The position numbers and the translations under genes were made by a program. The notes below the pieces were generated by a model that worked only from the letters and a program-made list of their open reading frames with translations, ran no database searches and had not been told where the DNA came from. From Bordetella genomosp. 2 (GTDB lineage Bacteria; Pseudomonadota; Gammaproteobacteria; Burkholderiales; Burkholderiaceae_B), in contig NZ_NEVT01000006.1 of assembly GCF_002261345.1 (NCBI RefSeq), forward strand, positions 930,001 through 994,000: 64,000 bases of DNA, in the 5' to 3' direction. Positions 1 through 64,000 of this stretch are shown piece by piece (the stretch's first letter is position 1; each line of letters begins with the position of its first letter).

Positions 1-42
1 CACACCGGCGCCGCACACGCGCGGCGCCGGCGCGCTTGCCGC

Positions 43-1086
43 ATGCCCGCCACCCCTTCATACGCACCTGCCGGCCCCGGATCGGCCGCCGCGCCCCGCC
101 TCGGCGCGCGGCCGGCTGGCTATGGGGCGCTGCCTGGCGTCGCCGTCGCGGCGCCGGCCGCGCTGGCGGGCGCGACCATGGGCACCACCTGGTCGGCCCG
201 CCTGGCGCTGCCGCCGGGGGTGGCCGCGCCGGCCGCGCGCGCCGCCATCCAGCAGGCGCTGGACCAGGTGGTCGCGCAGATGAGTACCTGGGACGACCGC
301 TCCGACCTGTCGCGCTACAACCGCGCGGCGACCGGCTGGCAAACGCTGCCCGACGACTGCCTGTTCGTGCTGGACCATGCCTTGCGGCTGGCCGCCGCCA
401 CGGAGGGCGCCTATGACCCCACGGTGGGGCCGCTGGTCAACGCCTGGGGCTTCGGCCCGCCGCCGCACCCCAGCGAGCCGCCGTCGGCCGCCGTGCTCGA
501 CGCGCTGCGCCAGCGCTGCGGCTGGCGGCGGGTGCGGCTGGATGCCGCCGGGCGGCGCGCCTGGCAGCCGGGCGGCGCCTATCTGGACTTGTCCGGCATT
601 GCCAAGGGCCACGGGGTCGACCGCGCGGCGCAGGCCCTGGAGCAGTTGGGCGTGCGCGATTATCTGGTCGAAGTGGGCGGCGAACTGCGCGCCGGCGGCG
701 CGCGCCCGGACCGCCAGCCCTGGCGGGTGGCGGTCGAAGTGCCGGACGGCAGCGCCGATCATGCCCTGGCGCTTGCGCTGCGCGGCTGCGCGATCGCCAC
801 TTCGGGCGATTACCGGCGCTACCGCGAAGGCGCCGCCGGCCGCTATGCCCATACGCTGGATCCGCGCAACGGGCGGCCGGTCGACAACGGCGTCGCCTCG
901 GTGACAGTGGTCCACCGCTCCTGCATGCAGGCCGATGCGCTGGCCACCGCCCTGACCGTGCTGGGCGAGCGCAACGGCCTGGCCTACGCGCAGCGCCACG
1001 AGGTGGCGGCGCTGTTCATCGTGCGCACTGCCGGCCGGCTGCAGCTGGCCGCCAGCAGCGCCTTCGCCGCGCTGGCGGGCGCGTGA
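43..1086 (+). CDS. apbE: FAD:protein FMN transferase (ApbE family)
   Basis: ApbE enzymes use FAD to attach FMN covalently to a Ser/Thr of target flavoproteins, with Mg2+, usually in the periplasm. Family blocks seen in order: GATMGTTWSAR near residue 45, DPTVGPLVNAWGFG, DLSGIAKGHGVDRAA, LVEVGGELRAGG, HTLDPRNGRPV, and the C-terminal ADALATALTVLG block that holds metal ligands in the family. The frame stays open to the left edge, so the true start may lie outside the window. The first 40 or so residues are low-complexity Ala/Pro/Arg and do not look like native ApbE. The flavodoxin/FAD reductase gene starts 7 bases after the stop, which suggests one transcript for flavin redox functions. Confidence 0.9.
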   Translation: MPATPSYAPAGPGSAAAPRLGARPAGYGALPGVAVAAPAALAGATMGTTWSARLALPPGVAAPAARAAIQQALDQVVAQMSTWDDRSDLSRYNRAATGWQTLPDDCLFVLDHALRLAAATEGAYDPTVGPLVNAWGFGPPPHPSEPPSAAVLDALRQRCGWRRVRLDAAGRRAWQPGGAYLDLSGIAKGHGVDRAAQALEQLGVRDYLVEVGGELRAGGARPDRQPWRVAVEVPDGSADHALALALRGCAIATSGDYRRYREGAAGRYAHTLDPRNGRPVDNGVASVTVVHRSCMQADALATALTVLGERNGLAYAQRHEVAALFIVRTAGRLQLAASSAFAALAGA

Positions 1087-1093
1087 GCCGCCG

Positions 1094-2464
1094 ATGACCG
1101 CGCGCCTGCTCGCCGCCTGCTGCGCCTGCGCGTCGTGGCTGTTGCTGTGCCTGTGGGCCTGGCGCCAGGCCCGCCGGCGCGCCGCGCAGGCGGCGGGGGC
1201 GGCGCGCGAACTGCGCGCCCCCGCCGGCGACGCCGTGCTGGTGGCGCACGCCAGCCAGACCGGGCAGGCCGAGGCCCTGGCCCGCCAGACCGCCGAGTCG
1301 CTGCGGCTGGGCGGCCTGCAGGCGCGCGTGGCGGCGCTCGGCCAACTGGACCTGCATGCCTTGCGGGCCTATCCCCGCCTGCTGGTGGTGGCCAGCACCT
1401 ATGGCGAAGGCGATCCGCCCGACAGCGCGGCGGCCTTCGCCGACACGCTCATGGGCGCGGACGGCGCGGTCGCGCTCGACGGGCTGGGCTACGCCGTGCT
1501 GGCGCTGGGCGACAGCGGCTACCGCCATTTCTGCGGCTTCGGCCGGCGCCTCGACGCCTGGCTGCGCGGCCGCGGCGCCACGCCGCTGTTCGACCGCGTC
1601 GAAGTCGACAACGCCGATGCGGCGGCGCTGCGGCACTGGCAGCATCACCTGGGCCTGCTGGCCGGCCGCGGCGACCTGCCCGACTGGGAGACCCCCGCCT
1701 ACCAGCCATGGCGGCTGGCGCGGCGCGTCCTGCTCAATCCCGGCAGCCAGGGCGGACCCTGCTTTCATCTGGAATTGACACCACCCGAGGGCCTGGCCAT
1801 CGCGTGGCAGGCCGGCGATATCGCCGAGATCGGCCCGCGCGACGCCCGCGGCGGCGCGCTGCTGCCGCACCGCGAGTATTCGGTCGCCTCGCTGCCCGCC
1901 GATGGCGCGGTCCACCTGCTGGTGCGCCAAATGCGCGGCGGCGATGGCGGCCTGGGGCTGGGCAGCGGCTGGCTGACGCACCTCGCGCAACCCGGCGATC
2001 TTATCGACCTGCGGCTGCGCGCCAATCCCAATTTCCACCCGCCGGCCGACGCGCGTCCGCTGCTGCTGATCGGCAACGGTACCGGGCTGGCCGGCCTGCG
2101 GGCCTTGCTCAAGGCCCGCATCCGGGCGGGCCGGCATCGCAATTGGCTGGTGTTCGGCGAACGCAGCGCGGCGCACGACTGGTTCCATCGCGACGAAATG
2201 CAGGGCTGGCTGGCCGCCGGCGCCCTGCAGCGCCTGGATGCGGTGTTCTCGCGCGATACGCCCGAACGGCGCTATGTGCAGCACGCCCTGCTGGATGCCG
2301 CCGAGGCAGTGCGGGCCTGGATCGCCGCGGGCGCCGACATCTATGTCTGCGGCAGCCTGCATGGCATGGCCGAGGGCGTCGACGCGGCGCTGGCGCGCAT
2401 CCTCGGCGCCGACGGCCTGGCCGCCCTGCGCCGCGACAACCGCTACCGGCGCGACGTGTACTGA
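1094..2464 (+). CDS. Membrane-anchored flavodoxin/FAD-NADPH reductase (sulfite reductase flavoprotein-like)
   Basis: A 456-residue diflavin reductase. An N-terminal hydrophobic helix (about residues 4-23) anchors it. A flavodoxin domain follows (about 48-190), with the FMN phosphate loop SQTGQAE at 54-60, STYGEGDPPD at 101-110 and LALGDSGYRHFC at 136-147. The FAD-binding part carries REYSV and a Gly-rich loop, and the NADPH-binding part carries GNGTGLAG and YVCGSLHGMAEGV, ending in an aromatic Tyr as in CysJ/P450 reductases. Electrons would pass NADPH to FAD to FMN to an unknown acceptor. It follows apbE directly, so an iron- or quinone-linked redox role in the membrane is plausible. It is not CysJ of assimilatory sulfite reduction, because no cysI is nearby. 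Confidence 0.85.
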   Translation: MTARLLAACCACASWLLLCLWAWRQARRRAAQAAGAARELRAPAGDAVLVAHASQTGQAEALARQTAESLRLGGLQARVAALGQLDLHALRAYPRLLVVASTYGEGDPPDSAAAFADTLMGADGAVALDGLGYAVLALGDSGYRHFCGFGRRLDAWLRGRGATPLFDRVEVDNADAAALRHWQHHLGLLAGRGDLPDWETPAYQPWRLARRVLLNPGSQGGPCFHLELTPPEGLAIAWQAGDIAEIGPRDARGGALLPHREYSVASLPADGAVHLLVRQMRGGDGGLGLGSGWLTHLAQPGDLIDLRLRANPNFHPPADARPLLLIGNGTGLAGLRALLKARIRAGRHRNWLVFGERSAAHDWFHRDEMQGWLAAGALQRLDAVFSRDTPERRYVQHALLDAAEAVRAWIAAGADIYVCGSLHGMAEGVDAALARILGADGLAALRRDNRYRRDVY

Positions 2465-2476
2465 GCGGCGCGCCGC
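2465..2476. terminator. Palindrome between convergent genes
   Basis: GCGGCGCGCCGC is a perfect 12-nt palindrome just after the flavoprotein stop and before the stop of the convergent Bug gene. It has no T-run, so a bidirectional terminator role is inferred from position only. Confidence 0.3.
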
Positions 2477-2486
2477 CCGGCCGCGC

Positions 2487-3449
2487 CTATTGCAGCTTGA
2501 TCTGCGCCTTGGCGATCACGCCGCCCCAGCGGTCCCGCTCGGCCTGGATCTGCGCGCCGAACTCATCCGGGCTGTTGCCCAGCGCGAACGCGCCGGTTTC
2601 CGCCAGCTTGGCGGCCGTGGCCGGGTCGCGCACCGCCTGGGCAAACGCCTGGGCCAGCTTGTCGCGCACCTCGGCGGGCAGGCCGGCCGGGCCCACCACG
2701 CCGTACCAGGCGGTCACGTCGTAGTCCTTGTAGCCCTGCTCGGCAAAGGTCGGCACGTCCGGCAGCTGCGGATTGCGCTGCGCGCCGGTAATGGCCAGGC
2801 CGCGCAGGTGGCCGCTCTTCACGTAGGCCTGCGACGACGGGAAGTTGTCGAACACCACCGGGACCACGCCGCTCACGGCGTCGGTCAGCGCGGGCGCCGA
2901 GCCGCGATACGAAATGCTGTTCATCTTGCCGCCGATGATCTGCAGGAACCAGATCATGCCCAGGTCGTTCACCCCGCCCGCGCCGGCGTTGGCGTAGCCT
3001 TCCTGGTCCGGGTGGGCGCGCACGTGCTCGACGAAGCCCGCCAGGTCCTTGGCCGGATACGAAGGATGGACGCTGAGGATATTGGGGCTGGTGACCAGAT
3101 TGCTGATCGGCGTGAAGTCCTTGACCGGGTCGTAGGCCAGCTTGGGGAACAGGTGCGGCGCCGTGCCGTGGGTGCTGACCGTGGCCAGCCCGACGGTATA
3201 GCCATCCGGCTTGGCGCGCGCGGTGGCGGTCATGCCGATCGTGCCCGACGCGCCGGTGCGGTTCTCGACCACGATCTGCTGGCCGAGGATCTCGCCGGCC
3301 TTGGCGGCTGCGATGCGGCCGACGATGTCGGTCGGGCCGCCGGCCGAGAACGGCACGATCAGGGTAATGGGGCGGTCCGGGAAATCGGCCCGGGCCGCCG
3401 GCACGGCCGCCAGCAGGGCCAGCACCAGCAGAGTCTTGCGCATCTTCAT
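2487..3449 (-). CDS. Bug-family tripartite tricarboxylate transporter substrate-binding protein
   Basis: A 320-residue periplasmic binding protein of the Bug (TctC) family, which is very expanded in Bordetella. A signal peptide of about 22 residues ends in PAARA. The Bug signature follows: DFPDRPITLIVPFSAGGPTD, then NRTGASGTIG, and the C-terminal ERDRWGGVIAKAQIKLQ. The start is set by a strong AAGGAGGAAAC ribosome site directly upstream, and the ATG overlaps the deacylase stop as ATGA, so the two genes are translationally coupled. The ligand is unknown. The partner deacylase suggests an N-acylated amino acid or its carboxylate product. No TctA/TctB membrane genes are adjacent, as is usual for orphan Bug receptors. 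Confidence 0.92.
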   Translation of the reverse strand: MKMRKTLLVLALLAAVPAARADFPDRPITLIVPFSAGGPTDIVGRIAAAKAGEILGQQIVVENRTGASGTIGMTATARAKPDGYTVGLATVSTHGTAPHLFPKLAYDPVKDFTPISNLVTSPNILSVHPSYPAKDLAGFVEHVRAHPDQEGYANAGAGGVNDLGMIWFLQIIGGKMNSISYRGSAPALTDAVSGVVPVVFDNFPSSQAYVKSGHLRGLAITGAQRNPQLPDVPTFAEQGYKDYDVTAWYGVVGPAGLPAEVRDKLAQAFAQAVRDPATAAKLAETGAFALGNSPDEFGAQIQAERDRWGGVIAKAQIKLQ

Positions 3450-4915
3450 GTTTCCTCCTTGGGTTTGTGATTCTGGGTGTCGCGCCGCAGGATATGGCCG
3501 GGACGGCGGCCCTGCGGCGGTCCGGGGTGGACTTGCACGCCGTTGACCAGCACCGCTTCGATGCCGTCCGACGCCTGGGTGGGCGCGTCCCAGGTCGCGC
3601 GGTCGATCACGCGGTCGGCATCGAACACCACCACGTCGGCCCAGGCGCCGGCCTGCAGCAGGCCGCGGCCGGCCAGGCCGAACACCCGGGCGGGCAAGGC
3701 CGTCATCTTGGCCACCGCCTGCTCCAGGCTGACGATCTGCGCCTCGCGCACGTAGCGGCCCAGCACCCGCGTGAAAGACCCCCATAGGCGGGGATGCGGA
3801 TGCGCGTCGTTCGGCAAGCCGTCGGAGCCGACCATGCAGCATTCGTGGCGGAAGATCTGCCGCACCTCGGCCTCGTCCATGGCGAAATAGATCGCGCCCG
3901 CGGGCGACAGGCGCCGCGCCGCCTCGGTCTTGTCGCAGCCCCAGCGCGCGGCGATGTCGCTCAGGTACTCGCCGCTGCACTCGGGGTGCGGCGTCGACCA
4001 GGTGATGCGGATGTCGTCGATCAGATCGGCCCGCTCGGGGATGAGAATGGTGGAGCTGCCCGGGTACGGGTAGATGTCCAGCGCGACCGCCACCCCGTCG
4101 GCGCGGGCGCGGTCGATATTGGCCAGGGTGGCGCGGCTGCGGCCCCAGTTGCGGGCCAGCATGCACTTGTGATGCGACAGTACGGTGGCGCATTGCGTGG
4201 CCCGCCCCACTTGCAGGACTTCGTCCACCGCGCTTTCGACTTCGTCGCCTTCATTGCGGATGTGGCTGGTGTGCAGGCAGCCGTGGCGCGCCGCCACGCG
4301 CGCCAGGCCTTCCAGCTCGGCGGGCCGGGCCGCGCCGCCCGGCTCATAGGCCAGGCCCGTGCTGAAACCCACCGCCCCCGCTTCGAGCGCCTGGGCCAGC
4401 ATCGCTTCCATGGCGGCCTGCTCCTGCGCCGTCGGCGTGCCGGACGGGTCGGCCATGGCGGCCAGCCGCAGGTTGGCGTGGCCGACCAGCGCCGCGACGT
4501 TGATCATCGGCTGCTGCGCGCGCAGTGTCTCGAAGTAGCTGGCCATGTCGGCGAACAAGGGAGTCTCGCCCAGCAGCGCGAGCGCCGCCGCCGTGTTGCC
4601 CGGGCGCGGCGCGGGCGCGCCGCTGACGCCGCAATTGCCGACCACCACCGTGGTGATGCCCTGTGAAATCTTCCAGGGTAGGCCGGGACGCTCCACGAAC
4701 ATGAGATCGTCGTGGCCGTGCACATCGATGAAGCCGGGGGCCACGATCTTGCCGCGCGCATCGAGTTCGCGGCGGGCCGGCCGGCCCGCCAGGTCGCCCA
4801 CCGCCGCGATGCGTTCGCCCACGATGCCGAGGTCGGCGCGGCGGCGCGCCGCGCCGCTGCCATCGATGACCCAGCCGCCGGTGATTTTCAGATCCAGGAT
4901 TGTTGCGTCGTCCAT
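3446..4915 (-). CDS. N-acyl-D-amino-acid deacylase (D-aminoacylase-type amidohydrolase)
   Basis: A 489-residue amidohydrolase-superfamily enzyme predicted to hydrolyse N-acyl-D-amino acids to the D-amino acid plus a carboxylate. Visible metal-site elements are the HxH strand (IDVHGHDDL), the Cys ligand in VVGNCGVSG, HTSHIRNEGDE, LSHHKC and GSDGLPND, arranged as in D-aminoacylases. Its length matches the family. The start MDDATILDLKITGG is chosen over an upstream in-frame ATG because the amidohydrolase fold begins there. The gene is first in a two-gene operon with the Bug receptor (4-base overlap) and is divergent from a LysR regulator that probably controls it. Dihydroorotase- or dihydropyrimidinase-like activity is less likely given the Cys ligand. 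Confidence 0.88.
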   Translation of the reverse strand: MDDATILDLKITGGWVIDGSGAARRRADLGIVGERIAAVGDLAGRPARRELDARGKIVAPGFIDVHGHDDLMFVERPGLPWKISQGITTVVVGNCGVSGAPAPRPGNTAAALALLGETPLFADMASYFETLRAQQPMINVAALVGHANLRLAAMADPSGTPTAQEQAAMEAMLAQALEAGAVGFSTGLAYEPGGAARPAELEGLARVAARHGCLHTSHIRNEGDEVESAVDEVLQVGRATQCATVLSHHKCMLARNWGRSRATLANIDRARADGVAVALDIYPYPGSSTILIPERADLIDDIRITWSTPHPECSGEYLSDIAARWGCDKTEAARRLSPAGAIYFAMDEAEVRQIFRHECCMVGSDGLPNDAHPHPRLWGSFTRVLGRYVREAQIVSLEQAVAKMTALPARVFGLAGRGLLQAGAWADVVVFDADRVIDRATWDAPTQASDGIEAVLVNGVQVHPGPPQGRRPGHILRRDTQNHKPKEET

Positions 4916-4991
4916 GCCTGCCGCCCGCCGCGCGCCGCCGGGCGGCGCGCGCAGTTGCTGATTGGGAAAAACGACGAGTATCGTCCGGGAT

Positions 4992-5031
4992 ATCAATCTG
5001 TGAAAATCATTTTAGTTTATTCATCAATCTG
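4992..5031. promoter_or_regulatory. Direct repeats in the deacylase/LysR divergent region
   Basis: ATCAATCTG occurs at 4992-5000 and again at 5023-5031, 31 bp (about three helical turns) apart, and a shorter ATCAATC lies at 5040-5046. Position between a LysR gene and its divergent target suggests half-sites for that regulator. This is inferred from position. Confidence 0.4.
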
Positions 5032-5036
5032 AATTC

Positions 5037-6003
5037 ATGATCAATCGACTGCCCAAGCACGTCACCCTGAAGCACTTGACCGCCTTCGTCGCGGTGGCCC
5101 AGGAAGCCAGCTTCACGCTCGCCGCGCGCCGGCTGTTCCAGACCCAGTCGTCGATCACCGGCCTGGTGCGCCAGCTCGAGGACGCGCTGGGTATCCAGCT
5201 GTTCACCCGCACCAGCCGGCACGTGGCGCTCACGCCCATCGGGCAAGAGTTCCTGCCCCGCGTGGTGCGCCTGCTGGCGGATTTCGACGGCACTATCGAG
5301 GATGTGGTGCGCTACGGCCTGCTGGAACGGGGCCGCGTCGCGGTGGCGGCGGCCCCGTCGGCCATCACCGAGATCATCGCCCCGGCGGCGGCCGCGTTCG
5401 TGCAGCGCCGGCCCGGCATCCGCCTGTATCTGCGCGACGACAACTCCGGACGCATCCAGCGGCTGGTGGCCAGCCAGGAAGTCGATTTCGGGCTGACCAG
5501 CCATTGGGCCGATGCGCCCAGCCTGGTCTTCGAGGCCTTGCTGGAAGACCGTTTCGGCGTGCTGTACCGTGCCGACGATGAAACGCTGCGGCCGGACCGG
5601 GCCGGCTACGTCCGCTGGACCAGCCTGGCCGACCGCAAGCTGGTGGGGGTGGTGGACGAAACCGGCATCATGGCGCTGCTGCGCGGCCGTGCCGACCTGC
5701 CGATTGCCGCGGCGGCGCCGTTTTATGAAGCTTCCAGCACCACCTCGCAGGCGGCGCTGGTGAAGGCCGGGCTGGGCGTGGCGCTGCTGCCGGCCCTGGC
5801 GGCGCAGCGCGTGCAGGAGCCGCAACTGCGCTTCGCGCTGCTGGCGGGGCCCACGCTGGTGCGCACGCTCTGCCTGATACGGCATCGCGACCATGCCCTG
5901 ACGCCGGCCGCGCAGGAACTGATGCAGGCCCTGCGCGCCCATGTGGCGGACATGGCGCTGCCGCGCGGCTGCCGGGCGGTGCCGGGGCCGCGCGGCCAGG
6001 GGC

Positions 6004-6023
<20 letters not shown>
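5037..6023 (+). CDS. LysR family transcriptional regulator
   Basis: A 328-residue LTTR. The N-terminal winged helix-turn-helix covers about residues 9-67 ([29 protein letters not shown] followed by [15 protein letters not shown]), and the effector-binding periplasmic-type domain covers about 95-300. Transcription is divergent from the deacylase-Bug pair, so an inducer derived from the acylated amino acid is a reasonable guess. The last 20 bases overlap the 3' end of clpB on the other strand. The C-terminal tail after about residue 300 is poorly structured and Gly/Arg-rich. Confidence 0.9.
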
Positions 6024-8598
<2,575 letters not shown>

Positions 8599-8897
8599 AG
8601 TGGTCGCAAGGCTTGATGGGGAGCCTGACCGGCTGCTGCGCGGCGGGCTCGATGACCTGAATGTGCAGACGCGACAGGGGTTTTTCAAGACCTGGCGACC
8701 GCCTGGACGAGGCGCGGGCCTGTACCGCCAGCATAGACCGTTCGCACCGCCGCCGCCACCGCGCGCCCCGCCGCGCGCGCCGGCCCGGCCCCGGCAGCGG
8801 TTCGGCATCATCTCCGCCAGGGAATACAATAGGGTTTCTTGTTCATTTGCTGCCAAGCACCGGCTCGCATCAGGGCTTGAGCAACATAAGGTAAATC
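8599..8897. other. Divergent clpB/fnr intergenic region
   Basis: This 299-base stretch holds no convincing gene. It contains the clpB heat-shock promoter candidate near its left end and a TACAAT -10-like hexamer at 8825-8830 facing fnr, 67 bases upstream of the fnr start codon. The middle (about 8690-8800) is GC-rich and featureless to my eye. Confidence 0.5.
8659..8689 (-). promoter_or_regulatory. Candidate sigma-32 promoter of clpB
   Basis: Reading on the minus strand, CTTGAAA (8689-8683) matches the sigma-32 -35 element exactly. After 16 bases, GCACATTC (8666-8659) is a weak match to the -10 CCCCATnT. The predicted leader of about 54 nt before clpB is reasonable. The spacer is slightly longer than usual. 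Confidence 0.4.
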
Positions 8898-9626
8898 ATG
8901 CAAAAACGAGTCCCCCTGCCGCCGGATTCGCCCCACTGCTCCACCTGCATGCTCGGCCACGTCTGCATCCCCGTCGGCATGGCCGCCAACGAGGTCGAGC
9001 AGCTCGACGAGCTCGTGCAAGAGCGCGTGCGGGTCGAGAAGGGCAAATCCCTCTACACCCTGCAAGACCCGCTCGACGCGGTCTACAGCCTGCGCTACGG
9101 CAGCATGAAGACCCAGATCGAGGACGCGGCCGGCCACGTCCAGATCACCGGGTTCCACCTGCCCGGCGAAGTGGTGGGCCTGGACGGCATGCTCGAGGGC
9201 AAGCACATCTCCACCGCGCTGGCCATGGAAGACTCCGAGGTCTGCGTCATCCGCCTGTCGCAGATCGACCACGTCGCCAGCCACCTGCCGTCGCTGCAGC
9301 ACCAGTTCCGCCGCCTCATGAGCCGCGAGCTGGGGCGCTCGTACCAGATGCTCGCCTCGCTGGGCGCCATGCGCTCCGAACAGCGGCTGGCGGCCTTCCT
9401 GCTGAACCTGTCGCAGCGCTACGCGGCGCTGGGCTACTCCTCCACCGAGTTCGTGCTGCGCATGAGCCGCGAGGAAATCGGCAACTACCTGGGCCTCACC
9501 CTGGAAACGGCCAGCCGCCTGTTCTCGCGTTTTGCACGCGAAGGTTTGATCCGCATCAATCAACGTGAAGTTCGTTTGATCGACGTACCGGCCCTGAAGC
9601 AATTGCTGGGCCAGGAACACTGCTGA
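8898..9626 (+). CDS. fnr: FNR-type oxygen-sensing Crp/Fnr regulator (Btr in Bordetella)
   Basis: A 242-residue global regulator of the aerobic/anaerobic switch. Cysteines C14, C17, C23 and C116 reproduce the spacing of E. coli FNR C20/C23/C29/C122 exactly, so a [4Fe-4S] oxygen-sensing cluster is expected. The cyclic-nucleotide-binding-like beta roll covers about 30-140, the dimer helix follows, and the HTH is LRMSREEIGNYLGLTLETASRLFSRF near the C-terminus, with the E-SR recognition pattern of FNR. An AAGG ribosome site precedes the ATG. The secreted hydrolase gene starts 14 bases downstream and may be co-transcribed. Confidence 0.96.
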   Translation: MQKRVPLPPDSPHCSTCMLGHVCIPVGMAANEVEQLDELVQERVRVEKGKSLYTLQDPLDAVYSLRYGSMKTQIEDAAGHVQITGFHLPGEVVGLDGMLEGKHISTALAMEDSEVCVIRLSQIDHVASHLPSLQHQFRRLMSRELGRSYQMLASLGAMRSEQRLAAFLLNLSQRYAALGYSSTEFVLRMSREEIGNYLGLTLETASRLFSRFAREGLIRINQREVRLIDVPALKQLLGQEHC

Positions 9627-9640
9627 GCGTCGCGCCGCCC

Positions 9641-10807
9641 ATGCGTACCCGCCGTCCCCGCCTGCGTTCGCGTACGTGGGTGGCGGCCGGGCTGGCCATG
9701 GCCCTGGCCGGTTCGTCGGGCATGGCCCGCGCCCAGACCCCGCTGCCGCCTCCCTACAACTACGACGAGCCGCTGCCGCGCGCCCCGCGCCCCGCGCCGC
9801 CCTGGCAGGATCTCGCCCTGGGCCCGGAGGACCAGCGCTACCGCATGCCGGTATATGCCAACCGCAAGCTGGCCGGCAAACTGGACACGGTGCGGCGCGC
9901 CATCGTCGTGCTGCACAGCGCCCGCCGCGACGCCAGCCGCCACTACCAGGACATCGCCGCGCTGGTCGAGCGCGACCCGGCGCGCCGGGCCGACACGCTG
10001 ATCCTGGCGCTGGAATTCCCCGCCCCCATCGACGCGGCCTTCGCCGGCCGCCCGGCCTGGCGCCGCAACAGCTGGGAAAACGGCGCCGACAGCGTGCGCG
10101 CGTCCGGACGGCCCGCGCCGGTCAGCGCCTTCCGGGTGCTGGACGACATACTGCGCTGGCTGGCCGAACGCGAGCGCCTGCCGGCGCTGTCCGACATCGT
10201 CGTGGCCGGCCATGGCGGCGGCGCGCAGCTGCTGCAGCGCTACGCCGTGCTCAACGACATCGACGGCCAGGTGCGCCGGGCCGGCCTGGGGCTGCGCTAC
10301 GTCATCGCCAACGCGCCGTCCTACCTGTACCTGACCAATGAGCGGCCGCGCCGCGCGGGTTCCGGCTACGCCCCGTACGAGCGCGGCATCTGCCCGACCT
10401 ACAACCAGTATCCGTACGGGCCGCAGCAGTTGCCCGCCTACGCGGCCGGCCAGGACCCGGCCGGCCTGTACGTGCGCTATGCGGCGCGCGACGTGGTGTA
10501 CCTGCTCGGCAGCGCCGACACCAACCCCGAGGACCACGGGCTCGACAAGCGCTGCGGCGCCGAAGCCCAGGGCGCCACGCGGCTGTCGCGCGGCCTGGGC
10601 TACGTGCGCTACGACCTGCTGCTGGCCGGGCGCGGCGCGCGCCGCGTCACGCTGGCGCACGAGCACCAGCAGGTGATGGGCGTCGGCCACGAAAGCGCCG
10701 CCATGTTCGGCTCGCTGTGCGGCACGCGCGCCCTGCTGGGCGACGCCGCGCGCACCGCGACCGATGCGGCGGCCTGCCAGCCGGTCGACCGCGCGCCCGC
10801 GCGCTAG
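9641..10807 (+). CDS. Secreted alpha/beta-hydrolase-like protein with Ser-to-Gly at the nucleophile
   Basis: A 388-residue exported protein: twin-Arg/Arg-rich n-region, hydrophobic core, and likely cleavage after MARA or so (residue 30-31). The fold reads as an alpha/beta hydrolase, with the strand VRRAIVVLHSARRDASRHYQ, the nucleophile-elbow strand DIVVAGHGGGAQLLQRYA, an acid-strand candidate LLGSADTNPEDHG and a terminal His in VGHESAAMFGS (H350). The elbow should read G-x-S-x-G, but here residue 192 is Gly (codon GGC at 10214-10216), one base from AGC Ser. It may be inactive, a non-catalytic binder, or a sequence error. The substrate is unknown. Confidence 0.7.
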   Translation: MRTRRPRLRSRTWVAAGLAMALAGSSGMARAQTPLPPPYNYDEPLPRAPRPAPPWQDLALGPEDQRYRMPVYANRKLAGKLDTVRRAIVVLHSARRDASRHYQDIAALVERDPARRADTLILALEFPAPIDAAFAGRPAWRRNSWENGADSVRASGRPAPVSAFRVLDDILRWLAERERLPALSDIVVAGHGGGAQLLQRYAVLNDIDGQVRRAGLGLRYVIANAPSYLYLTNERPRRAGSGYAPYERGICPTYNQYPYGPQQLPAYAAGQDPAGLYVRYAARDVVYLLGSADTNPEDHGLDKRCGAEAQGATRLSRGLGYVRYDLLLAGRGARRVTLAHEHQQVMGVGHESAAMFGSLCGTRALLGDAARTATDAAACQPVDRAPAR

Positions 10808-10821
10808 TCCCGCGCGGGCGC
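10793..10821. terminator. Strong GC hairpin between convergent genes
   Basis: GCGCCCGCGCG (10793-10803) pairs perfectly with CGCGCGGGCGC (10811-10821) across a 7-nt loop. It spans the hydrolase stop and lies just before the autotransporter stop, so it could serve both strands. There is no U-tract on either side. Confidence 0.5.
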
Positions 10822-10827
10822 CGGCTC

Positions 10828-13800
10828 TCAGAACCGGTACATCACCTTGAGCTGCCCGGCGTGGCTGGTCGCCTTGCTGGAGGCTTCGCCGTCGTATTGC
10901 AGGCGGAAATCCAGCCCCGAACGGGTGTTGACCTGCATGCCCACGCCGAAGCGGCCGATGACGCTGTCGCCCGGCAGCGCGGCATTGAAGGTGCCGGCGG
11001 CGCCCGGCGCGCCGCTCAAGCGCACGTCGGTGTTCCAGGAATCATCGCTCAGGAAGGAGGCGCCCGCGTACGCATAGGGCCGCAGCGTGGCGCCTTCCGG
11101 CAGGTCGACCCGGCCGCCGAATTCCAGCATCGGCGACAGCGCGAACAGGAACTGGTCGCTGCCATCCACCTCGAGGCTGAGGGCATCGCCGGACTCGGTG
11201 TAGCCGGACATGCGCGTATACAGCATGTCGAGGTCGACGTAGGGTTTCAGGTACAACTGCCGGTTCAGGCCGATATGGCGCGCGGCGCGCAGGCGCGCGC
11301 CCAGGCTGTAGACATCGGGGCTGCTGCTGGCCGAGGGCTCGTAGCCCGCGATCGCCAGGTTGCGCTCCATGTCGTACGAGGCGTAGCCGCCGCCCAGGCT
11401 TCCCGAAAACACCCAGGGGCCGGCCTGGCGCTTGAGCACCACGCCGACGTACCCGGCATCGCCGCTGCCGCTGGCGCGCCCGTCGCTGCCGCGCAGGTGA
11501 CTGTTCTGGTAGGCGACGGATGCGCCGATGAACCAGTCGGGACGGAACTCGAACTGGCCGCCGGCCTGGTACGTGGTGCTGTTGTAGGAAAAGCCGGAAT
11601 ATCCGTCGTGCGCGTCCTGGTCGGTGCGCCGCGTGGACGCCTGGCCCCAGACGCAATCGCGCTCACGTCCCTGGGTGTCGCCGCCGTCCATCGCCGGGCA
11701 CGACATCATGTTGCTGGTAAAGCGCGTCATGCCCGCCGCCATCTGCGCGGCCGGCGCCAGCGTCACGCCGGGCGACAGGTCCGACAGGCGGTCGCTGTAG
11801 GCGCTGCCGCCCTGCCGGGAAGCCTGGTCAAGGCTGGCGAACAGCGGCGCGAGCGCCGCGCTGCCGCCGGCATCCCAGCTGTGCTGCAGATGGTCCGCGA
11901 TGCGGCTCTGGTTGCCTTCCAGGCCCATGGCGGTCGCGTTGAAGTCGGCGCCGCCGACGCTGATCCGGTAGTCCTGGCCCGCCTTGCGCAGGTCATAGTC
12001 GAATACCGGCGAGTCGTAGGCCTCGGGCATGCCGGAGGCCGCGCCCTCGACGCGCAGCACGGTAAGCTCGCGGCCGGGCAGCAGGCTGACGGGCGCGGCA
12101 TCGACCACCCCGCCGAGCCGCGCGTCGCCCTGCACCACCATGCGGGCGGCGCGCATCTGCGCGAAATCCACTTCGCTGCGCAGCACGCCGCTGTCCGACT
12201 GGGAAAAATCGCCGGCCACGGTAAGGCGGTCATACCTGCCGCTGCGCCCTACCTGCAGCAGTCCGGCATTGTCGACGTGAGCCTGGTAGAGGAGCGCGTC
12301 CGACAACACCCCCGTGCGGCGATTGTCGAGCGTGGCATACGCGGATGGCGCCACCGCGACATCCGCGCTCATCACTACATCGCCCGCGACCTGGCCCGCG
12401 TTGCTGACGATGGGACTGACCGAGGTCGCGTACGGGTCGTAGCGCACCGCGGTATTGGACAGCGCCGACACGAGCGCGCCTTCCTGGATGTCGACCACAT
12501 TCGCGTTGCCATTCATGACCCAGATGCCGACGCCGTCGCCCGACCCGCCCTGCACCGTGTTGTTGACGTTGACCTTGATGCTGCCGGTGCCTCCCGGCCC
12601 GACGCTCTGCGCCAGGATGCCGATGCCGCCGTCGCCGGTCGCCGCCACGGTGCCATCCACGGTCACCGTTACATCGTCCGACACCGCGCCGCCGCTGGTG
12701 CCCGGACTGGTGGTGCCGGCGAAGCCGCCATCGAGGAAACCGCTCAGGCCGCCGCTGCCGCCGATAGACTGCGCCACGACGCCGATGGCGTTGGCGCCGT
12801 CGACCCGCACCTGGAATCCGCTCTGGATGGCCACCGCGACCGTGCCGCCGTTGCCGCCATCGACATTGCCGGTGCTGGACGCCACGCCGCTGCTGTTCGG
12901 GTTAATCGCCTGGCTGATATCGCCGACAATGCCGCCGCCGCCACCGATCGACTGGGCGACAATGCCATGAGCGCCCGCGCCATGCGTATGCAGGGTGCCG
13001 TTGGACAGCGTCACGGCGACGGCCGCGCCATGGCCAACCGCCGGGGAGTTGTAGCCGAGCACGATGCTGTCCAGCGTGTCGGCGGGGCCCGCCGTCGCCA
13101 GGCCGCCGCCGCCGCCGATGGACTGGGCGATGATGCCGATGGAACGCGCGCCGGCCGTCTGGATCATGCCGCCCGTGTTCAACGTGACCGTTCCGCCACT
13201 GCCCGAATTGCCCTCGGCGCCGTTCAGGGCCAGGTTGACCGACGATGCCGCATTGCCGGCCGCCATGGTGACGATGCCGCCGCCACCGCCGATCGATTGC
13301 GCGATCAGGGCATGGGCATCGTCGCCCGCGGTCGACAGCGCCGCCCAGCTGGCGGCCAGCATATCGATCGACCCGCCGTCGCCCCAACCGTTGCCTACGT
13401 GGATGTTCGTCATCGTGGCCGGGCCCGCCGTCGCCATGCCGCCGCCGCCGCCGATCGATTGCAGGACCATGGCGTGCGCGCCATAGCCGGCGGTGTTCGA
13501 CGAACTGCCGTCATTGCTGTCGTCCAGCACCAGCGTGATGGCGCCGCCGGCGCTGGCGGCCGCCTGGTCGGCCCCGCCCAGCTGCACGGTCGTGTCGGAC
13601 GAGCCGGGCGCCGCCGCGAATATGCCGCCCAGGCCGCCTCCGCCGCCGATCGATTGCACGACGACCCCGTCGGCGAAATCGCCGTCGGTGCTGACATGCG
13701 CGGCGATGCGGGCCGGGTCGCTGGCCGTCCCGATGGCGCCGCCATTGCCTGACGCCGCCATGCTGCCCAAGGTGAGGGTCGTGGAACCGACCGATGCCGG

Positions 13801-16800
13801 CCCGCCAGCCACCCCCGCCAGCCCGCCGCCGCCGCCGATGCTCTGCACCACCAGGCCATCGGCGCCGGCGCCCGCTGTCTGGATGATGCCGTCCGCCTGC
13901 AGGTCGATCTGGCCGCCGGAGCCCGGCGTGGCCGACGCATGGCTGCCGCCCAACTGCACATCGACGACGCCGGTCGGGGCACCGGCCACGCCGATCCCGC
14001 CGCCGCCGCCGATCGACTGGGCCACCACGCCATAGGCGCGCTCGCCCTGGGTGGCGACCACCAGGCCTTGATCCGTGCTCAGCGTGACGCCGTTGCCCAC
14101 GCCCTCCAGCGCCCCGCCCACCACCATGTCGAGGTCGGTCAGGTCGTGGCCATCGAGGGCCAGGACGCCGCCCACGCCGCCGCCGCCGCCGATCGACTGC
14201 GCGACCAGGCCCGCCGCGTCCGCCCCCGCCGTATAGACAGACTGGGCCTGCGCTTGCAGGTCGATCACGCCGCCGTTGCCGCCGACGCTGTCGGACGCCT
14301 GGGGATTGATCCAGCCGCCTACCTGGATGGCGACGGCCGAGTCGGCGGCCACGCCGGTGCCCAGCCCGCCGCCGGCCCCGATCGATTGCGCCAGCACGCC
14401 ATAGGCGCCGGCCGCGGCGGTCTGGATGCCGCTGCCCTCATTGGCCTGCAGGGTGACATCGACGGCGGCGCCATTGCCGCTCGCATTGCCCCCGGCGCCC
14501 ACGCTGATCTTGCTGCCCAGGCATCCGGAACCGCTGCTGCCAGGGGCGCACGTGCCGGAGGGGTTGGCCGCCAGGCCGCCATGCCCGGTACCGCCGCCGC
14601 CGCCGATCGACTGGGCCAGCAGCCCGACCGACCAGCGTCCCTGGGTAAGCAGCTTGCCGTTGCTCATCACGCTGACCGCGGCATGCGAATCGGGATTGAC
14701 GCTGCTGCCGCTGACCCGGTCGGAGCCCTGCCCGCCGCCCACCGTGACCGCATGGGCGATTTCGTCCAGCGGGGCCGCGGCCAGCGGCTCTTGATGCAGG
14801 CTGGTGCCGGCGATCCCCCCACCGCCGCCGATGGACTGCGCCACCAGGGCGTGCGACCAGTCGCCGTGGGTCGCGGTCTGGCCGCCGGTCGACACCGACA
14901 CTCCGCCGCCGTCGCCGCCCGCGCCGGCCGAGCCGCCCAGCGTGAGCGAATACACGCCCTTGTGCACCTGGGCGAGGGAAGTGGAACTCGCCGAACTGGC
15001 CAGGCCGCCGCCGCCGCCGATGGACTGCACGATCACGCCGGCCGAGAAGTCTCCATAAGTGGCGATGAGGTATTGGCCCTGCACGGAGGCCAGCCCACCG
15101 GCGCCGCCATCGCCGCCCGCGCCGCCAACGCTGAGGTCCACCGAATAATTGGCGCCCGCCTTGGTGCGGGCCGGATCGCCGAGGCCGCCCAACCCGCCGC
15201 CGCCGCCGATGGACTGCGCCAGCATGCCAGTGGCGTAATCCCCGACGGTCTGGATGCGGGTCGCGGCGCAATTGCCGTCGCTGCACACGCCGACGGTGCC
15301 GCCATCGCCGCCGTTGCCGCCCGCGCCGCCCACCAGCAAGTCCGCCTGGAACGTCAGCATCGATGTCTCGCCGCCGCCGCCCTGGGCCGTGCCGCCGGCT
15401 CCGCCGCCGCCGCCGATGGATTGCAGGACCACGCCGTGGGCCTGGTCGCCATAGGTATACACGCCGCCGCTGTTGCCGGTGTCCTGCCGGGAAGTGAACT
15501 TGACCGTGCCGCCCGCGCTGCCCTCGCCGCCGCCGCCGCCGATACCGGCACCGATGCTGACAATTGCGCGCGTGGCCAGGGTACCAGTGCCGCCCTGGCC
15601 GCCGCCGCCGCCAATCGACTGGCCGAGCACGCCGTAGGCGGCATAGCCCTGGGTCTGCACGACCGACTGGTCCGCCAGCCAGATCTCGACCGCGCCGCCC
15701 GTGCCTCCCGAGCCGCCGGCGCCGCCGACCGACACATTGGCGGCCACGCTCTGGATGCTGGTGCCGGACGTGCTGGCGCCGCCGGCCCCGCCGCCGCCGC
15801 CGATCGATTGCACGACGATGCCGTCGGCATAATCGCCGCTGGTCAGGATGGAGCCGTAGTGCGTCGCGGAGGCCGAGCCGCCCACGCCGCCGGAGCCGCC
15901 CTTGCCGCCGACCTGCACATTGAGCGAGCCGCTGAACGCCACCGGGCTGTACTGCTGCTCGCGCGCATTCAGGGTACGAATCGCGTTGGACACCACATCG
16001 AGCGTATCGCCATCGTCGGCGCCCATCGAGCCGCCCAGGCCGCCGCCGCCGCCGATGGACTGCACAACGATGCCGTCGCCGTCGCGCCCCGAGGTCTGGA
16101 CCAGGCCGTAGTTCGCCACCGAGGCGGCGCCGCCGGTGCCGCCCGTGCCGCCCGTCATGCCTACGCCCACGCTGACGGATGCCGATGGCAACTTGACGTC
16201 GCCGACCGAGCCGCTTGCGCCCAGCGAGGCGCTGGTGCCCTGGCCAGTGCCCCCGCCGCCACCGATCGACTGCGCCAGGATACCCTTGGACCCGGCGCCG
16301 TCGGTGACGATCGCGGCGTCGTAATAAGCCGTGGCCTGGCTGGACCCGCCGTGTCCGCCGGAACCGCCCTGCCCGCCCACCTGCACGGCGGCGTTGATAT
16401 TGAGCGTGGTGTCGAGGGTGAACGCGTAGGTGTCGGCGGTGCCGCCGTCGCCGCCGCCGCCGCCAACGGACTGCACCAGCACGCCATGCGAATAATCGCC
16501 ATGGGTAGCCAGCAGGGTCGATGCGGTGACGGGCGTGGCGCTGGAGCCGAGCGTCACCGCCGCGCCGCCACCGTCGCCGCCGGCGCACTGGCTGCCGCTG
16601 CGGCATTGGCCGCCCACCGCGGCCACCGCCTGCAGATTCACGGAGGTGGCATCGTCGGCCGCCGCCAGCGAGTAAATCGAGGCCGAGCCGCCATCGCCGC
16701 CACCGCCGCCCACCGACTGGGCATAGATGCCATGGGAAAACTGGCCATAAGTGGTGACGTCGGTGTCGGACACCGTCAATTGCACTTGGCCGGCTCCGGA

Positions 16801-19530
16801 CCCGCTGCCGCCGGACCCGCCCACCGCCACGCCCAGGTCAATGTCGACCGAGGTTTCTTCGTCCACGGGAATGGGCAGCCCGAGGATCAACCCCTGGTCC
16901 ACCACATTGCCGCCCGAGCCTCCGCCGCCGCCGATGGACTGCGCCAGGATGCCGACGGCGTCGCTGCCGGATGCGTCGGCCGAGCCGGTAGTGATGCTCG
17001 ACGAGCCGATGGTGGCGGAGATGTCGCCGCCGGCGCCGCCCGCGCCGCCCTTGCCGCCGACGTCGGCGGAAATCGACAAGCCGAGGGCGACCGAATCGGC
17101 GCGCACGCCGCCGCCCGCGCCGCCACCGCCGCCGATCGACTGCAGCATGATGCCGCGGGCGCCGCTGCCCGCGGTGCGGATGTCGAGATTCTGCCAGCCG
17201 AAATTCACGTGGCCGCCCGAACCGCCATGGCTGCCCGACCCGCCCACCGACATGGTCAGGGCATTCAGGCCGGCGCTGGCGACCGCGCCGCCCGCCCCGC
17301 CGCCGCCGCCGATCGATTGCGCGAGAATGCCGTGGGCATGCAAGCCGCCCGTCTGGATGGTGGCCGGCGCCGCGCCGCTGAACAGGATGTCGCCGCCATT
17401 GCCCGCCGCGCCGCCGGCGCCGCCTATGCCGAAAGCGACCCCCGCGTCGACATCGAGCACGTCGCCGCCGTTGCCGCCGCCGCCGCCGATCGACTGCGCC
17501 AGGATGCCGTACGAAAAAGCGCCCGCGGTGGTAATGGCGCCCAGCTCGCCGGCGAAATCCAGCGTGCCGCCGTTGCCGCCGGCCGCGCCTTGGCCGCCCA
17601 CGCTGAATATCCCGGCCGAGCCGCCGGCATTGCCGCCGCCGCCGCCGATCGACTGCGCGCTGATCCCGACGGCGGCGTCGCCCGAGGTCGTGATGGTGCC
17701 GAGATTCTGCACCGTCACCCCCGCGCCACTGGTCTCGACCTGGCTGCCCGGATTGCCGCCGACCGAGATGGCGCCGCCCGCCGCCCCCGCATTGCCGCCG
17801 CCGCCGGCCACCGACATGGCCACGATGCCGGACGCGCCGTAGCCGGAGGTCTGGATCGTGCCGGTATTCGTCACGGTAACGGTGCCGGTGTTGCCGCCGA
17901 TGCCGCCGTCACCGCCCACCTGGACGACCAGCCCGTCGGCCACGCCGCCCGCGCCGCCTCCCCCGGAAATCGACTGTGCGTCCAGCCCGTAGGCGAAGTC
18001 TCCCGAGGTGACGATATGCCCGGCCTGGTTGACGGTCACCGCGCCCGCGTCGCCGCCCTGGCCGCCATTGCCGCCGGCCCCGCCCAGCACGTCGACGAAA
18101 TCGCCGCCGGCGCCGCCGCCGCCGCCGAGCGACCAGGCCACCACCCCGCTGGAAAAATGCCCCGAGGTGACAATGGATGCGCCCGCGTCCGTGGTGACGT
18201 TCACCGTGCCGGCCTTGCCGCCGACGCCGCCGCCGCCCGCCTCCCCGACGACTCCGCCGGCCGAATCGCCATCGCCGCCGAAGCCGCCGCGCGACATGGC
18301 CAGCACGCCGAAGGTGGAGTCGCCGGTGGTGCTCAAGGTGTAGCCGGCCTGCGTCGTGGGCGCCAGCAGATGAACCTCGACCGCGCCCGCCTGCCCGCCG
18401 GTGCCGCCGGTATTGCCTTCCGGGCCCTTGCCGCCCTGGCCGCCGGCCGAGCGCGCCAGGATCGCCGCGCCGCTGGCTCCGCTCACATCGATGTCGATAT
18501 CGCTGGAGACATTTACCGTGACAGGGCCGCCGGTGCCGCCGCTGCCGCCGGGGTCCGAATCGTCCTGGGAATCGAACCCGGCGGCGCCTTCGGACAAGGC
18601 CCGGATGCCGTACACGGAGGAACCGGAATCCGCCTCGGCCGCGATCTTGAGCAAGCCGCCCGTATGCTCGACCGTCACGGAGCCAGCCGTGCCCGCATTG
18701 CCGTTGTACTGCCCGCCGGCCCCGGACTTGGATTCGGCGCGCAGCGCCGACACCATGCTGCCGTTGGTGATCTGCAGCGCGCCGCTGCCCCCGCCGGCGA
18801 TCGAGTCCCCCATGAAAATGAGGGAGCCGCTGTTGCTGACGGCCACCAGGCCGCCCGCGCCGCCGGTGCCGCCCCGTTGATCGTCGATGGCGCCGGAATT
18901 CTGGTGACCGCCCGTTCCGCCGGTGGCGTTCGCGAACACCCCCGACATGTCCTGGCTGATGACGCCCGCGACGTGGAAATCGGCCTGCGCGGAAATGGTG
19001 ACCTGCACCGGGCCGGCGCCGCCGCCGTTGCCCCCGTTCGAATCGTTGTTCTTGTTGTCGGTCGAGCCGCTGCCGCCGATGCTCTGGGCGAACATCACCG
19101 CGGCCGTCTGCGGGCTGCCGTTGCCCACCACCAGGTTCACTTCGCTGCCGCTGGTCATGGTGACGGCCCCGCCGGAACCAGCCGCATTGTCGTCATGCCC
19201 GCTGCCGCCGGTCGACTGCATGTACATGACGCCGCGCCAGTCGTTCGCGGTGCCGCCGGAGGCGGCCGGATCCAGGTTGAATATCGCGCCCTGGGCATCC
19301 ATTTCCACATTGCTGCCGTTGTGCGCGGGCTCCTGGTCATTCTGGCCGGCGGTCGACAGGCCCTGCGCCTCTGTGTACACCTGCCCATTGTCGAGCGTGA
19401 CGCAGAGCGCCCCGGGGTCCTCGCAAGCCGCCGCGCCGGAGGGGGCCAGGGTGCCGGCTGACAACGCCCCTGCCAGCATGGAGGCATGCCACACGCTGCG
19501 CGTCTTGTCGTGCGCGGAATATCGGCTCAT
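10828..19530 (-). CDS. Giant Gly-rich repeat autotransporter (type Va secretion)
   Basis: A 2900-residue surface or secreted autotransporter. A signal peptide of about 35 residues ends SGAAA before CEDPG. The passenger is a long parallel beta-helix built of units of roughly 60-90 residues, each ending in a hallmark (I/V)xxQSIGGGGGxGG. I count 22 exact QSIGGGGG copies plus about ten variants (QSVGGGGG, QSIGAGGG, WSLGGGGG and similar). The barrel is the last 280 or so residues, from CVWGQAST through alternating amphipathic strands to the terminal LKVMYRF with C-terminal Phe, the BAM recognition signature. Such passengers usually act in adhesion or biofilm, but the specific role is unknown. It is monocistronic, with a possible two-site operator about 70-100 bases upstream. 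Confidence 0.93.
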   Translation of the reverse strand: MSRYSAHDKTRSVWHASMLAGALSAGTLAPSGAAACEDPGALCVTLDNGQVYTEAQGLSTAGQNDQEPAHNGSNVEMDAQGAIFNLDPAASGGTANDWRGVMYMQSTGGSGHDDNAAGSGGAVTMTSGSEVNLVVGNGSPQTAAVMFAQSIGGSGSTDNKNNDSNGGNGGGAGPVQVTISAQADFHVAGVISQDMSGVFANATGGTGGHQNSGAIDDQRGGTGGAGGLVAVSNSGSLIFMGDSIAGGGSGALQITNGSMVSALRAESKSGAGGQYNGNAGTAGSVTVEHTGGLLKIAAEADSGSSVYGIRALSEGAAGFDSQDDSDPGGSGGTGGPVTVNVSSDIDIDVSGASGAAILARSAGGQGGKGPEGNTGGTGGQAGAVEVHLLAPTTQAGYTLSTTGDSTFGVLAMSRGGFGGDGDSAGGVVGEAGGGGVGGKAGTVNVTTDAGASIVTSGHFSSGVVAWSLGGGGGAGGDFVDVLGGAGGNGGQGGDAGAVTVNQAGHIVTSGDFAYGLDAQSISGGGGAGGVADGLVVQVGGDGGIGGNTGTVTVTNTGTIQTSGYGASGIVAMSVAGGGGNAGAAGGAISVGGNPGSQVETSGAGVTVQNLGTITTSGDAAVGISAQSIGGGGGNAGGSAGIFSVGGQGAAGGNGGTLDFAGELGAITTAGAFSYGILAQSIGGGGGNGGDVLDVDAGVAFGIGGAGGAAGNGGDILFSGAAPATIQTGGLHAHGILAQSIGGGGGAGGAVASAGLNALTMSVGGSGSHGGSGGHVNFGWQNLDIRTAGSGARGIMLQSIGGGGGAGGGVRADSVALGLSISADVGGKGGAGGAGGDISATIGSSSITTGSADASGSDAVGILAQSIGGGGGSGGNVVDQGLILGLPIPVDEETSVDIDLGVAVGGSGGSGSGAGQVQLTVSDTDVTTYGQFSHGIYAQSVGGGGGDGGSASIYSLAAADDATSVNLQAVAAVGGQCRSGSQCAGGDGGGAAVTLGSSATPVTASTLLATHGDYSHGVLVQSVGGGGGDGGTADTYAFTLDTTLNINAAVQVGGQGGSGGHGGSSQATAYYDAAIVTDGAGSKGILAQSIGGGGGTGQGTSASLGASGSVGDVKLPSASVSVGVGMTGGTGGTGGAASVANYGLVQTSGRDGDGIVVQSIGGGGGLGGSMGADDGDTLDVVSNAIRTLNAREQQYSPVAFSGSLNVQVGGKGGSGGVGGSASATHYGSILTSGDYADGIVVQSIGGGGGAGGASTSGTSIQSVAANVSVGGAGGSGGTGGAVEIWLADQSVVQTQGYAAYGVLGQSIGGGGGQGGTGTLATRAIVSIGAGIGGGGGEGSAGGTVKFTSRQDTGNSGGVYTYGDQAHGVVLQSIGGGGGAGGTAQGGGGETSMLTFQADLLVGGAGGNGGDGGTVGVCSDGNCAATRIQTVGDYATGMLAQSIGGGGGLGGLGDPARTKAGANYSVDLSVGGAGGDGGAGGLASVQGQYLIATYGDFSAGVIVQSIGGGGGLASSASSTSLAQVHKGVYSLTLGGSAGAGGDGGGVSVSTGGQTATHGDWSHALVAQSIGGGGGIAGTSLHQEPLAAAPLDEIAHAVTVGGGQGSDRVSGSSVNPDSHAAVSVMSNGKLLTQGRWSVGLLAQSIGGGGGTGHGGLAANPSGTCAPGSSGSGCLGSKISVGAGGNASGNGAAVDVTLQANEGSGIQTAAAGAYGVLAQSIGAGGGLGTGVAADSAVAIQVGGWINPQASDSVGGNGGVIDLQAQAQSVYTAGADAAGLVAQSIGGGGGVGGVLALDGHDLTDLDMVVGGALEGVGNGVTLSTDQGLVVATQGERAYGVVAQSIGGGGGIGVAGAPTGVVDVQLGGSHASATPGSGGQIDLQADGIIQTAGAGADGLVVQSIGGGGGLAGVAGGPASVGSTTLTLGSMAASGNGGAIGTASDPARIAAHVSTDGDFADGVVVQSIGGGGGLGGIFAAAPGSSDTTVQLGGADQAAASAGGAITLVLDDSNDGSSSNTAGYGAHAMVLQSIGGGGGMATAGPATMTNIHVGNGWGDGGSIDMLAASWAALSTAGDDAHALIAQSIGGGGGIVTMAAGNAASSVNLALNGAEGNSGSGGTVTLNTGGMIQTAGARSIGIIAQSIGGGGGLATAGPADTLDSIVLGYNSPAVGHGAAVAVTLSNGTLHTHGAGAHGIVAQSIGGGGGIVGDISQAINPNSSGVASSTGNVDGGNGGTVAVAIQSGFQVRVDGANAIGVVAQSIGGSGGLSGFLDGGFAGTTSPGTSGGAVSDDVTVTVDGTVAATGDGGIGILAQSVGPGGTGSIKVNVNNTVQGGSGDGVGIWVMNGNANVVDIQEGALVSALSNTAVRYDPYATSVSPIVSNAGQVAGDVVMSADVAVAPSAYATLDNRRTGVLSDALLYQAHVDNAGLLQVGRSGRYDRLTVAGDFSQSDSGVLRSEVDFAQMRAARMVVQGDARLGGVVDAAPVSLLPGRELTVLRVEGAASGMPEAYDSPVFDYDLRKAGQDYRISVGGADFNATAMGLEGNQSRIADHLQHSWDAGGSAALAPLFASLDQASRQGGSAYSDRLSDLSPGVTLAPAAQMAAGMTRFTSNMMSCPAMDGGDTQGRERDCVWGQASTRRTDQDAHDGYSGFSYNSTTYQAGGQFEFRPDWFIGASVAYQNSHLRGSDGRASGSGDAGYVGVVLKRQAGPWVFSGSLGGGYASYDMERNLAIAGYEPSASSSPDVYSLGARLRAARHIGLNRQLYLKPYVDLDMLYTRMSGYTESGDALSLEVDGSDQFLFALSPMLEFGGRVDLPEGATLRPYAYAGASFLSDDSWNTDVRLSGAPGAAGTFNAALPGDSVIGRFGVGMQVNTRSGLDFRLQYDGEASSKATSHAGQLKVMYRF
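12700..18300 (-). repeat. Tandem QSIGGGGG-coding repeat tract
   Basis: Degenerate tandem repeats inside the autotransporter gene. The most constant core encodes AQSIGGGGG, which reads on the plus strand as (GCC)n-GAT(C/G)GA(C/T)TG. Spacing between cores varies from about 180 to 300 bases, so the units are diverged and not identical copies. Recombination between cores could change passenger length. Confidence 0.85.
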
Positions 19531-19597
19531 TGCGGATCCCCATCAGAAGAATATCCGCCCTGAATCTACCTACGCCGCATCATTTGTTGCGCAATTT

Positions 19598-19631
19598 TTC
19601 GATGAAATGCCCGTTTTGTTCGACGAAATGC
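19598..19631. promoter_or_regulatory. Twin TTCnnnGAA direct repeats upstream of the autotransporter
   Basis: TTCGATGAAATGC (19598-19610) and TTCGACGAAATGC (19619-19631) differ by one base, and each holds a TTC-N3-GAA mini-palindrome. Copies start 21 bp apart, two helical turns, and lie 68-101 bases upstream of the autotransporter ATG. This looks like a cooperative activator or repressor site. A BvgA-like role is possible but unproven. Confidence 0.45.
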
Positions 19632-19643
19632 TTCGGCGCGGCA

Positions 19644-19889
19644 TCATGCGCCGCTGCGCCGGGGCGAACCGGAACCCCCGGGCTGGCGCAGCGGCTGCAA
19701 CAGCCCGGCCAGGCCGTTGTGGTCCAGTTCGTGCATCAGCGCCAGCAGCCGGCCGATTTCCCCCGGCGGGAAGCCCTTGCGCGCGAACCAGGCCAGGTAC
19801 GGCCCGGGCAGGTCGGCGATGAGCCGGCCCTGGTACTTGCCGTAGGGCATTTCGCGGCTGACCAGCAGTTCAAGGTCGCGCGGGTTCAT
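19644..19889 (-). CDS. DUF3820 (QSregVF_b) family protein
   Basis: An 81-residue protein with the DUF3820 core MPYGKYQGRLIADLPGPYLAWFARKGFPPGEIGRLLALMHELDHNGL. Members are small, usually encoded beside housekeeping genes, and annotated as putative quorum-sensing-regulated virulence factors without firm biochemical function. The start MNPRDLELL is chosen because the domain begins there. The gene overlaps the end of the upstream Nudix gene by 20 bases, so the two are almost certainly co-transcribed. Confidence 0.85.
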   Translation of the reverse strand: MNPRDLELLVSREMPYGKYQGRLIADLPGPYLAWFARKGFPPGEIGRLLALMHELDHNGLAGLLQPLRQPGGSGSPRRSGA

Positions 19890-20472
19890 CGACGTCCTGC
19901 CAGTCGAGCGGCCAGCCATTTTGCAGCACGTTCTGCAGCCACAGCGTGCAGGCCAGCGTCTTGGAATCGGTGACCAGGCCGGCGCGGCACGCCTCGTACA
20001 GGTCGTGCGGGATGGCCGCGTGCGTGTCGAGGAATTCGTCCTGGTCCAGCCGGGCCGCGCCGGCGACCAGGCCGCGGGCGAAGAAAATGTGGATGACCTC
20101 GGTGGAATACGAGATCGCCAGGTGCATGGCGCCCGCCTTCGCCCACTGGCGGGCCGTGTAGCCGGTTTCCTCGAGCAGCTCGCGGCGGGCGCAGGCCAGC
20201 GGGTCTTCGCCCGGATCCAGCTTGCCGGCGGGGAATTCGGTCATGACGCGGCCCATGGGGTGCCGGTACTGGCGCTCCAGCAGCACCCGCCCGTCGTCCA
20301 GCAGCGGGATCACGACCACCGCGCCGGGATGCAGGATGTACTCGCGCTGGCCCAGGCGGCCGTCGGGCAGCCGCACGGTGTCGCGGCGCGCCTTCAGGAA
20401 AGTGCCCTCGAACAGGGTCTGGCTCTCGACCAGGGTCTCGATCAGGTGCGCGTCTTCGTCGGGTTCGATCAT
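19870..20472 (-). CDS. ADP-ribose pyrophosphatase-like Nudix hydrolase
   Basis: A 200-residue NUDIX hydrolase. The Nudix box lies at residues 83-105 (G83, E89, R97-E98, E101-E102, G104), fitting Gx5Ex7REUxEExGU with no deviation. The beta-rich N-terminal region (LFEGTFLKARRDTVRLPDG) and the RQYRHP motif are typical of ADP-ribose pyrophosphatases of the NudF/YffH type, which cleave ADP-ribose to AMP and ribose-5-phosphate. The DUF3820 gene overlaps its 3' end. Confidence 0.92.
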   Translation of the reverse strand: MIEPDEDAHLIETLVESQTLFEGTFLKARRDTVRLPDGRLGQREYILHPGAVVVIPLLDDGRVLLERQYRHPMGRVMTEFPAGKLDPGEDPLACARRELLEETGYTARQWAKAGAMHLAISYSTEVIHIFFARGLVAGAARLDQDEFLDTHAAIPHDLYEACRAGLVTDSKTLACTLWLQNVLQNGWPLDWQDVDEPARP

Positions 20473-20529
20473 GGCATGTGCGGCCGGCAGTGGAATCAGC
20501 CGGCCAGCTTACCATTCGCGCCGGCCCGG

Positions 20530-20841
20530 CTACTGCTGGCCGCGGCGCGCCTCGAGGTCCTTCAGGCAGGCGGCCACGCCGATCTGCAGCTGCTCGTTGC
20601 CGATGGCTTCGCGATCGACCTTGTTGCGGCAGCGCTGGTATTGCTCGATGCTTTGCGGCGTATCGCGCACGGCGGGCGCCGCGCCGGGCTGCGCCTGCTC
20701 GGTGATGCGCAGCGTCGACGGCGGCGACTTGCTGCCGTCGGTCGAGGGGAACGAGTATTCCTGCGCCGGCTGCGCCTGGGCCGCGCCCAGCGGGCCCAGC
20801 AGGCATGCCAGGGCAAGGCCGGAAATCGCGAATATCTTCAT
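20530..20841 (-). CDS. Small secreted protein of unknown function
   Basis: A 103-residue protein with a clear signal peptide (MKIFAISGLALACLLGPLGAAQA, cleaved before QPAQEY). The mature part of about 80 residues is hydrophilic, with two cysteines (QRCRNKV and VAACLKDLEARRG) that could form one disulfide. I recognise no family. The start MKIF is chosen because the signal peptide begins there. Its stop lies 57 bases from the Nudix start on the same strand, so it may lead that operon. Confidence 0.7.
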   Translation of the reverse strand: MKIFAISGLALACLLGPLGAAQAQPAQEYSFPSTDGSKSPPSTLRITEQAQPGAAPAVRDTPQSIEQYQRCRNKVDREAIGNEQLQIGVAACLKDLEARRGQQ

Positions 20842-21016
20842 GACGATGCTTCCTCGTAGGTCTCTGGCGGACGCCGGACCGGGCGCCCATGCCAGCCGGT
20901 ATCGTAACGTCGCGCCGGCCCGCGATGGTGCCAAACGGCAACAAACGCAAGGGGCTGTTAACCATGGCGGCGGCATGTCGCATACTGTGCGCCATCGACG
21001 CCCCCCGAGGAACCGC

Positions 21017-22789
21017 ATGATTCTGCTGGATACCTGCTTCGAACGCACGCTGGAGGCCTGGCAGCGCGAGTACGCCGGCGGCGCCTGGCGCGGCGCCGCG
21101 CTGGAAGGCTGGCTGTTCGAGGACCGCGCCGCGCGCCGCGCGGCCGAGGCCCGCCTGGCGCGCGCCGGCGTCGCGGCGCGGCTGCGCAGCGCCTACAAGC
21201 CGCTGCTGCATTTCTTCCTGGAAGAGGTCGAACTCGCCGGCCTGGCGAGCGCCACGGTGCATTACCCGGTGCATCCGCTGGCCCGGCCCAACCGCTTCAC
21301 GCTGGAGGCCTACCCGCTGGTCGACCTGCTGGCGGACGCGACGCTGCGCTTCGTGGCCGGCACGGCCGACCTGCATTACCGGGTCGAGCTGCGCTACGCC
21401 GACGGCCGGCAGGTGCAGGCCAGCGTGTTCGCGCCGAATGTCGCCGGCAGCGCCGACGACGGCACGCCGCTGCTCTCGCCCACCGGCTGGCTGCGGCTGC
21501 GCGATGCCGGCGGCGCCGTGGTGCAGGACGCGGCCTGCGACACGGAATGGCGCGCCGCGTTCGACGCTGCAGTCCAGGCGGTGCGCGAGCACCCCTGGAG
21601 CCACGAGGCGCCGCATTTCGAACGCCTGGACATCCGCGTCGACCTCCCCGGCATGGAGTTCGACGCCGCCGGCGACGCGGGCCTGGTCAGCACTTACGAA
21701 GCGCTGCATGAAGACCTGTACTTCACGCTGATCGAGTACTTCCAGCGCCATGCCGGCCTGCCGCCGGGCGACCGCCGGCTGCGACCCGGGCAGATCGTGC
21801 CGGACGTGCGCCCCGCGGCGGGACCGGCGCGGGTGCGCGTGGCGCTGCGGCCCTTCGCCGGGCCGGTATCCGAGCCTGCGGCCGTGCCGCCGCTCGACCT
21901 GGCGCGCGCCGAGGCGCCGCTCGAGCCCGCCCAGATCGCCGCCCACATGGCGGCGCTGGGCGGCGAGCCGTTCCAGGCGCAGTCGCGCCAGGGCCGGCCG
22001 GTGCTGGGCGCCTATTTCGCCGGGCCGGGCCCGGCGGTCTTCATTTCCGGCGCGCAGCACGCCAACGAGACCTCCGGCGTGGTGGGCGCGCTGCGCGCCG
22101 CCCAGGCGCTGCGGGCGGCCGGCCCGGCCCACTTCGCCCTGGTGGCGGCCGAGAATCCCGACGGCTATGCGCTGCACCGCGAGCTGTGCGGCCAGCACCC
22201 GCGCCACATGCACCATGCCGCGCGCTACAGCGCGCTGGGCGACGACATCGCCTACCGCAGCGGCGAGCCCGTCTGGGAGCAGGCGGCGCGCCGCCATGCC
22301 CTGGCCCGCAGTGGCGCGCGGCTGCACATCAACCTGCACGGCTATCCGGCGCACGAATGGACGCGCCCGCTGTCGGGCTACCTGCCGCGCCAGTTCGAAT
22401 CCTGGACCCTGCCCAAGGGCTTCTTCCTGCTGTTGCGCCATCACCCCGGCTGGGGCGAAGCGGCGCAGCAGTTCATGGACGGCATCGCCCTGCGCCTGGC
22501 GCGGGTGCCGGGCCTGGTGGCGTTCAACGCGCGGCAGGCCGCGCGCTACCGCGCCCACGCACTCGAAGCCGGCTTCGACACGCGCCACGGCATTGCCTGC
22601 GTGGTGGCCGAGAGCAGCGTGGAAATGGCGCCGCTGTCGCTGATCTCGGAATTCCCCGACGAGACGGTGTACGGGGCCGCCTTCCGCTACGCCCACACCG
22701 TGCAGATGGAAACCGTGCTGGCCGCCGTGGCGGTGTATCAGGAACTGGCGCCCAGGTGCGCCAGCTTGTCCGGGTTGCGCACCATGTAG
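21017..22789 (+). CDS. M14-family zinc carboxypeptidase-like protein
   Basis: A 590-residue cytoplasmic protein without signal peptide. The C-terminal half is an M14 metallopeptidase fold: zinc pair H348-x-x-E351 (SGAQHANETSG), AENPDGYALHREL, the third zinc ligand H441 in INLHGYPAHEW, and E532 in VVAESSVEM as probable catalytic Glu. The N-terminal 300 residues (FERTLEAWQREYAGG onward) are not a prodomain I recognise. A GAGG ribosome site precedes the ATG. The last 52 bases overlap the convergent sigma-factor gene. The substrate is unknown; peptidoglycan or peptide trimming is possible. Confidence 0.82.
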   Translation: MILLDTCFERTLEAWQREYAGGAWRGAALEGWLFEDRAARRAAEARLARAGVAARLRSAYKPLLHFFLEEVELAGLASATVHYPVHPLARPNRFTLEAYPLVDLLADATLRFVAGTADLHYRVELRYADGRQVQASVFAPNVAGSADDGTPLLSPTGWLRLRDAGGAVVQDAACDTEWRAAFDAAVQAVREHPWSHEAPHFERLDIRVDLPGMEFDAAGDAGLVSTYEALHEDLYFTLIEYFQRHAGLPPGDRRLRPGQIVPDVRPAAGPARVRVALRPFAGPVSEPAAVPPLDLARAEAPLEPAQIAAHMAALGGEPFQAQSRQGRPVLGAYFAGPGPAVFISGAQHANETSGVVGALRAAQALRAAGPAHFALVAAENPDGYALHRELCGQHPRHMHHAARYSALGDDIAYRSGEPVWEQAARRHALARSGARLHINLHGYPAHEWTRPLSGYLPRQFESWTLPKGFFLLLRHHPGWGEAAQQFMDGIALRLARVPGLVAFNARQAARYRAHALEAGFDTRHGIACVVAESSVEMAPLSLISEFPDETVYGAAFRYAHTVQMETVLAAVAVYQELAPRCASLSGLRTM

Positions 22790-23643
22790 AGCGCGGCGAT
22801 GCGGCCGTCGCGGATCTCCAGCGAGATCGCGCGCGGCAGCCCATCGGGCTCGGTGACGACCAGGCCCGGCATGCCGTTGAGCCAGGCCAGGCGGGCCGCC
22901 AGCGTGCGGCTGCTGTCCTTGTGCGCGATCCCGGCGAAGAACCGGGCGATCTTGGCGCCGCCGCGGATGGGACGCAGCGTCGCCAGCTTGCGGCCGCCGC
23001 CGTCGGTGTGCAGCACGGCGTCCTCGGCCAGCAGTTGCTGCAAGGCCGCCAGGTCTCCGTCGCGCGAAGCCCGCAGGAACGCCTCGGCCAGCCGCTGGGC
23101 GTCCTGCTGGCTGGCGCCGAAGCGCGGCCGGGCCTCGCGCACGCGGGTGCGCGCCCGCGCGGCCAGCTGCCGGCACGCGGCCGCGTCGCGCTCCAGAATG
23201 GCGGCGATCTCCGCGTAGGGCACATCGAACACATCGTGCAGCAGGAACGCCGCCCGCTCGGCCGGCGCCAACCGCTCGAGCGCCAGCATCAGCGCCATCG
23301 ACAAGTCCAGCGCGTACGGCCCGGCGCCCATGCCGGCATACTGCTCGGCATCGGGCAGCGGCTCGGGCAGCCACTGGCCCACATACTGCTCGCGCCGCAC
23401 GCGCGCCGATTTCAGGTGGTCCAGGCACAGGCGTGTGACCACCCGCGACAAGAAGGCGCGCGGCTCGCGCACCTGGCCGCGATCGGCCTCGCGCCAGCGC
23501 AGCCAGGCGTCCTGCACGATGTCCTCCGCTTCCGACCACGAGCCCAGCATGCGATAAGCCAGGCCCAGCAGGTGGCGGCGATGCGGCGCGAAATCGTCCG
23601 GGGCGACGGGCGCGGGGCCGGCGGCGGGCGGCTGGGTCTGCAT
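22738..23643 (-). CDS. ECF41-type sigma factor with fused SnoaL-like regulatory domain
   Basis: A 301-residue ECF sigma factor. Region sigma-2 covers about 20-85 (LGLAYRMLGSWSEAEDIVQDAWLRW) and sigma-4 about 118-170. A C-terminal SnoaL-like domain of about 120 residues replaces an anti-sigma factor. All three ECF41 hallmarks are present: WLPEP at 91-95 in the linker, DGGGR at 214-218, and NPDKL at 290-294. In ECF41 the C-terminal domain modulates activity in cis. The CMD-family gene 9 bases upstream is the standard ECF41 partner, and the shared promoter carries the ECF41 consensus, so the unit should be autoregulated. The inducing signal is unknown. Confidence 0.94.
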   Translation of the reverse strand: MQTQPPAAGPAPVAPDDFAPHRRHLLGLAYRMLGSWSEAEDIVQDAWLRWREADRGQVREPRAFLSRVVTRLCLDHLKSARVRREQYVGQWLPEPLPDAEQYAGMGAGPYALDLSMALMLALERLAPAERAAFLLHDVFDVPYAEIAAILERDAAACRQLAARARTRVREARPRFGASQQDAQRLAEAFLRASRDGDLAALQQLLAEDAVLHTDGGGRKLATLRPIRGGAKIARFFAGIAHKDSSRTLAARLAWLNGMPGLVVTEPDGLPRAISLEIRDGRIAALYMVRNPDKLAHLGASS

Positions 23644-23652
23644 GGCGGCGCG

Positions 23653-24096
23653 TCAGTCCCGCGGATGCTGCGAACGGAAGCCGACCGCAATGCGGTTCCA
23701 GGTATTGATGGTGCAGATCGCCACCGTCAGGCGGGTCTGCTCGGCCGGCGAAAAATGCGCGTTCAGCAAGGCGTAGTCGGCGTCGGGCGCCTGCGTGTCG
23801 GGCAGCCGCGTCAGGGCCTCCGTCCAGGCCAGCGCCGCGCGTTCACGCTCGCTGTACAGCGACGATTCGCGCCAGGCCGCCAGCAGGTGCAGGCGCACTT
23901 CGGTTTCGCCGTGCTTGCGCGCGTCGGCGGTGTGCATGTGCAGGCAATAGGCGCAGCCGTTGATCTGCGAGGCGCGGATCTTCACCAGTTCGATCAGGCT
24001 GTGCTCCAGGCCGCAGTCGTCGACGTAGGCCTGCAGCGCCAACACGGCGCGCATGGCCTGCGGATCGGCCTGGTGGGGATTGAGGCGGGGGGTCAT
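23653..24096 (-). CDS. Carboxymuconolactone decarboxylase/AhpD-family protein, ECF41 partner
   Basis: A 147-residue CMD-family protein with the alkylhydroperoxidase-type core: residues C48-x-x-C51 and H55 (NGCAYCLHMHTADAR) form the redox or peroxidase centre. AhpD-like members reduce peroxides, but many ECF41-linked ones have no assigned substrate. An AAGGAG ribosome site precedes MTPRLNPHQ. It is the first gene of the unit and is followed after 9 bases by the sigma factor. Its promoter matches the ECF41 consensus exactly, so it is the likely main target of that sigma factor. Confidence 0.92.
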   Translation of the reverse strand: MTPRLNPHQADPQAMRAVLALQAYVDDCGLEHSLIELVKIRASQINGCAYCLHMHTADARKHGETEVRLHLLAAWRESSLYSERERAALAWTEALTRLPDTQAPDADYALLNAHFSPAEQTRLTVAICTINTWNRIAVGFRSQHPRD

Positions 24097-24118
24097 GCGG
24101 AACTCTCCTTGGACAGAC

Positions 24119-24135
24119 GGCGCCCGACGGGCGCC
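24119..24135 (-). other. Hairpin in the CMD-sigma leader
   Basis: GGCGCCC and GGGCGCC form a perfect 7-bp stem with a 3-base loop, between the ECF41 promoter and the CMD start codon. It may influence leader stability or act as an attenuator; no function is known. Confidence 0.35.
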
Positions 24136-24146
24136 CTTGCATACAT

Positions 24147-24173
24147 GACGAGCCAGCATGATGCGTTGTGACA
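24147..24173 (-). promoter_or_regulatory. ECF41-consensus promoter (TGTCACA-N16-CGTC)
   Basis: On the minus strand TGTCACA (24173-24167) is followed after exactly 16 bases by CGTC (24150-24147). This is the published ECF41 -35/-10 pattern as I remember it, without mismatch. It lies 51-77 bases upstream of the CMD start, in the right direction. Confidence 0.85.
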
Positions 24174-24257
24174 ACGCGTCCCGCCGATTATGTAACAACA
24201 CGCGGCAAAGGAACGCGGCTCCCGGTACGCCCGGTAACAACCATGGCGCGGCAGGCG

Positions 24258-24275
24258 GGCTATCTTCGGATAGCC
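24258..24275 (+). other. UUCG-tetraloop hairpin in the nlpE-like leader
   Basis: GGCTATC, TTCG, GATAGCC: a perfect 7-bp stem capped by the very stable C(UUCG)G loop, ending 22 bases before the lipoprotein start. Without a U-tract it is more likely an mRNA-stabilising or translation-tuning element than a terminator. Confidence 0.5.
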
Positions 24276-24297
24276 GCCATGTTGCAAAGGATTCCGC

Positions 24298-24750
24298 ATG
24301 AAAGCCACTGCGCCGCTCTTACTCCTGGTTGCCGCCACGCTGGCGGCCTGCACCGGCCCGCAGGACGCCGCGCCGCCCCAGCCCGGGCAGGGCCCCGCCC
24401 TGGGCGCCGGCCAGGCCGACGGCCACAACGCGCGCAACGCGCTGGACTGGGCCGGCGCGTACGAAGGCACGCTGCCCTGCGCCGACTGCCCCGGCATCCA
24501 GACCCGCCTGGTGCTGATGGACCATGGCGCCTACGAGCTGCAGACCCGCTACCTGGACCGCCAGCCCCACCCCACCGTGGTCCGCGGCACCTTCACCTGG
24601 CAGCCCGACGGCAGCACCATCCAGCTCGACAGGGCCGGCGACGGGCAGCGCTATTTCGTGGCCGAGGGACGCCTGATCCAGCTGTACCAGGACGGCACCC
24701 GCCCGAGCGGCCCGCTGGCGCCGCATTACGTGCTGACGCAGCAGCGCTAG
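24298..24750 (+). CDS. NlpE-like lipoprotein (copper resistance NlpE N-terminal domain)
   Basis: A 150-residue outer-membrane lipoprotein. The lipobox LAAC places the lipidated Cys at residue 18. The NlpE_N core follows: WAGAYEGTLPCADCPGIQTRLVL with the CxxC pair, then YELQTRYLDR, GTFTWQPDGSTIQLD and ending YVLTQQR. In enterobacteria NlpE signals surface adhesion and redox or copper stress to Cpx. This is the short N-terminal-domain-only form, and no cpxAR is visible here. The AGGATTCCGC before the ATG gives a weak ribosome site. Confidence 0.85.
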   Translation: MKATAPLLLLVAATLAACTGPQDAAPPQPGQGPALGAGQADGHNARNALDWAGAYEGTLPCADCPGIQTRLVLMDHGAYELQTRYLDRQPHPTVVRGTFTWQPDGSTIQLDRAGDGQRYFVAEGRLIQLYQDGTRPSGPLAPHYVLTQQR

Positions 24751-24787
24751 GGCCACCGCACGCCCAAAGGCCCGGCGCGAGCCGGCC

Positions 24788-24985
24788 CTAGGCCTGCACG
24801 CCATGGCGCGCCCGCCAGGCGCGCAATTGCTCGCGGTACTGTTCCATGGCGTCGTCGTACAGGTCGTAGACACAGGGGATGCAGCCGCTCTGGCAGCAGT
24901 CGCCCGGCTCCGGCGGGGTGGGCGGCACGGGCGGCGGGTCCTCCGTGGGGGCCGGCGCGCCGCTGGCAGGCTGGTTCTCGGTCAT
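24788..24985 (-). CDS. Oxidoreductase-like (Oxidored-like, PF09791-type) small protein
   Basis: A 65-residue protein with a Pro-rich N-terminal half and the compact motif PGDCCQSGCIPCVYDLYDDAMEQYREQLRAW, characteristic of the Oxidored-like family. The four cysteines could bind a metal or cluster. The start MTENQPAS is preferred over an upstream in-frame ATG because the family starts near there. Its function is not established. It is convergent with the NlpE-like gene and divergent from the AraC gene. Confidence 0.8.
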   Translation of the reverse strand: MTENQPASGAPAPTEDPPPVPPTPPEPGDCCQSGCIPCVYDLYDDAMEQYREQLRAWRARHGVQA

Positions 24986-25049
24986 CCCCTTATTATCGCG
25001 CGCGGCCGCCGGTGGTAATCTGGCCGGCGTTGCCGTCGTTGCGAGCATC

Positions 25050-25853
25050 ATGTCCGATACCCAGTTCTGGCGCGACCCGCGCCTGCCCTATGTCGAGAGC
25101 CGGCGCGCCGTCCACAGCCGCGCCTGCTACGCCGCCCATACCCACGACACCGTCTCGATCGGCGCGGTCGACAGCGGCGGCAGCGTCTTCACCAGCGGCG
25201 CCCTGCGGCGGCGCCTGCGGCCCGGCAGCCTGGTCATGGTGCCGGCCCATTGCGCCCACGCCTGCAACCCGGACGCCGATGCCGCCTGGAGCTACCAGAT
25301 GCTGCACCTGGATGCCGGCTGGGTCGCGGCCCTGTTGCGCGAGACCGCGCCCGAGGCGCCGCTGCCCGCGCAGCCCTGCGTCAGCGATGCGCGCACCGCC
25401 TACCAGCGCTTCTGCGAGCTGAACGCGCTGCTGTTTTCCGCCGCGGCGCCGGCCGACAAGGAAGCCGCCCTGGTGCTGTACGTGGGCGGCCGCTCATGGC
25501 TGGGGCGGCCGCCGCGCCAGGCCGCCCCGAGGCTGGCGCCGGCCGGCCTGCGGCGGGTCGAGGCCCTGCTGCGCGAGGCGCGCGGCCAGGCGCTGCCGCT
25601 GGTCGAGCTGGCCGCGCTGGCCGGCATGAACCGCTACCGCTTCATCCGCGCCTTCCGGGCCGCCACCGGCATGACGCCGCATGCCTACCAGCTCGACCTG
25701 CGCATCGTGCAGGCGCGCCGCCTGTTGCGCGACGGCCAGAGCCTGAGCCGCATCGCGCAGGACCTGGGCTTCGCCGACCAGAGCCATTTCCAGCGGGCGT
25801 TCAAGCAGCGCGTGGCCGCCACGCCGGGCGCGTATCGCCGGGCCGGCGCCTGA
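25050..25853 (+). CDS. AraC family transcriptional regulator
   Basis: A 267-residue AraC-type regulator. The N-terminal cupin-like sensory region (HTHDTVSIGAVDSGGS, LRPGSLVMVPAHCAHACNP) covers residues 20-110. The tandem HTH DNA-binding domain lies in the last 100 residues: LPLVELAALAGMNRYRFIRAFRAATGMTPHAYQLDLRIVQARRLLRDG, then LSRIAQDLGFADQSHFQRAFKQRV. The LysE exporter gene begins 82 bases downstream in the same direction and is its likely target, the common AraC/LysE pairing. Confidence 0.92.
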   Translation: MSDTQFWRDPRLPYVESRRAVHSRACYAAHTHDTVSIGAVDSGGSVFTSGALRRRLRPGSLVMVPAHCAHACNPDADAAWSYQMLHLDAGWVAALLRETAPEAPLPAQPCVSDARTAYQRFCELNALLFSAAAPADKEAALVLYVGGRSWLGRPPRQAAPRLAPAGLRRVEALLREARGQALPLVELAALAGMNRYRFIRAFRAATGMTPHAYQLDLRIVQARRLLRDGQSLSRIAQDLGFADQSHFQRAFKQRVAATPGAYRRAGA

Positions 25854-25857
25854 CGCT

Positions 25858-25878
25858 GCGGCGGCGCCGCGCATTTTT
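25858..25878 (+). terminator. Short GC hairpin with T5 after araC-type gene
   Basis: GCGGC, 3-base loop, GCCGC, then after three bases TTTTT (25874-25878). It is the only U-tract hairpin between the AraC and LysE genes. The stem is short. Confidence 0.45.
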
Positions 25879-25935
25879 CTTCAATACACGCGCCGCGTCC
25901 GCGGCGAGAATCGCCTCCCATCACCGAGGGGCGAC

Positions 25936-26613
25936 ATGGCATTTTCGTGGCAACAGTTCATCGTGGTGGCGGGCGCGCATTTCCTGGCGCTGCTCAGCCC
26001 CGGACCCGACTTTTTCCTGATCGTGCGCGGCGCGCTGCTGCATGGCTGGCGCAAGACGGCCGCCACCTGCCTGGGCATCGCGGCGGCCAACGGGGTGTTC
26101 ATCGCGCTGGCCATCGGCGGCTTCGCCGCGCTGCGCCCGCACAGCCCGCTGTTCCATGCGCTGCAGGCCGCCGGCTGCCTGTACCTGGGCTACCTGGGCA
26201 TCCTGTTCATCCGGCACGCCCGCGCCGCCGATGCCGCGCTGCGGGCCGCCGGCGCCGGCGGCGGCGGGGCCCCGCCCTCCTGGGCGCGGCGCTTCGCCGC
26301 CGGCTTCGGCTCGGGCATCCTGAACCCCAAGAACGCCCTGTTCTATGCCAGCCTGTTCGCCCTGCTGGCGGGCGAACGCACCTCTGCCGGCGTGCAACTC
26401 GCCTACGGCGTGTGGATGTTCGCCGCGGTGCTGGGCTGGGACCTGCTGGTGGCCGTCGGCATCGGCCATCCGGCCGTCATGGCGCGCTGCGCCCGCTACA
26501 GCGTGGCCGTCGAGCGCGGCACCGGCGCTGTGCTGCTGGCGATAGCGGCGGGCGGACTGTGGCTGCTGGCCGGATCCGCCATGCCGGCGTGGCTGGCGCC
26601 GGCGGCCCAGTAG
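25936..26613 (+). CDS. LysE/RhtB family amino-acid exporter
   Basis: A 225-residue inner-membrane exporter with about six hydrophobic segments. The family signature FLALLSPGPDFFLIVRGALLHGWRK lies near the N-terminus, followed by LGIAAANGVFIALAIGG, CLYLGYLGILFIRHARAA and GFGSGILNPKNALFYASLFALL. RhtB/LysE members export Thr, Lys, Arg or homoserine lactones using proton motive force. A GAGGGG ribosome site lies just before the ATG. Its 3' 118 bases overlap the convergent beta-helix gene. Confidence 0.92.
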   Translation: MAFSWQQFIVVAGAHFLALLSPGPDFFLIVRGALLHGWRKTAATCLGIAAANGVFIALAIGGFAALRPHSPLFHALQAAGCLYLGYLGILFIRHARAADAALRAAGAGGGGAPPSWARRFAAGFGSGILNPKNALFYASLFALLAGERTSAGVQLAYGVWMFAAVLGWDLLVAVGIGHPAVMARCARYSVAVERGTGAVLLAIAAGGLWLLAGSAMPAWLAPAAQ

Positions 26614-27458
26614 CCGCTGACCAGCGCGGCGGGGCGCGCGCTGGCGCTGACGCGCGCCGAGACGTCCCAGGCGTCCATGCGCACCCGCAGGCCGGCATAC
26701 ACCCCATGGCCGGGGCCGGCCAGGATGCGGCCGCCCGCCTCGATGCCCTCGCCCACGCGGATCGCGCCATCGGCGATCACATCGCCGCCGGCCTTGATGC
26801 CCCATTCGGCCTGCAGGTGGTCGCCGCACACCACCGAGCCGGCGGCCAGGATGCCGCGGCCCGCCTGCACTTCCTGCTGGACGCGCACATCGCCGTCGGT
26901 CTTGATGCCCTGCGCGCAATACAGCGCCGCGCCGATGTCCAGGCCCTGCGCCGCCAGCACCGGGCCGCCGGCGCGCAGCTCCTGCCCGGTGCGGACGTCC
27001 CAGGCCGCGCGCAGCCCGCCGCCGCAATGCAGGCGCGTGCCGGCGCTCACGCCCCAGCCGGCATGGATGTCGCCGCCCGCCCGGATCTCGCCGTCGCAGA
27101 CGATGCTGCCGCGCGCGTCGATGTCCTCGCCGGCCACGATGGCCGCGCCGGCGCGCACGCCCCCGCCGGTCACGATGCGCCGTCCGGCCCGCACCACCGT
27201 GTCGACGCTGATGCCCTGGCGCGCCACCACGGTGCCGGCGAACACGATGGCGGCCGCATCGATGGCCTCGACCTGCAGCACGCCGTCGGTGGGGCCGAAC
27301 TGGTCGAGCAGCCAGCAGGCGTCATCGACGCGGCCGTCGGCCACCAGGGCGTCCAGGACGGCCTGGTAGTCGCCCTGGCCGTGGTGATCGCGCAGGAACC
27401 ATTTGTAGCCGCTGGCGCAGGGGTTCTTGGCTTTGACGAAGTTCTTGGTAAGTTGCAT
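26496..27458 (-). CDS. Beta-helix repeat protein of unknown function
   Basis: A 320-residue protein. An N-terminal domain of about 60 residues (FVKAKNPCASGYKWFLRDHHGQGDYQAVLDALVADGRVDDACWLLDQFGPTDGVL) is alpha-helical and recalls a domain I have seen in enterobacterial and phage-linked proteins. After it come about 20 short repeats with the pattern xIxAGxxIxAGGx, diagnostic of a beta-solenoid, as in bactofilin-like or polymer-forming proteins (residues 65-285). The tail beyond about 285 is antisense to lysE codons, so the natural stop may be shared with, or the coding overlap tolerated by, the neighbour. No signal peptide is visible. Function unknown. Confidence 0.65.
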   Translation of the reverse strand: MQLTKNFVKAKNPCASGYKWFLRDHHGQGDYQAVLDALVADGRVDDACWLLDQFGPTDGVLQVEAIDAAAIVFAGTVVARQGISVDTVVRAGRRIVTGGGVRAGAAIVAGEDIDARGSIVCDGEIRAGGDIHAGWGVSAGTRLHCGGGLRAAWDVRTGQELRAGGPVLAAQGLDIGAALYCAQGIKTDGDVRVQQEVQAGRGILAAGSVVCGDHLQAEWGIKAGGDVIADGAIRVGEGIEAGGRILAGPGHGVYAGLRVRMDAWDVSARVSASARPAALVSGYWAAGASHAGMADPASSHSPPAAIASSTAPVPRSTATL

Positions 27459-27521
27459 GACGCTACACGCTCTGAATGAGTTGCCGGCCCCCGTCCGGTC
27501 GCCGCGTGGCAGTGGCAGCGG

Positions 27522-27560
27522 CCCCGGGCCCGCGCGCGGCATGGCGTGCGGGCCCCGGGG
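27522..27560 (-). other. Strong hairpin upstream of the beta-helix gene
   Basis: CCCCGGGCCCGC (27522-27533) pairs with GCGGGCCCCGGGG (27548-27560), with a single-base bulge. It lies between a possible 41-codon gene and the beta-helix gene. No U-tract follows, so it may be a terminator, a leader structure or a protein-binding dyad. Confidence 0.4.
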
Positions 27561-27611
27561 ACAACCGGAATGCGGGGAAAAGAGGGGAACGGCCCGCGCG
27601 GGCCGCGCCGA

Positions 27612-27737
27612 TTAGCCGGGCTTGGCGCGCGCGTAGGCCGAGCGCACTGCCACGTCGTGCGAACCGATCAGGGTCGGACGATGCGTGGCCAGGTGGGCGC
27701 GCAGGGCGAAATAGGCGGAAGACGCTGGATGGGTCAT
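27612..27737 (-). CDS. Possible 41-residue small protein
   Basis: An open frame of 42 codons from ATG to TAA (peptide begins MTHPASSAYFALRAHL and ends AYARAKPG). Third positions are mostly G or C, as in real genes here. No convincing ribosome site precedes it and I recognise no family. It lies 64 bases after the DUF4336 gene on the same strand. Confidence 0.3.
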   Translation of the reverse strand: MTHPASSAYFALRAHLATHRPTLIGSHDVAVRSAYARAKPG

Positions 27738-27801
27738 GACGGCGGCATGCTACCACTCCCAGCCGGTCCGTCAAGCGCGGCCGCCGGACGCGCCGGCCCC
27801 G

Positions 27802-28563
27802 CTACGCGCGCAGCCAGCGGAACGCGCGCCGCAGCTCGGCCGCGCCGTCGCGCGGGTACCAGCGGCCGTGCGCCAGGATCACGCGCTCGGGCTCCCAGGC
27901 GATCATCTGGTCCACGGCGGCGCGCAGCGCGGCGCGCCGCCGCGCGAAGGTCAACCGCATGTCGCGCGGCATCTGGCCGTCCGGGTCCTGCACGCCGCCC
28001 AGGCGCGTCAGCCAGCGGGCCAGCGGCGAGCCCAGCTTGCCGGGCTCGAAATTCTCGATCAGGTCGGTGAGGATCAGCGTGCGGCTGGCATGGTGGAAGA
28101 ACTCCACTTCGGTCAGGTAGCTGCCGGCGATCGGCAGCGTGGCGAGCTCGGCGTCCCACGGATAGCCCGCCGGCCCGGCCAGCGGCCGCGCGGGGAAATC
28201 GATGCGGCGGCCGGCTTGTTCGCGCACGCGCGGCGCCAGGTATACGGCCGCATCGGGAAAGGCCGCGTGCCACTGCGGCACCCACCAGTAATGAATGCGG
28301 CTGGGCGCGACGATCCAGCGCGGCCGGCCCAGGTCCTGGACCGCGTCCCGCAGGGCGGGCGCGAGCTCGGTGGGCGAATGGATGAACAGGTCGCCACGGC
28401 CCAGCCGCAGCACCGTCATGCGCGTGGGAAAGCGCATGCGGGGCCACGGCAGGCCGTAGCGGATCGCCGGGCCGTCGACGATCCAGACCGAATCGGCCAC
28501 CGGCTTGAGCGTGTTGATGGGCGCATACAGCAGGCGCCCATCGTCGCGCGGGTCGCCGCTCAT
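27802..28563 (-). CDS. DUF4336 protein (metallo-beta-lactamase-fold-like)
   Basis: A 253-residue protein of the DUF4336 family. Recognisable blocks are [45 protein letters not shown], a region rich in aromatic residues [29 protein letters not shown] and [13 protein letters not shown]. The pattern of short Asp/His motifs after strands resembles MBL-fold hydrolases, but the canonical HxHxDH is absent. It begins 21 bases after ohr on the same strand and is probably co-transcribed with it. Role unknown. Confidence 0.75.
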
Positions 28564-28584
28564 GGCGGCTGGCGCGGCGGCGCG

Positions 28585-29010
<426 letters not shown>

Positions 29011-29093
29011 GGCAGTTTCCTTTCAGAGGGGTTCAGGGACAACGGCGATTCCACCAAAGTACGGCTCGCCGGGGCCGGATACAAGTTGCTCAC

Positions 29094-29122
29094 AATTAAA
29101 TAGCGCACTACTTTTTTGGCAA
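29094..29122 (-). promoter_or_regulatory. ohr promoter with OhrR operator in the spacer
   Basis: On the minus strand TTGCCA (29122-29117), 17-bp spacer, TTAATT (29099-29094). The operator core (plus strand ATTAAATAGCGCACTA, 29095-29110) fills the spacer and -10. It matches the ohrR operator at 15 of 16 bases in opposite orientation. The leader would be about 77 nt. Confidence 0.65.
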
Positions 29123-29141
29123 GCGGATGACCTCACACTGT

Positions 29142-29603
<462 letters not shown>

Positions 29604-29612
29604 GATGAGCCC

Positions 29613-29641
29613 ATAATACATAGCGCGCTATTTAATCGCAA
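29613..29641 (-). promoter_or_regulatory. ohrR promoter with OhrR operator
   Basis: On the minus strand TTGCGA (29641-29636), 17-bp spacer, TATTAT (29618-29613). The spacer contains the perfect 10-bp palindrome TAGCGCGCTA within the operator (plus strand TAGCGCGCTATTTAAT, 29621-29636). Predicted transcription starts at about 29606, within a few bases of the ATG. Confidence 0.65.
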
Positions 29642-29688
29642 GTTATTTTTCTGTGGCGCGCGGACGCGCTTGCGGACCCTCGCTGCGC

Positions 29689-30198
29689 TCAGCCCGGCGC
29701 GGCGTCGAATGCCGTGTGGTATTGCACCGTGCCGCGCGCCCCGGCACGCCAGGCCAGCGCCATGAAATACTCGGGCGGCACATCGGGCAGCACCAGGGCC
29801 GGATCGGCGCGAAAGCCGAAGCGCCGGTAGAAATGCGGCTCGCCCAGCACCACGCAGCCGGCCGCGCCGCGCCCCTGCAGGCGCGCCAGGCCTTCCTGCA
29901 CCAGCATCGAGCCGATGCCCCGGCCCTGCCAGGCCGGCGCCACGCTCACCGGCCCCAGGCCATACCAGCCCACGGCCTGCCCGGCCGGCCCCGCGATGCT
30001 GACCGGCGAGAACGCGGCGTGGCCCACCACCCGGCCGTCGTGCTCGGCCACCAGCGACAGCGCCAGCGCGCCCGCGGCGCGCAGCGCATCCACGATGGGG
30101 CCCTCGGTATGCTCGCTGAACGGCTGGTCGCGGAAAGCGTCCTGCGTGGCGGCGAAGATGGCGGCGATGTCGGCGTCGGTCTCGGAACGGATCAGCAT
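29689..30198 (-). CDS. GNAT family N-acetyltransferase
   Basis: A 169-residue GNAT. The acetyl-CoA-binding block is GLGPVSVAPAWQGRGIGSMLVQEGLARL (Q/RxxGxG/A loop GRGIGS), followed by GCVVLGEPHFYRRFGF, the typical substrate-side strand-turn. The family resembles YhbS-type acetyltransferases, with MLIRSETDADIAAIFAATQDAF at the start. The acceptor is unknown. It stands alone between ohrR and a small gene. Confidence 0.9.
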   Translation of the reverse strand: MLIRSETDADIAAIFAATQDAFRDQPFSEHTEGPIVDALRAAGALALSLVAEHDGRVVGHAAFSPVSIAGPAGQAVGWYGLGPVSVAPAWQGRGIGSMLVQEGLARLQGRGAAGCVVLGEPHFYRRFGFRADPALVLPDVPPEYFMALAWRAGARGTVQYHTAFDAAPG

Positions 30199-30274
30199 GG
30201 CAACAGGTGGAAACTGCGCGGTAGGCGGCAGTACGTAGAATAGGTGGATACCGACCCGATATTACAGGCCCTCC

Positions 30275-30538
30275 ATGGAAACCGAACTCGACGGCCGCCT
30301 GCTCGCGCTGCGGCAGACAGTGGCGCTGGCCCTGGCGCTGTCCACCCGCAGCAATCCCCAGGCGACCGAGCTGGCGCTCGACATTCTGCAAGACCTGAAA
30401 GCCAGCGTGGACCGCGCGCCGGCCGACACCCCGTTTACCGCACCGCCCTGGGCGGGCGGCGCGCAAGACGAGCTGGACAACATCGCGCGCCTGGTGCGCG
30501 CCTTCACCGAGCAGCCCGGATCCGACGCCGACACCTGA
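30275..30538 (+). CDS. Small hypothetical protein
   Basis: An 87-residue soluble acidic protein. The first half is helical (LLALRQTVALALALSTRSNPQATELALDILQDLKASV) and a second helix lies at DELDNIARLVRAF. No signal peptide, Cys or known motif is visible. It is divergent from the GNAT gene with 76 bases between starts. A DUF assignment would need a search. It is followed by a cluster of palindromic repeats. Confidence 0.55.
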   Translation: METELDGRLLALRQTVALALALSTRSNPQATELALDILQDLKASVDRAPADTPFTAPPWAGGAQDELDNIARLVRAFTEQPGSDADT

Positions 30539-30580
30539 GCGCGAGGTTGCCGGTCTGTTTGCCGCGAGGTGTTGCGGTGA

Positions 30581-30706
30581 GGTGTCAGACGTCCTGCGCG
30601 GTGAGGTGTCAGACACCCCGCGAGAAAGCGCGACAAATCTCGGGCCATCTCCCCGGGGTGTCTGACACCTGGGTAGCGCGATGCTTGCCATGAGGTGTCT
30701 GACACC
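30581..30706. repeat. Cluster of four GGTGTCAGACACC palindromes
   Basis: Three perfect 13-bp copies at 30605-30617, 30657-30669 and 30694-30706, and one imperfect copy at 30581-30593, in the 239-base space between the small gene and the GlxA-type gene. The same palindrome occurs twice elsewhere in the window, always between genes. The rest of this gap holds no gene I can support. Confidence 0.9.
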
Positions 30707-30777
30707 TGGGTAACGACTGTCCTTCAGGCGCCAGGTATTCCCGTAACTTGCAGGCGCTCTTCCCGGATGCCCGGCGC

Positions 30778-31740
30778 CTAGGTCAGCGCTTCGCGCGCTG
30801 CGCGCCGCAGCGCTTGTGGCGGCTGCCCGTAGCGGCGGACGAAGGCGCGGCGCATGCGTTCGGCATCGGCGAAGCCGGTCAGGCGGGCCACCGCGTCGAT
30901 GGTCATGCTGCCCGCCTCGACCCGCGCGCGCGCCGCCTCGGCGCGGATGCGCTCGACCGCCTTGGCCGGCGTCTGCCCGGTTTCGGCCTTGAACAGGCGG
31001 ATGAACTGGCGCGGGCTCAGGCATGCGGCCGCCGCCAGTTCCTCGATGGTCAGCGGCGCGGTCAGGTGCTGGCCGATGTAGCCCAGCACGCGCCGGATGC
31101 GCTCGCTTTGCGGCGCCAGGTCCTGTAGCGCGGAAAACTGCGACTGGCCGCCGGCGCGCCGGTGGTACACCACCATGTCGCGCGCGGCCTGGCGCGCCAC
31201 TTCGGCGCCCAGGTCGTCTTCCACCATGGCCAGCGCCAGGTCGATGCCGGCGGTAATGCCGGCCGATGTCCAGACCGTCCCGTCGCGCAGGTAGATCTTG
31301 TCGCTGTCGACCTTGATGGCCGGGTAGCGGCGCTGCAGCTCGGCGGCGTGGCGCCAGTGCGTGGTGGCGCGGCGGCCGTCCAGCAGGCCGGCGTGCGCCA
31401 GCACGAACGCGCCCGTGCACACGCTGGCCAGCCGCGCGCCCTGCGCCTGCGCGTCCAGCAGGAAGGCCCGCGGCCCCGGCGCGGCGCCGGCCAGCCGCGG
31501 GCCTTCGCCGCCCGGCACCAGCACGATGTCCGGCCGCGCATCGCGCCATGGTCGCGTGATCACCTCCACCCCGGACGAACTGGCGACCCGTCCGCCGCGC
31601 GCCGACACCAGTTGCGGCGCGTAGGCGGGGCCGCGGCGCCCGCCGGCGAGTTCGCCGGCGGTCTGGAACACCGACAACGGGCCGGCCATGTCCAGCAGCT
31701 GGAAGCCGGGAATCATCAGGAAAGCGACCGAGATGCTCAT
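30778..31740 (-). CDS. GlxA-type regulator (DJ-1/PfpI-like domain plus AraC HTH)
   Basis: A 320-residue regulator. Residues 1-190 are a class I glutamine-amidotransferase/DJ-1-like domain (VAFLMIPGFQLLDMAGPLSVFQTA, DIVLVPGGEG, LASVCTGAFVLAHAGLLDGRRATTHW), including the nucleophile-elbow Cys. Residues 215-320 are an AraC tandem HTH (LTIEELAAAACLSPRQFIRLFKAETGQTP, MTIDAVARLTGFADAERMRRAF). Members usually sense small amines or amino acids and activate adjacent genes. It is divergent from an MFS pump, with a perfect 18-bp dyad between them. Confidence 0.92.
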   Translation of the reverse strand: MSISVAFLMIPGFQLLDMAGPLSVFQTAGELAGGRRGPAYAPQLVSARGGRVASSSGVEVITRPWRDARPDIVLVPGGEGPRLAGAAPGPRAFLLDAQAQGARLASVCTGAFVLAHAGLLDGRRATTHWRHAAELQRRYPAIKVDSDKIYLRDGTVWTSAGITAGIDLALAMVEDDLGAEVARQAARDMVVYHRRAGGQSQFSALQDLAPQSERIRRVLGYIGQHLTAPLTIEELAAAACLSPRQFIRLFKAETGQTPAKAVERIRAEAARARVEAGSMTIDAVARLTGFADAERMRRAFVRRYGQPPQALRRAAREALT

Positions 31741-31758
31741 GGCAATTTTCAAGGGAAA

Positions 31759-31776
31759 TATGTCATTCGTGACATA
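31759..31776. promoter_or_regulatory. Perfect dyad TATGTCA-N4-TGACATA
   Basis: Seven-base arms flank a TTCG centre in the 87-base space between the GlxA-type gene and the divergent MFS gene. Position and symmetry suggest an operator. It starts 19 bases upstream of the regulator ATG. Confidence 0.6.
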
Positions 31777-31827
31777 GCATCGATCGCTACAGTGAGGGCT
31801 GTCAACCCCCTTCGCCACTCGCTGCCC

Positions 31828-33060
31828 ATGTCTCCGTCTTCCCGCTTGCACGCCGGGCGCCGCAACGCCCGCATCCTGGCCGTCTGCCAGGGCCTGTACA
31901 TCGCCGCCATTTCCATTGACCTGACCCTGACCGCGCTGACCGGCCACATGCTGGCGCCCGACAAGGCGCTCGCCACCCTGCCCTTCGCGCTGATCACCGT
32001 GGCCGGCGCTGTCGTGACCTGGTTCGCCTCGCTGCTGATGCAGCGCATCGGCCGGCGCGCCGGGTTCGCGCTGGGCGCCCTGGCCGGCACGCTGGGCGGG
32101 CTGATATCCGTCTGGGCGGTATTCCGCGCCGATTTCTGGCTGTTCTGCGCCGGCACCGCGCTGGTCGGCGTGTTCCAGGCCTTTGCCCAGTACTACCGCC
32201 TGGCGGCGGCCGACGCGGTCGATGCCGACGCCAAGGCGCGCGCCATCGCCGTGGTGATGGCGGGCGGCGTGATCGCCGCCCTGGCCGGCCCGGCCCTGGC
32301 GGCCTGGAGCCGCGACCTGTTCCCGCTGGCCACCTTTGCCGGCGCGTACCTGATGGTGGCGCTGCTGGGAGCGGCCAGCGTGGCGCTGCTGCTGGCCGGC
32401 TACCGCGACCTGGACGATGTCCCGGCCGGGGCCGGCCCGCGCGAACCGGCCGCGCCGCCGCGGCCCTTGCGCGTGGTGGCGCGCCAGCCCATCTTCGTGG
32501 CGGCGCTGGCCAACAACGTGGTCGGCTCGGTCTCCATGATGTTCGTGATGACCGCCGCGCCCCTGGCCGCCGTGGCCTGCCACCACACCATCGACGACGG
32601 CGCCAACATCATGCAATGGCACCTGGTCGGCATGTACGGTCCGTCCTTCTTCGCCGGCGCGCTGATCAAGCGTTGGGGCCTGCCGGCCATGCTGGGCCTG
32701 GGCATGGGCATCAACCTGGTCTCGGCCGCCGTCGCGATCGCCTCCACCAGCCTGCCGGCGTTCTACGTGGCGCTGTTCTGCCTGGGCGTGGGCTGGAATT
32801 TCATGTTCGTGGGCGGCACCACCCTGCTGGCGCAATCGTATCGGCCCGCCGAACGCGGCCGCGCGCAAGGCGCCGCCGAGGTGCTGCGCTACGCCGCCAC
32901 CGCGCTGGCGACGCTGGCCGCCGGCCCGGCGCTGGACCGCTACGGCTGGCAGGCGGTCAACGCCGCCATGCTGCCGGTGGTGGGCCTGGCGGCCGTGATG
33001 ACCGCCTGGTGGGTGATCGACACGCGGCGCCGCCCGCAGGCCGGCATCGCGCGCGCCTAG
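31828..33060 (+). CDS. Major facilitator superfamily transporter
   Basis: A 410-residue, 12-helix MFS protein. The first half has QRIGRRAGFALGALAGTLGG (loop 2-3) and the motif-like FQAFAQYYRLAAADAVD. The second half has an internal loop near residue 205 (AGPREPAAPPRPLRVVARQPI) and VGGTTLLAQSYRPAERGRAQGAAE. This pattern resembles the YfkF-like or Bcr-like subfamily; the substrate is unknown. The start MSPSSRL is the first ATG giving a short cytoplasmic tail before helix 1. It is divergent from the GlxA-type regulator, which probably controls it. Confidence 0.88.
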   Translation: MSPSSRLHAGRRNARILAVCQGLYIAAISIDLTLTALTGHMLAPDKALATLPFALITVAGAVVTWFASLLMQRIGRRAGFALGALAGTLGGLISVWAVFRADFWLFCAGTALVGVFQAFAQYYRLAAADAVDADAKARAIAVVMAGGVIAALAGPALAAWSRDLFPLATFAGAYLMVALLGAASVALLLAGYRDLDDVPAGAGPREPAAPPRPLRVVARQPIFVAALANNVVGSVSMMFVMTAAPLAAVACHHTIDDGANIMQWHLVGMYGPSFFAGALIKRWGLPAMLGLGMGINLVSAAVAIASTSLPAFYVALFCLGVGWNFMFVGGTTLLAQSYRPAERGRAQGAAEVLRYAATALATLAAGPALDRYGWQAVNAAMLPVVGLAAVMTAWWVIDTRRRPQAGIARA

Positions 33061-33065
33061 CGCGG

Positions 33066-33086
33066 GTCCCGGCAGCGCGCCGGGAC
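33066..33086 (+). terminator. Hairpin after MFS gene
   Basis: GTCCCGGC (33066-33073), 5-base loop, GCCGGGAC (33079-33086), starting 5 bases after the MFS stop. It has no U-tract. Confidence 0.4.
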
Positions 33087-33119
33087 ACGGCGCTGGCGCC
33101 TCGCGCGGGAGCGTTCGAC

Positions 33120-33143
33120 TGCAATCTGTAGTTTAGAATTGCA
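33120..33143. promoter_or_regulatory. Inverted repeat upstream of the DUF2946 gene
   Basis: TGCAAT (33120-33125) and ATTGCA (33138-33143) flank a 12-base AT-rich centre ending 2 bases before the DUF2946 ATG. It does not resemble a Fur box. An operator overlapping the translation start is possible. Confidence 0.35.
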
Positions 33144-33145
33144 AC

Positions 33146-33553
33146 ATGATGCGCCTTTCCGCCCGCGCCCTCGTCACGAACCGACACCGCGCCGTCATCT
33201 GGCTGGCGCTGTGCCTGTTCGCGCTGAAGGCGCTGGTGCCGCAGGGCTTCATGCCCAGCAGCCAGCCCGGCGCCACGCTGATCCAGCTGTGCTCGGCGGC
33301 CGGCCCGGTATGGGTGGAAGGCCCCCACAAGGCCGACCATCACCAGGACGCGCAGCACGCCGAGCAATCGGCGGTCTGCCCGGTCGGCGCGGCGCTGGCG
33401 GCCTTGCCCCTGGCCGCCACGCCGGCCGCGCTGGCGCCGCCGCCCTCCGTGGTGGCGCTGCGCATCGCCGCGCGCGCGCCGCCGCCGGCCGCCGCACTCG
33501 CTCCGCCAGGCGCCCCGCTCGGGGCGCGCGCCCCGCCTTCCATTCTCGGTTAG
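33146..33553 (+). CDS. DUF2946 family membrane-associated protein
   Basis: A 135-residue protein. An N-terminal hydrophobic helix (RHRAVIWLALCLFALKALVPQGFMP) is followed by CSAAGPVWVE, a His-rich stretch HKADHHQDAQHAEQSAVCPVG, and a Pro/Ala-rich C-terminus. DUF2946 proteins are typically encoded beside copper- or iron-related outer-membrane receptors, and the His cluster suggests metal binding. Here it precedes a TonB receptor and a PepSY protein in the same direction. ATG at 33146 or 33149 can both serve as start. Confidence 0.82.
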   Translation: MMRLSARALVTNRHRAVIWLALCLFALKALVPQGFMPSSQPGATLIQLCSAAGPVWVEGPHKADHHQDAQHAEQSAVCPVGAALAALPLAATPAALAPPPSVVALRIAARAPPPAAALAPPGAPLGARAPPSILG

Positions 33554-33611
33554 TGCTGCCCGAACCGTCGCCAACGCGACGGCCTCGTCCTTTTTACTAC
33601 CGAGAGATCCC

Positions 33612-35765
33612 ATGCCTGTTCCCTCCGCCAGGACATCCGTCCTGCCGCGGCGCACGGCCGTTTCCGCCGCGCTCGCGCTCGTGCTGGCGCAGCCGCCGGC
33701 GCGCGCGCAGGACGCCGACGCCGCGTCGGTGGCCACCCTGCCCGCCATTTCCGTATCCGGCGATACGCCGCTGCCCACGCTGCGCGAAAGCGCCGCCACC
33801 GGCTCGTTCCTGCAGCTCACGCCGTTCGAGACGCCGGCCAGCATCGACATCATCACCAATGAACAACTGCGCCAGCGCGGCGACGTGACGGTGATGGACG
33901 CGGTCACCCAGGCCGCCGGCATCAGCGCGTTCCGCCATCCCGGTAACGGCGGCTCGTCGCTGTCCTCGCGCGGCTTCACCGACTCGAACTCGGTGGCCAT
34001 CCTGTATGACGGCCTGCGGCAGTACGGCGGCCTGGGCCAGACCTTTGTCTACGACCCCTGGTCGGTCGACCGCATCGAAGTACTGCGCGGCCCCGCCTCG
34101 GTGCTGTACGGCGAAGGCGCCATCGGCGGGGTGGTCAACGTGATCCCCAAGAAGCCCACCCGCGGCCCGATCGAGAACGAGATCCAGGCCGCCGTGGGCA
34201 CGCACGACACGCAACGCCTGGCGTTCGGCAGCGGCGGCGCGCTCGACGAGCGCTGGTCGTACCGGCTGGACATCAGCGGCAACCGCAGCGACGCCGACAT
34301 GAGTCTGGGCGAATCGAAGAACGCCGCCGTCACCGCCGCGCTGCGGCTGGACGTCTCGCCCGAGCTCAACTTCACCCTGACGCAGGCCTATGCGTGGCAG
34401 GAACCGACCCGCTATTTCGGCACGCCGCTGATCGACGGCGAGATCGATTATTCGCTGCGCCACAAGAACTACAACGTGGCCGACAGCAAGATCATCTACC
34501 GCGACAGCCGCACCGAACTGCAGGCCGAATGGATGCCGAACGCCGCCACCACGGTGCGCGGCCGCGTCTACTACCTGGGCAGCAACCGCGACTACCGCGA
34601 CGCCGAGAACTACACCTGGGTGCCGGCCAGCGGCCTGATCGAGCGCAGCGCCTATACCGACATCCGCCACGACCAGTCGCAGGTGGGCGCGCGCGCCGAC
34701 GTCGCCTTCGACGGCCACCTGTTCGGCCTGCGCAACCAGGTCTCGGTGGGCGCCGAGCTGAACCGCAGCAAGCTCAAGCACACCAACAATTCGCCCTACG
34801 GCGGCACCTCGCTGGTGGACCCGTACGACTTCGAGCACGGCGACTTCATCAACGAGGCCGGCACCACGCCACGCTACCGCAACACCGCCACGCAGTACGC
34901 GCTGTTCGCCGAAGACCGCCTGATGCTGACGGACCGCTGGTCGGTGCTGGGCGGCGTGCGCTACGACCACATCGACCTGGAGCGCGAAGACCTGGTCGCC
35001 GGCACCACCGCCTACCGCACCACCTTCACCAACGTGGGCTGGCGCATCGGCACGGTATACGACTTGCTGCCGGACCTGGCGGTCTACGGGCAGTACTCAG
35101 AAGCCGCCGACCCGGTCGGCGGGCTGCTGCTGCTGTCCCCCGCCAACAAGGACTTCGACCTGGCGCAAGGCCGCCAGGTCGAGATCGGGCTGAAGCAGAC
35201 ATTCTGGGACAACAAGGGAGAATGGACCCTGGCCGCCTATCACATCCGCAAGAAGGACCTGGTCACGCGCGACCCCGACGACCCGTCGCTACGCGTGCAG
35301 GTGGGCAGCCAGTCCAGCCGCGGCCTGGAGCTGACCGTGGGCGTGGAGCTGGCGCGCGACTGGCGCATCGATTTCAACGGCGCCATCCTGGACGCCCGCT
35401 ACGACGACTTCACCGACACCTCGGGCGGCGCGGCGGTGTCGCGGCGCGGCAATGTGCCGCCCGACGTGCCCGAGCGCCTGGCCAACTTGTGGGTCAGCTG
35501 GAAGTTCATGCCGCGCTGGACCGCCAGCGCGGGCCTGCGCTACGTCGGCAAGCGCTACGCCGACAGCGCCAATGAGCTGGAAATGGCCGCCTACACCACC
35601 ACCAACCTGGCGCTGCAATGGGAGCCGCGCAGCGACCTGAGCCTGGCGCTGCGCGCCTACAACGTCTTCGACAAGCAATACGCCGAGACCGCCTACTACA
35701 ACCAGACCCAATGGCTGCTGGGCGCCGGCCGGCGCGTGGAGCTGTCGGCCAACTACCGGTTCTGA
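33612..35765 (+). CDS. TonB-dependent siderophore-type outer-membrane receptor
   Basis: A 717-residue receptor. A signal peptide of about 30 residues ends ARAQ, and a TonB-box-like segment follows near ATLPAISVSGDTP. The plug domain (about 60-185) carries VMDAVTQAAGISAF, SSRGFTDSNSVAILYDGLRQYGG and the VDRIEVLRGPASVLYGEGAIGGVVNVIPKKP block typical of siderophore receptors. The 22-stranded barrel follows and ends in SANYRF with C-terminal Phe. It imports a ferric chelate using TonB energy. The ligand is unknown. It lies between DUF2946 and PepSY genes in one probable operon, with only 5 bases to the next start. Confidence 0.94.
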   Translation: MPVPSARTSVLPRRTAVSAALALVLAQPPARAQDADAASVATLPAISVSGDTPLPTLRESAATGSFLQLTPFETPASIDIITNEQLRQRGDVTVMDAVTQAAGISAFRHPGNGGSSLSSRGFTDSNSVAILYDGLRQYGGLGQTFVYDPWSVDRIEVLRGPASVLYGEGAIGGVVNVIPKKPTRGPIENEIQAAVGTHDTQRLAFGSGGALDERWSYRLDISGNRSDADMSLGESKNAAVTAALRLDVSPELNFTLTQAYAWQEPTRYFGTPLIDGEIDYSLRHKNYNVADSKIIYRDSRTELQAEWMPNAATTVRGRVYYLGSNRDYRDAENYTWVPASGLIERSAYTDIRHDQSQVGARADVAFDGHLFGLRNQVSVGAELNRSKLKHTNNSPYGGTSLVDPYDFEHGDFINEAGTTPRYRNTATQYALFAEDRLMLTDRWSVLGGVRYDHIDLEREDLVAGTTAYRTTFTNVGWRIGTVYDLLPDLAVYGQYSEAADPVGGLLLLSPANKDFDLAQGRQVEIGLKQTFWDNKGEWTLAAYHIRKKDLVTRDPDDPSLRVQVGSQSSRGLELTVGVELARDWRIDFNGAILDARYDDFTDTSGGAAVSRRGNVPPDVPERLANLWVSWKFMPRWTASAGLRYVGKRYADSANELEMAAYTTTNLALQWEPRSDLSLALRAYNVFDKQYAETAYYNQTQWLLGAGRRVELSANYRF

Positions 35766-35770
35766 ACGAC

Positions 35771-37144
35771 ATGACGACAACCACCCCGAACACTCCCGCC
35801 CAGGACAGCGCGCGCCGCGCCGACGTCTACCGCGCGGTATGGCGCTGGCATTTCTACGCCGGCCTGCTGGTGCTGCCCTTTCTCATCCTGCTGGCGGCCA
35901 CCGGCGCGCTGTACCTGTTCCACAACGAGATCGAGGACGCCTGGTACCACGACCTGCGGCACGTCGAGGCGCGCGACGCGCCGGCCCTGCCGCCCTCGGC
36001 GCTGGCGCGGGCCGCCCTGCGCGCCCACCCCGGCACCCTGGTCAAGTACCTGCCGCCCGCCGCGCCGGACGCCGCCGCCCAGGTGGTGGTCAAGCCGGCC
36101 GGCGGCGCCAGCCTCGGCGTGTACGTCGACCCCTACGACGGCCGGGTGCTGGGCGCGCTGGGCGAACGCGACACCCTGATGTGGACCGTCCGGCGCTTGC
36201 ACAGCCTGGACTACTTCGGCCCCATCGCCAACGGCGCGATCGAGATCGCCGCCGGCTGGTCGATCCTGCTGGTGCTGACCGGCGCCTACCTGTGGTGGCC
36301 GCGCGGGCGCCGGCAGGGCGTGGTGAGCGTGCGCGGCGGCCCGCGCCAGCGCGTGTTCTGGCGCGACCTGCATGCGGTCACGGGCGCGGCGGTGGCGCTG
36401 TTCATCCTGTTCCTGGCGCTGACCGGCATGCCGTGGTCGCTGGTGTGGGGCGGCAAGGTCAACCAATGGGCCAATGGCAACAACTTCGGCTATCCGGCCG
36501 GCGTGCGCGTGGCCGTGCCGATGTCCGACGAGCACCTGGCGCACATGGGCCACACCACCTGGTCGCTGGAGCAGGCGCGCGTGCCGGAGTCGGCCGCGCC
36601 GCACCACGCCGGCCAGCCGATCGGCCTGGACGCCGCGGTGCGCGCCGTCGAACGCCTGGGCCTGGCGCCAGGCTACGCCATCAATGTGCCGCAATCCGCC
36701 ACCGGGGTCTACACCGCGTCGGTGTATCCCGACGACCTGGCGCGCCAGCGGGTGGTGCACCTGGACCAATACACCGGCCAGCCGCTGCTGGACATGAGCT
36801 ACCGCGACTACGGCCCGCTGGGCAAGGCGCTGGAATGGGGCATCAACGTGCACATGGGGCAGGAGTTCGGGCTGGCCAACCAGTTGATCCTGCTGGCCGC
36901 CTGCCTGGGCATCGTGTTGCTGTGCGTGGCCGGCGCGGTCATGTGGTGGAAGCGCCGCCCGGCCGGCGGCCTGGGCATTCCGCCGCTGCCGGCCTCGCGC
37001 GGCGCGCTGCGCGGCGTCCTGGCCCTGCTGGTGGCCGGCGGGATCGTGTTCCCGCTGGTGGGCGCCTCGCTGCTGGTCATGCTGGCGCTCGACCTGGCGG
37101 TGCAGCGCCGCGCCCGCGTTGACACCCGCTCGTACGGCGTGTAG
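35771..37144 (+). CDS. PepSY-associated transmembrane protein (iron-uptake reductase-like)
   Basis: A 457-residue inner-membrane protein with four helices: WHFYAGLLVLPFLILLAATGALYLF at 25-50, a second near 165-185, DLHAVTGAAVALFILFLALTGMP, and a C-terminal pair (LILLAACLGIVLLCVAGAVMWW and VLALLVAGGIVFPLVGASLLVMLALDL). PepSY-like periplasmic segments contain VKPAGGASLGVYVDPYDGRVLG. Such proteins often accompany siderophore receptors and are proposed to reduce ferric-siderophore in the periplasm. It starts 5 bases after the TonB receptor stop. Confidence 0.9.
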   Translation: MTTTTPNTPAQDSARRADVYRAVWRWHFYAGLLVLPFLILLAATGALYLFHNEIEDAWYHDLRHVEARDAPALPPSALARAALRAHPGTLVKYLPPAAPDAAAQVVVKPAGGASLGVYVDPYDGRVLGALGERDTLMWTVRRLHSLDYFGPIANGAIEIAAGWSILLVLTGAYLWWPRGRRQGVVSVRGGPRQRVFWRDLHAVTGAAVALFILFLALTGMPWSLVWGGKVNQWANGNNFGYPAGVRVAVPMSDEHLAHMGHTTWSLEQARVPESAAPHHAGQPIGLDAAVRAVERLGLAPGYAINVPQSATGVYTASVYPDDLARQRVVHLDQYTGQPLLDMSYRDYGPLGKALEWGINVHMGQEFGLANQLILLAACLGIVLLCVAGAVMWWKRRPAGGLGIPPLPASRGALRGVLALLVAGGIVFPLVGASLLVMLALDLAVQRRARVDTRSYGV

Positions 37145-37158
37145 CTTAAGCACCTATC

Positions 37159-37287
37159 ATGAACCGACGCGCGCCCCATACTCACCTGCATCCCGCACCG
37201 GCCCTTGCCGACGCGGCGCGCGCGTCGCGTCTTTTCCTCGTCGTAGCCCCCGTCGCCCCGCCGCCGCCCGCCGCCGTCCTGGGCTGA
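37159..37287 (+). CDS. Possible 42-residue leader peptide (uORF) before EamA gene
   Basis: ATG-started open frame ending TGA (begins MNRRAPHTHLHPAPAL, then VVAPVAPPPPAAVLG). It includes four consecutive Pro codons close to its stop, a context known to slow ribosomes. Several hairpins follow. It may be a regulatory leader peptide, or chance in GC-rich DNA. Confidence 0.35.
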   Translation: MNRRAPHTHLHPAPALADAARASRLFLVVAPVAPPPPAAVLG

Positions 37288-37385
37288 TCCCAGCCCGCCT
37301 GGCCGCTCCCGCAGCTTCCCCTTGAATTCGCCGTCCGGCGCTTACGCCGGCCGCGTGCGGGAGCCCGTTCGTTTCCTTGACGGGA
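37281..37385 (+). promoter_or_regulatory. Structured leader with nested hairpins upstream of EamA gene
   Basis: GGGCTG-ATCC-CAGCCC (37281-37296) overlaps the uORF stop. GCTCCCGCA (37305-37313) pairs with TGCGGGAGC (37356-37364), enclosing CCGGCG-CTTA-CGCCGG (37335-37350). CCCGT then pairs with ACGGG near 37364-37384, just before the weak ribosome site. This is a candidate attenuator or riboswitch-like leader of unknown ligand. Confidence 0.45.
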
Positions 37386-37392
37386 CACTACG

Positions 37393-38280
37393 ATGATCGA
37401 TGCAAAAACGGCCTGCAAGGCCTATGGCGCCACCACCCTGTTCGTGCTGCTGTGGGGCAGCGGCGCCATCTTCTCGAAATGGGGCCTGGCGCACGCCACG
37501 CCCTTTGCCTTCCTGGCGCTGCGCTTCGCGCTGGCGCTGGCGGCCCTGCTGGCGCTGGGCGGCCTGGCCCGCCAGCCCTGGCTGCCCCCGGCCGGGACGC
37601 GCGGCCGCGTGGCCGCCACCGGCCTGACCATGATCGGCGGCTATTCCATCTGCTACTTCCTGGCCCTGGACCACGGCATCACGCCGGGCGTGCTGGCCAC
37701 CACCCTGGGCGCGCAGCCGCTGCTGACGCTGGCGCTGCTGGAGCGCCGCTTCCCGCTGCCGCGCCTGCTCGGGCTGGCGCTGGCCATGGCCGGGCTGGCG
37801 CTGGTAGTATGGGACAGCATCGGGCTGGCCCGCTACTCGGCCGCCGGCATGCTGTACGCGCTGGGCGCGCTGCTGTGCATGACGGGCGGCGCGATGCTGC
37901 AGAAAAGCCTGCGCCAGCCGCCCCTGCGCGTCCTGCCGCTGCAATATGCGGCCGGCCTGCTGCTGTGCCTGGCGTTCGTGCCGTTCCAGCCCTGGCGGGT
38001 GGACGGCGGCCCGCAGTTGCTGGTGCCGCTGCTATGGCTGGGGCTGGTGATTTCGGTGGGCGCCACGCTGCTGCTGTACCGCTTGATCCAGGCCGGCAAC
38101 CTGGTCAACGTCACCAGCCTGTTCTACCTGGTGCCAGGCGTCACGGCCCTGCTGGACTACCTGCTGCTGGGCAACCGCCTGTCGTTGCCGAGCCTGGCCG
38201 GCATGGCCGCCATCCTGGGCGGCCTGGCGCTGGTGCTGCGCACGGCGCCCGGGCCGGCGGCCGGCAAGCAGCCGGCGTGA
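37393..38280 (+). CDS. EamA/DMT family transporter
   Basis: A 295-residue, 10-helix drug/metabolite transporter with two EamA repeats: TTLFVLLWGSGAIFSKWGLAHATPFAFLALRFALAL at the start of repeat one, and AAGMLYALGALLCMTGGAMLQKSL at repeat two (about residue 155). The C-terminal helix block VTSLFYLVPGVTALLDYLLLGNRLS is the usual EamA signature. Direction and substrate are unknown. The 248-base upstream space is unusually structured, suggesting post-transcriptional control. Confidence 0.92.
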   Translation: MIDAKTACKAYGATTLFVLLWGSGAIFSKWGLAHATPFAFLALRFALALAALLALGGLARQPWLPPAGTRGRVAATGLTMIGGYSICYFLALDHGITPGVLATTLGAQPLLTLALLERRFPLPRLLGLALAMAGLALVVWDSIGLARYSAAGMLYALGALLCMTGGAMLQKSLRQPPLRVLPLQYAAGLLLCLAFVPFQPWRVDGGPQLLVPLLWLGLVISVGATLLLYRLIQAGNLVNVTSLFYLVPGVTALLDYLLLGNRLSLPSLAGMAAILGGLALVLRTAPGPAAGKQPA

Positions 38281-38309
38281 GGCCGCCGGGCCGGCCATGG
38301 GCGCGGGGA

Positions 38310-38966
38310 TCAGGCCGCCGGCCCCCGCGCGCCGGCGGCCGCCCCGCGCAGCAGGCCCAGGAAGATCTCCGCCAGTTGCGCCGCCAGCGCCCGGCCATCG
38401 TGCTCGCCGCGCGCGATCGCGTCGTCCACCGCGCCGTGCATGGCGTGGAACAGCACGATGGCGGTCAGGCGCGGCGCGGCCAGCGTCCAGTTGCCGGCGC
38501 GCTGGCCGTCCGCCAGGATCCGCTCCAGCTGGTCCAGCACATCGTGCTTCTCGCGCGTGCCGCGGTCGCCGTGGCGCGCGTCGTGGAACACCACGTCGTG
38601 CAGCCGGTAGTCGGCCAAGTAAGCGGCCACGCCGGCGTGGGTCCAGGCCCGCACCCGCGCCGCGCCGTCTTCGGGCGCGCAGGCCCGCACCGCCTCGTCC
38701 ACGCGCGCCAGGAAACCCTGCGAGAACTTGGCCCGCAGCGCCAGCAGAATGTCGTGCTTGGAGGCGAAATAATGATAGAAGGTGCCCTTGGCGACCCCCG
38801 CGGCTTCGACGATGTCGTTCACCGTGGCCGCCTCGACCCCCTTGGCGATGAACAATTGCTCGGCCGCCGCCATCAGCTCGTCCAGCCGCACCTCCGGCGG
38901 CTTGGTGCGGGGCGGCCGGGCGGGGCCGGTAGGCGGCGGGGCGGATGGACGACGAGCCGGGCGCAT
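38310..38966 (-). CDS. TetR family repressor, divergent from an EmrB-type pump
   Basis: A 218-residue TetR regulator. A Pro/Arg-rich N-terminal tail of about 30 residues precedes the HTH (LDELMAAAEQLFIAKGVEAATVNDIVEAAGVAKGTFYHYFASKHDILLALRAKF, about 30-80). The ligand domain follows (helical to LLRGAAAGARGPAA). The start MRPARRPS is chosen over an upstream ATG because the extra residues are unlike the family. It faces the pump gene, whose promoter contains a 15-bp palindrome, the likely operator. Confidence 0.93.
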   Translation of the reverse strand: MRPARRPSAPPPTGPARPPRTKPPEVRLDELMAAAEQLFIAKGVEAATVNDIVEAAGVAKGTFYHYFASKHDILLALRAKFSQGFLARVDEAVRACAPEDGAARVRAWTHAGVAAYLADYRLHDVVFHDARHGDRGTREKHDVLDQLERILADGQRAGNWTLAAPRLTAIVLFHAMHGAVDDAIARGEHDGRALAAQLAEIFLGLLRGAAAGARGPAA

Positions 38967-39057
38967 GGGCAGGGGGTGGATGAGCTGGCAAAACCCCGAG
39001 TGTAGAAGATGCGCCGCGCGGCCAGCGTGGTCCATATGGGAATGATTCTTTTTTCAA

Positions 39058-39086
39058 TTGACCGACGGTCGGTCGATAAATAAAAT
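39058..39086 (+). promoter_or_regulatory. EmrB-type pump promoter with TetR operator
   Basis: TTGACC (39058-39063), 17-bp spacer, TAAAAT (39081-39086). The perfect palindrome GACCGACGGTCGGTC (39060-39074) overlaps the -35 and spacer, so bound TetR would block polymerase. Confidence 0.75.
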
Positions 39087-39117
39087 GAACCCTCCCCGAA
39101 TCAACCATGCGCCCCCC

Positions 39118-40605
39118 ATGCTGCCCGCCCGCCAACTCGCCCTGGTCGCCGCCGTATGCCTCGGCACTTTCATCACGGTGCTGGACATCAGCATCGTCAA
39201 CGTCGCCCTGCCCACCTTGCAAGCCGCGCTGGACACCGACATCGCCGGGCTGCAATGGGTGGTGGACGCCTACGCGCTGTGCCTGTCGGCCTTCATGCTG
39301 TCGGCCGGCCCGCTGGGCGACCGCTACGGCCGGCGGCGCGCCTGGCTGGGCGGCGTGGCGCTGTTCATGCTGGGGTCGGCGCTGTGCGCCGCCGCCACCG
39401 GCCTGCCCTTGCTGCTGGCCGGCCGCGCCGTGCAGGGCGTGGCCGGCGCGCTGCTGATCCCGGGCGCGCTGTCGATCCTGACCCAGGCCTTCACCGAACC
39501 GGCCCGGCGCGCCCACGTGATCGGCGCATGGTCCTCGTTTACCGCCATTTCGCTGATTGTCGGCCCCATGCTGGGCGGCGTGCTGGTCGATCATGCCGGC
39601 TGGCAGAGCATCTTCCTGATCAACCTGCCGGTGGGCGCGCTGGCGGTCGGCCTGGGCCTGTGGGCCATTCCCGAAAGCGCCCACCCCGACCATGCCGCCT
39701 TCGACCCGGCCGGCCAGGCGCTCAGCATCGGCTGGCTGGGCGCGCTGACCTACGGGCTGATCGCCGCCGGCGAACACGGCTGGCGCCACGCCGGCACCCA
39801 ATGGGCGCTGGCCCTGGCGGCCGTCGGCCTGGCCGCGTTCATCGCGGTGGAACGGCGCGCCGCCCGGCCGGTGCTGCCGCTGGCCCTGTTCCGCCACAGC
39901 GGCTTCGCGGTCAACAATTGCGCCTCGTTCGTGCTGGGCTTTTCAGGCTACAGCAGCCTGTTCTTTTTCTCGCTGTTCCTGCAGCAGGTGCAGGGGCTGT
40001 CGCCCATAGCCACGGGCTGGCAACTGGCGCCGCAATTCGTCGCCATGGGCGCCATGGCGGTGCTGTTCGGCCGGCTGAGCGCGCGCATCGCGCTGGCGCG
40101 GCTGATGATCGCCGGCTATGCGCTGATGGGGGCGGCCATGCTGGCCATGGCCTCCTTCACCGCCGCCACCGGCGCGGGCCTGGTCAGCACCCTGATGACG
40201 CTGCTGGGCATCGGCATGGGCCTGGCCGTGCCGGCCACCAGCATGGCGGTCATGGGCTCGGTGGCGCGCGAGCGCTCGGGCATGGCCTCGGCCACCATGA
40301 ACGCGCTGCGCCAGACCGGCATGGCGGTGGGCATCGCGCTGCTGGGCACGTTGATGAGCGCCCAGGCCGTCGAGGCCCTGGCCCGGCGGCTGGCCGGCGC
40401 CGGAGCCGCCGACGCGCTCGCCGTGGCGCGCGCCGCCATCACCCAGCACACCGTGCCCGCCGCGCTGCGCGGCGCCTACGCGGAAGCCATGGCCAGCGGC
40501 TTCCAGGCGGCCATGATCGCGGCCGGCGGCGCGGCCTTGCTGGCCGCCGCCCTGCTGGCCGCCGAGCGCTTCCGGCGCCCGGTTGCGCACCGGGAATTAG
40601 CGTGA
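39118..40605 (+). CDS. DHA2 (EmrB/QacA-like) MFS multidrug exporter
   Basis: A 495-residue, 14-helix MFS exporter. Helix 1 carries VLDISIVNVALPTLQAALDT, the DHA2 motif; motif A is GPLGDRYGRRRAWL and motif C-like GAWSSFTAISLIVGPMLGGVLVD. The predicted promoter -10 overlaps an upstream in-frame ATG (39085), so the true start is more likely 39118 (MLPARQLALVAAVCLGTF). It probably exports toxic organics under control of the divergent TetR gene. Confidence 0.9.
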   Translation: MLPARQLALVAAVCLGTFITVLDISIVNVALPTLQAALDTDIAGLQWVVDAYALCLSAFMLSAGPLGDRYGRRRAWLGGVALFMLGSALCAAATGLPLLLAGRAVQGVAGALLIPGALSILTQAFTEPARRAHVIGAWSSFTAISLIVGPMLGGVLVDHAGWQSIFLINLPVGALAVGLGLWAIPESAHPDHAAFDPAGQALSIGWLGALTYGLIAAGEHGWRHAGTQWALALAAVGLAAFIAVERRAARPVLPLALFRHSGFAVNNCASFVLGFSGYSSLFFFSLFLQQVQGLSPIATGWQLAPQFVAMGAMAVLFGRLSARIALARLMIAGYALMGAAMLAMASFTAATGAGLVSTLMTLLGIGMGLAVPATSMAVMGSVARERSGMASATMNALRQTGMAVGIALLGTLMSAQAVEALARRLAGAGAADALAVARAAITQHTVPAALRGAYAEAMASGFQAAMIAAGGAALLAAALLAAERFRRPVAHRELA

Positions 40606-40681
40606 AATAGCAGCTTTTGGCCACAAAAACGACCGGTTCAGCAGCCTGTACGGCGCAATGCTTTACCATTGCCCCCTAGGA

Positions 40682-40724
40682 ATGACCCGCCTGCGCTTGC
40701 AATGCTGGCGGGTCATGCCTTTTT
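40682..40724 (+). terminator. Hairpin plus T5 between pump and porin genes
   Basis: ATGACCCGCC (40682-40691), 15-base loop, GGCGGGTCAT (40707-40716), then GCC and TTTTT (40720-40724). It fits an intrinsic terminator for the pump transcript. If the porin promoter lies upstream of it, it would instead be an attenuator of the porin. Confidence 0.65.
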
Positions 40725-40751
40725 CCCCCCTCAATCAAGGAGATCTCACTG

Positions 40752-41863
40752 ATGACGAAAAGACGCTGCTCGCCGCCGCATTGCTGGCTGGTTTCGCAGG
40801 TGCGGCCCAGGCTGAGACGTCGGTCACTCTCTATGGTGTCATCGACACCGGCATCGGCTACAACAAAATCAAGGGCGACGGATACGACGGCAGCCGCATC
40901 GGCATGATCAACGGCATCCAGGCCGGCTCGCGCTGGGGCCTGCGCGGCACCGAAGACCTGGGCGACGGCCTGCGCGCCGTGTTCACCCTGGAAAGCGGCT
41001 TCGATTCCGGCAACGGCTCGCGCGCCCAGGGCGACCGCCTGTTCGGCCGCCAGGCCACCATCGGCCTGGCCAGCGACAGCTGGGGCATCCTGGAATTCGG
41101 CCGCCAGACCAACATGGCCTCGAAATACCTGGCCGACATCGATCCGTTCTACACCAGCTACACGCAGGCCAACCTGGGCCTGGGCTTCAGCTCGGCCAAC
41201 ACCACCCGCTGGGACAACATGGTGATGTACCGCTCGCCTTCGTGGGGCGGCTTCGAGTTCGGCGCCGGCTACTCGTTCAACGTCGATGACGGCAACGACG
41301 ACCAGACCGGCTTCCGCACTGCCGACAACACGCGCGGCATCACCGCCGGCCTGCGCTACGTCAACGGCCCGCTGAACGCCGCGCTGACCTACGACCAGCT
41401 CAACGGCAGCAACAGCAGCAGCCAGATCGACAACAGCGCCACTCCGCGCCAGTACGCGGTCGGCCTGTCGTACGACTTCGAAGTGCTGAAGCTGGCGGCC
41501 GCCTACGCCCGCACCACCGACGGCTGGTTCACCGGCCAGGACGTGCCGGCCGGCACGCCGTTCAGCAACGAGTTCGGCTCGAACCGCTTCGTCGACGGCT
41601 TCAAGGCCAATTCGTACATGGTGGGCGCGACCCTGCCGATCGGCGGCGCCAGCAACGTGTTCGCCTCGTGGCAGCGCGTCGACCCGTCCAACGACCGCCT
41701 GACCGGCGGCGACTCCACCATGAACGTGTGGAGCCTGGGCTACACCTACGACCTGTCCAAGCGCACCAACCTGTACGCCTACGGTTCGTACGGCAAGGAC
41801 TACGCCTTCATCGACGGCCTCAAGAGCACGGCCGCCGGCGTCGGCATCCGCCACCAGTTCTAA
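40752..41863 (+). CDS. Neutral outer-membrane porin; frame broken at codon 3-4
   Basis: A general diffusion porin of the Bordetella Omp type: signal peptide core KTLLAAALLAGFAGAAQA, mature ETSVTLYGVIDTGIGYN, GSRWGLRGTEDLGDGLRAVFTLESGF, FGRQATIGLASDSWGILEFGRQ, and C-terminal GVGIRHQF ending in Phe. An AAGGAG site lies 8 bases before ATG 40752, but that ATG is out of frame with the rest. ATG ACG AAA AGA leads into the -1 frame. Adding one A to the A4 run (40758-40761) restores MTKKTLLAAALL and gives a 370-residue porin. In-frame ATGs further up produce acidic, unporin-like leaders. This is a sequence error, a phase-variable tract or a recent null mutation. Confidence 0.85.
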
Positions 41864-41871
41864 GGCGGTTC

Positions 41872-41900
41872 GCGGCGGCGGGCCGGCCCGCCGCCGCTTT
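41872..41900 (+). terminator. Intrinsic terminator of the porin gene
   Basis: GCGGCGGCGGGCC (41872-41884) and GGCCCGCCGCCGC (41885-41897) are perfect complements, folding with a minimal loop, followed by TTT. It starts 8 bases after the porin stop. Confidence 0.8.
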
Positions 41901-41947
41901 GCGCTGCCAGGCCCCGTCCGCGCGCACCGGGGCCCGGCCCTCAGGTC

Positions 41948-41972
41948 TTATCAATAATCCTATTGACGATAA
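41948..41972. promoter_or_regulatory. Candidate GntR operator upstream of the amidohydrolase unit
   Basis: TATCAATAATCCTATT (41949-41964), with CAATA/TATTG arms and outer TTATC/GATAA, matches the sequence upstream of the gntR gene (44956-44970) at 10 of the first 11 bases. Shared motifs at regulator and target suggest one GntR operator family. Confidence 0.5.
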
Positions 41973-42017
41973 CGACATCACGGGCGTAGCCTGCCTGCAC
42001 CCCTAACCAGGCCCTGC

Positions 42018-42917
42018 ATGATGTCTTCTTCCCACGATACCCCGCCGGTCGACCACACCCTTTGCCTGGGTCCGCGGCCCGACGTCGCCCCGGCCAGCTT
42101 CGACATTCCGTCCGGCGCCTGCGACACGCACGCCCACGTCATCGGCGACGGCGTGCGCCACCCTTACGTGGCCAACCGCAGCTACACGCCGCCGCCCGCC
42201 CCCGAGGAAAAGTACCTGGCCATGCTGGCCGCCTGCGGGATGGCGCGCGGCGTGCTGGTGCAGGTCAGCGTCCACGGCACCGACAACCGCTACATGCTGG
42301 ACGTGCTGCGCCGCCATCCCGGCCAGCTGCGCGGCGTGGCCGTGGTGAACCCGGACGTGCCCGACCGCGAACTGGCGGCCATGCACGCGGCCGGCGTGCG
42401 CGGCGTGCGCTTCAACGTGCTGTTCGGCGGCGGCGTCGGCGTGGACGCGGTGGACCGCCTCGCCCCCCGCCTGGCGGAACTGGGCTGGCATGCCCAGTTC
42501 CTGATGGACGTGCGGCGCCTGCCCGAGCTGGCGCCGCGCCTGGCCCGGCTGCCGGTGCCGTGCGTGTTCGACCACATGGGCCACATGCCGGTCGCCGAGG
42601 ACATGCAGCACCCCGGCTTCCAGGCGCTGCTGCGCGGCGTGCGGGACCACGGCTGGTGGGCCAAGCTGTCCGGCGCCTATCGCATCAGCGAGCAGTTCGA
42701 CCATTACGACGACGTCACGCCATGGGCGCAGGCGCTGATCGAGGCCGCGCCCGACCGCATGGTGTGGGGCAGCGACTGGCCGCACGTAGCCATCCCGCGC
42801 ATGCCGGACACCGGCGTGCTGCGCAACCTGCTGCCCAAGTGGGCACCCGATCCGGCGCAGCGCCGGCGCATCCTGGTGGACAACCCGCAGGCCCTGTACG
42901 ACTTTCCCGCCGCCTGA
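42018..42917 (+). CDS. Amidohydrolase (2-pyrone-4,6-dicarboxylate hydrolase-like)
   Basis: A 299-residue TIM-barrel amidohydrolase-2 protein. The first metal motif is CDTHAHVIGDG, followed by VQVSVHGTDNRYMLDVLRRHP, the VRGVRFNVLFGG strand, VFDHMGHM (metal/base His) and VWGSDWPHVAIP with the terminal Asp. Motif order fits LigI-like lactonases, which open pyrone or lactone rings in aromatic catabolism, but substrate identity is not shown. It starts a likely operon with the MFS gene 36 bases downstream. A putative GntR operator lies upstream. Confidence 0.88.
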   Translation: MMSSSHDTPPVDHTLCLGPRPDVAPASFDIPSGACDTHAHVIGDGVRHPYVANRSYTPPPAPEEKYLAMLAACGMARGVLVQVSVHGTDNRYMLDVLRRHPGQLRGVAVVNPDVPDRELAAMHAAGVRGVRFNVLFGGGVGVDAVDRLAPRLAELGWHAQFLMDVRRLPELAPRLARLPVPCVFDHMGHMPVAEDMQHPGFQALLRGVRDHGWWAKLSGAYRISEQFDHYDDVTPWAQALIEAAPDRMVWGSDWPHVAIPRMPDTGVLRNLLPKWAPDPAQRRRILVDNPQALYDFPAA

Positions 42918-42953
42918 GCGCGGCCGCCACAACAACCACGCGGAGACGCCGCC

Positions 42954-44210
42954 ATGAGCTGGTTCAGCGAACTCGACCAAAACGGCAAGCGCACGTTCTA
43001 CGCCTCGTTCCTGGGCTGGACCATCGATGCGCTGGACTACATGGTGTTCACCTTCGTGATCTCCACGCTGGTGGCGCTGTGGGGCATCGACCGCGGCCAG
43101 GCGGGCATGCTGGGCACCGTGACGCTGCTGTTCTCGGCCATCGGCGGCTGGGGCGCCGGCATCCTGGCCGACCGCTACGGCCGCGTGCGCGTGCTGCAGA
43201 TCACCATCCTGTGGTTCTCGGCCTGCACGGTCGGCATCGGTTTCACCCAGAACTTCGAGCAGATCTTCGTGCTGCGCGCCCTGCAGGGCCTGGGCTTCGG
43301 CGGCGAGTGGGCGGTGGGCTCGGTGCTGATGGGCGAAATCATCAAGGCGCGGCACCGCGCCCGCGCGGTCGGCACGGGGCAAAGCGGCTGGGCGGTGGGC
43401 TGGGGCATCGCCGCCCTGCTCTACACCATCGCGTTCTCGGTGCTGCCCGAGCAATGGGCCTGGCGCAGCCTGTTCTGGGTGGGCGTGCTGCCCGCGCTGC
43501 TGGTGCTGTATATCCGCAAGCACGTGCCCGAACCGGAAATCTTCGAACAGGCGCGCAGCCGCCGCGCCGCCGGCGAACCGAAGGTCTCGCCGTGGCTGAT
43601 CTTCTCGCCGGCGCTGCTGAAGACCACGCTGCTGTCGGCGCTGCTGTGCACCGGCATCCAGGGCGGCTACTACGCCGTCACCACCTGGCTGCCCACCTAC
43701 CTGAAAGTGGAGCGCCACCTGTCGGTGCTGAACACCGGCGGCTACCTGCTGGTGATCATCCTGGGCTCGTTCTGCGGCTACATCGCCGGCGCGCACATGG
43801 CCGACCGCCTGGGCCGGCGCGTGAATTTCATCATCTATTCGGTGCTGTCGGGCGTGTGCGTGTACTTCTACACGCAAGTGCCGCTCACCGACGGCCAGAT
43901 GCTGTTCCTGGGCTTTCCGCTGGGCTTCGCCGCGTCGGGCATTTTCGGCGGGCTGGGGGCCTACCTGACCGAACTGTTCCCGTCGGAGATCCGCGCCAAC
44001 GGCCAGGGCTTCGCCTACAACTTCGGGCGCGGCATCGGCGCGCTATTTCCCAGCCTGGTGGGCTACCTGAGCAATAGCATGGGGCTGGCCATGGCCATCG
44101 GCATCTTCGCCGGCGGCGCCTACACCGTGGTGCTGCTCGCCACCCTGCTGCTGCCCGAGACCCGCGGCCGCGCCCTGGCCAGCCTGGGCAGCCTGGGCGA
44201 GGCGGACTGA
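42954..44210 (+). CDS. MFS transporter of the aromatic-acid/sialate (AAHS/SHS) type
   Basis: A 418-residue, 12-helix MFS symporter. The N-terminus carries FYASFLGWTIDALDYMVFTFVISTL, with the acidic helix 1 residue typical of AAHS/SHS symporters. Motif A is GILADRYGRVRVL and the conserved RALQGLGFGGEWAVGSVLMGEII follows. An internal cytoplasmic loop lies around 205-225. It likely imports the substrate of the upstream amidohydrolase. Its 3' end meets the gntR gene with a 10-base gap. Confidence 0.9.
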   Translation: MSWFSELDQNGKRTFYASFLGWTIDALDYMVFTFVISTLVALWGIDRGQAGMLGTVTLLFSAIGGWGAGILADRYGRVRVLQITILWFSACTVGIGFTQNFEQIFVLRALQGLGFGGEWAVGSVLMGEIIKARHRARAVGTGQSGWAVGWGIAALLYTIAFSVLPEQWAWRSLFWVGVLPALLVLYIRKHVPEPEIFEQARSRRAAGEPKVSPWLIFSPALLKTTLLSALLCTGIQGGYYAVTTWLPTYLKVERHLSVLNTGGYLLVIILGSFCGYIAGAHMADRLGRRVNFIIYSVLSGVCVYFYTQVPLTDGQMLFLGFPLGFAASGIFGGLGAYLTELFPSEIRANGQGFAYNFGRGIGALFPSLVGYLSNSMGLAMAIGIFAGGAYTVVLLATLLLPETRGRALASLGSLGEAD

Positions 44211-44222
44211 CCGCGCCGCCTC
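44199..44222. terminator. Bidirectional hairpin at convergent stops
   Basis: GAGGCGG (44199-44205) and CCGCCTC (44216-44222) form a 7-bp stem around both stop codons of the convergent MFS and gntR genes. There is no U-tract. Confidence 0.45.
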
Positions 44223-44922
44223 AGCCGCGCGCCTGCAGGTGGCGGTTCAGCGCCAGGTAGGCATCGCGCGACGGCGCCAGGTGGCCGCGGCACAGGCGGA
44301 TCAGGTCGTCGCGCCGGCCTTCCTGCAGCGCGGCGATCATGGCCCAGTGTTCCTGGCGCGCGCGCTCGCGGTATGAGGCGTCCACCAGCGAGCCGAAGCG
44401 GATGGCGTGCGTCTGGCGCGCGTATTCCTGGATGGCCTTCTGCAGCACGCCGTTCTGGCAAAAGCCGAACAGCGTGCGATGAAACCGCTGGTTGGTATGG
44501 AACACCGCGCGCGGGTCGCCCTCGGCCACCGCGCGGTCGTGTTCGCGCTGGATCTCGGTCAGCTGGCGCAGGGCCTCGGCCGGCAGCGGACACGGCAGCG
44601 CGCGGGCAGCCTCGGCCTCGAGCAGTTCGCGCATCTGGTAGAGCTCGGCCACTTCCTGCGCGGTGAACGCGCGCACCTCGCAGCCCACATGCTTGCGGCG
44701 CTCGACCAGCCCGCGCCGGGCCAGCTCGGCCAGCACCTCGCGCGCGGCATGGCGCTTCAGGCCGAAGCGGCGGATCAGGTCGTCCTCGATCAGGCGTTCG
44801 CGCGGATGCAGGCCGCCCAGCACGATGTCTTCTTCGAGCACGCGCACCGCGTCGGCGATGGAGGCATCGGCGGGCGCGGCGGACGGCGTGTCGGACAGGA
44901 CCTGGGACATCGATGGCGACAT
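44221..44922 (-). CDS. GntR/FadR-family (FCD) transcriptional regulator
   Basis: A 233-residue regulator. The N-terminal winged helix lies at about 25-85 (LHPRERLIEDDLIRRFGLKRHAAREVLAELARRGLVERRKHVGCEVRAF). The FCD effector domain (about 95-225) has FHTNQRFHRTLFGFC and HWAMIAALQEGRRDDLIRLCRGHL, with His positions suited to a metal site. The start MSPSMSQ is one of three possible in-frame ATGs (44949, 44922, 44910). Convergent with the amidohydrolase/MFS unit, it shares an upstream motif with them, implying autoregulation and control of that unit. Confidence 0.9.
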   Translation of the reverse strand: MSPSMSQVLSDTPSAAPADASIADAVRVLEEDIVLGGLHPRERLIEDDLIRRFGLKRHAAREVLAELARRGLVERRKHVGCEVRAFTAQEVAELYQMRELLEAEAARALPCPLPAEALRQLTEIQREHDRAVAEGDPRAVFHTNQRFHRTLFGFCQNGVLQKAIQEYARQTHAIRFGSLVDASYRERARQEHWAMIAALQEGRRDDLIRLCRGHLAPSRDAYLALNRHLQARG

Positions 44923-44955
44923 AGGGGCTGGCCCGGCTGGGCGGGGCAACCACTA

Positions 44956-44970
44956 TATCAACAATCGATT
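44956..44970. promoter_or_regulatory. Candidate GntR operator upstream of gntR
   Basis: TATCAACAATCGATT, in the 47-base gap between the MFS stop and the gntR start, resembles TATCAATAATCCTATT upstream of the amidohydrolase gene. Confidence 0.45.
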
Positions 44971-46220
44971 CAGCGTTGGACCAGGCCGGCGGCGGCCGGC
45001 ACCGGCGCGGCGGCCCGGTCGTCGATCGGGAAATGCAGCAGCGCCGCCACCAGGCCCGCCAGCGCGGTGGCCGCCCAGATCGGCGTGTACGAACCGGTCA
45101 GGTCGAACACCAGCCCGCCCAGCCAGGCCCCCAGGAACGAGCCGACCTGGTGGCTGAGGAAGCACACGCCGAACAGCGTGCCCAGGTGGCGGGTGCCGAA
45201 CACCTTGGCCACCAGCCCGCTGGTCAGCGGCACGGTGCCCAGCCAGGTCAGCCCCATCACCGCCGCGAACAGCACCACCGACAGCGTGCTCTTGGGCAGC
45301 AGGAAAAACGCCGCGATGGCCGCGCCGCGGATCAGGTACAGCCAGCCCAGCACATGCTGCTGGCGGAAGTGCCCGCCGAGCCAGCCGCAGGCCCAGCTGC
45401 CCGCCATGTTGAACAGGCCGATCAGCGCCAGCGCGGTGGCGCCCAGCCCCGCCGGCATGTGGCACAGCACCAGGTAGCCCGGCAGGTGCGTGGCGATGAA
45501 GGCCAGCTGGAAACCGCAAGTGAAAAAACCGAGGGTCAGCAGGCAATAGCCGCGATGCCGGCAGGCGTGCAGCACGGCCTGCCGCAGCGGCACCGGCGGC
45601 TCCTGGGCGGCCGCCGCGCTGCCCGCGCCGGGCCGGTCCAGCAGCAGGCCCAGCGGCGCCACCAGCAGCATCAACACCGCCAGCCCCCACAGCGAAGCCG
45701 ACACCCCCGACATGTCGCGCAGGACTTGCGCGAACGGCACCAGCGCGACCTGCCCCAGCGAGCCGCCGGCGCTGGCAATGCCCAGCGCCATGCTGCGCCG
45801 CTCGGGCGCGGCGGCCCGCCCGACCGAGGCCAGCACCACGCCGAATCCCGTGCAACTGATGCCGACCCCCACCAGCACGCCCATGCCCAGCACCAGCAAC
45901 ACCGGCGAATCCGCCACCGAGGTCAGCGCCAGCCCGGCCGCGAACGCCGCCGCGCCGAACGCCACCACCGGCGCCGAGCCGTAGCGGTCGGCCGCCGCGC
46001 CGGCGAACGGCTGCGCCACGCCCCACACCAGGTTGTGCACGGCAATGGCGAAGGCGATCTGCGTGACCGGCAGGCCGCGATCGAACGAGAAAGGGCTGAT
46101 GAACAACCCGAAGGTCTGCCGTACCCCCATGGCCGCGCTGAGTATCAGCGCCGCCGCCACCACGACGGCCAGGGCCGTATTGCCGGACGCCAGGCGTCCG
46201 CTGTTGTTTGCGGTCTGCAT
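44970..46220 (-). CDS. MFS transporter (OFA/monocarboxylate-like)
   Basis: A 416-residue, 12-helix MFS protein. It has GVRQTFGLFISPFSFDRGLPVTQIAFAIAVHNLVWGVAQPFAGAAADRYG in the first helices and RSMALGIASAGGSLGQVALVPFAQ in helices 4-5, a pattern seen in the oxalate/formate or monocarboxylate branch. The second half holds LGFFTCGFQLAFIATHLPGYL and FGVCFLSHQVGSFLGAWLGG. It is upstream of gntR on the same strand and downstream of a LysR gene. The 137-base upstream gap contains a T-N11-A LysR box. Confidence 0.88.
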   Translation of the reverse strand: MQTANNSGRLASGNTALAVVVAAALILSAAMGVRQTFGLFISPFSFDRGLPVTQIAFAIAVHNLVWGVAQPFAGAAADRYGSAPVVAFGAAAFAAGLALTSVADSPVLLVLGMGVLVGVGISCTGFGVVLASVGRAAAPERRSMALGIASAGGSLGQVALVPFAQVLRDMSGVSASLWGLAVLMLLVAPLGLLLDRPGAGSAAAAQEPPVPLRQAVLHACRHRGYCLLTLGFFTCGFQLAFIATHLPGYLVLCHMPAGLGATALALIGLFNMAGSWACGWLGGHFRQQHVLGWLYLIRGAAIAAFFLLPKSTLSVVLFAAVMGLTWLGTVPLTSGLVAKVFGTRHLGTLFGVCFLSHQVGSFLGAWLGGLVFDLTGSYTPIWAATALAGLVAALLHFPIDDRAAAPVPAAAGLVQR

Positions 46221-46291
46221 GATGCGTTCTCCTTGCCCGCATGGTGGCAGCGCGCGGCCGCGCCGGCAAAGGAAAAGATTTTGATGGCGAG

Positions 46292-46304
46292 TGAAGGTTC
46301 TTCA
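46292..46304. promoter_or_regulatory. LysR box (T-N11-A) upstream of the MFS gene
   Basis: TGAAG-GTT-CTTCA, a perfect 5-bp dyad within T-N11-A spacing, 72-84 bases upstream of the MFS ATG and 54 bases downstream of the LysR stop. Confidence 0.5.
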
Positions 46305-46357
46305 TCCGCCCGGGCGGCCTTGCAAGCGGCCGCGCCACGGCGCCGTACCGGTTTTGC

Positions 46358-47275
46358 TCAACCGCCCGGCGCGCCGCCGAACGCGCGCGCCTCGTCCAGC
46401 ACCCACTGGCGGAACGCCAGCGCCTCGCTGCGGCGCTCGACCGCGTCGGCGCTCACCAGCCAGTACGCCGTCTGGGCCTGCAGCGCCGGCAATGGCAGCT
46501 CCACCAGCGTGCCGGCGGCCAGGTCCTGGTCCACCAGCGGGCGCCGGCCCAGCACCACGCCCAGGCCCGCCGCGGCCGCCTCGAACGCCAGTTGGATGGT
46601 GTCGAAGCGCAACCCGCCCGCCAGGCCGATGGCCTCGCCGGCCGCATCGCCCGCGCCTTCCAGCCAGGCCTGCCAGTCCTCGCTGGCCAGCGTGACGTGG
46701 ATGAGCGTGGCGCGCCGCCAGTCCACCCGCCCGCGCGCGTCCAGCAGCGTGTCGCGATACGCCGGGCTGCACACCGGCGCCAGCCGCTCGCCGAACAGCC
46801 GCGCCCATGACGCCGCGGCGATCGGGCCGCGGCTCATGCGGATGGCGAAATCGAAGCCGTCGACCGGAAAGCCCACGTGCCGCTGCGCCGTGTCGATGCT
46901 CAGGTGCACGCCCGGCCACTGCGCGCGAAACGCCTGCAGGCGCGGCAGCAGCCAGCGCGAGGCCAGCGTGGGCGCGCAGCTCACGGCGATGGCGCGCCCG
47001 CCCGGCCCGGCCGGCAGGCGCTGCGTGCCGGCGGCGATCAGCGACAACGCCTCCGACACGTACAGCAGGTAGTCGGCGCCCTCCGGCGTCAGCGTCAGCC
47101 CGCGCGGCCCGCGCGCGAACAAATCGACGCCCAGCGCCTGCTCCAGCCCGACGATGCCATGGCTGACCGCGCTGGGCGTCACGTTCAGTTCGGCCGCCGC
47201 CAGCTTGAAACTGCAATGCCGGCCGGCCGCCTCGAAAAAGCGCAATGCGGAAAGCGGGGGCAGGCGGCGCGGCAT
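46358..47275 (-). CDS. LysR family regulator (GcvA-like)
   Basis: A 305-residue LTTR. The winged HTH is LSALRFFEAAGRHCSFKLAAAELNVTPSAVSHGIVGLEQALGVDLFARGPRGLTLT (about 8-62), the GcvA-type N-terminus. The effector domain ends near residue 295. The start MPRRLPPL is preferred over an ATG 36 bases upstream because homologous proteins begin there. It is in the same direction as the MFS gene it precedes and likely controls it through the T-N11-A box. Confidence 0.9.
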   Translation of the reverse strand: MPRRLPPLSALRFFEAAGRHCSFKLAAAELNVTPSAVSHGIVGLEQALGVDLFARGPRGLTLTPEGADYLLYVSEALSLIAAGTQRLPAGPGGRAIAVSCAPTLASRWLLPRLQAFRAQWPGVHLSIDTAQRHVGFPVDGFDFAIRMSRGPIAAASWARLFGERLAPVCSPAYRDTLLDARGRVDWRRATLIHVTLASEDWQAWLEGAGDAAGEAIGLAGGLRFDTIQLAFEAAAAGLGVVLGRRPLVDQDLAAGTLVELPLPALQAQTAYWLVSADAVERRSEALAFRQWVLDEARAFGGAPGG

Positions 47276-47375
47276 GGGCGGAAAGTCCTTCGCTGGCGAA
47301 GCCGGCGGCACTGGCCGGCGATGGCGCCAACTGTAGCGGACAGGCGCGCGGCGTGGCTAGGGGTGTCGGCCGCCG

Positions 47376-48146
47376 TCAGTAGCTGACGCCGGCGGCGCGC
47401 AGCTGCGAGGCGGTGTGCCGCAGTTCGGGCAGGAACTCGCGCAGCGCGGTGGCCTCGTCGAAGCTGCCGGCCGGCAGGCTGACGTTGATGGCCGCCACGA
47501 TGGCGCCGTCCTTGTCGCGCACCGGCACGCCCAGGCCGGCGATGGATTCGTCGAGCTCGCCGTCTACCCAGGCATAGCCCTGTTCGCGCGCCCGCACGAT
47601 GGCGGCCTGCAACTGGGCGCGGTCCACCACCGTAGCGGCGGTCAGTTTCTTGAGCGTGGCCGTGGCCAGGTAGGCGTCCAGCGCGGCGTCGTCCAGGCCC
47701 GACAGCAGCACCCGGCCCATCGACACCGCGTGCGCCGGCAGGCGGCTGCCCAGCGACGGGCTCATCGGCAGGATGCGCCGCGTATGCAGGCGCTGCACGT
47801 AGACGATGTCTTCCTCGTCCAGCACCGACACCGCGCACGACTGGCCGATGCGCGCGCACAGCTCTTCCAGCGCCAGTTGCGCCTGCCGCCAGTACGGCAG
47901 CGAATATAGGTACGACAGCCCCAGCCGCAGCACCTTGGGCGTCAGCCAGTAGTACTTGCCGTCGGTCTTGACGAACGACAGGTCGATCAGCGTCAGCAGA
48001 AAACGCCGCACCGCCGTGCGCGGCAGGTCCACGGCCTCGGCCACGTCGCCGAGGGTCTGGCGGGCCGCGCCCTGCCCCATTGCTTCGATGATTTTCAGCC
48101 CGCGCGCGAAGGTGCGGACGAACGATTCGCTTTCCGGTGTTGCCAT
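47376..48146 (-). CDS. IclR family regulator (PcaR/PobR-like)
   Basis: A 256-residue IclR regulator. The winged HTH (about 10-75) reads FARGLKIIEAMGQGAARQTLGDVAEAVDLPRTAVRRFLLTLIDLSFV. The effector domain (about 90-250) includes AHAVSMGRVLLSGLDDAAL, WVDGELDESIAGLGVPVRDKDGAIVAAINVS and the conserved LP motifs of aromatic-acid IclR members. The start is set by AGGGGG just upstream of MATPES. Other in-frame ATGs at 48161 and 48200 lack a ribosome site or fall in the palindrome. It is divergent from the dehydratase-CoA transferase unit. Confidence 0.92.
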   Translation of the reverse strand: MATPESESFVRTFARGLKIIEAMGQGAARQTLGDVAEAVDLPRTAVRRFLLTLIDLSFVKTDGKYYWLTPKVLRLGLSYLYSLPYWRQAQLALEELCARIGQSCAVSVLDEEDIVYVQRLHTRRILPMSPSLGSRLPAHAVSMGRVLLSGLDDAALDAYLATATLKKLTAATVVDRAQLQAAIVRAREQGYAWVDGELDESIAGLGVPVRDKDGAIVAAINVSLPAGSFDEATALREFLPELRHTASQLRAAGVSY

Positions 48147-48190
48147 GCGACCCCCTGCCATGTGCTTGACACGGCAAAAAACGCCTTCCA

Positions 48191-48234
48191 CAATGACCAT
48201 AAAGCGGATATCAATATCCGCTAAGCGGTCATTG
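48191..48234. promoter_or_regulatory. 44-bp nested palindrome, IclR operator candidate
   Basis: CAATGACC, 4 bases, AGCGGATAT, CA, ATATCCGCT, 4 bases, GGTCATTG: 17 of 17 arm bases pair symmetrically. It lies 45 bases from the IclR start and 51 bases from the divergent dehydratase start, the expected place for an IclR dimer-of-dimers site. Confidence 0.75.
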
Positions 48235-48284
48235 TAGCAGAATGATCCCGTTGTTCAACCCCCAGCCCACCCTAGCCCGCGACC

Positions 48285-48758
48285 ATGACAGAACCCACCT
48301 TCGAAACCGATTTCTGGAAAGACGCCCAGTCCCGCAAGATCTGGGACGACATCGTGCCCGGCCAGCCGCGCAAGACCATCCCCTACACCCTGACCCTGGA
48401 AGCCATCCAGAAATACTGCCGCGTGGTGGGCGACCTGCACCCGCTGTATTTCGACGAGGAATACGCGCGCAACTCCCCCTACAAGGGCCTGATCGCCCCG
48501 CCCGCCATCCACATCCTGCTGATGTTCGCCTGCACGCCGGCCGACGACTGGATGCGCAGCCCCGGCACCGTCAACGCCGGCCAGTCCTGGAGCTACCACA
48601 CACCCGCCCGGCCCGGCGACGTGATCCGCCTGCAGGCCCGCGCGCTGGACAAGTTCATCAAGAAAGGCCGCCTGTTCGCCGTGCACGACAACGTGTTCTT
48701 CAACCAGCGCGACGAAGTCATCTGCGCCGGCCGCGGCTGGACCATCCGCCCCATGTGA
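48285..48758 (+). CDS. FAS1-like dehydratase / MaoC N-terminal domain protein
   Basis: A 157-residue hot-dog fold protein of the MaoC_dehydrat_N type. The block RVVGDLHPLYFDEEYARNSPYKGLIAPPAI is the N-terminal hydratase domain signature, and the C-terminal beta strands include QSWSYHTPARPGDVIRLQARALDKFIKKG. Alone it lacks the full R-hydratase catalytic motif, so it is expected to pair with the next gene. It is the first gene of an operon with a second MaoC gene (29 bases), a Bug receptor and a CoA transferase, divergent from IclR. Confidence 0.85.
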   Translation: MTEPTFETDFWKDAQSRKIWDDIVPGQPRKTIPYTLTLEAIQKYCRVVGDLHPLYFDEEYARNSPYKGLIAPPAIHILLMFACTPADDWMRSPGTVNAGQSWSYHTPARPGDVIRLQARALDKFIKKGRLFAVHDNVFFNQRDEVICAGRGWTIRPM

Positions 48759-48787
48759 CCGCACGGCCCGTATCCAAGGAATCTTCC

Positions 48788-49231
48788 ATGACCACCACCG
48801 CATTCGAAACCCTCAAGGCCGGCCAGCAGATCGACGGCACGCCGTTCTCGCCCACCCGCGAATCCATCCGCGACTTCTGCGAGGCCTCGCTGGACTACAA
48901 CCCTCTGCACCTGGACGACGACTACATGCAGGGCAGCTTCGGCAAGACCCAGTTCGGCGGCATCATCATGCACGGCATGAACAACTTCGGCGTCATCACC
49001 AAGATGCTGACCGACTGGCTCTACCCGCAGGGCGGCGTGCAGCGCCGCCTGGAAACCCGCTGGAAGATCCCGGTCAAGCCGGGCGACACCATCACCCCGC
49101 GCGCCACCATCACCGCCACGCGCAAGACCGAAAAAAGCCAGTGGGCCACGCTGGACGTGCAAGTCACCAACCAGCGCGGCGAAACCGTGGCGGTCGGCGA
49201 AGCCATGGTCGAATTCCCGCCCGCCGCCTGA
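48788..49231 (+). CDS. MaoC family (R)-enoyl-CoA hydratase-like
   Basis: A 147-residue hot-dog protein with the hydratase-2 motif DYNPLHLDDDY, followed by GKTQFGGIIMHGM (the Asp/His pair and HGM turn). It probably forms a heterodimer with the upstream FAS1-like subunit to hydrate or dehydrate an acyl-CoA intermediate. The ribosome site AAGGAATCTTCC lies just before MTTTAFE. In the same operon a CoA transferase would activate the substrate. Confidence 0.87.
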   Translation: MTTTAFETLKAGQQIDGTPFSPTRESIRDFCEASLDYNPLHLDDDYMQGSFGKTQFGGIIMHGMNNFGVITKMLTDWLYPQGGVQRRLETRWKIPVKPGDTITPRATITATRKTEKSQWATLDVQVTNQRGETVAVGEAMVEFPPAA

Positions 49232-49254
49232 GCGCCGCGCGGGCCGGCCAAGGA

Positions 49255-49308
49255 TCAGACACGCCCGCCACGTCTGCCAGGTGTCAGACACCCGCAGGGT
49301 GTCTGACC
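49255..49308. repeat. GGTGTCAGACACC palindrome cluster (second)
   Basis: One perfect copy at 49280-49292, a half copy GGTGTCTGACC at 49298-49308 and a degenerate ATCAGACAC near 49255, in the gap between the MaoC and Bug genes within the operon. Confidence 0.85.
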
Positions 49309-49346
49309 TTCCCCCCACACACCAGAACACAACACAGGAGACAAAC

Positions 49347-50330
49347 ATGAAAACCTCGACGCAAGCCGCCGCCGCCGCGCTGGCCCTGGCCGCCGCCCTG
49401 GCCGCCCCCGCCAGCCAGGCCGAGCCGCGCCAACCCTTCCCGACCCGCAGCGTCACCCTGGTCGTGCCTTTCCCGCCGGGCGGCACCACCGACATCCTGG
49501 CGCGCCAGCTGGCCCACGAGCTGAGCCAGCAATGGCGCCAGACCGTCGTGGTGGAAAACAAACCCGGCGCCAGCGGCACCATCTATTCCGAACAACTGGC
49601 GCGCGCCGAGCCGGACGGCTACACGCTGATGCTGACCGCCACGCACCACGTCATCAACCCCAGCCTGTACAAGAACCTGCGCTACGACACCCGCAAGGAC
49701 TTCACCCCCATCGCCGAAGTGGCCGCCGTGCCCAACGTGCTGGTGGTCAACCCGTCCTTTCCGCCCAAGACCGCGCAGGAACTGGTCGCCTACGCCAAGG
49801 CCAACCCCGGCAAGGTCAACTTCGGCTCGGCCGGCACCGGCGGCGCCAACCATTTGTCGGGCGAGCTGTTCAAATCCATGACCGGCACCGAGATGGTCCA
49901 CATCCCCTACAAGGGCGCCGCGCCGGCGCTGAACGATCTGCTGGGCGGGCAGATCCCCATGATGTTCGACTCCGTGCCCGGCGTGCTGCAGCACATCCAG
50001 GCCGGCAAGCTGCGCGCGCTGGGCGTCACCTCGCCGAAGCGCTCGGCCGCCCTGCCCGACGTGCCCACCCTGGATGAGGCCGGCATCAAGGGCTTCGAGG
50101 CCATGGCCTGGTTCGGCCTGTACGCGCCCGGCAACATGCCGCCCGCGCTGACCCGGCAGATCTCCGCCGACGTGCTGGCCGCCCTGCAAAGCCCCCGCAT
50201 CAAAGAACAGTTCGCCAAGCAGGGCGCCGAACCCGGCACCATGAGCCAGCCCGAATTCGCCCGCTACGTCGACGCCGAGATCGACAAATGGGGCAAGGTC
50301 ATCGCCGACGCCCACATCAGCATCCAATAA
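49347..50330 (+). CDS. Bug-family tripartite tricarboxylate transporter substrate-binding protein
   Basis: A 327-residue Bug receptor. A signal peptide of about 25 residues ends ASQA, then EPRQPFPTRSVTLVVPFPPGGTTDILARQLA and NKPGASGTIYSEQL, the Bug signature. An ACAGGAG site just precedes the ATG. An extra in-frame N-terminal stretch upstream is produced by the palindrome repeats and lacks a ribosome site. It is the third gene of the IclR-controlled unit and probably captures the carboxylic acid that is processed by the CoA transferase and dehydratases. Confidence 0.93.
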   Translation: MKTSTQAAAAALALAAALAAPASQAEPRQPFPTRSVTLVVPFPPGGTTDILARQLAHELSQQWRQTVVVENKPGASGTIYSEQLARAEPDGYTLMLTATHHVINPSLYKNLRYDTRKDFTPIAEVAAVPNVLVVNPSFPPKTAQELVAYAKANPGKVNFGSAGTGGANHLSGELFKSMTGTEMVHIPYKGAAPALNDLLGGQIPMMFDSVPGVLQHIQAGKLRALGVTSPKRSAALPDVPTLDEAGIKGFEAMAWFGLYAPGNMPPALTRQISADVLAALQSPRIKEQFAKQGAEPGTMSQPEFARYVDAEIDKWGKVIADAHISIQ

Positions 50331-50350
50331 GCCAGCAAGGAAGCCTCGCC

Positions 50351-51601
50351 ATGCCCGACCCCGCCGTCCCCGCCGCCACGCCAGGCGCCCTGTCGCACCT
50401 GCGCGTGCTCGACCTGAGCCGCATCCTGGCCGGGCCCTGGTGCACCCAGAACCTGGCCGACCTGGGCGCCGAAGTCATCAAGGTCGAGCGCCCCGGCAGC
50501 GGCGACGACACGCGCGCCTGGGGCCCGCCCTGGACCCGCGACGCGCATGGCAACGACGCCGCCGACTCGACCTACTACGCCGCCGCCAACCGCGGCAAGA
50601 AGTCCATCACCATCGACATCGCCAGCGCGGCCGGGCAACAACTGGTGCGCGAACTGGCCGCGCGCAGCGACGTCCTGGTAGAGAACTACAAAATCGGCGA
50701 CCTGCGGCGCTACGGCCTGGACTACGACAGCCTGCGCGCCGTCAACCCGGGCCTGGTGTACTGCTCCATCACCGGCTACGGCCAGGACGGCCCCAGCGCC
50801 CGCAAGCCCGGCTACGACTTCGTGTTCCAGGCCATCGGCGGGCTGATGAGCATCACCGGCGAACGCGACGACCTGCCCGGCGGCGGCCCGCAGAAAACCG
50901 GCATCGCCATCGCCGACGTCATCACCGGCATGTACGCCACCATCGCCATCCTCGCCGCGCTGAACCATCGCACGGTATCCGGCCAGGGGCAGTACATCGA
51001 CATGGCCTTGCTGGACTGCATCGTCGCCCTGGGCGGCAACCAGATCACCGGCTACTTCGCCAACGGCAAGATCCCGCACCGCTACGGCAACGCCCACGCC
51101 AGCCTGGTGCCCTACCAGGTCTTCGCGGTGGCCGACGGCGAGATCGTCGTCGCGGTCGGCAACGACGTGCAATGGCAGCGCTACTGCGCCGCCATCGAGC
51201 GCCCCGACCTGGCCGCCGATCCGCGCTGGGCCAAGGTCAAGGGCCGCATCGTCGGCCGCGACACCCTGGTGCCCGAACTGGCCCGCGCCATGCTGACGCG
51301 CCGCGCGGCCGACTGGGTCGCGCGCCTGGAAGCCGCCGACGTGCCCTGCGGCCGCATCAACAACTACCAGCAAGTCTTCCAGGACCCGCAAGTGCGGCAC
51401 CGCGGCCTGCGCGTCGACATCCCGCGGCCCGGCGGCGGCACGGTCGGCACCATCGCCAGCCCGCTGCGCCTGCGCGGCACCCCGGTCAAATACGACGTGC
51501 CCCCGCCCACCCTGGGCGACAGCACCGACTACGTACTGGGCGAAGTCCTGGGCTACAGCGCGCGGCAGATCGCCGACCTGAAAAACGCCGGCGCCGTCTA
51601 G
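50351..51601 (+). CDS. CaiB/BaiF family CoA transferase (class III)
   Basis: A 416-residue class III CoA transferase. LRVLDLSRILAGPWCTQNLADLGAEVIKVERPGSGDDTRAWGPP is the N-terminal CoA-binding signature. The catalytic Asp is D189 in TGIAIADVITGMYATIAILAAL. HRGLRVDIPRPGGGTVGTIASPLRLRGTP is the C-terminal block. Such enzymes move CoA between dicarboxylates (succinyl-, oxalyl- or mesaconyl-type). Together with the dehydratases and receptor, this suggests uptake, CoA activation and hydration of an unsaturated or hydroxy acid. The exact substrate is not indicated. Confidence 0.92.
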   Translation: MPDPAVPAATPGALSHLRVLDLSRILAGPWCTQNLADLGAEVIKVERPGSGDDTRAWGPPWTRDAHGNDAADSTYYAAANRGKKSITIDIASAAGQQLVRELAARSDVLVENYKIGDLRRYGLDYDSLRAVNPGLVYCSITGYGQDGPSARKPGYDFVFQAIGGLMSITGERDDLPGGGPQKTGIAIADVITGMYATIAILAALNHRTVSGQGQYIDMALLDCIVALGGNQITGYFANGKIPHRYGNAHASLVPYQVFAVADGEIVVAVGNDVQWQRYCAAIERPDLAADPRWAKVKGRIVGRDTLVPELARAMLTRRAADWVARLEAADVPCGRINNYQQVFQDPQVRHRGLRVDIPRPGGGTVGTIASPLRLRGTPVKYDVPPPTLGDSTDYVLGEVLGYSARQIADLKNAGAV

Positions 51602-51653
51602 CCACGCGCGGTACCCAGGCACCTAGCCAGGTGCGGCACCGAGGTGCTTGCCA

Positions 51654-51717
51654 GGTGTCTGACACCCCTACGAGACGCCCCATGCCAGCCACCATCGAGC
51701 ATGGGGTGTCAGACACC
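51654..51717. repeat. GGTGTCTGACACC palindrome pair (third)
   Basis: Copies at 51654-51666 and 51705-51717, in the gap after the CoA transferase gene and before the spermidine-synthase-like gene. They could also fold with each other as a longer hairpin. Confidence 0.85.
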
Positions 51718-51786
51718 TTCCGCCACCAACCCCAGCCCCCACCCCAGGGCGATATCATTAGGAGCCCCATCCCCCACCCCCGCCTC

Positions 51787-52719
51787 ATGCCCCGCATCCT
51801 GCGATCCATCCTCTGCACCTGCGCACTACTGCTCGCCAGCCCCGCCCCGCACGCGCAGGCCGAGCCGCAACTGTTGCACACCGAACCCTCCCAATTCGGC
51901 AAAATCCTCGTCTTCGAAGAAAACGGCGAACGCTGCCTGAACTTCAACAGCATGGTCGACTTCGGCCGCCAGACCTGCATGAGCCTGGCCGAGCCCGACA
52001 CCCTGGTGTTCCGCTACACCCGCATGATGGTCAGCGCCCTGTTCGTGCAGCCCGCGCCGCGGCGCATCCTGATCGTCGGCCTGGGCGGCGCCACCCTGCA
52101 GAAGACCCTGGCCCGGCTGCTGCCCCAGGCCACCATTGACACCGTCGAGATCGACCCCGCCATCGCCAAAGTCGCCGAAGCCTACTTCGGCTACCAGCCG
52201 GGCCCGCGCCAGCGCCTGTTCCTGGAAGACGGCCGCGCCTACATCGAACGCGCCCACCGCGAGGGCCGGCAATACGACATGGTCATGCTGGACGCTTTCG
52301 ACGTGGACTACATCCCCGCGCACCTGATGACCCGCGAATTCCTCGAGCACGTGCGCGGCATCCTGGCCGAGGGCGGCATCGTGGTGGCCAACACCTTCAC
52401 CAACAGCGAGCTGTACGAGCGCGAATCGGCCACCTACGCGGCGGTGTTCGGGGACTTCTTCAACCTGCGGCAAGGCAACCGGGTCATCATCGCGGCGCGC
52501 GGGGCATTGCCGGGGGATGAGGTGCTGGCGCGCAATGCGGCGGCGCTGCAGGACCGGATGCAGCGGATCGGGGTAGATGCCGAGGAAGCCGTGGGAAGAT
52601 TTTTTCGACAGACGACGGGCTGCCATGTTGATAGTGAAATTCTCCTCGACAATCTTTCCTATACACGGTTACCGAGGCTGTCTTCTCCAATTATGAGATC
52701 CGCCGCAACCGATCATTGA
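51787..52719 (+). CDS. Secreted spermidine-synthase-like protein with altered 3' end
   Basis: A 310-residue protein of the SpeE fold. A signal peptide of about 25 residues ends PHAQA. The SAM/dcSAM fold is seen in ILIVGLGGATLQKTLARLLPQATIDTVEIDPAIAKVAEAYFGY, GRAYIERAHREGRQYDMVMLDAFD and FLEHVRGILAEGGIVVANTFTN. It is an exported homologue and unlikely to be a polyamine synthase. From about residue 262 onward base composition and codon use change, and the tail FFRQTTGCHVDSEILLDNLSYTRL and beyond lies in island DNA. Part of it still resembles a SpeE C-terminus, so the end may have been swapped at insertion. Confidence 0.8.
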   Translation: MPRILRSILCTCALLLASPAPHAQAEPQLLHTEPSQFGKILVFEENGERCLNFNSMVDFGRQTCMSLAEPDTLVFRYTRMMVSALFVQPAPRRILIVGLGGATLQKTLARLLPQATIDTVEIDPAIAKVAEAYFGYQPGPRQRLFLEDGRAYIERAHREGRQYDMVMLDAFDVDYIPAHLMTREFLEHVRGILAEGGIVVANTFTNSELYERESATYAAVFGDFFNLRQGNRVIIAARGALPGDEVLARNAAALQDRMQRIGVDAEEAVGRFFRQTTGCHVDSEILLDNLSYTRLPRLSSPIMRSAATDH

Positions 52720-52742
52720 CCACGTAACTGAAATGATATTTT
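52716..52742 (+). promoter_or_regulatory. Weak candidate promoter of the NYN/NACHT operon
   Basis: TTGACC (52716-52721) overlaps the spermidine-synthase-like stop, followed by 15 bases and TATTTT (52737-52742) in a T-rich stretch. Spacing is short, so this is tentative. Confidence 0.25.
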
Positions 52743-52805
52743 TTCAATTTTATGTTACAAAACTAAGCTCTATGTCCTGACTATCGGCAATGCCGAAATG
52801 CGCGC

Positions 52806-53477
52806 ATGACCATATATTCCGGTTCAACAGTGCACAAGCGAATGCGGCGAGCGTTTACCCATGTCACGGCTTTTGTAGACTGGCAGTCTCAACTGCTGAT
52901 AACCGGTGTTAATGCTCAGGCTGAGCCGCTACTAGCAGCTCGAGCAGCGCTCAAACAAGTAACCCGGCGGATTACACTTTGCCTGTCAAAAATCGAAAAA
53001 AAAGCAAAATTCCGAGTGGCGTTACGCCTATATCACGGATGGCGAAAGGGATATGAACCGACTACGAATTTCAAAGCGATTCGTCAGGTTATCTCCGAAA
53101 CGGATTTTTCATCCCTATCGGACTTTCCAAACATAAGTTACTCCGGCATCATCGGTTTCGGTGACTGTCTAATTTCCGCTTCGCCTAAACGCCTTCATCC
53201 AAAAATTTCTATACACTTACCAAACACCTATCGTGACCGTGGCGATCGTGGAAGCGAAGAAAAGATGGTCGACACTGCAATAGCCACCGACTCTATTGTC
53301 TGCGCTTATCAATACCCCGAAGATTGGATTATTCTAGTGGGGGAAGACGATGACCTGGTGCCCCCGCTATTTTCCATTGAAACCATCGTATGTGCACGGG
53401 GAGCTAAAGCCCTGCTACTGAGCAAGCGCAAGCGGAGCAATAACTTTCTCTTACTTGACGGGCTGAATATTCAATAG
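52806..53477 (+). CDS. NYN/PIN-like putative nuclease, partner of NACHT protein
   Basis: A 223-residue protein with an NYN (PIN-like) ribonuclease pattern: first acidic residue in HVTAFVDWQSQL (D25), then EEKMVDTAIATDSI (E152, D156, D162) and WIILVGEDDDLVPPLFSI (E180 to D183), the usual order of NYN metal ligands. The central region (50-140) is variable. No signal peptide or membrane helix is seen. Codon use is AT-rich, unlike the flanks. The ATG is 7 codons from a second possible start (M13). It overlaps no known gene and is 7 bases ahead of the NACHT gene, so the two form an operon. The nuclease activity is predicted, not shown. Confidence 0.72.
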   Translation: MTIYSGSTVHKRMRRAFTHVTAFVDWQSQLLITGVNAQAEPLLAARAALKQVTRRITLCLSKIEKKAKFRVALRLYHGWRKGYEPTTNFKAIRQVISETDFSSLSDFPNISYSGIIGFGDCLISASPKRLHPKISIHLPNTYRDRGDRGSEEKMVDTAIATDSIVCAYQYPEDWIILVGEDDDLVPPLFSIETIVCARGAKALLLSKRKRSNNFLLLDGLNIQ

Positions 53478-53484
53478 GGACAAA

Positions 53485-55695
53485 ATGAACAGAGAAGAAC
53501 TAATTAATGATTTTTCCCCTTTTGTGGACATTGGCACTGGCGCTCCGAGAGTCTCCGAACAGCAATCGAGAGTTACGGTACGGATTTCGAGAGACGGGCG
53601 AGATCTGAAGATTGCAATTGATCCAGCTTCTGGAGTAGTGCAAGCGACTTGGGGGAAATCGCCTGCACGCAATTTTCCCTCAATAGCATCGTTGCTAGCT
53701 TCAGAGATCTTCGCGAATCTTAAAAGATGGGCTGACATTCAAACTGAAATATTTAGAGGAGAACTCTCCGACCGAAAAAGAGTCATACCGATCAATGCCG
53801 TAGCTCAGACTGGAGGTATGCTGCGAGGCGCAGGCGAAATTAATGCACTGATCAATAGCGTTGAGCGGAAACCTAACTCCACTGAGATCTTAATTATTGA
53901 TGGGCCCGCTGGTATTGGCAAGACCACTCTTATATCTGAAATCGCTTTTCTCCGTGCTTCAAACTACAGACAATGCCCCTCACCGCTAGTCCTTCATGTA
54001 AAAAGCCGAGGGCGCGTGCTTTCCAATTTAGATGATCTAATGGCATTTAGCCTCCAGACCATACGTTCAAACATTACATATGATCAGGTTCCTGTTCTAG
54101 TCAGGCACGGGCTAGTCATTTGCGCCATCGACGGATTCGATGAATTGGGAGACCCCAACGGATATGATATGGCTTGGGCACAGGTCAGTGAGCTGATCGC
54201 CTCTGTCCGTGGACAAGGGACGCTCATCCTAGCAGGCCGTGATACCTTTATCAGCCGCGAACGGCTAATGAGAGATGTGAGTTCACTGCGTGACGGAACA
54301 GATACGGTTAGCGGCGTCACATTGCGCCTGCCGTCCCCTGAAGAAGCAAGAAATTGGCTACTCACCCATAAAGGATGGGGTGAGGCGAGTTTTGAGATCC
54401 CAGCGATATCTGTTTTGTTGGAAGAAGGCTCTTTCGCTCTCAGACCCGTATTCCTGAAATTGTTGGCAGAACAAATTAAGCCCAAAGATATTAAAGAAGT
54501 CCACGAAAGGTATCTAACCTCTTTTCTATTACAGAGCATTCTTAGCCGTGAAGCTGGGCTCTTTGGAAACCCGGTTGAAGCGGTTCTTGAAAAATCAGAG
54601 ATAGAGAGATTCCTTCAAGATTTCCTGCATGAAGCCGCTCGCGAAATGGCTGATATGCAAAGCGAATCTCTAGATAACAGTACACTCGCATGGATCGCAG
54701 AAGCAGCGCTTGGCGATGGACATCCTGCAGATATTGTCGGGTTGGTCAAGAATAGGGCAGCAGTAATCGCATTGTTGATAAATGACGATCGCCCCGGATA
54801 TAAAACGTTCCTCCACACTTACATACAGAATTATTATCTAGCAAAAGTAGCGATCGAGGCGTTAGCAAATGGGGAGCTACCAAAGTTTATTCGTCGAAAT
54901 ATCTTGGGCCCCGAATTCCTGCTTACCTTTGTAGAGGTTGCTGCGGAATATAGCTCACACTCTCCGCAGACAGTCCGAAATTTTTTCACCCGAACTCAAT
55001 CTCTAACTCAGCAATACGCCAATTTGGATCGAGGTTCTAGAAATCTGGGAGCGTTGCTCTTCGCAGCATTTCAGAGCCTTATCGGCGAAGATGCGGCATA
55101 TCTCAGCAACATTCAACTAGATGACGCCGTGGCTCGGGGGACGGCAGGCCCAGCGAAGATATCGTCTGTGGCGATAAACCAACTCGATTGCAGGCAGGCA
55201 GATTTACGCTGCATAGAATTCATCGACTGCAACATTACCAGCTTAATCGCAGATGATGGCTCTAGATTCCCAACGTCCTTTCCCTTTCCGAGTATATTAA
55301 TTGACGGAACGGGAGAACATATGACGGAACCAAGCAGGATAATGGAGTGGATAAACGTACGTGGTCGCTCACATGACGCAGCCAATGATTCAATTGTTCC
55401 GCAAAAAGTGAGGGAGCATGACATATACTCGCTGCTTGGCCGAGCGTGCCGGATCCGGCAGTACTGGCTCCGTGAAAGCGATGACATATATGCTGAACGC
55501 ATTCTGCGGGACCCTAACTGGCCACTCCTTAGTAAGGTATTGACCGAACACGGCTTTTTAAGAGTAGAAAAGCGAGATGCATCCGGAAGGTCTTCAATTT
55601 TTTATCATTTGCGACAGCCAGAACGGCTACTAGCAGAGGATAAAATGGATCATGAAGTTGCACATTTTTTTCATGATCTGGCCCTCTCAATTTGA
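53485..55695 (+). CDS. NACHT-type STAND ATPase (NLR-like), candidate defence sensor
   Basis: A 736-residue protein. An N-terminal region of unknown family (1-110) precedes the NACHT module: Walker A GPAGIGKTT at 140-148 (K146), Walker B VICAIDGFDEL at 211-221 with D216 and the NACHT D219-E220, and LILAGRD with R252 as sensor arginine. A helical middle (300-540) is followed by a Leu/Cys pentapeptide-like stretch (567-595, LDCRQADLRCIEFIDCNIT) and a winged-helix-like C-terminus (660-715). Bacterial NACHT ATPases sense phage products and activate an effector. Here the effector may be the upstream NYN protein. Weak ribosome site AGGGA. Low G+C. Confidence 0.8.
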   Translation: MNREELINDFSPFVDIGTGAPRVSEQQSRVTVRISRDGRDLKIAIDPASGVVQATWGKSPARNFPSIASLLASEIFANLKRWADIQTEIFRGELSDRKRVIPINAVAQTGGMLRGAGEINALINSVERKPNSTEILIIDGPAGIGKTTLISEIAFLRASNYRQCPSPLVLHVKSRGRVLSNLDDLMAFSLQTIRSNITYDQVPVLVRHGLVICAIDGFDELGDPNGYDMAWAQVSELIASVRGQGTLILAGRDTFISRERLMRDVSSLRDGTDTVSGVTLRLPSPEEARNWLLTHKGWGEASFEIPAISVLLEEGSFALRPVFLKLLAEQIKPKDIKEVHERYLTSFLLQSILSREAGLFGNPVEAVLEKSEIERFLQDFLHEAAREMADMQSESLDNSTLAWIAEAALGDGHPADIVGLVKNRAAVIALLINDDRPGYKTFLHTYIQNYYLAKVAIEALANGELPKFIRRNILGPEFLLTFVEVAAEYSSHSPQTVRNFFTRTQSLTQQYANLDRGSRNLGALLFAAFQSLIGEDAAYLSNIQLDDAVARGTAGPAKISSVAINQLDCRQADLRCIEFIDCNITSLIADDGSRFPTSFPFPSILIDGTGEHMTEPSRIMEWINVRGRSHDAANDSIVPQKVREHDIYSLLGRACRIRQYWLRESDDIYAERILRDPNWPLLSKVLTEHGFLRVEKRDASGRSSIFYHLRQPERLLAEDKMDHEVAHFFHDLALSI

Positions 55696-55843
55696 GCGCT
55701 TTGCCAAAAGTCGGTCAGGAAAACGGGCCTGAACGGAAACTGACAAATAATGCAATAAAGACCGTCTTGTGCGATTTAAATCTACGGTGCTTCTAATGGT
55801 CGAATAGCGCGACGCTGCGCATATCCTAAGCTGCGAGGCCCCC

Positions 55844-56503
55844 ATGCGCCCCACTCCCGCCATCGTGCTCGCCACGCTCCTGGGCACGCTCTTCTACCTG
55901 GCCCTGGCCGTCTTCGGCTACGGCGGCGTGGCGGCGTTCTTCTCTCATCCGGCGCGCATCGCGCTGGCCGTGGTGTTGTTCGCCCTGTCGACCGCCGCGC
56001 TGTTCAGCGGCGGCAACCTGAACCCGGGCGAATACGAGGACCGCGACAACCGCTGGGTGCTGACCGCTTTCGCGCTGCTGGGCCTGTTGAGCGGGTTCGT
56101 GCCGGCCTATACCGACCGCATCGATTTCTGGACCATGGACGGCGACACGCTGCGCTGGACCGGCGTGGCGGTGTTCGCCATCGGCGGCGCGCTGCGGCTG
56201 TGGCCCGTGTTCGTGCTGGGGCGGCGCTTCAGCGGGCTGGTGGCGATCCAGCCGGGACACGAGCTGGTGACCACCGGCATCTATGGCAAGGTGCGCAACC
56301 CCAGCTACCTGGGGCTGCTGATCAGCATGCTGGGCTGGGCGCTGACGTTCCGCTCGGCGGTCGGCGTGCTGCTGGCGCTGTGCATGCTGCCGCCCCTGAT
56401 CGCCCGCATGCGCAGCGAGGAGCGGCTGCTGCGCGCGCATTTCGGGGTGCAGTACGAGAACTACCGCAAGCGCACCTGGCGCCTGATTCCCTGGTTGTAC
56501 TGA
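55844..56503 (+). CDS. Isoprenylcysteine methyltransferase (ICMT)-family membrane protein
   Basis: A 219-residue integral membrane protein with five or six helices. The C-terminal half carries the ICMT/PEMT signature: HELVTTGIYGKVRNPSYLGLLISMLGWAL, then RMRSEERLLRAHFGVQYENYRKRTWRLIPWLY, including the RHP-like NPxYLG and ExxL motifs that bind SAM. The substrate is unknown; bacterial members methylate small thiols or lipids. It is the first core gene after the island. Confidence 0.85.
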   Translation: MRPTPAIVLATLLGTLFYLALAVFGYGGVAAFFSHPARIALAVVLFALSTAALFSGGNLNPGEYEDRDNRWVLTAFALLGLLSGFVPAYTDRIDFWTMDGDTLRWTGVAVFAIGGALRLWPVFVLGRRFSGLVAIQPGHELVTTGIYGKVRNPSYLGLLISMLGWALTFRSAVGVLLALCMLPPLIARMRSEERLLRAHFGVQYENYRKRTWRLIPWLY

Positions 56504-56514
56504 AGGCCTGGCGC

Positions 56515-57369
56515 CTACTCCGGCTGGTCCAGCGTGTGCAGGAAGGCGGCCATGTCGCGCGCGTCCTGTTCGCTGACGCCCAGGTCCGGCATGGCGGAAT
56601 CGGGGTCGATGGCGCTGGGGTCGCGCAGCCAGCGCGCCATGTTGGCGGGGGTGTTGGGCAGCACGCCGGCGATGTAGCGCTGGCGGGCGATGCCGCCCAG
56701 CGGCGGCCCGACGTGGCGGTTGGCGCCGACCACGCCGGGGATGGCGTGGCAGGTCACGCACAGGTGTTGCTGCATGGCCAGTCGGCCGGCTTCGGGATCA
56801 CCCGGCCGCAGCTCCGCCGGCGTCTCCAGCGGGCGCGGCGCGGGCGCGCCGGGGTGCTTGCGGTCCCACTCGCGGTACTGGGCCGGCGACAGGCGCGGCA
56901 GCACTTTCATGAAGGCCACCACGTCCCAGATGTCGTCGTCGTGCAGACGGTATTGCCAGGCGGGCATGCCGGTCATTTTGATGCCCTGGCGGATCACCAG
57001 GTAGACCTCGGACGCGGGCCACTGGCGGGCGGTTTCCACCAGGGCGGCGGGGGCCGGCATCATGCCGCGCGCGTAGGGGTCCGGCGCGATGCCGGGCGCG
57101 CCGTGGCATTGCACGCAGTGGGCGCGGAACAGCTTGAAGCCGTTGAGGGCGCGCCGCGGGTCGTCCAGCGCCGGCACGGCGATGTCGCCGGCGCGCACGC
57201 TGATGGAGCGCCGCAGGGCGATGTCGAGCACATGGTTGACGGGCGCGGTGTGCGGGTGGGTGGCGGCGCTGTCGTACCAGCCGCTGTAGACCAGGGCCAG
57301 CGCGCCGGCCGCGCCGGCGGCCGCGACGCCTGCCAGGGTCAGGCCGATGATGCGCGTGCGCTTTCTCAT
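56515..57369 (-). CDS. Diheme cytochrome c, membrane-anchored
   Basis: A 284-residue c-type cytochrome. An N-terminal uncleaved helix (IIGLTLAGVAAAGAAGALALVYSGW) anchors it to the periplasmic side. Heme motifs are CVQCH at 85-89 and CVTCH at 204-208, each with a distal Met candidate (KMTGMPAW, and AMPDLGVS for the second). Haem attachment needs Ccm. It lies downstream of a mono-heme lipoprotein gene (14-base gap) and near the oxidase operon, so it may deliver electrons to the caa3 oxidase. Confidence 0.92.
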   Translation of the reverse strand: MRKRTRIIGLTLAGVAAAGAAGALALVYSGWYDSAATHPHTAPVNHVLDIALRRSISVRAGDIAVPALDDPRRALNGFKLFRAHCVQCHGAPGIAPDPYARGMMPAPAALVETARQWPASEVYLVIRQGIKMTGMPAWQYRLHDDDIWDVVAFMKVLPRLSPAQYREWDRKHPGAPAPRPLETPAELRPGDPEAGRLAMQQHLCVTCHAIPGVVGANRHVGPPLGGIARQRYIAGVLPNTPANMARWLRDPSAIDPDSAMPDLGVSEQDARDMAAFLHTLDQPE

Positions 57370-57383
57370 GATGGCGGCGTCCT

Positions 57384-57878
57384 TCAGCGCAGGGTGAGCA
57401 GGTAGGCGGCGATGTCGCGCGCCTCGGCCTCGCTCAGCCGCAGGTTGGGCATGGCGGTGTGCGGCGCGATGGCGGGCGGGTCGCGCAGCCAGCGCACCAG
57501 GTTGGCGGAGGTGTTGGCCAGCACGCCGCCCAGGTAGGCGCGCTTGGCCAGGTGTCCCAGGGGCGGCCCGACCCGCGCGCCGGCGCCCTTGATGCCGGGA
57601 ATGCTATGGCAGCTGACGCAGCCCTGCGCGACGATGCGCTCGCGGCCGCGCGCGCTGTCGGCGCCCGCCAGCGCGCCGGCCTGCGGCGTGGCGGCGAGCG
57701 GCGCGGGCGGTTCGCCGCAGCCGGCCAGCGCGGCCAATAAGGCGACGGCCGGCACGGCGGCCGCCAGCCGCGCCGCCAGGCGCCGGGGCCGTGCGGGCGA
57801 AGCGCCCGGCGCGCGGCGCGGCGGCCGTGTCGGCGGGCCGGGCCGGGCCCGTGGTACCGCGAAGGTCAAGCGGTGCAT
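57384..57878 (-). CDS. Cytochrome c lipoprotein
   Basis: A 164-residue protein. A long Pro/Arg/Ala N-terminus ends in the lipobox LAALAGCGEP (Cys near residue 54), followed by CVSCH heme motif (VAQGCVSCHSIPGIKG), a conserved PPLGHLAKRAYLGG block and AMPNLRLSE for the Met ligand. The start MHRLTFAV has a GGGGATCC upstream that could bind ribosomes. It is upstream of the diheme cytochrome in the same transcription unit, divergent from the oxidase genes. Confidence 0.82.
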   Translation of the reverse strand: MHRLTFAVPRARPGPPTRPPRRAPGASPARPRRLAARLAAAVPAVALLAALAGCGEPPAPLAATPQAGALAGADSARGRERIVAQGCVSCHSIPGIKGAGARVGPPLGHLAKRAYLGGVLANTSANLVRWLRDPPAIAPHTAMPNLRLSEAEARDIAAYLLTLR

Positions 57879-58158
57879 GGTGGATCCCCGTTTTTGCAGC
57901 GATATAGCAAGTGCTTTGCCAGCGCAGCCGCCCTCTGCCGGCGCGCCCGGGCGGGCACGCGGCTTGCAGCAAAAAAACCGGCGGTTTGTAAATCTTCCCT
58001 TCGGTGCGCGGCGGCGCTTTTGTTCGGTGGGTATGCCAGGGCAGGCTCGCGCGGCGCGGCCGAGGCCCGCCGGGCATGGCACTTGCACATGGCCGCGCTC
58101 CGCGGCTGCATGCGCGCCCTTGCCGGCGCCAGGCGGCCATGCCGACGCTTTGGCCGCC
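57879..58158. other. Divergent cytochrome/oxidase intergenic region
   Basis: A 280-base region between the cytochrome c lipoprotein and ctaC genes. It contains one perfect 13-bp palindrome AAACCG-G-CGGTTT at 57975-57987, preceded by an A-tract. No small gene is supported. The palindrome is a plausible operator, but I can name no regulator. Confidence 0.45.
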
Positions 58159-59148
58159 ATGCCCGATTCCAGCGCTTCCACCGTCCTAGTCCTGTTGTTG
58201 TCGTCGCTGTGGGCCGACAAGCAGTCGGCCCTGCATCCGCGCGGCGACCACGCCGCGCTCAGCGCGGAGATCGGCTGGGTGATGCTGCTGGCGGGGACGG
58301 CGATTTTCGTGGCGGTGATGGTGCTGCTGGCGCTGGCCTTGTATGGCCCGGCGCGGCTGCGCCAGCGCCTGTCGGGCCGGGCGCTGGTGCTGGGCGCCGG
58401 CCTGGCGTTCCCGGTGGTGGCGCTGTCGGCGCTGTTGATATACAGCCTGGGGATCGCGGCGGCCATGCTGCGCGGCGACGCGCCGGCGGCGGCGCGCATC
58501 GAGGTGCAGGGCGAGATGTGGTGGTGGCGCGTGCGCTACCTGGACGAGCAAGGCCGCACGCTGTTCGAGACGGCCAACGAGCTGCGCATTCCGGTGGACC
58601 AGCCGGTGGACCTGGTGCTGAAGTCGCGCAACGTGGTGCACAGTTTCTGGGTGCCGAACCTGGCCGGCAAGCTGGACATGGTGCCCGGCCACCACAACCA
58701 CTTGCGCCTGCATGCCCGGCAGACCGGCACTTACCGCGGCCAGTGCGCGGAGTATTGCGGCGCGCAGCACGCCAACATGATGTTCGACGTGCAGGTGCTG
58801 GCCGCGCAGGATTTCCAGGCCTGGCTGCAGGCCCAGCAGCGCCCCGCCGCGCCGGTGCCGGAGACGGCGCGCCAGTTGCAGGCGGGCCAGCGGCTGTTCA
58901 TGCAGGCGTGCGCGCAGTGCCACGCCGTTCGCGGCACCGCGGCCGCCGGCACACTGGGCCCGGACCTCACCCACGTGGGCAGCCGCCTGTCGCTGGCGGC
59001 GGGCATGCTGCCCAACAACGTCGGCACGCTGGCGGGCTGGATCGCCGGCAGCCAGCACATCAAGCCGGACAATGCCATGCCCTCGTTCAACACGCTGACC
59101 GGCGAGCAGTTGCGCGCCGTGGCGCGCTACCTGGAAGGCCTGCGATGA
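58159..59148 (+). CDS. ctaC: caa3-type cytochrome c oxidase subunit II with fused cytochrome c
   Basis: A 329-residue subunit II. Two N-terminal helices (about 38-62 and 75-100) precede the CuA domain: H161, C196, E198, C200, H204 and M207 in GQCAEYCGAQHANMM. A fused c-type domain carries C251-A-Q-C254-H255 and the Met ligand at NAMPSF (M307). The WQSALHP-like block (DKQSALHPRGDHA) lies at the start of the mature region, but the lipobox Cys usual in this family is missing. The next gene overlaps by ATGA. Confidence 0.94.
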   Translation: MPDSSASTVLVLLLSSLWADKQSALHPRGDHAALSAEIGWVMLLAGTAIFVAVMVLLALALYGPARLRQRLSGRALVLGAGLAFPVVALSALLIYSLGIAAAMLRGDAPAAARIEVQGEMWWWRVRYLDEQGRTLFETANELRIPVDQPVDLVLKSRNVVHSFWVPNLAGKLDMVPGHHNHLRLHARQTGTYRGQCAEYCGAQHANMMFDVQVLAAQDFQAWLQAQQRPAAPVPETARQLQAGQRLFMQACAQCHAVRGTAAAGTLGPDLTHVGSRLSLAAGMLPNNVGTLAGWIAGSQHIKPDNAMPSFNTLTGEQLRAVARYLEGLR

Positions 59149-61667
59149 CGCCGGACCCGCTGCCCAACCCGCTGCCGCGCCCGCCCGGCGAACGCGAAGA
59201 ACTGCTGCGCATCTGGCGGCGCCCGCGCGGCTGGCGCGCCATCACGGTGGTCAACAACAATTATGTGGGGCTGCTGTACATCGGCACCGCGCTGCTGTTC
59301 TTCCTGCTGGCCGGCATCCTGGCGCTGCTGATGCGCACGCAGCTGGCGGTGCCGGACAACACGCTGATCGGCCACGCGCTGTACAACCAGCTCTTCACCA
59401 TGCACGGCACGGTGATGATGTTCCTGTTCGCGGTGCCGGCGGTGGAGGCGATGGCGGTGCTGCTGCTGCCCAATATGCTGGGTGCGCGCGACCTGCCGTT
59501 TCCGCGCTTGTCGTCCTATGCGTACTGGGCCTACGCGATCGGCGGCCTGGTGTTCTTCAGCAGCATTTTCGCGGGGTTGGCGCCGGACGGCGGCTGGTTC
59601 ATGTACCCGCCGCTGACCAGCTCGACCTACTCGCCGGCGGTCAATGCCGACTTGTGGCTGCTGGGCATCGGCTTCATCGAGATCTCGGCCATCGCCGGGG
59701 CCATCGAGCTGGCGGTGGGCATCCTGCGCACGCGCGCGCCGGGCATGACGCTGGACAAGATGCCGATTTTCGCGTGGATCATGCTGGCGTTCTCGGGCAT
59801 GGTGATCATCGCGTTTCCGGCGGTCATCGTCGCCACGGCCCTGCTGGAGCTGGAACGGGCCTTCGGGCTGCCGTTCTTCGTGGCCGAGCGCGGCGGCGAC
59901 CCGCTGCTGTGGCAGCACCTGTTCTGGCTGTTCGGCCACCCGGAGGTCTACATCATCTTCCTGCCGGCGGCCGGCATGGTGTCGATGATCATTCCCGCCA
60001 TGACCGGCCGCCCGCTGGTGGGCTACCGGGCGGTGGTGATGGCGGTGGTGGCCACCACGTTCCTCAGCTTCGGGCTGTGGGTGCACCACATGTTCGCCAC
60101 CGGCATCCCGCAGTTGTCGCTCAGCTTCGCCTCCGCCGCCAGCATGGCGGTGGCCATTCCCACCGGCGTGCAGGTGTTCGCCTGGATCGCCACCATCGCC
60201 GCGGCGCCGCGCCTGCGCCCGATCCGCACGCCGATGCTGTTCCTGCTGGGCTTCTTTTTCATTTTCGTGCTGGGCGGGCTGACCGGCGTGATGGTGGCGG
60301 TGATCCCGTTCGACTGGCAGGCGCACGACACGTACTTCGTGGTGGCCCACCTGCACTACGTGCTGGTGGGAGGCATGGTGTTCCCGCTGTTCGCGGCCTT
60401 CTATTACTGGATGCCGTGTGTCAGCGCGCGCCCGCTGTCCGAGCGCCTGGGGCGCTGGGCCTTCTGGCTGATGTTCGTGGGCTTCAATGTCGGGTTCTTT
60501 CCCATGCACCTGACCGGGCTGGCGGGCATGCCGCGCCGCGTCTACACCTATGCCGACCAGTATGGCTGGGGCGCGCTGAACCTGGTGTCGACGGTGGGCG
60601 CGTACATGATCGCGGCGGGCGTGCTGGTGTTCCTGGTCGACCTGGCGCGCAATTTCCGGCCCTCGGTGGAGCACAACGCCGGCAATGTATGGCGGGCCGG
60701 CACGCTGGAATGGCTGCCGGCCGGCGTGGCCGGCCCGCGCAGCGTGCCGTGGGTGACCAGCCGCGAGCCGCTGTGGGACCAGCCCGGCCTGGCCGAGGAA
60801 GTGGAGGCCGGCCGCCACTACCTGCCCGGCGCGCCGACCGGCCGGCGCTCCACCCTGGTCACCAGCGCCATCGACGCGCGGCCGCAGTACGTGCTGCAGT
60901 TGCCCGGCCCGGGCTGGGCGCCGGTGCTGGCGGCGCTCGGCACCGCCGGCTTCTTCCTGCTGCTGACCGCCAAGCTGACGCTGCCGGCGGCGGCTTTCGG
61001 GGTGCTGGCGGTGGCCATGATCCTGCGCTGGCTGTGGGACGCCGATCCCGGCCCCGACCATCCGCCGGTGGACGTGGGCGGCGGGCTGCGGCTGCCGGTG
61101 TCGTGCACCGGCCCGGGCTCGCATTCGTGGTGGGCCATGGTGATGCTGGTGATGGTGTGCGCCAGCATCTTCTGCGCGCTGCTGTTCTCGTACCTGTTCC
61201 TGTGGACCACCTCGCCCGAGGTCTGGCCCGCGCGCGAAGCGCTGGCCGGCCCGGCGTGGCCGGCGGCCGGGGCCGCCCTGCTGGCGGCGAGCAGCATCGT
61301 GACGTGGCTCGCCGGCCGCCGCCTGCGCGCCGGCCGGCTCGGCTGGACGCGCTTCGGCCTGCCGCTGGGCGCCGCGCTGCTGCTGGCGGCCACCGGCCTC
61401 GAACTGGCCGGGCAGTGGCGCACCGGCCTGCGTCCGCAGGACAGCGCCTACGCCGCCGCCGTCTATGCCCTGGCCGGCCTGCAAGGCGTGCTGGCGGTGG
61501 CGGTGGGCTTCATGAGCCTGTTCACGGCGGCGCGCGCCTGGGCCGGCCGGCTAGCGCCGGACCGGCGCGCCACTTTCGACAACACCGCGCTGCTGTGGCA
61601 CTACACGGTGGCGCAGGGCTTGGTCGCCATCCTGGCGGCCCACGGCTTTCCGCGCCTGGTGGGCTAG
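59145..61667 (+). CDS. ctaD: Fused cytochrome c oxidase subunits I and III
   Basis: An 840-residue protein. The CtaD part has 12 helices with ligands H87 (heme a), H265-P-E267-V-Y269 (CuB and the cross-linked Tyr), H314-H315 (CuB), H402 (heme a3) and H404 (heme a). E267 is the D-channel Glu, marking the A1 class. After about residue 590 comes a two-helix linker and then a subunit III-like domain with ALLFSYLFLWTTSPEVWP. The fusion is typical of the Rhizobiales/Burkholderiales caa3-like cluster. ATGA overlap couples it to ctaC. It pumps protons while reducing O2. Confidence 0.94.
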   Translation: MTPDPLPNPLPRPPGEREELLRIWRRPRGWRAITVVNNNYVGLLYIGTALLFFLLAGILALLMRTQLAVPDNTLIGHALYNQLFTMHGTVMMFLFAVPAVEAMAVLLLPNMLGARDLPFPRLSSYAYWAYAIGGLVFFSSIFAGLAPDGGWFMYPPLTSSTYSPAVNADLWLLGIGFIEISAIAGAIELAVGILRTRAPGMTLDKMPIFAWIMLAFSGMVIIAFPAVIVATALLELERAFGLPFFVAERGGDPLLWQHLFWLFGHPEVYIIFLPAAGMVSMIIPAMTGRPLVGYRAVVMAVVATTFLSFGLWVHHMFATGIPQLSLSFASAASMAVAIPTGVQVFAWIATIAAAPRLRPIRTPMLFLLGFFFIFVLGGLTGVMVAVIPFDWQAHDTYFVVAHLHYVLVGGMVFPLFAAFYYWMPCVSARPLSERLGRWAFWLMFVGFNVGFFPMHLTGLAGMPRRVYTYADQYGWGALNLVSTVGAYMIAAGVLVFLVDLARNFRPSVEHNAGNVWRAGTLEWLPAGVAGPRSVPWVTSREPLWDQPGLAEEVEAGRHYLPGAPTGRRSTLVTSAIDARPQYVLQLPGPGWAPVLAALGTAGFFLLLTAKLTLPAAAFGVLAVAMILRWLWDADPGPDHPPVDVGGGLRLPVSCTGPGSHSWWAMVMLVMVCASIFCALLFSYLFLWTTSPEVWPAREALAGPAWPAAGAALLAASSIVTWLAGRRLRAGRLGWTRFGLPLGAALLLAATGLELAGQWRTGLRPQDSAYAAAVYALAGLQGVLAVAVGFMSLFTAARAWAGRLAPDRRATFDNTALLWHYTVAQGLVAILAAHGFPRLVG

Positions 61668-61716
61668 ATGGGTTCCTTTTAACGTGCACAGGCCCTGGAT
61701 GAACGAGGACACGCCC

Positions 61717-62058
61717 ATGCGCTTCACCCCGCTGCTGCTGTCGTTGCTGGCCGGCCCGCTGGTATGGGCCGCGCATTTCGTGTTCGTCTACGCGCTCAAC
61801 GGCGTGTTCTGCGCGCGCCCGGCGCTGCACGGGCTGTGGGTCGAGGCCGGCCTGGCGGCCTGGGTCATCATGGCCGCGGCGCTGGCGGCGGCCGGCCTCA
61901 TCGCCTGGGTCAACTGGCGCCAGCGGCGCCGCTGGCCGCGCACGGACGACGCCGGCTTCTTTCCGTGGCTGGCGGGCGCGCTGGGCCTGCTGTCTGTATT
62001 GGCGATTTTCTGGCAGAGCATGCCGGTACTGTGGGTGCCGGCCTGCTCGGCCAGTTGA
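61717..62058 (+). CDS. Small membrane protein of the oxidase operon
   Basis: A 113-residue protein with three hydrophobic segments: LLLSLLAGPLVWAAHFVFVYALNGVFC, AGLAAWVIMAAALAAAGLIAW and a C-terminal helix FPWLAGALGLLSVLAIFWQSMPVLWV. The start MRFTPLLL follows GAGGAC at good spacing; an upstream ATG at 61699 would add 6 residues. It lies 49 bases after the fused oxidase gene. Similar proteins accompany cytochrome oxidase clusters, without assigned function. Confidence 0.7.
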   Translation: MRFTPLLLSLLAGPLVWAAHFVFVYALNGVFCARPALHGLWVEAGLAAWVIMAAALAAAGLIAWVNWRQRRRWPRTDDAGFFPWLAGALGLLSVLAIFWQSMPVLWVPACSAS

Positions 62059-62102
62059 TGGCCGCGCGGGCGCGGCGACGCCGATGCCGCCGCGCCGCGG
62101 GG

Positions 62103-62504
62103 TCACGGCAGGATGGCGGTCACGCGGATCTCGATGCGCATGGTGGGCAGGCCCAGCGCCTCGACCCCCAGCTGGGTCCAGATCGGCGCATGGTCGGGCA
62201 TGTACTGGCGGTACAGGCGCGCCATGGTGGCGTTGACTTCCGGCGGGAAGCCGCCGACGTGATAGGAGTTGACGTGCACCACGTGCTGCCAGCCGGCGCC
62301 GGCCGCCGCCAGGGTGCGCTCGACATTGCGGAACGCCTGCTCGATCTCCTCTTCCAGCGATTCGGGAATCTGCAGCTCGTCGTTCCAGCCGCCCTGCCCC
62401 GAGATCTCCACCCGGTTGCCGATCTTCACGGCTTGCGAGTAGTGCAGCAGGTCGTACAGGCGCTGGCCGTAGCCGGGGGTCAGAAAGAATTCGGGCTTGT
62501 CCAT
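62103..62504 (-). CDS. RidA (YjgF) family protein
   Basis: A 133-residue RidA-like protein. The fold is recognised in QAVKIGNRVEISGQGGWNDELQIPESLEEEIEQAFRNVERTLAAAGAGWQHVVHVNSYHV and the C-terminal LPTMRIEIRVTAILP. The classical catalytic Arg of E. coli RidA is not obvious at the usual place, so enamine deaminase activity is uncertain and it may belong to another Rid subgroup. It is convergent with the oxidase operon. Confidence 0.85.
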   Translation of the reverse strand: MDKPEFFLTPGYGQRLYDLLHYSQAVKIGNRVEISGQGGWNDELQIPESLEEEIEQAFRNVERTLAAAGAGWQHVVHVNSYHVGGFPPEVNATMARLYRQYMPDHAPIWTQLGVEALGLPTMRIEIRVTAILP

Positions 62505-62588
62505 GAATTTCCTTGGTTCGTGGGGTGTGCGTCCGCCGGCGCAACGGCGCGAGCGGCAGGGATGCCCATCCTAATGGACGACACACCA

Positions 62589-62638
62589 GAACAATAGGGG
62601 TTTGATCCGACATGTCTGTTCACCTACATGAACAATAG
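62589..62638. promoter_or_regulatory. Operator-like repeats in the ridA/MASE1 divergent region
   Basis: TGTTCA-N6-TGAACA (62617-62634) is a perfect dyad. GAACAATAG occurs at 62589-62597 and 62630-62638, 41 bp apart, so half-sites recur. No candidate regulator gene is adjacent. Confidence 0.45.
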
Positions 62639-62729
62639 CGGCCGCGCACGGCGCGCTCGAACCGATGACAAGCCGTGAAACGCTGTGCCATACTGCGCGA
62701 CGAGCATACGCATCGGGAAACCACTCGGC

Positions 62730-63971
62730 ATGGCAAGTCCCCTGTTTCGTTTTGCGTTATCGCTGCTCTTCTGGGCGGCGCTCTATATGGCCAGCGGCTT
62801 CGTGTCGCTGGAACTCGATGACCCCAGCACCCGCGTCGCCTTCGTCTGGCTGCCCGCCGGCGTGGCGGTATCGGCGTTCCTGCTGACCGGCGGCCTGCGC
62901 CGCTGGGCCGTGCTGTTCGCGGCGCTGCTGGCGTCCCGGCTGGTGCTGGATGCCTGGGCCCATCACGACGTCCTGCGTTCGGTGGTCATCGGCTGCATCT
63001 CGCTGGCGGGCGACGCGGCCATCGCCTGGCTGCTGCGCCGCTACGCGCGCCTGGGCGACGACCTGTACGCGGTGCTGGTGCTGATCGGCGCCACGGTGGT
63101 GGTCAGCGCCATCGCGGCGGCGCTGGGGGTCGGCTGGCTCAGCTACCTGCGCACCGTGTCGTTCCTGGACACGGTGTGGGTCTGGTGGGCGGCCAATGTC
63201 ACCGGCGTGCTGGTGCCCGCCATCGTGATCATGAGCTGGACCGACGTAGCCGGCGTGCCGCAGCGCCTGGGCGCGCGCGCGGCCGCGGCCGGCCTGGTCG
63301 CCTGGCTGCTGCTGGGCCTGTGCGCCTGGTATGTGTTCGCCGAAATGACGCCATACACCGGCAAGGCGGCGCTGGTGTTCCCGCTGGCCTGCGCGCCGAT
63401 CCTGCTGGCGGCGGTGATGTCGGTGGCCTGGGGCAGCCGCGGCGGCGCGCTGGCCCTGTTGAGCCTGGCGGCCATCGCCCTGTACTACGCGGCCGACAAC
63501 CGCGGCGCGTTCTTCCCGCACGGGCTGCGGCCGGGCGAGCCGCTGCTGCTGGCGCAATGCTATCTGTCGGCCACGGCGCTGCTGCTGGCTTTCCTGTGGG
63601 TCTACACCAACGGCCGGCGCCCCGGCGGCGCGGCCGCCAATACGCCCGCCGCCATCATGTACCAATACGACCCGGCCTCCGGCGGGCTGGCCTGGGACGG
63701 CGACCCGCAGGCGGCGCTGGGCCTGGATGCCGCGCCGCTGGCCACGCTGGACGAATTGCTGGCGCGCGTCCATCCGGACGACCGCGCCGCGCTTCGCGCG
63801 CATTGGGCGGCCGTCGCGCAAGGGCAGCCGGGCGCGCCGCTGACGCTGCGCGTGGCGGCGGCCCGGGGCTGGGTGCAGGTGCTGGACCGCGGCCCCACCG
63901 CCATCGGCGGCGCGGCCGGCGCCACGGTGGTCGGCACCTGGCAGGTAAAACGGCAAGGGACCTGGCGGTGA
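62730..63971 (+). CDS. MASE1-PAS membrane sensor without output domain
   Basis: A 413-residue protein. Residues 1-300 are eight or so membrane helices of the MASE1 type (FWAALYMASGFVSLELDDPSTRVAFVWLPAGVAVSAFLL and WVWWAANVTGVLVPAIVIMSW are typical). The last 85 residues fold as a PAS-like segment (YQYDPASGGLAWDGDPQAALGLDAAPLATLDELLARVHPDDRAALRAHW). It stops without GGDEF, EAL or kinase domain. Start 62730 (MASPLF) is preferred over 62685. It may act with a separate output protein. Confidence 0.8.
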   Translation: MASPLFRFALSLLFWAALYMASGFVSLELDDPSTRVAFVWLPAGVAVSAFLLTGGLRRWAVLFAALLASRLVLDAWAHHDVLRSVVIGCISLAGDAAIAWLLRRYARLGDDLYAVLVLIGATVVVSAIAAALGVGWLSYLRTVSFLDTVWVWWAANVTGVLVPAIVIMSWTDVAGVPQRLGARAAAAGLVAWLLLGLCAWYVFAEMTPYTGKAALVFPLACAPILLAAVMSVAWGSRGGALALLSLAAIALYYAADNRGAFFPHGLRPGEPLLLAQCYLSATALLLAFLWVYTNGRRPGGAAANTPAAIMYQYDPASGGLAWDGDPQAALGLDAAPLATLDELLARVHPDDRAALRAHWAAVAQGQPGAPLTLRVAAARGWVQVLDRGPTAIGGAAGATVVGTWQVKRQGTWR

Positions 63972-64000
63972 GGACGGCAAGAACATTGCCGGCGGGCCGC

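What the first reader, a model, noticed from the sequence alone, without database searches (positions are those of the whole stretch)
52570..55830. Two-gene NYN nuclease / NACHT ATPase island, a candidate uncharacterised anti-phage system
Seen: an AT-rich block, two genes 7 bases apart, NYN-like acidic residues in the first and a canonical NACHT Walker A/B in the second. Known: bacterial NACHT ATPases include anti-phage proteins, and NYN/PIN proteins are RNases used as effectors. Inference: the ATPase senses infection and licenses the nuclease. I do not know a described system with exactly this split two-protein layout.
Basis: partly seen in the sequence, partly recalled or inferred. Interest (0 to 1): 0.92.

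Follow-up and report, generated by a model that had tools for sequence, protein, structure and literature searches.

The report
Paired RNase and immune-sensor-like ATPase genes
Two neighbouring foreign genes, one for a predicted RNA-cutting enzyme and one for an ATPase built like animal immune sensors, keep each other's company in distantly related bacteria and prophages, so they probably form an undescribed two-part defence against phages and other mobile DNA.

Summary
A 47% GC islet in a 71% GC window carries two genes: a 223-aa NYN/PIN-like protein (52806-53477) and a 736-aa NACHT ATPase (53485-55695), 7 bases apart. The NACHT model resembles NOD2, NLRC4 and NLRP3; the other resembles NYN and FEN/PIN nucleases, less strongly. 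Of 31 loci collected from proteobacteria and viral contigs, 30 have the two genes side by side; in the other the contig ends after NYN. Searches seeded with either half recover the other. In 23 complete pairs the two distance matrices agree (r 0.94) and the acidic and Walker residues are invariant. The pair occurs in prophage-like contigs and a conjugative-type element, and 4 loci lie beside restriction or DISARM/Dpd-like genes. In two congeners the same chromosomal site holds other cargo. PADLOC-DB 2.0.0 gave only weak partial matches; its nearest NYN model (HEC-09) is a separate family. Ten literature searches found no description. Most likely reading: a split NLR-like defence system whose NACHT protein senses infection and licenses an RNase encoded in trans. 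Defence, RNase activity and licensing are inferred, not shown.

The parts
52570..55831 (.). foreign low-GC islet (edges approximate) between a spermidine-synthase-like gene and an isoprenylcysteine-methyltransferase-like gene (both names recalled, from the sequence by eye)
   Evidence: GC 47.4% vs 71.3%. Alignment to same-genus genomes stops at 52511 (G302) or 52535 (G303) and resumes at 55832-55833. These two carry other DNA at the site.
52806..53477 (+). NYN/PIN-like protein, 223 aa, proposed effector; conserved D25, K153, D156, D162, D181, D182, D183
53485..55695 (+). NACHT (NLR-like STAND) ATPase, 736 aa, proposed sensor and activator; P-loop K146, Walker B D216 with D219 and E220
53485..53829 (+). 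N-terminal region of the NACHT protein (about residues 1-115) with invariant F13 and D15; proposed docking face for the NYN protein
   Evidence: predicted secondary structure and conservation; the docking role is inference
55096..55695 (+). C-terminal part of the NACHT protein (about residues 538-736): regularly spaced short strands, then helix-strand units; proposed sensor
   Evidence: predicted secondary structure; the sensor role is inference

Best explanation
The pair is a two-protein, NLR-like anti-phage / anti-mobile-element system. The NACHT protein is the sensor and switch. Its C-terminal region is proposed to recognise an infection cue, ATP binding is proposed to drive oligomerisation, and its conserved N-terminal region is proposed to recruit the separately encoded NYN nuclease. 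Once licensed, the nuclease cleaves RNA (tRNA or mRNA) and stops the phage or the infected cell. Shown here: domain identities, invariant catalytic-type residues, near-constant adjacency, co-inheritance, mobility, and association with prophage-like and conjugative-type DNA and with some defence genes. Inferred: physical interaction, RNA as substrate, phage as trigger, and activation rather than inhibition by the NACHT protein.
Against: No experiment or expression data. Only 4 of 31 loci showed a neighbour with a PADLOC match, and I scanned neighbours of 6 loci only (no match for L021 and L024, whose scanned neighbour in L024 is a pyruvate dehydrogenase subunit). Prophage and ICE cargo can serve other purposes. 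The window islet has no recognised mobility gene or defence neighbour. The NYN match is below Pfam's cut-off, Foldseek for it is weak (best E 4e-3), and its best structural matches include DNA nucleases (FEN, PLX1), so DNA is possible as substrate. In the two most distant pairs (L092, L093) the Walker B stretch reads DGFEE, so D219 is not kept beyond the 23 pairs (by eye). Agreement of the trees shows joint inheritance, not interaction. No complex was modelled.
Confidence: 0.68

Rival explanations
1. Sequester-and-release: the NACHT protein holds the NYN nuclease inactive and lets it go when it detects a phage protein, as the ATPase AriA is reported to do with AriB in PARIS (recalled). Same parts and purpose, opposite sign of control.
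For: Fits the same adjacency and co-inheritance.
Against: Decayed copies exist in both directions: G219 has an intact NYN frame with a frameshifted NACHT; L025 and L026 have a broken NYN with an intact NACHT frame. A held-back poison should be harmful once NACHT is lost, though such a copy could be silent, and frameshifts can be sequencing or assembly errors.
Confidence: 0.2
2. Toxin-antitoxin-like addiction module that stabilises mobile elements, with no specific phage sensing.
For: Two-gene unit on prophage-like and conjugative-type DNA; PIN/NYN nucleases resemble VapC toxins (recalled).
Against: A 736-aa NLR-like ATPase is not an antitoxin type known to me; copies with either half broken persist; defence-type neighbours in L025, L026, L014 and L013.
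Confidence: 0.08
3. An RNA-processing or prophage-regulation module without an immune role.
For: NYN proteins act in RNA processing elsewhere (recalled); pairs occur in prophage-like contigs.
Against: Patchy distribution, a variable chromosomal site, some defence-type neighbours, and an NLR-like fold.
Confidence: 0.07

Closest known systems
Bacterial NACHT (bNACHT) anti-phage proteins, e.g. bNACHT25 (passages of PMC12169576)
   Same: NACHT/STAND ATPase module; bNACHT25 needs its nuclease domain for protection; clade 14 proteins are said to lack readily discernible effector domains, as the NACHT chain does here
   Different: described there as a tripartite chain with the effector at the N-terminus; here the nuclease is a separate upstream gene of another fold (NYN instead of PD-(D/E)XK)
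CARD-NLR systems, e.g. LypABC (passages of PMC13236601)
   Same: NLR-like ATPase with partner proteins in one operon
   Different: a three-gene operon with peptidase and endonuclease homologues; here two genes, one of them a NYN protein
Avs (AVAST) STAND proteins
   Same: STAND ATPases with nuclease-type effectors (recalled)
   Different: the window NACHT protein matches PADLOC and NCBIfam Avs models over a P-loop stretch only (best Avs2 E among 14 members 6.6e-5); the PADLOC models matched are 1504 and 1570 positions long
HEC-09 of PADLOC (HECs are called Hma-embedded candidates in a passage of PMC12988326)
   Same: NYN-type protein; 14 of 15 family members give a weak match, best 6.9e-7
   Different: none of 20 HEC-09 loci (two overlap) from 18 of 299 genomes has a match to this NACHT profile in flanks of up to about 1.5 kb; a DGFN-type motif stands in place of DWNSQ (by eye)
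DefensePredictor DS-5 (PIN protein plus a DUF5830/AcrIF4-like protein) and DS-8 (metallophosphatase with NACHT) (passages of PMC13092281)
   Same: PIN ribonuclease with a partner gene; NACHT tied to a hydrolase
   Different: neither joins a PIN/NYN protein and a NACHT protein as two genes, in the passages seen
vWA-MoxR ternary systems (passage of PMC7159879)
   Same: PIN RNase and NACHT NTPase domains can occur together
   Different: there in one polypeptide of a three-component system

Membership tests
NACHT / STAND (NLR-like) ATPases | NACHT domain above Pfam cut-off | tested here: met
   PF05729 30.8 bits vs 26.7
NACHT / STAND (NLR-like) ATPases | Walker A lysine and Walker B acids conserved | tested here: met
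   K146, D216, D219, E220 in 23 of 23; in the two most distant pairs D219 reads E (by eye)
NACHT / STAND (NLR-like) ATPases | NLR-type fold | tested here: met
NACHT / STAND (NLR-like) ATPases | ATP-dependent oligomerisation | not testable with these tools
   needs biochemistry
NYN / PIN nuclease superfamily | PIN/NYN fold | tested here: met
NYN / PIN nuclease superfamily | conserved acidic active-site residues | tested here: met
   D25, D156, D162, D181-183 in 23 of 23; their geometry was not measured
NYN / PIN nuclease superfamily | score above the Pfam NYN cut-off (a model threshold, not a biochemical trait) | tested here: not met
   16.4 vs 24.2 bits; so called NYN/PIN-like
NYN / PIN nuclease superfamily | nuclease activity on RNA | not testable with these tools
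   needs an assay
bNACHT single-chain anti-phage proteins | N-terminal effector on the NACHT chain | tested here: not met
   no Pfam match at E up to 1 before residue 118 of P0002; the nuclease-like gene is separate in 30 of 30 pairs
bNACHT single-chain anti-phage proteins | membership in a published bNACHT clade | not tested
   the defining paper is not held
Avs systems | full-length PADLOC/NCBIfam Avs match | tested here: not met
   P-loop stretch only for P0002; NCBIfam Avs2 11.4 vs 1000 bits
HEC-09 | full-length match to the model | tested here: not met
   48-residue stretch, E 6e-5
Toxin-antitoxin module | one partner toxic alone, the other neutralises it | tested here: inconclusive
   only indirect: naturally decayed copies with either half broken

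The most novel reading that the evidence does not exclude
A deeply conserved 'split NLR' of bacteria: an inflammasome-like NACHT sensor that recruits and activates an RNase encoded by a separate gene, carried also by filamentous and tailed prophages to kill competitors. It would be an RNase-output, in-trans-effector branch of NLR immunity that single-chain descriptions do not cover.
Probability: 0.45. Interest if true: 0.8.

Novelty: new variant of a known kind. Interest (0 to 1): 0.66.

Why it matters
Bacterial NACHT proteins are treated as relatives of animal NLRs, and the bNACHT description seen here puts the effector on the same chain as the sensor. A conserved family with the effector in trans would allow sensor, switch and nuclease to be purified, mutated and recombined separately. 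That makes the question of how an NLR hands its signal to an effector directly testable in bacteria. An RNase output would add to the DNase output reported for bNACHT25. If the filamentous-phage-like contigs are what they seem, it would also add a weapon to phage-phage competition.

Tried and rejected
Plasmid and phage record collections gave no match (tblastn of P0001 in both; P0002 in plasmids). Single-protein scans of viral contigs found nothing; profile scans did. Scanning viral contigs with the distant L039 NACHT protein returned only the two contigs of L039 and L040.

Dropped before counting: L003 (G119, 76 residues, E 4e-4, internal stop; no match to either protein or profile); L005-L010 (E 1e-4 to 7e-4 over a P-loop stretch; only L006 has a marginal match to the NACHT profile, 1e-4); the short DNA hits L047-L058. 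The 23 pairs leave out 8 of the 31 loci: L014, L019, L025, L026, L030 and G219 (incomplete or broken) and L092, L093 (fetched later).

HEC-09 was considered as the same family and rejected. Repeat, promoter and terminator scans of the islet showed nothing above chance or of use. Solved-structure sequence searches gave only P-loop-region NLRP3 matches for the NACHT profile (best E 0.002) and nothing significant for NYN. The viral structure library gave one NLR-like siphovirus protein at E 3e-11, not followed. Families absent from the VIA lists are not excluded. PHROGs gave only stray matches for NYN members (at most 2 of 15).

The left flank in G304 (L059) did not align to the window's left flank, and L062 (G300) is a short contig, so the left boundary rests on G302 and G303 only. 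Several neighbours that I read by eye as phage or element genes had no Pfam match: the L031 ORF taken for a filamentous-phage DNA-binding protein, and L041 and L021 neighbours.

Full report
WHAT IS THERE. The window holds an islet of 47.4% GC (52570-55830) in DNA that is otherwise 71.3% GC (the second figure leaves out 52001-56000). It contains two genes on the + strand. The first, 52806-53477, encodes 223 aa. The second, 53485-55695, encodes 736 aa. Seven bases separate them.

THE ISLET IS ACQUIRED. None of the 8 other genomes of the genus that were searched has the NACHT gene. Alignments to congeners stop at 52511 (G302) or 52535 (G303), in the 3' part of a spermidine-synthase-like gene, and resume at 55832-55833, just before the next gene, in G300, G302, G303 and G304. 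The left edge rests on G302 and G303. In these two the same site holds other cargo: in G302 about 1.45 kb with a DNA/RNA non-specific endonuclease domain protein, and in G303 about 6.8 kb that includes a DUF4238 protein with a PADLOC candidate match. So it is a variable chromosomal site.

THE PAIR IS NEARLY CONSTANT. Loci in hand: the window; 15 from genome contigs; G219, G348, G514, G369 and G382 from sampled genomes; and 10 distinct viral contigs (where L031/L033 and L032/L034 are the same contigs). That makes 31. In 30 the NYN and NACHT genes, whole or in part, lie side by side on one strand. In L030 the contig ends just after NYN. L014 and L019 show only part of the NACHT gene near a contig end. 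NACHT-seeded and NYN-seeded searches give the same answer. Two NACHT relatives near the limit of detection (G369, G382; ORF-level E 4e-27 and 7e-29) have a NYN gene directly upstream (E 4e-11 and 9e-11). The NYN profile search of the same kind of draw, at its cut-off of 1e-6, had listed neither, and the scans use short conserved peptide patterns, so more distant or unpaired relatives could be missed. Over 23 complete pairs the two distance matrices correlate at 0.944, with 0 of 5000 permutations as high. That shows joint inheritance, not contact. Near-identical L039 and L040 are both counted there.

WHERE IT TRAVELS. Record titles of the 15 genome-contig loci name genera that I know as alpha-, beta- and gammaproteobacteria; many are metagenome bins. 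By reading ORFs by eye, L030, L031, L039 and L040 look like filamentous-phage contigs, and L032, L035-L038 and L041 like tailed-phage or satellite contigs. Support by profile is limited: a phage baseplate domain in L035 and a sub-threshold integrase domain in L038; the L031 and L041 neighbours had no Pfam match. In G219 the pair lies between an integrase-like gene (by eye) and a TraI_2 relaxase, as in an ICE. In L025 and L026, two related bins, it lies between a DrmMI/type IIG-like methylase gene and a DpdE/DrmD-like SNF2 helicase (DpdE E 6e-235 in L026). In L014 it follows a type I HsdR gene. In L013 the ORF just upstream ends like that HsdR (by eye), and an HNH protein with a type IV restriction match follows. 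I scanned with PADLOC models eight neighbours from six loci plus two cargo proteins of the congeners' sites; neighbours in L021 and L024 had no match. The other neighbours were only read by eye.

HOW COMMON. NYN protein: 2 of 299 genomes of the order besides the window's own, one strong and one dropped as spurious. NYN profile: 2 of 397 others in the phylum, 0 of 368 others in the class. NACHT profile: 4 of 397 others in the phylum. So about one percent or less.

DECAYED COPIES. G219 has an intact NYN frame and a frameshifted NACHT gene near residue 245; L025's NYN is interrupted by a transposase-like ORF; L026's NYN changes frame; both of the latter have an intact NACHT frame. If these are real and not sequencing or assembly errors, neither half is lethal when the other is lost. 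That speaks mildly against NACHT as an antitoxin and for licensing.

MECHANISM. Shown: domain identity, invariant active-site-type residues, adjacency, co-inheritance, mobility. Inferred: the NACHT protein senses an infection cue through its C-terminal region, oligomerises with ATP, and through its N-terminal region activates the NYN nuclease, which cuts RNA. FEN-like structural matches leave DNA open as substrate. The main rival is sequester-and-release with the same parts.

WHAT IS KNOWN. PADLOC-DB 2.0.0 has no good match: the window NACHT protein gets P-loop stretches only, and the best match among 14 members is Avs2 at 6.6e-5. The NYN protein gets a weak HEC-09 match, as do 14 of 15 members. 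HEC-09 itself was searched in 299 genomes; 18 have it, and none of 20 loci (two overlapping, some cut by contig ends) shows this NACHT in flanks of up to about 1.5 kb, so it is a different NYN family. Ten paper searches showed no title or abstract start that describes a two-gene NYN-NACHT system; for the broad ones only the top rows were listed. Passages were seen in PMC8195603, PMC3710099, PMC12169576, PMC13236601, PMC13092281, PMC7159879, PMC10952713, PMC10853773, PMC11090510 and PMC12988326; none describes it. Term searches inside PMC8565338, PMC9252829 and PMC12458937 found none of the terms. PMC7159879 mentions PIN and NACHT domains in one polypeptide of vWA ternary systems, a fused analogue. 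Most subscription papers, supplementary files and DefenseFinder models were not searched.

VERDICT. Real, conserved and mobile; best read as a split NLR-like defence system; new variant of a known kind.

Noticed in passing
window 52511-55832 and the same site in L060 (G303) and L061 (G302): A variable chromosomal site: two other members of the genus carry a non-specific endonuclease protein (L061) or about 6.8 kb with a DUF4238 defence-candidate protein (L060) between the same flanking genes.
   Followed up: partly
L030, L031, L039, L040: In four contigs that look filamentous-phage-like the pair lies downstream of small ORFs, one of which ends in similar sequence in all four (NLPNQ-AG), which suggests a shared cargo slot in such phages. 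Read by eye.
   Followed up: no
L093 (G382): A distant NYN-NACHT pair lies between two large polyketide-synthase-like ORFs (by eye).
   Followed up: no
L092 (G369): A distant NYN-NACHT pair is flanked on both sides by related transposase-like ORFs (482 and 477 aa), as in a composite transposon (by eye).
   Followed up: no
L065, L069: HEC-09-type NYN genes lie directly upstream of a large ORF that looks like a DUF1156-type methylase (recalled likeness), so HEC-09 may have its own partner.
   Followed up: no
L025 8726-9919: A transposase-like ORF interrupts the NYN gene while the NACHT frame stays open.
   Followed up: partly
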